From Liolophura sinensis (lineage: Eukaryota > Mollusca > Polyplacophora > Chitonida > Chitonidae): 64,000 nt of DNA. Shown here in pieces: positions 1 to 64,000 of the stretch. The DNA is taken from positions 7,018,017 through 7,082,016 of the forward strand of contig NC_088307.1 in the NCBI RefSeq assembly GCF_032854445.1, given 5' to 3'. A program made the translations under genes and the position numbers. The stretch's first letter is position 1. Each line of letters starts with the position of its first letter. The notes under the pieces are model-generated. The model did no database searches. It worked only from the letters and a program-made list of their open reading frames with translations, and was not told the DNA's origin.

Positions 1-453
1 AATTGACTACTCGTAAGTTTGCTAGGAAGTTAAGGCCATTATTGCACATGTTGTACTCTCCACCATATAGAGACAGAAAACCCAGATTTGCTAGTATTCA
101 CTTTGCTCATTTTATAACAAAGACATTAACTTGTTTCACAATGGTCCAGGAGCCGCTCAACAGTGTGATGGCTGTGAGTCTAGCTCATGCAGATGATGGT
201 TTCCTTCCACCGTAATGCAGGCCGACGTGTGAATGAAGTGTTGTAGAGTATAGTCAAACAACAATCGACTAAATAATTTAAAAGTTTGTCCATGTTTTAG
301 CCACAGTTTGAGATAATTATTAATTTATAGGTACAAAATAAGTATCTTGCGGACATTGTCTTATTTGTTCTTCACTGTGACCATGCTTGAACGAGAACCA
401 GATGTGTTATTTAGGAAGAAATGAATGCAGGGTTGAACTTACGGTTTTTGCAG
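1..453 (+). other. PRRC2 intron (5' portion)
   Basis: Non-coding up to the acceptor at 452-453. A GTAAGT donor-like string at 12-17 could mean that the first few bases are the tail of an upstream exon, but too little is present to assign a frame. Confidence 0.5.
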
Positions 454-26403
<25,950 letters not shown>

Positions 26404-26544
26404 GCAAGGCCACACAGCTGGAACACGCCACCATTGCTTTGCACAGGATGTGACGTTATTTTACCTGACCACAGTGTTGTGCTATATTGGCTCCTAGTGT
26501 CCTCAGTGAAAATATGTTACACATTTTAAATATTGACCTGGATA

Positions 26545-26550
26545 AATAAA
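26545..26550 (+). promoter_or_regulatory. Polyadenylation signal AATAAA (proximal)
   Basis: A canonical hexamer 142 bases after the PRRC2 stop codon, followed by a GTGTTGTGG stretch that can act as the GU-rich downstream element. Confidence 0.55.
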
Positions 26551-27504
26551 GTGTTGTGGAAACTTAAATTTTTTATTACAGACTTTGAAGACTTGAAAAT
26601 AACACACTTTGAACTAAAAGGCAAAAACTTGGAGTCAGAGCTGTTGACTTTCAGGTCGTTTGTCCTTTGTGCGCGTGTGAACTACTCTGCTGTTCCATAT
26701 AGCCTAGGATGGACAACGTTCATTTAAATGCAGTTCCCCCCACCCCCACCCCCCAAACTGTCAAGCAAGGAGAAGAAATAAGGATCAGGGTTGAACATGG
26801 ACTTTAAAAAAGTTCATCAGCAATTCTGAGTTTTCTGGAAAGGAATTCCTTTAACCTCAGCTCTGTGTTTTGTTGACACTGGCAGCACGGGAACATGATG
26901 GTTAAGCTAGTCAGCCTCGGCTCCACATGGACAGATTGCACCAATTGCGAGTCGTCCACATTGGCTCGCATCGTCATTTTGGTTACCGCATGAAGCGTTT
27001 GCCAGCCAACCACACTCGGCATCATCAGGCTCTCCAGATAGGACTTTCGTTGTTCCGCTGTTAGAAGTCTGCTCAGTAATGCTGCTGTTTTGAAGTTTGT
27101 TTTTAAACATGAAAGCATTTTTTTTTTCTCCCCTTCTGCTATCCACAGTACTGTTGGGCTTGTAAAGTTCTTAATTTATTTGTGAATAGGATGTTGTATA
27201 GAGCTTGTTACAGTGTTTCCAGGGACAGTGTTCTCTTGGCCTGTGTTTTTGGTTAGCGTTGTTGAACAGGTTGAATTGTGACAAGATATATGTTGCAAGG
27301 TTCACAACATTGTGCATGTAGATGAAATCTTAATCACAATATGCTGTATGTTGGGTTGAGAGTTCTGGAACTCTCACATTTCTACGACCTTTATTTGTTA
27401 CTTTTATCTGGTATTAAGTGATAATGGCGCAGAATGTCGATTTTTAACTTCAGTGGTTGGTCAATTGAGCTTTTTTGTAAACCTCAGCATGGTTGTATGT
27501 ACAT

Positions 27505-27511
27505 GTATGTA

Positions 27512-27563
<52 letters not shown>
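27505..27563. repeat. (GT)n(AT)n compound microsatellite
   Basis: About nine GT units run directly into about fifteen AT units. Simple-sequence repeat with no coding potential. Confidence 0.95.
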
Positions 27564-27567
<4 letters not shown>

Positions 27568-29619
27568 GTGGAGAGAAATTTCTCAAATTATGAAGATTTA
27601 AATGCTTGATTAACCCTGATCCTATTGAAGATGTTGTTATTGATCCATAATGCTTCATGGTTGAAGCAGAATGTTGAATTTTTACGTGGGTTATATTCTA
27701 CTACTCTGGTTGATGGTTATTTAGTCGGACAAGGTAGGAGTTGGCTGTTGATAGTGATGGAATGAGAACGTGGTGTGGGACATGAAACAGTGGTGGGATA
27801 CTGTCCTGCGGTATGGCGGTGCACGATACAGGGGTCATTCGGGACCACATGGACCTGCACATGTAGGTATTATGGTGATCATACCAGTATGTGTGTCCTA
27901 AAGGTTAACATTTGGCCCTGTGCTAGACATCTTGTGTTGATATTGCCTCAGTATATGTGGTATTAATATTGTTATGGTAAGGTGTTGACACTATCTGGAA
28001 AATCAAATATCTTCACACAACCAGATGGCAACAAAGACAAAAAATCTGAAAAGTGGTGAAGTTTGTACTCGTGACTGATGTGAATTGTATCTTTTTGTGG
28101 GTGAAACCACCTGCCCAGGTGAAATATTTTAATGCTGCTGCCGAAGAAACTAGCGGCTTGCTGGTACTGGTAACATCTGCTCCTGTCTGTGGCCTACCCT
28201 TACTGCTGCCGTTGCCCCCGGCACAAGGGAAGTGTCTGCTGGTGAGCAACAAGTACTTCGGAAATCTGGCCGATCAAGTTGCGCCCTTGTGAAGCCATGA
28301 TGACTTGGCAACGCCACTGACAGCAGGCGTGAGCTTTATTCTTATGTAAGTGTACTTGCATTAAAAAATCAACAAAAGAGCTACAAGCGTGAAGATGGAT
28401 ACCTGTAATAGTGATGGGTAAACTTCTCTACGTCTGTCGCTTATGGCTGTCTTAATGGTGCCGACTTAAAAAAAAAAAAAAAAAAGCTCCAGTGATAATT
28501 GCAATTCAGCCAAAGTTTGTAGTTCAGGAGGATCTAAATTCCTTTTCACATTGTTTACATCTGTACAAATATAGGACTGAATGATCCAAGTACACAAGGA
28601 TAATTGTTTTTTGTCCCCTCCCCTCCCATCTCCCCTCTTTTTGTTGCTGTCTTTGTATGGTATAATTTATCTTAGCAACTTTAAGGTGTGTGATGTTCTC
28701 ACCTGGCCACTTGGGTCAGATATGTTCAATCTTTATTTGTCTTTTTTTATGTGTTTCATGAGTGTTAGAATCTTTAACAAAGTGAACGGCCTTCGGGGTG
28801 ATTGTAGCATGAACGAAGAGAAATAAAGACTCATTATGAAGTGATAAAATCCTGATTGTCCATGAAATATATTGTCCAACTGAGGAGATTCATTTTCTGA
28901 TGGTTCAAAGGCCGGGATGGTAATGCAGTTACACAGAATTGATAAAAATTGGTCCCTGAAACAATGCTCTGATGTTTTAAAGACGTTTCATGTACCTTTA
29001 CTCTCAGATTGATTGGTTATTTTCCCAGCATTAGCTGCGACTTTAACTGTTCTAAATCGTTACATTCCCTAACTTTGAACTTGATCCAGTCTTCTGCGCT
29101 GTCCAACTGCCAAAGATGTACACCCCGAAAACCGATGTCCTGAGAAATTCTGAATTCAAATTGCCACATTATACAGGAATAATAAAGACTACTCTCGGTA
29201 CTGAAGTAAACATCTAAAAGGTAAAACACAATTTTAGCACAAGTCTTTATCTGCCTTCATCCCCGGGCAAGAAGAACAGAAACCATGAATATTACCTAAT
29301 GAGTAAAAGTGAGAGTACGAGACATATACTGGTATACATGAAATGTTGCAATATGCAAGAACTTTTAGTGGCTAGTTCTTATCTCTGCACATTGACCTCC
29401 ATCACTGGCCATAATCACAATAACATGTAAGAAGATTACTCTCACACAAAAGTAGTTTGCAATGGTTTTTTCTGCAAGTCTTGATTTGCTGTAAGAACCC
29501 TCGCGTGAAAACAGATGATTTCCATGATACACACCCAACAGTATGATTTATTGATTGCTGTTGAAACAAAATGCTTAAATTTTCCACTTGGTAGTGAGGT
29601 CTTTCACTTTGTACATAAT

Positions 29620-29965
29620 TGAACCTCCTGACAAGGGGAGAAAAGGTTTTGGTAAACCATTAACCTGCTGACAAGGGGAGGAAAAGTTTTGGTTAACCAT
29701 TGAACCTGCAATACAAGGGGAGGCAAGGTTTTGGTAAACCATTGAACCTGCTTACAACTGGTGGAAAGGTTTGAACCACTGAACCTACAATACATAGCGA
29801 AAAATGGTATTGGTAAACAACTGAACCCTGCTTATAAGGGGAGGAAAAGTTTTGGTGAACAATTGAAATTACATGGGGTAGGGGGGAGTGGGGGAAGGCT
29901 TTGGAAATGACAATTTAAAAAGGGGAGGAATGTTTGGGATTTTGAGTTTACTTACAAAGGGAATA
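29620..29965. repeat. Degenerate minisatellite, about 45-bp unit
   Basis: Seven or more diverged copies of a unit like AACCTGCTTACAAGGGGAGG followed by AAAGGTTTTGGTAAACCATTG. Copies become more diverged to the right and fade into G-rich tracts near 29,880-30,050. Confidence 0.8.
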
Positions 29966-30621
29966 AAGATTTTGGAAGCGGCTCCAACACTTGAATAATT
30001 AGGGAAACCTATAACTTCTTTTAAAAGAGGTGGAGGGGGGGGAGGGGAGGTATTGTGAGACGAAATATTTGGGAAACAATCTGAAGCAGCTTACAAAGAG
30101 GGGAAAGATTTAAGTAGTAACTGAATTCACTTAAGACATTACAACTGGAGTTACATTTAAGGTATGATCTACATCTTGAAGAAGCCTAATTTTTATGTGA
30201 TTTTTGCAGGACAAAAATTTCACAGGCCACAGATGATCAGTTTTGATTTCAAGCATTGCATGTATGCCCTCACTATATGGTGAAATCAGGAATGGTTGGG
30301 GCTCCGTTTCAATACAATATATTCATAAAACAATACAGCACTGAACATGCTTTGTGTTCTTACTGTTTTCAAACCACAAGATAAGTTAATATATATTTCT
30401 TTCTTTATTTGACTTATAGAATGCCATATTGGGTAATTACACAGTGGCAGTCATTCTCACAGGTGGAGACTGGGTTTCCCCAGGGTTCTCCAAGCGTTGT
30501 TAACCCCTTGTCGCCAGGCTCCACAAGCCTTGAGAGCAGGGATATGTACATATTCCTTGTCCCAGGCCATGGGTGAATCTGCACCTCATGTCTTCTAACA
30601 ATTGAAAGTTAAACAGTATAG

Positions 30622-30762
30622 TGTGGCCATACGTCGGAAGGTCTGTCCGCAACCTGTAGATTGTCATGAGAGCCCGGTTTCCTCTCGTCATAATGCTGGC
30701 CGCCGTCGTATAAGTGAATTATTCTTGAGTATGATGTACAACACCTATCAAATAACTAAGTA
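30622..30762 (+). mobile_element. SINE 3' fragment (mollusc-type, tRNA-derived family)
   Basis: Matches the 3' half of the full SINE at 32,399: GGAAGGTCTGTCCGCAACCTG, then CATAATGCTGGCCGCCGTCG and TTCTTGAGTATGATGTACAA. The tRNA-like head is missing. Confidence 0.8.
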
Positions 30763-31274
30763 AAGGTGCTGTGTGAAACTGGCCAGGAACAGCCAACTGT
30801 TGGGAAGGCAACAAATGTAAGCAGAAATCTGTCATAAATTAAAGAATCTTTTATGTCCTCCACTCACAAGCACCTGTTTGCTTTAACATGTAGCGGCTTA
30901 CATGTACATTACAACACAACCATGACGACTTCCAACGATAATTTAGCCATTGCACAGTGTAATTACGCAAGTTATTAACATTCTTAGCATCATCTCACAT
31001 TACCGCAACTGTCACTGTTCAGCATCACAGAGAAATTTCAAACGCATACACATGGAAAACTTTTCTAAAACCATTTTGTGTGTTCTTGTACAACTTGTTA
31101 AAGACTCATTTGTAGCCCACAAATTCTGACTACTTCTTGTCTCTGAACAAGGATGTTATCGTGGGCTCAAGTCCAATTTCACCGGATACACATCTCCAAC
31201 TAGCATGGCAGTCAAGAACCATAACTCTCCTTGAACACCCAGATAAGTGCAGTCCCGGGATTTTTCTCCCTTTA

Positions 31275-33014
31275 TCAGGTGACTTGTTGCCGTTGGTTAG
31301 TGGGATGCTGTGGTCGTGCAGACATCTTTAAGTCTCTAATCAGTGTAACTGGCAGATCTAGTTGGTCCAGACTGTCCTGATTCACATGGCCTCGCACGAT
31401 CTGCATGCAGCGTTCACGCAGGGAAAATACTGCAAAAGCAGAAAACCATGAGAATGTATATGTGCATCAGAAATGCACATATAGTACAGCTGTACTACAG
31501 GCCTGTATTAATACGTCTTTCTAAATGAATAAATGATTAAGCAGAAGATGTTTGAATCAGGAAAGGAAACCTGCCAAAACCAGATTAAACAAAACACAGA
31601 TGCATTTAAACCAGTTAAAATAAACAAAAAAACAGTTAAAACTTAAAAACCACATTAAATATAGCTCTTATAAATTAAGATTTTAAATACCATTTCATGA
31701 TGATGTACATGAAGTTCTCATACAAAAAAAACAAATCTTTTCCTGATTTAATCACAGCATCACCAGTAAGGCTGTCCAATGATTGCCAGTCAATTTTCAC
31801 ATGGAACACATTTGCCAACATGTGTGTGGTCCCCATCAGAATCAAAATTATCTCATTCTGATTCGTCATTAAATTAAAATCAGATGCACTTTATTTGCCA
31901 CTCTTTCTCATTTGTTCATACACAACATGTCAGTATCCAAACACTAACTACTGCAGAAGACCAAAAACTTCACCACAAAAAGAGCATTTTATGGCAAATG
32001 CTGTAATTTACATTTTTTTCAATATTATATCATCCTGCCTTCTCAATAAAACCTCAAACCACCTTTCAAAGATCAACAGAGCTCTGAAAATCCGGAAATT
32101 TGAGCGGCTTAGTCAAGGATGAGATCACAGGTCATTTACAGTCATTGTATTTCATCTAATGTTTGGCCTGTAATAATGGACTTTCAGAAGCCCAAAATGA
32201 TACTTTTCAAGCCAAATGAACATGTATGTTTTTCTGATATGGAATTAATCAACATTCTTAAAAAAAAAACTCTAAAGTAGCACAGTAAGGTGGATGAATC
32301 AATCAGAATCAAGCAAAATGTGTCACATGAAAAAATATAACCTATAGGTGAAATACAATAATTTTACAGCATGAGACAGAAAGGAAATGGGGGGGGGGGC
32401 CTCCGTGGCTCAGTTGGTTAGTGCTCTAGTGCAACGTAATGACCCAGGAGCCTCTCACCAATGCGGATGTTGTGAGTTCAAGTCCAGCTAATGCTAACCT
32501 CCTCTCTGGCCGTACTTTGGAAGGTCTGCCAACAACCTGTGGATGGTCGTGGGTTCTCCCTGATCTCTGCCTCCTTTCCCCCCACCATAATGCTGGCTGC
32601 AGTCGTGTAAGTGAAATATTCTTGAGTACGGTGTAAAACACCAATCAAATAAATAAATAGACAAAAACTGGATGTCCACTTACCTGGTATTGTGATATAA
32701 ACCACCTTCCTTTGTGGAGGGCCTCCCCCTTCACTACTCCAGCTTGTTGGCTCAAACACTTCCTTCAACTGTACAACCATTCTGTCCCCAGAGTCAGCAT
32801 CCCTGAATATCCACGGGTGGCCAACAAATGTGTTCACATCGACAAACTGACATGACAGCAGTGTCTTGTACTTCATGCCAAACCCCTCATAGTTCAACCA
32901 GATTATGTCCACTCGCCTACGACTTCTGTTGACAAAGCGCACAAAGGCCTGGTGGAGAGATCTGCCTGCTCGTAAGGGACAGGGGTTCTCTCCTTGGTTA
33001 TCTTCCCCTGCCAT
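31275..33014 (-). CDS. VHL: von Hippel-Lindau tumour suppressor homologue (VHL), 2 exons
   Basis: Substrate receptor of the CUL2-elongin B/C ubiquitin ligase that recognises hydroxyproline in HIF-alpha. Exon 1 is 33,014-32,684 (331 bp) and exon 2 is 31,429-31,275 (155 bp, stop TGA); the joined frame is 161 residues, close to the human beta plus alpha core. Beta domain: FVRFVNRSRRRVDIIWLNYE (human IWLNFD-like), Y in GMKYKTL (human Y98), and GHPWIFRDADSGD, which keeps the human H115 and W117 equivalents. Alpha domain begins IPVFSLRERCMQIVRG, matching human LPVYTLKERCLQVVRS including the elongin C-binding L158 and C162. Splicing is CAG|GTAAGT to TTTGCAG|TA, phase 1. An in-frame upstream ATG exists at 33,077; I chose 33,014 because similarity starts soon after it. 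The intron contains a full SINE. Confidence 0.93.
32399..32660 (+). mobile_element. Full-length tRNA-derived SINE in VHL intron
   Basis: The head reads CCGTGGCTCAGTTGGTTAGT with an A-box TGGCTCAGTTGG, and the B-box is GTTCAAGTCC at 32,475-32,484. Then comes the shared central part (GGAAGGTCTGCCAACAACCT) and the tail TTCTTGAGTACGGTGTAAAA ending in AAATAAATAAAT. Antisense to VHL. Confidence 0.88.
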
Positions 33015-33739
33015 GACCAAACCACACCCTACTGGACAAGGCCTACTTTTGCACCTAGATGAAGAGTCAACTAACATGCTAAGTTACAAAAGACAAGTAC
33101 TTGAATCTGGGAAGTCCATTTTTAAATCAAATTTAAGGAAATCTATCTGGATTCAGATAGGGAAAGAGTTAGAAAAGCAAGATCTGTACATGTCTGAAGA
33201 ATTCAGATTTCTATGCACTTTCTGTGAGGTTACTGGAATCCACTTGGATTCTGGCAAAACACTATCCCTGAACAGCCTGAAGTAACAAATTTCTCCTGCA
33301 TAGATTCAAAATATAAAATTTTGCCTCTGTAAGATCTCCTGTAAAATCTGTGATAATGTGACAATCGTTTTGACATCAGAATTGCATAATAAATTACCAA
33401 AATACTCCATAAAAGATTAAAGAAGTACATTAAAAACTGACATTTTTGGCCAGCAATATTTCCATCTTGTTCCTGTTTCCTGTTTTAATGGATGAGCTAA
33501 TTTGATCTGATCAATTTATTTATCGGATTTCTGTTTAATGCTTTCCTCAAGGAGTTTTAACTTGTACAAAGTCTGTCAATCTTACTTCTGGAGGTAAGCA
33601 GATGGCCCAGGGTAAAGCTCCAACCTTTGACAAGTTACTGATAAACTCTCTGACATGTACAGGTCTGCACTCTGCACTGATGGAAACATGAAGTTTTGAA
33701 AAGACAATAGATTGCACAAACAGTCACAAAAGTGTCATC

Positions 33740-33878
33740 GACCATTTAAGATCACCAAGGCCCCATGGGCTGCGAGAGCGGGATATGTACCTATCCATGT
33801 CCAGGTTTGAACCAACACATTGTGTGTACTAGTGATTGAAAGGCAAGGGCCCCTGGCCACTAGACCAGGAGACGCGGC
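33740..33878 (-). mobile_element. Second tRNA-derived SINE type, head region
   Basis: Read on the - strand: CTCCTGGTCTAGTGGCCAGG at the head and a B-box GGTTCAAACC (plus positions 33,804-33,813). This is a different tRNA head from the 32.4-kb family. The body matches sequence near 30,520-30,560 (GAGAGCGGGATATGTAC versus GAGAGCAGGGATATGTAC). Confidence 0.6.
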
Positions 33879-33973
33879 ATGATCTGATGTCATCATGATT
33901 ATCAGGATCTCAGTGATCACCCATAGCATGGATTTAAAACTAAATGTTATTCATTTTTGCGTTAAAAATGTAT

Positions 33974-34239
33974 ATTTATTTATTTATTTGATTGGTGTTT
34001 TACGTCGTACTCAAGAACATTTACTTATACAACGGCGGCCAGCATTATGGTGGGTAGAAACCGGGCAGATCCTGACAGAAACCCACGACCATCCACAGGT
34101 TGCTGGAAGACCTTCCCACTTACGGTCTGAGAGGAAGCTAGCATGAGCTGGACTTGAACTGACAGCGACCGCATTGGTGAGAGACTCCTGGGTCATTACG
34201 CTGCGCTAGCGCGCTAACCAACTGAGCCACGGAGGCCCC
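33974..34239 (-). mobile_element. Full-length tRNA-derived SINE with 10-bp target duplication
   Basis: Same family as 32,399, inverted: T-rich tail TATTTATTTATTTGATTGGT at the left, tRNA-like head ending GAGCCACGGAGGCCCC at the right. AAAAATGTAT flanks both ends (33,964-33,973 and 34,240-34,249), so the insertion boundaries are exact. Confidence 0.9.
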
Positions 34240-34249
34240 AAAAATGTAT

Positions 34250-35642
34250 GTACCAACATGCAAAATCAGCGAGACCTAGATTTAAGAAATAAACTATTTC
34301 TGGCACCAGGTATATATGGCACCAGGTATATATGGCACCAGGTTTCTTCCAATCAACTTTCAACCTATAGTGTGCTGATTGCTGACATGTGTTTCACCCC
34401 TTAATTCTTCATAATATTCATTGAATTGAAGAGTAAATGATGTATGAAATTAGTGGATTTGAGAGCCTCTTAGTTATGAGTGGAAATGACGTGAGAAAAT
34501 ATAAGGCATGACCATCATGTTACAGTCAACTGTTAAATTTGAGAATATTTTTGGAAGATGAAAAGAGATGTGGTTTCACAGAACTGGTGAAGGAACAAAA
34601 TAAGTATTATTTCATTTGGATTCTGTGTGATTGCAAGACAAGAGAGATTTTTTTTTAAATTCAGGCCATTTGAACAGGAAGAACCTGCATCGTCAGTCAC
34701 ACCAGCATAATTTCAGAAAGTGTTGGTACAATTCACAGATTTGTGGTGACGTCATATATAGCTACTCCGAACAAATCACCAGCTCACCTTTTGGTCATGT
34801 GAGTGAAGTACTGTAGGTGAAAACAAAGCAAACTTAACCCAAATGAGATAAGCACTGAAGAAGATTTTAGCAAAAAAATGAAAACATTGCTAATAGGCAA
34901 GAACTTTCTGGTAAAGTAATCCGTATGTGTCTAGTACTCATATGTTTTCGATGCCCTCTAAAACTTTGAACTTTAGGAATCTGTGAAAATCAGCTTCTTG
35001 CCAGGTACCCTGGGTGCCTGAAGCTATGAATTTGTTTAGATAGGTCAGACAAGAATAAAGAGGTTTCTACTTCTTCTTGGCAGAGTACTTGGGCTATACA
35101 CAATAAACAGATAAGACCAATTTTGATTGTAAGATTGGTGTTGTGAAGATTAGGGTAATATTTACTTATTGATTTCTACGTGCATGATATGGTCATTTTT
35201 CCCCTGACTGTCAAGTGCTTTTACTGATTTTTCAATGGTTAAAATTGAGTGGGGAGACCTTCAATTTGCATACAAAGAACAACAGCATGAAAAAAGACAT
35301 TTATCATTCTAATTACTGTTGTATTATTCGTGGTTCATACATTTTTGAAAGGATTTCCGTAGTTTGTTTGAAATGCTCTGGATTCGAACTTCAGACAGCA
35401 TGTTGGGTCCATAGTCGGCGTCATATACCACTACACAACTCGAGTTGACGTGCTAGAACGTGATTTTTAGACATCATTAAGACAAATGAACATGGTAAAG
35501 GTTGCATGTGTCACATGCTTTTGGCGTGTGGACGACATCTGAAAAGGGTCTCCTCCATATTTGTCCAGCCTCATTCAGGAAGCATGAATGAATTGACCTA
35601 AGTGGTGACGTAGAAAGTTACATGTAAATATTACCCTAGTCC
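34250..35642. other. Intergenic, nothing recognised
   Basis: AT-rich DNA. A short triplicated string GGCACCAGGTATATAT lies at 34,301-34,342. No frame, RNA gene or repeat with defined ends was recognised. Confidence 0.5.
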
Positions 35643-36198
35643 TAGCCCCAGGTGGCTACTTCAACTCCTCTCTTTATACTGAGCAGGTGTGTATCGTAGC
35701 CTGAGGGGCAACCTATCATGTCTGATAAGTCCTTTCTAAACAAGGGCTGCAGTCCAAAATTGGTGTCAACTGTGGTTCTTACCTCTCAGCTCACCCGCAC
35801 AAGTAATGTCACAGGTATATTCCATTCGATAATGGCACACCAGCCCTGTATTCATGACATGGCAAACCATTTCTAAACAAGGCGGCCATTAGGCTCATCT
35901 TTTCAGCTTTAACGCGCATGGGCCATCTAGGAACGATAATTCAGCAATGAATGTGAGGTGAATTTGGATCTCGTGTGTCCTTACCAAGTGGCATATATGT
36001 GAAATGTTCCGTATGTAGGAGAGCCAAGAGGTAAGAGCCAAAGTTGAAACCACTTTTGTACCGCGAACATTGGTTAGAAAGGACTTATTGATCATGGCAT
36101 AAATCGGTGTATGCTTTAGCAATGGTTGCCCCAGTGGCTACGATACTCCGCCAGCCCAGCACAAAGAGAGGAGTTCAAGTAGCCATCTGGGGCTACCC
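35643..36198. mobile_element. Fold-back / MITE-like element with about 190-bp inverted arms
   Basis: Left arm starts TAGCCCCAGGTGGCTACTTC and right arm ends with its inverse GTAGCCATCTGGGGCTA. The arms also share GTAGCC-GGGGCAACC, ATAAGTCCTTTCTAA and GTGGTTCTTACCTCTCAGCTC-like blocks in inverted order, so they extend to about 35,830 and from about 36,000. There is no coding capacity. The ends begin TA, so a TA target is possible but not proved. Confidence 0.75.
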
Positions 36199-37197
36199 TT
36201 GTCTTTGCAACTGCCGAAAGATTTTAGGAGATTGACAATTTTATTATGCAACACTGAGCGTAGACATGTTGACAATGAAGAAAGGATAACATTAGTCTGC
36301 CTTCCATTGAGCTTTAAGTTCTAATCTAAGTATGGGGCCTATGAGGATTCACAGGAGGTCTAGCCCCAAAAATCCTGTCTAAGGATGGCTTATATTTACT
36401 GATACACCATCCTTAGCCCGGACGATGTGTGCATCCGACTATGACATTGTATCTGTATTAAGTTACCCCATCAGCAAAGCTTGTTGCATCCAAATCCACT
36501 TAATATACATTGACTATCTGCAAGCTAAGACATTTACGCACCTTCACAACCTTTGACACTGGCCTTTATTCAATATTTCCTCAGAAAATCTCAGTCGAAT
36601 TCGAAAATAAGCTCTGCTTTGAGCTACTCACTGAGTGATGCCTTCAACACTACTGACCTAAACTAGTACGTCAATCACACTAACGTCTATTCAGAATCTA
36701 ACATGTTACATCACATAAAAATATATTACAACGTTGTTCAAGTATTCCCAATCTATAGAACAGCTCAGCATGCAATGGTGGACAACGATGTTGTTTTGAA
36801 AGCCAGTTGCTGAGTGAAGTAGAAGTATGAAGGGCCATATGCTTTTAAAATGAAAAAAAATTGACGCTGTGACTGTGAGGGTTTTTTTCGCCATCTAAAC
36901 ATCAACCATACTTATGCATATACGCCGCGAGCGAAAAAATAGCTACACATGTTTAATGAACATAATCTGACATTTGTGAGTAGGGCAAAAAAAGCAAGAT
37001 ATCATGGAATTACCACTCGAATACGCAACGAAATTGGATAAAAATTGTCCAGAAGACCACAAAATCGCCGACGAATGTAATTCCCTTGATTTTGCCAATG
37101 TCATATCAGCGTTTTCTTGTATTTTCTTGAAGGCTCCGTTCCCATATGCGTGTTTTAGTATGGATAAATTCTCAGCTGTGAACTAGACCTAACCTAA
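36199..37197. other. Intergenic, nothing recognised
   Basis: AT-rich sequence. An open frame of 60 codons at 37,004-37,186 begins MELPLEYATKLDKNC; it has no recognisable homology and no splice partners. Confidence 0.45.
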
Positions 37198-37200
37198 CAT

Positions 37201-37457
37201 TTACTGATTTATTTGATTGATGTTTTACGCCATACTGACAAATATTTCACTTATACGACGGTGGCCAGCATTATGGTGGGAGCAAACCAGGCAGTGCCCA
37301 GGGGATACCCACGACCATCCGCAGGTTGCTGCAGACCTTCCCACTTACGGCCTGAGAGGAAGACAGCATGAGCCAGACTTCAACTCACAGCAACTGCATT
37401 GGTGAGAGGCTTCTGGGTCATTACGCTACGCTAACCAACTGAGCCACGGAGGCCCCC
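37201..37457 (-). mobile_element. Full-length tRNA-derived SINE
   Basis: Same family as 33,974: tail TTTATTTGATTGATGTTTTA at the left and head CCAACTGAGCCACGGAGGCC at the right, followed by a C-run. About 850 bp upstream of sulfiredoxin. Confidence 0.87.
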
Positions 37458-37859
37458 CACCCCCCATTTCTTGGCTAGTGCCCTTGCGTATATACCCTGA
37501 AGTTGGGATTATAACATTGGCGATACACGGCCTTCGCACATGAGCGTTGGGAGAATGAAGCGTTTTTCTAACCCCAATCTCCGGCATATGCACGAGCGCC
37601 CCCACACGGAGCTCCCTTGAACTCATGTCCCTCATAGGCCCAATAATTGTGATTCAGTTGTTGTTGTTGTACATGTAGTGTGACGAATTTAACAGTCGGT
37701 AACAGCGCTGTTCTATTAATCCTGAGAACTGATAATCTCCACTGCTACGCCTTCATGATGTCTACTAGCTACTACTGACAAAAATTAACCTTTACTAACG
37801 GTTAAGTTATACTTACGAAAAAGTCAAAAAAGCAAACTTGAAATGAGTCTTTGCAGTTG

Positions 37860-38060
37860 TCAAATCTACGGTGATACGTGACGGTATTCAGCACAACCAA
37901 TCGGATCGGCAGTTACATATAATAACCAATAAAATAAGCCATCTCAATTTAAGCTGAATTCCGGTACGTCATTTCCGGTTTAGTTCCGGGTTGTTTACAT
38001 ACACAAGCACATGTCAATAAATATTGACGTTAGGCTTGCCTTTGTACGATTGGAATGACT
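37860..38060 (+). promoter_or_regulatory. Likely sulfiredoxin promoter region
   Basis: No TATA box. Near 37,970-37,990 lie a CRE half-site TACGTCA and two TTCCGG ETS-type sites (TTTCCGGTT, GTTCCGGGT), a common TATA-less housekeeping arrangement. Assignment rests on motif type and position only. Confidence 0.4.
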
Positions 38061-38303
38061 ATGCAGTTTATATTCCACAGTATACGGCAACTGCAGACAA
38101 CGTTGAGCTGCTTCATCTTGTGTTTGGTGTATTCCGTATGGTGTGTCATTGCTCTAAAATCCACGTATAGGCCTACGTCAAGTTTAAAACAGTTTGGGAT
38201 TGTAACCGGTTTTTACCAATGCTTCAACGCCGATGACGTGGATAAAATCCCAGTATTGGAGATCTTTTTGCAGCGAATAATTTTTGAACCAGTGGAAATC
38301 AGA

Positions 38304-40371
38304 ATGGGAAACGTTAGAAAATACGATCGAGATCTGACTATACAGGCAGGCCACATTGCGGAAGTTCATAACGTTCCCATGCGGGTGCTGATACGGCCGA
38401 TTCCATCTGTACTGGATGAAGAGAAAGTGAGATCGTTGATGAATACCATTATGGTAAGTGTCAGACACGCATGTGGGAGCAGTATTCATAACATACTCTA
38501 TAATTTCTTAATTATTTGTGCATAGACAAATAACAACAGTTTTTTTGGTGACACACATGACGGCTGTATTCAGGATTGTTTACATGATGGCGGACTCCCT
38601 GCTTCTTACCATGGAGACAGACTAGCTCATGTTACATAACCAGAAGAGGGTATCGATACGGCCTAAAACTTAGACATTACATACTCTGTAATTTTTCAAC
38701 CTTTTCGTCTGTTTGCAAGGTACAGTTGTTGTAATTTAGTGACTGCCAGATACGCATACGTGTGTCAGTTGTACTCATAAGATATATAAGGTACCGGTAG
38801 TAATTTATTAAAACGATAAAGCAGCTGTATAATATTGGTTTATGATTGATTGATTGGTTGTGGTTGAATGTTGCTTTCAGTATGGATTAACATTAAAGTC
38901 ATGACATGATGGCTGTGTCCCCGTAGCACACCGATCACAGGACCTCCACATTTAGAGAGCTTCGTTAATAAACAGGCATGCCGAAGACACAGACATGAAG
39001 CTCGCACTCGGAGCTACGTCCCATCCGGTGCCAAGCGACTGGAGGCAGTGTAATAGTTGCCAGTTTTAAAGTTTCATATCATATATACACGTATACCTGA
39101 TACACGTAAACTGCATCTTTATATAATATACCAGCACAATCTCAGGTATAGTATAACTGTTAATGAGCGCCACAATATGTAAAAATTCACTTGCGCGACG
39201 GCGGTTATTTGAATGTTCGGAGCAATTAATCAAAGTCCAATAGGTGAGACACAATGCTGCACGTAGCTCTGATAGACTCTGACGACCTGATAGACGAAGG
39301 GCTACTGTGTGAGAGCAGGCGAATTTAGGAGGGACCAACAGCTGCCAAAATCTGAAATATGGCTTACTTCAGGTGGAGAGGAGGTAGTGTACGTACTTCA
39401 TAAATATTAGCACTATATACAAGCGATGGTGGATAATTATACCTTCAAAGGCAGCTAAGACTACGACAGATCTACTTCTGTAATGTTTAGCCAAGGATCG
39501 GTGTCTAAGCAGTTAAGTTACCGGCCCAATTTCGTTAGCTTTCATTTTGCAATTCCTGGTCCAGCAGCGTACCATCAGGAGAGTTACTTATAGATGTGAC
39601 CCGGCGATTCTATGTCTAACAGACTTTTAATCTGTGAACATTTTCCATGGATGAAGTCATCATATAATCTGATTAAAACTGTATCTAAAACTAACTTCAC
39701 ATAACTCATGGGAAAAATTAAAAGCATGTAAATATTTGTATACGAAAGAGGGCATTATGGACACTGTCATGTGCACTTCATTTTGCCCTGAAGTAACGAT
39801 TGACAAAATTTTTGCGATGTACTTGCGTCATGCGTGATGCTCTAATACATTTACAAAGTTATCGGGACCTTAAATATAAGTATGTTCCCCAAGAATTCCA
39901 ATATACCCCAACATGAAAGATGAACCGATTTTCATTATTGTTTTCCATTCTGGTATTATGAACGCAAGCGGTAAACATTTACAATACGCACTGTGCAAAT
40001 AGAATCCTTTCACAGGAAAAGAGACAAGCTCCTAAAGAGATGGTGTGTTTAGATACATTTTGAATGATGAGCCTGCTCATAGCTATTCCCTTTTAATGGT
40101 ATAAGTTGCACTAGATGATTCTTATGGTTTTGTTGTTTGTTTGTTTTGTTTTTTTGCACAGGATTCGACAACACGTGATCGAGTTCCGCCCATCGACGTC
40201 CTCTGGATTACGGGTCGTCAAGGGGGGGATTACTATTACTCCTTTGGTGGTTGCCATAGGTACGAGGCTTACAAACGATTGGGACTCGAAACTATTCCGT
40301 GTAAACTTTTCAAATCAAATGTCGCTGATTTGAGAACGTATCTGGGAGCGTCAACACCGGATCTTCTGTGA
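38304..40371 (+). CDS. SRXN1: Sulfiredoxin, 2 exons
   Basis: ATP-dependent enzyme that reduces the sulfinic-acid form of 2-Cys peroxiredoxins. Exon 1 is 38,304-38,453 and exon 2 is 40,162-40,371, joined in phase 0 (ATG|GTAAGT, TTGCACAG|GATTCG); the product is 119 residues, near the human 137. Residues 20-45 read [20 protein letters not shown] (human VHNVPLSVLIRPLPSVLD). Exon 2 carries [18 protein letters not shown] and FGGCHR, with the catalytic cysteine at about residue 81, and ends YLGASTPDL as in human. An in-frame ATG at 38,055 would add 83 residues with a hydrophobic stretch; I prefer 38,304 because the added part matches no sulfiredoxin. The 1.7-kb intron has a SINE-like repeat near 38,843-39,062. 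Confidence 0.95.
38843..39062. repeat. SINE-like remnant in sulfiredoxin intron
   Basis: Begins ATTGATTGATTGGTTGTGGT, then text ending GCCAAGCGACTGGAGGCAGT. It has the shape of a dispersed short repeat with a T-rich end, but there is no second copy in this window. Confidence 0.4.
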
Positions 40372-40396
40372 CCAGAACTGAACGTGAAGGATACAC

Positions 40397-40450
<54 letters not shown>
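40397..40450. repeat. (TA)n microsatellite
   Basis: About 27 TA units, 25 bp after the sulfiredoxin stop codon, so inside its 3' UTR. Confidence 0.95.
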
Positions 40451-40452
<2 letters not shown>

Positions 40453-40904
40453 CACTGATCCAACATTGAAAATGGTTTTAATTAGTTAGGCCTCTCTGGT
40501 TACGCTAACCTTGGCAAAACTTTCATTCTTATTTGTTTTGATTGTGTGCGCGGATACGTTTGTGTGCACGGATACGTTTGATTTTCTTATACGCCAGTCA
40601 AGAGATCCACCAACACCAACATTTACAGAGAAGCTTTGAGAGACAGGCGGCCGCATAAAGGTTACTGCGACAAATGATAACTAGCTCCAACCAGTTCCAC
40701 GTGAATATGTATGTGAATGCCGACATACTTCGTGTCAGTTCGCAGTCCCGAAAAACAGTATCTGGGTCTTACCTCTCCTGTTTCAGGATGTGATGAAGAC
40801 GCCCTACACAAACACAGTATACTTGTAACAGATCGACCAGTAATTACGTGCAATTTATCCCAAACTCTTATGAAGCAAAATACCAAATACTAGAGGTGGT
40901 TGAA

Positions 40905-41662
40905 CAGACGCCGTTACCACTGTGCTAACATTGTGAATGGGATTGAACGGTTGATCTTACCACTGCCCTATTATTGTGGTCGGGATTGAACGGACGCTCT
41001 TAGCACGGTGTTAACACTGTGATATGTGATTGAACGGACGCTCTAGCACGGTGCTAACACTGTGATATGTGATTGAACGGACGCTCTTAGCACGGTGCTA
41101 ACGCTGTGATATGTGATTGAACGGACGCTCTTAGCACGGTGCTAACACTGTGATATGTGATTGAACGGACGCTCTTAGCACGGTGCTAACACTGTGATAT
41201 GTGATTGAACGGACGCTCTTAGCACGGTGCTAACACTGTGATATGTGATTGAACGGACGCTCTTCGCACGGTGCCAACACTGTGATATGTGATTGAACGG
41301 GCGCACTTACCACTTTGCTAACATTGTGATCGGGCTTGAACAGACGCTCTTATCACTGTGATGACATTTTGATCGTGATTGAGCGCACGCTCTTAGCACG
41401 GTGCTAACACTGTGATATGTGATTGAACGGACGCTCTTAGCACGGTGCTAACACTGTGATATGTGATGGAACGGACGCTCTTATCACTGTGCTAACATTG
41501 TGATCGTGATTGAACGGGCGCTGTTATCACTGTGCTAACATTGCGAGCGTGATTGAACGTGCATTCTTATCACTGTGCTGACGTTGTGGTCGGGATTGAA
41601 CGGGCGCTGTTATCACTGTGCTAACATTGTGATCGTGATTGAACGGGCGCTGTTATCACTGT
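40905..41662. repeat. 44-bp satellite array, left part
   Basis: Unit like TGATTGAACGGACGCTCTTA followed by GCACGGTGCTAACACTGTGATATG. Spacing measured between GATTGAACGG at 41,071 and 41,115 is 44 bp. Central copies (41,000-41,300) are nearly identical; both edges are more diverged. The array resumes at 44,741 after an inserted block. Confidence 0.92.
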
Positions 41663-42642
41663 TGTTATGTATGACTATTTAACATTTTCATGTACTGTTA
41701 GTCTGCGGACCTTTGTGTTAAGCATAACAGGCCCTGTTATATGTGTACAGCGCGGACCGGATCGAAAGCACCTTGTTCAATGCTTCGTTTATTTCATTGG
41801 CTGTTAATTCTGTGTTTAAGAATAGTTGAATCCACCTGGAACGTATATAAGCCGTGTTTTCTGTGCAGAGAGGAGGTATTTTTGCTGCATCCACTGGGAG
41901 CCAGGAGAGTGTGCGACGCTCTCGTATCGAGTCCATTATATTGATATGAGCTGATGATGCCAGTTTCGTTTGGGAGGACAGATTTTTATGCCGGCACCGT
42001 TTGTGTACCACAGTTGTACTGATGTCTGGTTTAAGTGAATTTCTGCGGAAGTCACGTTTATTGGTGTTCGGATCTTTATTATGATTATACAGTGTTGACT
42101 GTGTAATTTGTTTAACACACTGACCTCACCTGACCGACAAGGTCGTCACGGACTCTAAACTGAAGTTTTCAGTTTTGCAAAGGACGTTTGTTCTGCCACA
42201 AGGTGACATTACTCTACGCCTCTGAACGGCTCGTTTGTGAGTTTCTGCAGGAGCTGTGACTGTTCTAAAGTGGACTATACCTCCATGCCTGGATTTACCC
42301 TGTGTTGTGCGGGTGTGACGTCATTCAAAGGCTTGACTGTTCCAGTTGGACACAGACCCCCATTACAACTTCCGTTTTTCAGTAGGGATGATTGTAGTTC
42401 TGTGAATTTTAGGGTATAAAGTCTTTTTTTGCTCCCAGGCGTCCATTTTTGGTGCACAGGTGCATGCTTGGTATTAAAATGCTGGAAACTGTCTAAACTT
42501 TGAGGAGGTATGAGCTTTATTGATGAAAGTTTGAAATTCTGGGCGAGAGGACACAAGGTGTGAGGTAGTGATGAGGCTGCGAGTGACGTCCCCTTGGCGT
42601 TGCTAGGCACGCCTCCCAGCTGCCGGCATGGAAAGGTCCAGA

Positions 42643-42800
42643 TTTTGACGGTCAACCTATGTCAAGATTTTTATGGCTTCTTTCTCACAGGCTGGGCCAG
42701 GTATGCACCAAAGCTTAATGGCCACGGAATGTTTGGGACTGAGCTACAGCGCTAGACGTTAACATTGTCGCTTATGAAAAATTAATGGGGGTCCGAGGCC
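42643..42800 (+). repeat. 158-bp direct repeat, copy 1
   Basis: From TTTTGACGGTCAACCTATGT to GGGGGTCCGAGGCC. It differs from copy 2 at one base by eye (GCACCAAAG versus GCATCAAAG), spacing 1,624 bp. Together with the left end at 42,348 it would make a complete 453-bp short element with the same inverted termini. Confidence 0.95.
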
Positions 42801-43058
42801 TGTACTGACGAAGTCACCAAAATGTGAAAAATGTCACTATGCGCTTAGATTTCGCAGCAGCCTGATAATTTTTGGTGGGTATGTCTGTGATGTGTTTTGC
42901 ATTGATTGGGCCGTTTCATAGCTTCTTGGGGCTATTTACATTTTGAAAATATCCATTTTGATGAAAAATCGGTAAAATGCTGTTCAGCGTAGGGTAGCAT
43001 GTGTATAGGCATCCTGAAATGAACAACATGCAACGTTCTAGTATTCCTACGCTTGAAA

Positions 43059-43442
43059 ATGGAGACGTTCAGAGCAGAAATTGCTGCAAAAATTGAAAGT
43101 TTCAGTGTTTATAGTGAAAACGGAGCCTGTCGAGTGTGGACTGGACCATTGACGAGGGATGGTCGATATGGTCTTGCCTCCTACAAAGACCCCGTCACAC
43201 ATCGATGGAAGAAGAAACACATCAGTAGACTTGTTTATATGGCCAGACAGGGGCTGTCACATTTAGATCCCAAGCTTGATTGTTCACACGTGTGCCACAA
43301 CACACGCTGTGTAAATGTGGACCACATAAGCTTGGAACCGCATTGTGTTAACAATAACAGGCAGCGCTGCTGTCTCGGCCATGGGCAGTATGCAAGGTGC
43401 ATGTTGCATTTAAGACTGAGCAGGTTGGTTTCCCCTCATTAA
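43059..43442 (+). CDS. I-PpoI-like His-Cys-box homing endonuclease
   Basis: Predicted DNA endonuclease of 127 residues from the ATG at 43,059. The C-terminal part reads CSHVCHNTRCVNVDHISLE, then N-N-N-R-Q-R-C-C, then H-G-Q; this matches the I-PpoI zinc loop and active site (SHLCHNTRCHNPLHLCWE, then DDNKGRNWC). The expected general-base His (second H of HVCHNTRC) and metal-binding Asn (in VNNNR) are present, as are the zinc-ligand Cys and His. The N-terminal part has CRVWTGPLTRDGRYG and KHISRLVYMA, the beta-strand DNA-contact region of such nucleases. The frame is whole with no internal stop. Such enzymes are best known from group I introns in protist rDNA; here it sits in a compact mobile-looking element without an rDNA context. 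Confidence 0.82.
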   Translation: METFRAEIAAKIESFSVYSENGACRVWTGPLTRDGRYGLASYKDPVTHRWKKKHISRLVYMARQGLSHLDPKLDCSHVCHNTRCVNVDHISLEPHCVNNNRQRCCLGHGQYARCMLHLRLSRLVSPH

Positions 43443-43580
43443 AAATAATAAATAACAGATTGTTTTAGATTTTGCTCAATTTCTGTTATCATTTTTTAAT
43501 TTCTTTCATAAGCAACAACAGCAGTGACAAATTATATACAAAATTGGCGGTTACAAATATCTAGTGTATGTGTGATCTGT

Positions 43581-44279
43581 TTAGGTGTTGTCCAGTTGTC
43601 CCTTGGCATAGTCAGTTTTTTCTTCTGGATTTGAAAGCCTGTACTCAATGTGCTCTCGAAGTTTTCTGGCTGTATTGCGGAGTGATCTCCCCTTAACTGT
43701 CTGTCGCTTCTTATAAACCTTGTGGTACTGGTTCACCCTTTCAATCTGTTGTACTGTTCTCTCGCTGCTAGGTGAAATACTGGCGCCGACAGCTTGGAGT
43801 TTGGCAGCTGTGGACTTGTCCTGGCCATTGTTAAGTCTGTGGATTGTGGACGCCGCCCTTCCCTCCATATTTCTGCTGTAGTTTACATTCTTGGGCAAGG
43901 AGACGCTGAGTGATCTGTTGACAGCTTCGCACTTTTGAGTGCTGGTGTTCATCCGGAGACTGGTGACGGCTGTCTCGCTCAACCTCATGTGCAGTACTTC
44001 GGTCAATAGTTTCCTGTCGTTGTCATCCATGTTAAAAGGGCAGAGTTTACTGGTGGATAAAAACAGGGACCTCTCCCACCAGCTGCTGGTTTCCCCTCCG
44101 GAGCAAACCACACTGTTCCTGCGGCATTTGGAACAGTCCCCACCGTAACACCTGACCGTTGCATCCACAACCCTGGGTGGGCAAGTTTTTATTTTCCTCA
44201 TGTCACCAATGCGCTCAGACGTAAGTTGAGAAAATATCAAGCTACACCTGGCCTTAACATCCTGACTTTTGACGGTCAA
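43581..44279 (-). CDS. Mutator-like transposase C-terminal fragment or relative
   Basis: A 232-codon open frame on -; the first ATG gives about 206 residues starting MRKIKTCPPRVV. It contains a CYGGDCSKCRRNSVVC cysteine cluster, SSWWERSLFL, then NTSTQKCEAVNRSLSVSLPK, NVNYSRNMEGRAASTIHRLN, and a basic tail. The block 'T-Q-K-C-E-x-x-N-R, then SLPKNxxxSRN, then IHRxNNG' resembles the carboxy-terminal part of Mutator-like transposases of invertebrates (SSQANESLNN, then SKAPKSRHYGG, then AAVAQKNEG). No DDE core is present, so this is either a truncated transposase or a co-opted accessory protein. The frame enters the 158-bp repeat at its 5' end. Function unknown; assignment by remembered similarity. 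Confidence 0.5.
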   Translation of the reverse strand: MTVKSQDVKARCSLIFSQLTSERIGDMRKIKTCPPRVVDATVRCYGGDCSKCRRNSVVCSGGETSSWWERSLFLSTSKLCPFNMDDNDRKLLTEVLHMRLSETAVTSLRMNTSTQKCEAVNRSLSVSLPKNVNYSRNMEGRAASTIHRLNNGQDKSTAAKLQAVGASISPSSERTVQQIERVNQYHKVYKKRQTVKGRSLRNTARKLREHIEYRLSNPEEKTDYAKGQLDNT

Positions 44280-44424
44280 CCTATGTCAAGATTTTTATGG
44301 CTTCTTTCTCACAGGCTGGGCCAGGTATGCATCAAAGCTTAATGGCCACGGAATGTTTGGGACTGAGCTACAGCGCTAGACGTTAACATTGTCGCTTATG
44401 AAAAATTAATGGGGGTCCGAGGCC
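44267..44424 (+). repeat. 158-bp direct repeat, copy 2 (right end of element)
   Basis: See copy 1 at 42,643. Homology stops exactly at 44,424 where the LTR-like sequence resumes, so this copy marks the right end of the inserted element. Confidence 0.95.
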
Positions 44425-44740
44425 AGTTCTGTGTAACCTGTGTACTGTGTTCGCGTTCGCTAACCTAGCGAAGTACCTGACTGGGACAATTTGTGACTTG
44501 TGTGAATTGTGTGTTTATCCCATGGTCTTTACGTTGGATCTCCTGGAATACGTTCCTTGGGATGCAAAGGTGAACTGGAAACTTTTAAAGACCGGTAATA
44601 CTGATGTGTATGTTTTTTTTATGTTGTTGTTGTTGAACTGTCTGTAAAACTGTACGTCTCATTTTATATACAAAGCATTGTTTACATTGTGATATTGAGT
44701 CACTGAGTCTGTTTTCTGTTGCTGTTTTCAATACCGTAAC

Positions 44741-44995
44741 ACTGTGCTGAGATTGTGATCGTGATTGAACGGGCGCTCTTACCACTGTGTTGACATTGTG
44801 GTCGGGATTGAACGGGCGCTGTTATCACTGTGCTGACATTGTGATCGGCATTGAACGGACGCTCTTATCACTGTACTGACATTGTGGTCGGGATTCAACG
44901 GGCGCTGTTATCACTGTGCTGACATTGTGATCGGGATTGAATAGGCGCTGTTATCACTGTGCTGACATTGTGGTCGGGATTGAACAGGCGCTAGT
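44741..44995. repeat. 44-bp satellite array, right part
   Basis: About six more diverged units (CACTGTGCTGACATTGTGGT, then CGGGATTGAACGGGCGCTGTTAT). It continues the 40.9-41.7-kb array across the inserted block. Confidence 0.9.
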
Positions 44996-45059
44996 AGTTG
45001 GGAATGTACGTTTGGTTCCGTTTTGAGGATCCATTTTTTGTGGTTTTGAGGATCTGTTT

Positions 45060-45640
45060 TTTGTGGTGATGTGGTGGTGACGTCACACCTCCCAGCCCGA
45101 AGGGCTGGTGGATGTTGCAGGTGTGACGTCACCCCTTCGATGAGTGTTCGATCAGTTGATGCGTTTAGCATTCGCTGGGGAAGTTGGGTGGGTTTTTTCC
45201 ACGCCGCGGGGCCCATGTGTATAGACTAGCGTGTAGTAGACTAGCGTATAGTATAACAGCATATGAAAAAAACCGAAGGGCTGGCGGCAACTTGGGGTAG
45301 GTGTGACGTCACCACTTCCAAACATTCGCTGGGGCAGTTTGGGTAGTTGGGTGGGTTTTTTCCACGCCGCGGGGCATATGTGATAAGGAGTGATAAGGAG
45401 TGACAGCAGACGCACCACCACCCCTCACCACCATACACACCACCAACCCCAGAAAAAAGGGTTCACCTGCCCAACCTGCGGGCGGGGGTTTTCCCGACGG
45501 GAGCATTTGGTGCGCCACCAGCGGGAGCATGGAAAAAAACAACGAGCGTGTGTGCGATTGCCTGTGGTAAAACTTTTTACCGATTGTGGGACTGGCGTGT
45601 CCATCAACGTGGGGAACACAGCCAGGTAAGTTCTTTTTTT
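45060..45640 (+). mobile_element. Zinc-finger element fragment with CRE palindromes (left copy)
   Basis: Shares long stretches, in opposite orientation, with 63,163-63,930: CATTCGCTGGGG, TTTTTTCCACGCCGCGGGGC, GATAAGGAGTGATAAGGAGT and GTAGTAGACTAGCGTATAGT. Two imperfect tandem units of this leader lie at 45,160-45,260 and 45,320-45,405. It carries a finger exon (FTCPTCGRGFSRREHLVRHQ near 45,460-45,520) ending at a GTAAGTTCTTTTTTT donor, the same donor text as the 63-kb copy. It looks broken compared with the right copy. Perfect TGACGTCA palindromes lie at 45,078, 45,124 and 45,304. Family uncertain; perhaps a terminal piece of the same Polinton-linked family as the right copy. Confidence 0.6.
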
Positions 45641-45762
45641 TATTTTTTATTTTATTATTATGAACACTTTTTTAACACCAACACAACATTACAGGAATGA
45701 GCAAATTATCTTTGGAAGTTTAAACATGGTTGTGGTATGGACATCCCTGCCTTGCTTACTAT

Positions 45763-45996
45763 TCATTTATTGATTTGATTGGGCAATGGTGGTGTACGTC
45801 ATACTCAAGAAATGTTTACTTATACAAAGGCGACCAACATTTTGGTGGGAGGAATTTGTGCATAGCCCAGAGGATACCCACAACCATGGGTAGGTTGCTG
45901 GAAGACCTTCCCATGTACCGGTACGGCACGAAAGGAAGCCAGCATGAACTGGACTCACAGCGACCCCAGTGTGGAGAGGTTCCTGGGTCACATGTC
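45763..45996 (-). mobile_element. Diverged tRNA-derived SINE
   Basis: Tail ATTTATTGATTTGATTGGGC at the left, then text matching the family core (GGTTGCTGGAAGACCTTCCC) and GAGAGGTTCCTGGGTCA near the head. The A-box end is missing. Confidence 0.75.
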
Positions 45997-46540
45997 ATAT
46001 ACATGTAGTAGATTAACATATAGATTATAGTTCTCAAAACTTGTTTTCTTAACTCAGAAACTGGATAATTTGTACCAGGAATTATCAAAGAGTTCAAGTG
46101 AGTTCAATCTGGGATTAAGATAGACTGCCTTAATCCGAGACTTAATAAACGCCCAAACAAGTACACTTTTATATGTACTCTATGGGTGAAACAAACGTTA
46201 TCAGAAATCAGTATTTCTTTAGCTCTGTTTTCAGTAATGGTTTTCATTTCCCATGTATATGTATTTGTTCACGTGTGGATGCAGTGGGCCTCTGCGGACG
46301 CTTTACTCTATCAGTATAAAATGGAATACGGGAGGTAACTGCTCCGTCTGTTGTTGATGTACTTCTGGTCTTATCGTGAACGTCTGCTGTTCGGTACTGT
46401 TGCCATCTTGCAGAAGCCGCTTTCATCTCTACAACAACAGCAGTCAGAAAAGCAGAAATTGTAAGCGCATCTCCTGAAGAGTAAGCCCAAACGCAGCGTC
46501 TTCAGATAACGTTCGGATTTGTCACTGATTCCTTACAGCC

Positions 46541-46593
46541 ATGGTGGATCCCAGAATCAAGCCTATAGTAATCAAGGCGGGTGTCGTCACCAG
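46541..46593 (+). CDS. TBCA: Tubulin-specific chaperone A, first coding exon only
   Basis: Encodes MVDPRIKPIVIKAGVVTR, which lines up with the human TBCA start MADPRVRQIKIKTGVVKR (cofactor A, which captures beta-tubulin during folding). The exon is 53 bp, ends in phase 2 and is followed by a strong GTAAGT donor. The start context is ACAGCCATGG, a good translation-start context. I see no later TBCA exon (expected next: L-V-K-E-K, then YEKEA-like) in the remaining 17 kb, where the A1CF-like gene begins on the same strand 1.4 kb on. Either the intron is very long and contains that gene, or this is an orphaned exon. Confidence 0.7.
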
Positions 46594-46944
46594 GTAAGTC
46601 TGACTTTTACTCAGACGTGTCGTGTATACTTAACAGGTTCTGTATATTAAACCAGCAGTATAATTGATCAATACAGATGATAGAAAATTAAACTGAAATT
46701 TCAAAATGAAAAAAGAAAAAAAAAATTAACTCTATTTGTCAAAATATGCGGTCTTTATTATAACACATTATAATACAAACCTTTCTCATGCGAGCCATGT
46801 TTAGGCAGGTGTTTAGTTTACAGGCCCTAATCTAAGTTATACATGTATATCCATGTCTGAAAGATTGAAGTGCCACATCAATATACATGTACCGTAGGTC
46901 ATCCATGGCTGATCACATGATCTGTTGGAAGAGTTCCACAGGTG

Positions 46945-47100
46945 GGTCGGGGTGGTTGGCATAGCTGGCATAGCATGGAGTTGTTGGAGCTGCTCCACTC
47001 GACTTTACAAGCCGACGTTTTGCTCCTTGTCGCGCTGATTGGTCTGTCATGTCCCTCTCTCATTGGACGTCGCAGTGCGAAGGTTTGCCTGGAACATGAT
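46945..47100. repeat. Fragment of the 63-kb element's promoter region
   Basis: CTCGACTTTACAAGCCGACG followed by TTTTGC at 46,998-47,023 is identical over 26 bp to 63,704-63,729. Both places also have nearby GCTGATTGGTC-type inverted CCAAT boxes (47,036 and 63,590). Confidence 0.75.
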
Positions 47101-47411
47101 AAGCTGTTCTAGAAGACAATGCAGAAGCTAGAACCACGCGAAAACAAAATTTGTTTTTCTATTTTTGAATATTACACAGGACAGTGCCTGTTGTCAAATC
47201 GATGTCAGCGATAGTAGATTGGATTTGGGTCATTTTCAACCACCCAGATAGCCTTGGTGTTTTTTGCAGAACTCTCATGAAGACATGCCGTATTTCGTTC
47301 AGCGAATTTCAGGGGGAATAACTCTGAGCCGCTTGTTGACACGACTATAGACGGGGAACACCCAACAAGTTGGTATAGCCGAACACTCACTGAAGTATAA
47401 ACACATGCCAT

Positions 47412-47892
47412 ATTTCGTACTATGAATGGTTCAATTTTCGATACTTGAGACTCACGGGTGAACTGCTTTCGCAGTGGCACAGCGAGTGCTACATAACCGT
47501 ATGCCTCCAAGTTATCAGCTTATTTTTTTACCTATATGTTTGCCTTACTTGTTTCTGTGGTCCTATTCTCTGGATTTGGTGTCTTTTCTATGTAAATTTG
47601 AATAAAACAATAATTATTGGACATCATAGATGGCACTGTAGGGCTCTTCTCACATTTCGTACTATGAACGGTTCAATTTTCGATACTTGAGACTCACGGG
47701 TGAACTGCTTTCGCAGTGGTACAGCGAGTGCTACATAACCGTATGCCTCCAAGTTATCAGCTTATTTTTTTACCTATATGTTGCCTTACACGTTTCTGTG
47801 GTCCTATTCTCTGGATTTGGTGCCTTTTCTATGTAAATTGGAATAAAATAATAATTATTGGACATCATAGATGGCGCTGTAGGGCTCTTCTA
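47412..47892. repeat. Tandem duplication, 241-bp unit, two copies
   Basis: Copy 1 is 47,412-47,652 and copy 2 is 47,653-47,892. Both run from ATTTCGTACTATGAA(T/C)GG to GGCGCTGTAGGGCTCTTCT-like text with a handful of differences. The second copy ends 80 bp before the A1CF-like start codon, so the duplicated DNA is promoter-proximal. Confidence 0.93.
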
Positions 47893-47971
47893 AGCCCACG
47901 CACGTGCGTGGTAAAGTCCAGTTTGCCTACTTCTAGTTCGTCAGCAGTGAGACCAGCAGCAAGATGTAGGT

Positions 47972-50900
47972 ATGGCGTCCGCGGAGGAGGCTTTGCCGCG
48001 TCGTGTGACCCGGGAGCTAAACGAAGCCTCGCTGAAACTTATGGAAAGAACAGGATACACCATACGGCAAGAAAAATGGCAAAGAAAGTACGGCGGTCCA
48101 CCTCCCGACTGGGAAAGCTCAGCTCCTTTAAAGGGTTGCGAAATTTTCGTCGGAGGTATTCCAAAAGACTGTTACAAAGACGAGCTTGTTCCAGTATTTG
48201 AGAAGATAGGGAAGATTTACGAACTGAAACTCGTAATGAACCCCCGCTCTGGATCCCATAGAGGATATGGATTCGTTATATACACTAACAAAGAACACGC
48301 GAATCAAGCGGTAAAGGAGCTTAGCAACTACGAAATTCGTAAAGGCCAGCTCTTGGGTGTTTGCAAATCTCCCGTAAGTCATGTAATTTCCACTACAGAA
48401 GCTTTTTTGGTTGTCTCTTCATTGCAAATTAAAACACATTTAATTGCCAATGTAGACGGCACCAGACGTCGGAAATATCGGTTGGTTAGTTGTAAAATTC
48501 ATGAGTAGGTATCACAGTCCAAACAAATTTGACCTTTATGTAAGCCATTATTTGAAAAGTTATAATTGAACTAAAGTTTTTTGTATCAAAGGGGTATTTT
48601 GTATGGGTGGATATGTGTAAAATGTTGCGTAACTTCTTGAAATTTCTTATCGTCTGCTCTTTCATTTTCCGTCATGAGAAGGTGGTGTGTGCGCGTGCGC
48701 GCGTGCAGCATTTGTTGCATTTTCTGTTATGAGAGGGTGGTGTGTGCGCGCGCGCGGCAACATTTCTTGCAACAAGTGATTTCTTTTGTATGGGAGGCTG
48801 CGGTAATAATTAATATAGTCACTTATGGCTTAAAAGCACTGATGCGTCGTCATCTTGTACATTAATATTGTGCATATTTGTATGACTGGAATAATATTTA
48901 TGTTGTGCATATTTGTACTACAGAGGAGAGTTTTGCACCTGAGGAACCTTATGTCGATAACTACAGAAGACAAAATTATAAAGCTGTGCAGTCAAGTTGT
49001 GGGAAGGGACGATGCTGTGGAAAGAGTAGAGAAGATAAAAGATTATGCATTCATTCAGTTTAGAGACAGAGATGATGCTATCATGGCCATGACTAAACTT
49101 AATGGTGAGAAAAATTATTTATTTTGGAGTTGTGTTGATTGGTTTTGGATAAATACAAATGCATTAACGGAAGTATATTTTTTCTATCGGTAGGCGAATG
49201 TAGTTTTTGTGTGCATTTATAGAGTGTGATATATTTCCATTCGGATAGTTCTGTTTCTGATAAGTAAAAGTTCATTTTCGTTTGTCAGTCGCATGTGGCA
49301 CATTATTATGTTTTAACTTGTTTTTCACTTGATTGATGTTTACAGAAAATTACATGATAGAATATCCACCAACATCTAAGGGAGAGTATTTGGAAAACAT
49401 GCTAACTCAAGTAATTAAGATGAAACAGTGAATAACTGACGCATCGCTTGCCTATAGGATGTTTGATACTCCAACTACGTACAGGAAATGGCTCACAATT
49501 ATGGGACAGACTTACATATATTTACAGAAGAGCATATACAGTATAAATTCACACTTCAAAACATAAGGTGTGGGCATTCTCTAGAATATTTGTTCGGATA
49601 AATTTCTGTATAAATTGGCTTTTATGTTAGCTTATTATTAACTTAATATCCACCCCTCATTCAACATAGATGGGAAGGTCTGTCAGCAACCTGTGAATGG
49701 TTGTGGGTTTCCATTAGGCTCTGCCTGGTTTCCTCATGCTATAATGCTGGTCACTGTCGTATAAGTGAAATATTCTTGAGTACAGCATAAAAATGCCAAT
49801 CAATAAATCATTCAGCATGAAAAGAAGCTGTTGAACATTAAATGATCAAATGTTTAAAAGAGGGAAGCTGTTTCAACAGTTACATGTAATAGGCTGAATA
49901 TTGAACCCAAGCTCCCAGGACCATTTTGCCAGGAATTTTTTGAGAAAATAAGAAGTTTTCTTTGGGAGAAACTCTAGGTAGACTGTATCTGGAACACTTT
50001 TTAACTGATGTGTAGCATTTGTACTACGTCCTCATTCTTTCAAGAAATAAAATTAAAGGAAGATCAAGGTGAGAAGGCATTATATAATAAGTCATATATA
50101 TATTTCTCTCTAGGAATGAATGTTGAAGGTGCTTGCCTTGAGGCTGCATGGGCGAGAAGAAGAAAGTAGGTAAGAAATCATTTGGTCAATGTTGCTGCCA
50201 CATCGTGAAAATCGTCTCAAATGTGTAATTCAGGACAGCCCAGCGATCATCCTCTCCCATAGGTTAAGTTTGTCTGCAACATAGTATGTGGAGTAAACTG
50301 TGTCAAAGTTGGAAGAGTTCAAATGTTTTCAGATTGAGAGTTTGTGGAAGGTATTTGGTCGGTAACCGGGACCTGTCCACATTTTTCCCCCATCAGCTTT
50401 CTTTTAACTCATCTGTCGTGTACGTGTGAAGTAAGCTTTGCATATAAAAACCAAATTATTTATATATATTTATATCAGGTAAATAATTGAATTTTACTAC
50501 TGATGAAAATTCTTTATTACAGGCTAATCAGGACTGGCACTTGGGTGAGGTTGATAGAGCATACAACAGAGACCAGGAAGCGTTGGAATCTTGGAAGCAG
50601 AAAGAAGTATCATATGTCAGGGTAAGAGTTCCTCATATGGTAGGCTAGGGGGTTCTGTTATGTCAGGGTAAGAGTTCCTTGTATGTTAAGGTAGGTTGTT
50701 CTCATATATCTGTAGGGGGTTCTCATATATCTGGGTAGGAGGTTCTCATATGTCAGGGTAAGAGTTCCTCGTATGTCAGGGTAGTGGGCTCTGTTATGTC
50801 AGGGTAAGAGTTCCTCGTATGTTAAGGTAGTGGACTCTGTTACGTCAGGGTAAGAGTTCCTCATATGTTAAGGTAGGGGGTTCTCATATATCTGGGTAGG

Positions 50901-53900
50901 AGGTTCTCATATGTCAGGTGTGTGAAGTAAGCTTTGCATATAAAAACCAAATTATTTATATATATTTATATCAGGTAAATAATTGAATTTTACTACTGAT
51001 GAAAATTCTTTATTGCAGGCTAATCAGGACTGCCACTTGGGTGAGGTTGATAGAGTATACAACAGAGGCCCGGAAGCGTTGGAATCTTGGAAGCAGAAAG
51101 AAGTATCATATGTCGGGGTAAGAGTTCCTCATGTTGTAGGATAGGGGGTTCTGTTATGTCAGGGTAAGAGTTCCTCATATGTTAAGGTAGGGGGTTCTCA
51201 TATATCTGGGTAGTGGGCTCTGTTACGTCAGGGTAAGAGTTCCTCGTATGTTAAGGTAGGGGGTTCTCATATATCTGGGTAGGAGGTTCTCATATGTCAG
51301 GTGTGTGTGAAGTAAGCTTTGCATATAAAAACCAAATTATTTATATATATTTATATCAGGTAAATAATTGAATTTTACTACTGATGAAAATTCTTTATTG
51401 CAGGCTAATCAGGACTGCCACTTGGGTGAGGTTGATAGAGCATACAACAGAGGCCCAGAAGCGTTGGAATCTTGGAAGCAGAAAGAAGTATCGTATGTCA
51501 GGGTAACAGTTCCTCATATGTCAGGGTAGTGGGTTCTGTTATGTCAGGGTAAGAGTTCCTCGTATGTTAAGGTAGTGGGCTGTGTTATGTCAGGGTAAGA
51601 GTTCCTCATATGTTAAGGTAGGAGGTTCTCGTATATCTGGGTAGTGGGCTCTGTTATGTCAGGGTAAGAGTTCCTCGTATGTTAAGGTAGTGGGCTCTGT
51701 TATGTCAGGGTAAGAGTTCCTCGTATGTTAAGGTAGGGGGTTCTCATATACCTGGGTAGGGGGTTCCCATATGTCGGGGTAAAAGTTCCTCATATGTCAG
51801 GGTAAGGGGTTCTCATATGTCAGCATAAGAGTTTCTGGTATGTAAGCATAGGGGTTTCAGATCCGGTATTCAAGGGTAGGGAATGTCACTGATGGCTTAT
51901 GATGTTGAAATTTTCCAGTGTGTAGAAATGTTGAAGGCCTCATGTGTGTAGTATAATGCCTTAACCTTTCAGGCAGTTGATTAAAAAATGATTAAATAAT
52001 AACTTTTTTTTAATCAGTGTATAATACTATATTTAAGAAATGTCACATTATTCCACCACGATCAGGTTTATGGATGGAGGAAATTGGAGTAAGACCTGGA
52101 TTTGTACATGAATTTATAGGTCAAGTACCTACAGTGGAAACAAGTCAGCTGTTCAGCCGTTTGAGCGAATCTGCTTTTATGCATGCTTTGGTTGTATGAC
52201 AAGTGTACTTGATACTGTGACAAATTTTTCAGGGCTATGGCAATGATCCTAGTTACTCGCCTCCATTGTATTACAACCCGATGTCTCCACCACCCGCAAG
52301 GTAAGAACTATTTTGGCCTGAAATCCACAACTCTGTTCACCCAATATAAGAATACAGATGAGAATCCAGCACAGCAGATGATCTTGCAGTCAGAATAGAG
52401 TTGTATTCTTGGAATTTTTATAAAAAATCGGTTAGCTTAGAACAATATTTGCGGAATTAAGAGCATAGGTTGTCATATTCCACCGTGTGTGTCCAGTTTG
52501 TCTGCTTAATATCAGGGTTCTCAGAAGTGTCAGATGCTCTGTCATTTCTGTGCTTCAGACCAGGAACAGGATATTTGTCTTCGGTTTTAAATCATTTCAG
52601 TTGTGATCATCTAAGATGAAATCTTAGATAACCTAAGATTAAATTTTACCTTATGATTTGTCTGTAATAACTATAACTATAAATAAGCATATGTAAGTGG
52701 GTTTTACAAAGTACAGTATTGTAGCTCTCCTGCTGATATGCTAATGGGTACAGAGTACAGAGTGAGAACTAGAAAAATGACATGGGTAAGTCTACTTTGG
52801 CAACTGAAATCCAAAATGAGGTAATGACGGATTTCAGTTGGAAGGTGCTTCACATGGAGCAGAAATATTTGCAAGACTGTGCAAGGCATAGCTTTATTGA
52901 AAACAGGCGATTTTATTGAATGGTAGGGGCTTGCTTTTTGCCAAAAATTAATGTGAACTTCGTACCACCTGTGACCTGTGATTGTCACTGTAGCTTTCCA
53001 TTCATCAGCATATATGTAGGAAAGGTACACTACCATATTTAGTGGTTTTACCATTGTGGCTGATAGAGTCATTTGATGTGAAAGAAGTTGCATTTATGTG
53101 TTATCCATGCAATGTCCTCAAAAAAAAACGTTTTATGAACTTCTTACATGTAAGTATACAAAGAAGCATTAAGTTTCATCAACCGGACCTGAATAGCTCG
53201 ATATATTTGATTTTATGTGAACATCTCAGGAGGAAAAGCAGGAAGAAGAAACTTTAAGAAGGCTCAGTCACATAATTTTTACCATGAAATAGCTTGAATA
53301 TTTGTACTTTTTGTACTGTTAGTAGGGGGTTGGCAGAGCGAGGTCCCATGGGTATCAGAAGCCCTGTGCGAGGCCGAGGGATGATGATGAGGGGGTGGGG
53401 CTTTAGGAAACATCCAGCAGAGGTGTGTATCGTTGTCAATGCGGAAGGTTTCCGGTCCCATATCCCATTAAAAAGTTACGCATTGCAACTTATTCTGAAG
53501 CATGCTTAAAGGATCACGCAGTCTTAAAATCTATAATCTGCCTACGCCGTACTAAAAGACATGAACCGATTGTGCAATTAACCAGAAGGTGAGTTTGTTC
53601 AGTTTCGTTGAAGATGGGTGTTTGTTTAAACTTTGAAGTAACAGGTAACATACTTTGAAACTAATTCTTATCTAATATTTCCTATGCATGTAATGAGTTT
53701 TGAATTAAATTTCGTTAATCAGGTGTGTTAATAGCTAAAAAAAAAAATTGGCTGTTTTGTTATCATTGAAAGTTGTCATAATGCAAGGCTCTGTGTTTAA
53801 CCTTTGACCATGATTTTGTTTTGTGGAAGAATTTTTTGTTTTACTAATTACCTTTAATTTATAGTCCGATTACCCTAGTGAGGCTTCAGTAAATCAAGAG

Positions 53901-54811
53901 TGTCATGCATGTAACGATGTTCACTATAGGTGCTCGATGACCTTTGCCAGAAGAATGGATGGGGAAGTCCTGTATACCAGCTTCATTCTCCCATGGGAAG
54001 GGATGGAAGTGGTGCCCAACAGCTCTTTTTGTACAAGGTACTACCATCGGTTTCAACAAAATGTTGATAAGAAACTTGTTTGAAGAGATAAGAATCAAGT
54101 TCTTTTGCTGGAATGTAACTTTTTTTTATTATTTATTTATACAATTAATCATGTCCAGGTGTACCAGAAAGAATAAGAAGTAAATTATCTTATAATAATA
54201 ATTGATCTGAAGTAAATCGAAAAAAGAATGTCGTGGTTGTGATTTATACATGTATAAGTGTCATTTAGAAGTTGATGTTAGGCATTTACATTGTTAATCT
54301 ATGGTAAAGTACATTTGTCTTTCAGATCACCATACCAGCTCTCGGTACTCAGTTTCCAAATCGTAACCCATTTACCCCAAATAAACTGTGTTCTACTGTT
54401 GAGGGGGCAAAGGTTTTTGCAGCAGAGTACGTATGAAAAGTATAAAAAAACTTCTTTACTGGATAATATGTAATAAAACATGCTGCATTTCATTGCTGAA
54501 AATTACTATTCATAGCTGAGCTGTTTGCCGTTATGTAAGCACTTGTGACATGTATCAGGTATTCTGTGTCTTAGCAACTCGTTTGAAGAATGAATGGTTA
54601 AATACTCACATACATACATGCATGCGGTTACCCAAGTATATTTTGAATGAATATTAGCCAGGAAAGTAACTATTTGCATAACTAGAATTGTCAGAGTTTA
54701 TTGTTTTGTGCTGCAGCCCTAGAGTACATTAGCCCACCATGTCCTTACACCCAGCCGAGCTATGCCAACCACCCCGACCCACCTATGGAACGCTTCCAAC
54801 AGATCGTGTGA
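47972..54811 (+). CDS. A1CF/RBM46/RBM47-family RNA-binding protein, RRM2 absent
   Basis: Exons: 47,972-48,373; 48,924-49,104; 50,114-50,169; 50,523-50,621; 51,019-51,117; 51,404-51,502; 52,233-52,300; 53,326-53,422; 53,930-54,037; 54,326-54,430; 54,725-54,811 (last acceptor unsure). Exon 1 has [21 protein letters not shown], then RRM1 with [12 protein letters not shown] (RNP2) and [10 protein letters not shown] (RNP1). Exon 2 resumes directly with RRM3 ([25 protein letters not shown]); the RRM2 seen in A1CF, RBM46 and RBM47 is missing and the 550-bp intron holds no trace of it. An RG-rich part precedes the C-terminal double-stranded-RNA-binding domain ([32 protein letters not shown]). Relatives edit or stabilise mRNA and act in germ cells. 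Odd: an in-frame TAG is the last codon of the third exon; a 99-bp exon is triplicated. Confidence 0.85.
48655..48775. repeat. Duplicated GC-alternating repeat in first intron
   Basis: Two copies of CATTTTC-GT-ATGAGA-GGTGGTGTGTG followed by alternating (GC)n. The purine-pyrimidine alternation could adopt Z-DNA. It occupies part of the intron where RRM2 would be expected. Confidence 0.7.
49672..49812 (+). mobile_element. SINE 3' fragment in the intron
   Basis: GGGAAGGTCTGTCAGCAACC to TATTCTTGAGTACAGCATAA, the 3' half of the 32,399 family without the head. Confidence 0.8.
50523..50621 (+). other. A1CF-like cassette exon, copy 1
   Basis: 99 bp, phase 0 at both ends, encoding [16 protein letters not shown] followed by [17 protein letters not shown]. 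All three copies keep the frame, so any number may be included in mRNA. Confidence 0.7.
51019..51117 (+). other. A1CF-like cassette exon, copy 2
   Basis: 99 bp, open in the same frame as copy 1; changes include W to C, A to V, DQ to GP and a final R to G. Confidence 0.7.
51404..51502 (+). other. A1CF-like cassette exon, copy 3
   Basis: 99 bp, open; shares the W to C and DQ to GP changes with copy 2, so copies 2 and 3 are closest. The donor is GTAACA rather than GTAAGA. Confidence 0.7.
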
Positions 54812-55056
54812 AAAGCCATGGATGACCTACTGGTAGTTGTCGTTTTCTCTTCGATGGTCATTTGACAATCTCTACTAATAGAGCCAGACATTTTGACACC
54901 TGCTTTGACCGGTCTTTTCAAAGTCAAATTAGCTGTTCAGGGCACCCATTTACAGGGTTCGTACACCTTAGGTATTATGAAAATTAAAGACTTTTTAAAG
55001 ACTTTTAAGGCTGTCATTCTCCAAAATTAAAGACCAATTTCATCAAGTTGTTTGTA

Positions 55057-55150
55057 AAGATCTATTCATTTAATCGTTGTCTTACACCACACAAAGAATT
55101 TTTCACTTCTATGATGGCGACTAGTGTATTGCGGCTGGAGGAAGGCAGAG
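55057..55150 (-). repeat. Old, diverged SINE piece inside the hAT
   Basis: CATTTAATCGTTGTCTTACACC then CACTTCTATGATGGCGACTA resembles the SINE tail (TTGATTGGTGTTTTACGCC, CACTTATACGACGGCGGCC) with many changes. Confidence 0.45.
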
Positions 55151-55739
55151 TACCCGTGGTAAACCAGCGACCTTTGGTGAGTTATACCAGCTGAACTTGT
55201 ATGACTGACTCCACATATTGATGAACTGCATGTGATCTGTAACGAACTTAATGCGAATGGAAGTCACAACATCCATGTAAAGCCATATAAATAGCAACAC
55301 CGACTGCATATTGCGATCAAGGCCTCACACAGTGAAAGCATGAGGATCATGAAAATCCCTTGACACAGGTATTGAAACCACGCTCGTGCAGCCTCAGGTT
55401 GATGGACAAGCACCTATATTCCAGATAGCTACACCATCAGCGACCATACTGAATACGAAGCAAGCCAGAGAGTTAAATTGTAACACTTTTAATTGGGACA
55501 AATTCCAGCAGACACAGATTTTAATGTTGAATGAGTCAGTTAAGATAACTGAACACATTTCAAATCTCAAATGCCAATTCAGGCAAACACACATTAAGGT
55601 AACAGGCAATAAAACAAGAAGTTCAATCACACAGTACGTGTTCAGATAATGGTTTAGAGCACAGTTTTAATGAGGTCCATTAGGTCTCACTCAGTTTAGA
55701 TAACTCACTAAAGTCTCTAAAATTTCAGATGCCTGTAGC

Positions 55740-58447
55740 CTAATTCTTAAGATTTTTCAGGATTTCCTCTATTTCTCTGTCAATATCTCTAATACTGTTG
55801 GATTTCTCCTTAGCACTTCTCCTGAGGCTGTTGGCTCTTGCCACATAGGTAATGTCCCCTGTTGCCTCTGCCCTCTCTGAAAACTCTTCTGATGACTTGT
55901 ATAAACCTGCTATGTTCTGTTCGATTCTCCTTTTCTTCATTTTCAATTCCTCTAACTGGTCCATTGTTGACTTTCTTTTCTGTGCTTGTTTATGTGATTC
56001 TTTCTGTCTTTTCACATCATCTAGGTGGGCCATATACTTCTGCCTTGCACTACCTACAGCAAGCACTAGAGGCTTTGTAAGGTTTACACCTGAAATACCA
56101 CCAACTGCTGAGAGGTGATCAAGGACTATTCTCTGAGCCACGAAAGATCTTTCTTGCAAGTTGTCTGTTGCAACTTCTTTATTCACAGAGAATCCCCGCT
56201 CCACACTTGCCTGGCCATGTGACAAAATAAGAAGGCTTTTGACAACTCGCCATAACTTTTGGCTTTGTGGGCAAGATGGTCATGCAAAAAAACATCAACT
56301 CTCTGGGTATCAAGCTTTGGATTAAATCCACTAAAGCTTGCCTCTGAAATTGGAACTTCTTGATCTCTAATCACATCATCACAATTTGACTCAATGATTT
56401 TCTTACTGTCCACCAGACTCTTTAACAGTCTCTTCATCTTTGCTACACAGCCAGATTTGTCCAGAACCATCTGTCTCGGATCTAAACACTTCATGTTACG
56501 AACAAGAGTGTAACTCAATGGTGATTTGTTTTGAAGTTTCTCGACAACGCGAAGTAATGCTTCACGGTGACCCTGTCGCAGCTCAATGAGTTGACGATCT
56601 GAAATTTTCTTCTTTGAATGCAACCGCTTTACTTCATTTTCTGCTGAAAACCCAAGATCTACTGCTGATACTTCTTTCCACAGCTTTTTGTCTCTTACGT
56701 CAAGCTTAATTAGTTTAAGTGGGGTATCAATTTCTTTTAGAACATCTGCTTTGATCACTGACTGAAGCAGGCTTTTTAGCAAGTAGGAGAGGTCATCTGA
56801 CATGAAGGGCAGCAGTGGTCTTTCTGCTTGATACATGGTCAGGAATGGTGTCAGCAGTTTGCTTACTGTCAGGAACATATGGAACATATTCTGACATCCT
56901 TCCTGCACAGTTTGAAATGACTTTGTCCCAGGGTCTTTCACTTTTTTGTCTTGAACAGCCTTAACAAACATTTTCACACTGTCGAACATCTCCAATGCTC
57001 TTTCAGCAACAGGGACATTTTCCACCCACCTGTGCTTACAAAACATCAACGGAAATGTGTTGGAACCTGTCAGTTTTGAGAAGTCTTCTCGTCGTGCAGG
57101 GGAATCTTTAAACAGCCAGTACAAAGATGAAAGGAAATTGTGAACACCATTGTCAGATTTAAAGAACCCATCTTTCAGGGCACCGTGGATAACATGAAGT
57201 CCACAACTGCCAATGTTCAGAAATTTGTTTCCAGTGTCTTTTTCGACCTTGTCTTGGAGCATATCAAAAAGTTTCCAATTTACGGATGGCCCATCCATTG
57301 ATACCTGTTGTAAATTTGAAAGATTCATCCTCTCAAGATCTTCACACACACTCTCAAGTAGGGCTTCAGCATTTGTATGGCCCAAGAACTGTGATCCCAG
57401 ATATCTAGTGGAAACACAATTTGTGTCCCAAAATCTTACATGTAGGTCAAGCTGCTCATTCTTCGTTACCTTATTGAGGCTTTCATCGAAGCAGAGCACA
57501 AATTGCTCTTGTTTTACATGACTTTCCAACAAGGATTTGAAATGTGGAGCAAGTCCAAAACAACACAAATATGCTGTTTTCTTCTCACCACATGTAAATC
57601 GTTTCGCAATTTCACTATCTGGAAACATGGTTTTGAAAACAGCTTGAATCCCTTCATTGGATTTGTAGGAATGGTGATGTTGTACAGTGTGAAGCGTCCA
57701 TATGATCTCTGCTTTGACAGTCTCCTCTCTCTCCACAAATGATGTTAATGTTGAGCTGATTGGTCGATCTGAAAAACATGAATTTAAAAATAATTACAAC
57801 CTGTTAATGATTTTGTTTCTCTTCCATTAAAATCTGAAATATTAGATAGATACTGAAAAACAAAAAAGAGGAAGGGAACAACTATTGACAAACTTAATTT
57901 GATGGTGTCTTCCCTGAATAATACAAATTTGCTACTGTGCACAAATACAGGGCATGCAGAACCCAGAACTGTTTATAATATTAACGTATAGTTGTTATGT
58001 GAAACTGTATTATTAAGGGGGGACTACTCATGTATTTACATCAAGTTTGTCATAAGTTGTCCCCCCTGATTCGAAATATAACCAGCATGGACCACACATT
58101 ACCTTGTTGTTGTTGTTGTGGCATCGGCCGTGACGGACCAGCAGCTGCAGGAGGTTGACTGCTACCTGCCTCATCTGTTGGCCTCTAAGAACTAATAAAA
58201 TCCGTTATGGATGGGGTCCGCAAGGACATTTTACTGCGCATCAGAGCAATGTGCTTTTTGCCAGACATGTGGACTCGTAATGCTGCTTCCCCATTGTTCC
58301 CAGGCCAAATGATTTGACACAAACTTTACATCTCGCCTTGTGTTTATCTGGATCTTTTTCCAACCACCCGACATATTCACTGTTTTCCAGCCATATTTCG
58401 TGGAACAAACAATAGCCAGGCATGTTTAACATTGTTAGCAAGTTCAC
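55740..58447 (-). pseudogene. hAT transposase with BED-like finger, broken by about two frameshifts
   Basis: Read on -: an N-terminal zinc finger (58,447 downward) with KARCKVCVKSFGLGTM, then, after a frame change, an H-x5-H end in VHMSGKKHIALM, then a 517-residue frame 57,736-56,183 with FVLCFDESLNK, VSMDGPSVNWKLFD and LNIGSCGLHVIHGALKDGFF, typical of the hAT DDE/RNase-H core with its inserted helical domain. A final 161-residue frame, 56,225-55,740, has SHGQASVERGFSVNKEVATD, the hAT dimerisation motif, plus a basic coiled coil. The last two frames overlap by 43 bp, so one frameshift separates them and another breaks the finger. Otherwise well preserved, so the element is young. Confidence 0.88.
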
Positions 58448-59630
58448 ATACTACGGCTCCCTCGATTCAAACCAATCCCGTCAGAAAACTTTCCTGAGAA
58501 CCCGCGCAATTTCCGGTTTCGGAAACCAGCTTTTTCAATGACTACTTATGATGTGGTTCTGTTTCCGATATTACAATCTGCAACACTCGGCAATTTTCGT
58601 GTGAAGGGGCTCAAATGGGGTTTCTGAAATATGGTGTCTAACCGTATGATTTTCGTGGATGATTCTTAATTGTTCAGCAATAATTTTTTTCACTGGTTGC
58701 AGTTTATAATTTTTAAAGACTTTTAAAGACCCTGATCTCACTTTTATCAAATTTTAAGGTTTTTAAGGTCCTTAATTAAACACAACGAATATTAAAGACT
58801 TTTAAGGAAATTAAGGCAGCGTACGAACCCTGCATTTATCATTTATTTTCAATATCATTTTTATCATTTACACGTATGGGCTCTGTTAGGTTCCCCATAG
58901 CAAGTACTGCAAGTTTATGTTTCGGTATATCCTTTCGTATTTCAAATTTTGGATAGAAAAGAATAAAACATTGAAAAAAGAATTTTTTAATATAACCTGG
59001 TAGTTGTCGTTTTCTCCTTCATGGTCATTTGGTTGTCTTGTGTATATGTGTGTTAAGATTAGTGGATAAAGAATAATTGAATTTAACCGTTTAAGAAATG
59101 GCTGTTACATATCTTGCTAAAATATGTGGATGTTGGTGAAAATACAGAACATTTGACGTTTGTGTTGGAAAATCATTGTTGTATTTTGGATGGCTTTGCT
59201 GTGAGCATTTAATTCCATTTTTGCCTCATGTTTTGGAAAGCACATCTCTACTAATAGAGCCAGACATTTTGACACCTGCTTTGACCGGTCTTTTCAAAGT
59301 CAAATTAGCTGTTCAGTGCACCCATTTATCATTTATTTTCAATATCATGTATTTATCATTTACACGTATGGGCTCTGTTAGGTTCCCCATAGCATGTACT
59401 GCAAGTTTCTGTTGAAGATATTAGTATGTTTCGGTATATCCTTTCGTATTTCAGATTTTTGATAGAAAAGAATAAAACATTGAAAAAAGAATTTTTTTAA
59501 TATAACCTGGTAGTTGTTTTCTCCTTCATGGTCATTTGGTTGTCTTGTATATATGTGTGTTAAGATTAGTTGATAAAGAATAACTGAATTTAACCGTTTA
59601 AGAAATGGCTGTTACATATCTTGCTTAAAG

Positions 59631-61640
59631 TCATACATTGTTACCAGGCCGTCTGCGGTATACCGGCAAGGCGCCGCTCGGCAGCAAGTCTTTGACGATC
59701 CGCATGCCGTGCTCTCGCCACACCGTCTGTAAGGTCTTGTACTCTGCGTCTGTACACGGCTGGTGGGTGAGATCATTGTCGAAAGCATGCTGCGGTGGCA
59801 GTGTGGTTTCCTCCAGCCGGGCCAGGGAGTCTATGTAGCTGTAACAAAATTTCCCTTTGGTCACGTGACAGTCATAAGCTTTCACCCACTTGTCGTAACT
59901 GTAATTCGGGGCCAGGTAATTCCGAATGTCCAGAAATTTCAGCTGCGGTGTGGTGAGGGCCATGTGATTATTGTTCCGCTTAATCACATACTCCAAATCA
60001 CCGCTCTGGACCAGGTGGGGGTAAAGCTGTTGTTTGATTAAGTTCAGGTCATAGTTACCCGAGTTAAAGCCGAGGACGGGGAGCTGGTCCATATAGGTCA
60101 CGAATCTGTCCCGCACTCGGCGTGTGTAAGACGGTTTCTTCTCGTCGGGATCGATCCGCTCGTCTAAGGCGTCCAGGATGTAAGCATAACGCTCGTGGAG
60201 ATAGGCGCTACTGATCTCGCTGATGTCGTTGAGGTAAGCCATCATGTCCTCGACGAGTGCCTGGGGATCGCCGGTGGAGATGAAACACACGGGCTGGTCG
60301 TAATCCGGTACATTAGAGTTGACGCTGACACTCATGGGGGTGTGTTGAGCCGTCCATTCCGTCGAGTCAGTCGCCGCATCGTCCACCGGGTTCACCGGAG
60401 CCAAGTACGCCTCAAAGTCGTAACACGCTCGGTACGGGAAGATGCCGTCGTCACCGTCCTGGAGTTCGATCCCCATGTCCGCCAACGTTTCGAAAATGGT
60501 GGGCCGATTGCGGAAGACACCCCCCGGGTACTTTCGTCGAATGGCGTCGGTGCACGTTTGACCGTGCCGTCGTAACTCCCGCAGTGTCGGAAAACTCTTC
60601 TGGCACACCTGGCAGGTGAAAGATCGAGCATAACGCCCCATGTCTTTGATATAGCTGAAATGTCGCTGGTACAGGTTTAACCGCAGGGTAGGGGGAGAAT
60701 AGCGCTCGGCACTGCGGTGAATGAGTTGTGCTGAGTACGACCTGTCCATGGGGATGAGCTGGTAGACTTGAATGTTCACTTGAAACAGGCTTTCCACCGT
60801 GTCCAGCGCACTGAGGGGTACTCCGCGGAAATACCTTGGCTCCATCTCCTCCAGATACCTGCGGTAATACACCCCAGCCTGGTGTTCGCAGTTATTGGGG
60901 TCGGCCTGGTCTAGATGGACGGCCAGACACCGAAACAAACACCAATAGTCCCTGTAAGGACCATTATCTCCACCCACCAACGTGTGTAGCCACTTGTTTC
61001 CTTTCAGGTAAGAGGGTAACGTTACCCCACCTTTACCGATAGGTTGATGTGGCAGTTTGTGGACGAAAAACAGCATGTTGGTGATGAGGTCGACGGTCCA
61101 TTTCGTATTGGGGTGTTGTTTTTGGGCCAAGGTAAGCGGGTCTTGGGTGAGGAGATGCTGGGTGTGGAATCCTCGCAGGTCAGCCCGACTCGCCACGCGG
61201 TACGGTGCGTCGAGTACTCGGGTGTTGTTGGTGCTCGGGTAATAATACCGCACCTGGCCCGTCCCTTTGTGGCGGAGGATATATCCAAAACTGTAATTGA
61301 TAGTGAAAGTAGTTGGCTGGTCTTCGTAAATCTCGTCTACATAGGCTGGGATAGCACCGAGATCACTCAGTCGGTAATTATAGCAGTCTTGAATTGGTTT
61401 GTGGCGATGGAAATGCGTTCTGATCGATCGCCAATGCCGCTGGTACAACTCCCGTACGTCACTGTCACCGCTCGGTAAGACAGCCTCGTGAGGCTGTACT
61501 GGGTCGGGTTCGAACTGGGTCGTTGGACTTTTTTTCTTTTGTTTTTTCTTTTCTTCTTCTTTCAGCGAAGTATCCGCCGCTAAACTCACTTGAGCTTTAC
61601 TCGTTGGGGTGGTGGTAGATGAAACAGGTCTCTGTAACAT
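59631..61640 (-). mobile_element. Polinton/Maverick fossil: protein-primed type-B DNA polymerase, N-terminal and exonuclease part
   Basis: A long - frame of 669 residues. Residues 1-60 are basic and low complexity; 60-340 match the N-terminal region found ahead of Polinton polymerases (DYWCLFRCLAVHLD near 231-244); a C2H2-like finger FTCQVCQKSF-LRRHGQTC lies at 341-363. The 3'-5' exonuclease motif I (CYDFEAYL, near 406) and motif II (VLGFNSGNYDLNLI, near 522) follow. The palm domain of the polymerase is not in this window, so the element is partial. Its inner edge abuts the third copy of the A1CF-like gene's 3' flank at 59,630. A fossil, but the long frame suggests it is not very old. Confidence 0.85.
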
Positions 61641-62217
61641 AGAAGGGTGTAGACGTTATAACCAAACCCTAGACATACTCTATACATACTATTGGCGATC
61701 GTCTCAAGGATGGTAAATGAGTGCCCGATTTAAATAACAACAAATCATAATTAATTTTCATGGGATATTTTAAATTAAGTGAAATAAAGTAATACAATGT
61801 GTTTAAATGAATTGTGACACGAGTTTGCTTTACACAAATATGAACTAAATGATAACTCTGCAAAACCCCTATACAGTTTTGGAACAAAAAAAATAAAGAA
61901 AATTACTATATATTACTCTTTCCAGACACGTATTGTCGTTTGACATTTAGAGTTATGCCCCTTATTTCCATTATTCCAACAAAAGTAGTCGCCCCTGCTA
62001 TGCGTATTCCATCAGGAGTTATCCCCCTTGTTTACATACATTTGACATCGCACACATTCGTGAATTTCTACTACGAAATACATAAGGAAATATCCTCTAA
62101 GCTACTCAGGCTTTCTATCTAGCTTTACTGGAGTTACAAACTATTAAAAGACACAACTATCCTTAAATATATTGAACTAAAACTACTGTTATTTCCATAA
62201 GAAATCTAGCGATCTCA

Positions 62218-62570
62218 GCAGTGAATAGTCATTTTCAGCAATGAAATGCAGCATGTCTTATTGCATATGATCCAGTAAAGAAGTTTTTTTTTATACTTTT
62301 CATATACTGTTACAAACATGTAACATGCGATAGCTCGTACGGTCTTAAATTAACTTTCAAGAAGCAAAGCGGGTTCAGGAAAGAAAGAAGACATCTAAGC
62401 CTATTTTTGTTTTGATCGGCTGCATAGTAATTTTCAGCAATGAAATGCAGCATGTCTTATTACATATTATCCAGTAAAGAAGTTTTTTTTTATACTTTTT
62501 TTTCATATACTGTTACAAACATATAACATGAGATAGCTCTTACTGTCTTAAATTAACTTTCAAGAAGCAA
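62218..62570. repeat. Direct repeat, about 150 bp, two copies
   Basis: Both copies read TTTTCAGCAATGAAATGCAG through TTAAATTAACTTTCAAGAAG, about 204 bp apart, with scattered differences and a length change in a T-run. Confidence 0.9.
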
Positions 62571-62842
62571 ATTATTCCCCCTAATTCATCCCCAGCCTGA
62601 AACAAACAAATCATGTACATTTATTGTGCGCATTTTTTTGGAAACGGACCCTTTTTGTCACCAAGTCTGAGATGACCAACGCTGAATGCGGAAAGCAACT
62701 ACTCATACATGCACATGATTCAACATTTGGACTTCAAAGACTATCCCCAAATTCAACATACTCGTCGTTATTTAAAACGAATTAGTATGCAAAGAAACGA
62801 GAATGAAAAAAAAAATCAATGCCCACCAACAACAATGTCAAC

Positions 62843-62915
62843 TGGCCGACATGGGGCTCGAACCCGTGACATTCGCGTTAGTAGCCCGACGCTCTGCCGA
62901 CTGAGCTAACCGGCC
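62843..62915 (-). tRNA. tRNA-like sequence, anticodon loop ACT; pseudogene or SINE head
   Basis: Exactly 73 nt read on -: GGCCGGT acceptor, TAGCTCAGTCGGCAGAGC D-arm, loop CTACTAA, and GGTTCGAGCC T-loop with a good B-box. The acceptor stem pairs over 7 bp with two G-U pairs. The anticodon stem and T-stem each have one mismatch. The loop would read ACT (serine AGT), yet the molecule has a short class I variable loop, unlike true tRNA-Ser. A T9 run about 35 nt downstream could end a pol III transcript. Best read as a tRNA-derived repeat or pseudogene. Confidence 0.55.
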
Positions 62916-63162
62916 ATTCATGCAATACAGTGACTTTTCAACCTCCATAATCACGCGGCGTCTGCTGTATCGCGTCTTTTTCTCTTTTTTTTTCGACACA
63001 CCGACATTTAAACAATTGATCAGCGTTGACCTAGTTTTCGCTGAGGATTAAAATCGCGCATGCTATGTTACTCCGCCATAATTCCTTCAAGAACAGGAAC
63101 TACATCCCCACATACGTATATCAGGCAGCGGAAGATCAGGTCTCCGTGTTTTGTTTTTTTTT

Positions 63163-63657
63163 TCAAAGATAATTTTTAAATAAATTAAAATAAAAAATAA
63201 AAAGAGAACTTACCGGGCCGTGTTTCCCACGTTGATGGGTCTGCCAATCCCACAACCGGTAGAAAGACTTCTCGCAATCTTCGCAATGCCACACACGTTC
63301 TCGTTTGTTGCCATGCCGCTGTTGATGACGGATCAAATTCGCCCGGCGAAAAAACGCCCGGTCACAGGTCGGACAGGTGAATCTTTTGTTTGTCTGGGGC
63401 TGGTGACGCGTCCGCTGGTGCCGGAGCCAGTTATTCCGCAGGGTAAAATGCTGGGCACACACCCGGCAAAAATACTTCTCCGTCGTCCTCTTCTCCTTGT
63501 CACCGTGCTGTGTTTTAGCATGACGTCGCCAGCTATCGCGTCGGGTAAATCCTCGATCGCACACCTCGCACGTAACCCCTTCTCGCACGCTGATTGGTCC
63601 GTTTTGTGGGCCCCCCCCCCCCCCCCATTGGGCCGTTTTGGGGCAAATCCGGCTCAC
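63163..63657 (-). CDS. Four-finger C2H2 zinc-finger protein
   Basis: A 164-codon frame with four C2H2 fingers: CEVCDRGFTRRDSWRRHAKTQH; CRVCAQHFTLRNNWLRHQRTRH; CPTCDRAFFRRANLIRHQQRH; CEDCEKSFYRLWDWQTHQRGKH. The true exon most likely ends at the GTAAGTTCT donor near 63,212, so the last residues of the frame (SLFIFYFNLF) are probably intron. Fingers 2-4 have a repeated aromatic or W/N helix pattern. A DNA-binding role is implied by the fold; the target is unknown. A G-rich tract lies just inside the start (63,610-63,627), making the exact start uncertain. Confidence 0.65.
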   Translation of the reverse strand: MSRICPKTAQWGGGGGPQNGPISVREGVTCEVCDRGFTRRDSWRRHAKTQHGDKEKRTTEKYFCRVCAQHFTLRNNWLRHQRTRHQPQTNKRFTCPTCDRAFFRRANLIRHQQRHGNKRERVWHCEDCEKSFYRLWDWQTHQRGKHGPVSSLFIFYFNLFKNYL

Positions 63658-63930
63658 CCATTGGTCCGTTTTGGTGCCCGGGAGCTCTTTTTGAGCTGTC
63701 CCACTCGACTTTACAAGCCGACGTTTTGCCTCTTTTTTTCTCTCTTTTTTTCCCTATACTGTTATACGGTTATACTATACGCTAGTCTACTACACACATC
63801 ACTCCTTATCACTCCTTATCACATATGCCCCGCGGCGTGGAAAAAACCCACCAAACTTCCCCAGCGAATGTTTGGAAGGGGTGACGTCACACCAAGCGTC
63901 AATCCGCTAAAAAAAATTTTTTTTTAATAC
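63163..63930 (-). mobile_element. Zinc-finger element with CRE palindrome (right copy)
   Basis: Inverted relative to the 45-kb copy, sharing CATTCGCTGGGG, TTTTTTCCACGCCGCGGGGC, GATAAGGAGTGATAAGGAGT and the finger exon's 3' end with its GTAAGTTCT donor. TGACGTCA lies at 63,882-63,889. Several inverted CCAAT boxes (ATTGG) lie at 63,593-63,668, upstream of the finger frame, as expected for a promoter. It lies on the same strand as the Polinton polymerase 1.5 kb away, so it may be part of that element. The outer boundary is not defined. Confidence 0.6.
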
Positions 63931-64000
63931 ATAATACATAGGAACCATTCCGATAGATAGCAGCCCTAGCATGACACACTGGCACACTGACCCAGTCCCT

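Follow-up and report, generated by a model that had tools for sequence, protein, structure and literature searches.

A probable internally deleted, non-autonomous KolobokP transposon copy in the chiton Liolophura sinensis

The locus lies in a 64-kb stretch of DNA that was analysed as a whole (the window). It is a compact unit bounded by direct repeats, between which two convergent open frames are found (Table 1). The element has GG...CC termini. Its inverted ends match at 15 of 18 positions (42348-42365 versus 44407-44424) and are flanked by AGTT, as the earlier note had reported; no duplication longer than this 4-bp AGTT was found in the 12 bases on each flank. The full-length long terminal direct repeat (LTDR) carries inverted ends of its own, GGACACAGACCCCCATTA and TAATGGGGGTCCGAGGCC. 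Inverted ends alone prove little, because 12 such pairs (15/18 or better, identical 4-nt flanks, spacing of 300-6000 bp) occur in the window, this element included, and some of the other 11 are real repeats. The boundaries are firm because of the direct repeat, which the earlier note does not mention: BLASTN within the window aligned 42643-42800 with 44267-44424 over 158 bp at 99.4% identity. The second LTDR retains only its outer end. The two copies differ at one of the 158 positions, which suggests a recent origin or a recent homogenisation. The unit is bounded by this repeat, and the claim that both frames belong to one transposable element is upheld. BLASTN found no further LTDR copy and no second copy of the element in the 64-kb window.

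Table 1. Positions of the element and its parts in the window
Feature	Position	Strand	Length	Remarks
Whole element	42348-44424		2,077 bp	flanked by AGTT on both sides
Left target-site duplication (AGTT)	42344-42347			identical to 44425-44428
Right target-site duplication (AGTT)	44425-44428
Full-length LTDR	42348-42800	-	453 bp	3' LTDR in the orientation of the transposase
Internal region (INT), remaining	42801-44266	-	1466 bp	between the two direct repeats
Nuclease frame	43059-43442	+	127 aa
Putative transposase C-terminal remnant	43581-44266	-
Shortened second LTDR	44267-44424	-	outer 158 bp	other 295 bp missing

The element is flanked by minisatellite arrays at 40896-41659 and 44740-44992 (TRF), whose units of 44 and 43 bp look alike by eye. 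Further away in the window, several pairs of inverted repeats whose 4-nt flanks match are situated between 28.0 and 37.5 kb, and a frame at 32478-33083 (-) contains a VHL beta domain (PF01847, E 3.8e-16). An RRM-domain frame is found at 47951-48508 (+) and a C2H2 zinc-finger frame at 63163-63753 (-). The 536-aa open frame at 56183-57793 (-), which has no Pfam match at E <= 0.01, is presumably transposon-like. A 674-aa open frame at 59631-61655 (-) has weak C2H2 finger matches, the best of which (E 9.8e-4) is below the cut-off, and a tRNA-Ser-like gene is located at 62842-62916 (-).

The nuclease frame matches PF05551 with an E value of 4.3e-8 and 33.9 bits, the cut-off being 27 bits, in agreement with the proposal that it encodes a His-Cys-box nuclease related to I-PpoI. 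Residues R57, H77, C79, H80, N81, C84, H89 and N98 are identical in all 30 aligned nuclease sequences, and the catalytic and first-zinc residues (S76, H77, N98, C24, C79, C84 and H89) are kept. The equivalences of the catalytic residues follow the main text of Kojima and Bao 2022, Mob DNA 13:24 (PMC9587614), in which the KolobokP transposons were described. The modelled fold best matches I-PpoI, followed by I-HmuI (Foldseek, VIA-align).

The earlier note had called the nuclease ORF intact. The frame is indeed open, but an intact domain is doubtful, because the second zinc site is five residues short. As aligned, no residue separates C104 from C105, compared with five in 29 of 29 relatives, the gap between the first two Cys of the site lying where MAFFT places it. 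Both second-site Cys are found in 27 of the 29 relatives, and the model confidence falls to 74 at the gap block. Judging from the alignment, the gap is a property of this copy and not of the lineage. The second zinc site is probably damaged and the nuclease function lost.

Two features of the relatives' contigs are recorded here. For 7 of the 29 nuclease relatives the longest contig measures 4,164-4,653 bp, a length within the range published for autonomous KolobokP; such contigs might represent collapsed repeats or circles. For a relative of the transposase tail (P0021) and one of the nuclease (P0032), the longest contig is in each case 19,736 bases long and may be one and the same.

The partner frame runs from stop to stop over 43581-44285 (-). 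Pfam yields no match to the frame itself, either for 43581-44279 at E <= 1 or for 43581-44264 at E <= 10. Nevertheless, of the 23 relatives found at E <= 0.01 (37-60% identity), 6 carry a precomputed PF20700 match, among them proteins of the gastropods Patella caerulea and Gigantopelta aegis, and the suggestion that the partner corresponds to the C-terminal part of a PF20700-type protein proved sound. Nine of the 23 relatives entered the alignment. Five of these (P0002, P0003, P0006, P0009 and P0012) extend upstream through both a TTDGD and a DxxH motif, which are absent from the partner, and P0009 and P0012 reach further, through a CCHC-like stretch; P0020 starts within the TTDGD stretch, and P0004, P0005 and P0015 stop short of it. 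The PF20700 match spans the upstream TTDGD/DxxH part in six of seven relatives scanned, and the partner frame opens just past the part so covered, at (S)QDVKARC. What the partner keeps is a Cys-rich finger (C39, C44, C47 and C54, counted from 44264), present in all 10 rows of the alignment, and the Glu of QKCEAVNR (E113), present in nine rows, with a gap in the tenth.

In the longer relatives the order of motifs is CCHC stretch, TTDGD, DxxH, Cys-rich finger and Glu. The same order has been described for Kolobok transposases, namely Asp, CCHC finger, Asp, C/DxxH, finger and Glu, the zinc finger after C/DxxH and before the last Glu being present in almost all Kolobok lineages (PMC9587614). For this reason TTDGD is presumed to be the region of the second catalytic Asp and E113 the last catalytic residue. 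As far as sequence comparison can tell, the partner represents the tail end of a DDD/E-type transposase that has lost its front in this copy, and this transposase should be inactive because the upstream catalytic regions are gone. The motif order also suggests that PF20700 belongs with Kolobok; "Mutator" is the Pfam label of this family. Mutator/MULE (MuDR) elements have target duplications of 8-11 bp, unlike the 4-bp AGTT at this locus. Neither PF20700 nor Mutator is named in the main text of PMC9587614.

On the minus strand the two LTDR copies are the same up to 44267 and 42643, respectively, and then diverge, so that LTDR sequence passes straight into transposase codons at the 44266/44267 junction, which falls within the Ser codon of SQDVKARC. 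Transposase-derived sequence starts at about 44266, where LTDR identity ends at 44267. The partner had previously been assigned to 43581-44279; this frame is open, but a start at 44279 takes in codons of the LTDR. The simplest account is a single deletion, which would have removed 295 bp of the LTDR, any INT sequence preceding the gene, and the transposase front. A short palindrome, TTGACGGTCAA, is found at 42645-42655, and its repeat at 44269-44279 begins 2 bp from the junction. The element's own nuclease might have caused the deletion by cutting inside the LTDR near TTGACGGTCAA, faulty end joining then removing the remaining LTDR and the transposase front. This origin is very improbable; if true, it would point to the natural site of the nuclease.

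The published plan of KolobokP is LTDR-INT-LTDR, with inverted ends inside each LTDR and an INT that codes for a DDD/E transposase and a convergent, downstream I-PpoI-like nuclease (PMC9587614). The LTDRs are about 450 or 660 bp long, the termini are 5'-RR and YY-3', and the target duplications of 3-4 or 4-5 bp show no strong target preference (PMC9587614). Solo LTDRs and multimers in other parts of a genome are a further mark of KolobokP. The present element likewise has LTDRs at both ends, a 453-bp LTDR with its own inverted ends, RR/YY termini (GG...CC), a short target duplication (AGTT), and a putative transposase remnant with a convergent I-PpoI-like nuclease downstream. The structures best matching the nuclease are the same two, I-PpoI and I-HmuI, to which HHpred pointed for the KolobokP nuclease (PMC9587614). 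In the Pacific oyster, the autonomous KolobokP families measure 4,022-4,748 bp, whereas lengths of 1,738-3,261 bp are given for the non-autonomous families (PMC9587614); the length of 2,077 bp falls within the latter range and under the former. Gigantopelta aegis, the source of one of the PF20700-bearing partner relatives, is listed as a KolobokP host (PMC9587614). Unlike intact KolobokP, this copy has one shortened LTDR, lacks the front of the transposase, where the catalytic Asp residues and the CCHC finger would lie, and carries a nuclease with one zinc loop reduced in length. Unlike classical Kolobok, in which the duplication is TTAA (PMC9587614), the element is flanked by AGTT. Kol0, KolobokE, KolobokH and KolobokD share the DDD/E transposase and have other accessory proteins; it is for KolobokP that LTDRs and a nuclease resembling I-PpoI have been described (PMC9587614). 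Its own missing parts aside, the features that can be checked on this copy agree with KolobokP as published. There is thus little doubt (probability roughly 0.94) that the element is a KolobokP DNA transposon in an internally deleted, non-autonomous form, matched to KolobokP by the published description.

The short inverted ends would serve a KolobokP transposase as recognition sites for inserting the unit, with a short duplication of the target such as the AGTT seen here. For the nuclease, the published proposal is cleavage within or at the LTDRs that promotes unequal crossover or circle integration, which would yield multimers; induced crossover is called speculative by the authors themselves (PMC9587614). 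Here the catalytic front would have been lost to a deletion extending from within one LTDR into the gene for the transposase. With that front deleted and five residues absent from the nuclease zinc loop, any mobility of the copy would depend on transposase provided in trans by another copy.

The deleted form might instead represent a propagating non-autonomous family that keeps its nuclease in use, nuclease-driven recombination aiding its spread while transposase is provided in trans. Both frames are open, the unit retains its two ends and a clean duplication of 4 bp, and the LTDR copies are nearly identical, as would suit such a family. However, the nuclease lacks the five loop residues found in every aligned relative, and the window holds no second copy, making this explanation unlikely. 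Far less credible is a two-component element of a new superfamily, proposed earlier, in which the nuclease cuts and the partner binds the ends. The two frames are the longest with protein relatives inside the unit, yet five of the nine aligned partner relatives reach upstream across the TTDGD and DxxH motifs, the junction joins LTDR to transposase codons, and such nuclease-transposase pairs are already published as KolobokP, where transposition is credited to the DDD/E transposase (PMC9587614). The statement that no named superfamily has this pair consequently falls, as does the assignment of cutting to the nuclease and end binding to what appears to be a transposase tail.

It is equally hard to credit that the nuclease is a conserved host gene, or the homing endonuclease of a group I intron, lying beside transposon debris. 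I-PpoI is indeed intron-encoded (PMC9587614), but the nuclease sits inside the LTDR-bounded unit, and a scan of the window against Rfam at curated gathering thresholds yielded only the tRNA at 62843-62915 and no group I intron. Unlike I-PpoI and other His-Cys box homing endonucleases, the nuclease is carried by a DNA transposon and not by a group I intron, and the spacing of its second zinc loop is changed in this copy.

The pairing of nuclease and transposase is therefore real but already described, as KolobokP (PMC9587614). The claim of a new transposon superfamily is removed, and the apparent compact two-gene element is a deletion product. The KolobokP lineage itself stays of interest, the role of its homing-type nuclease being still a proposal (PMC9587614). 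This copy calls for caution, as it illustrates how an internal deletion can give the tail of a transposase the look of a separate small protein.
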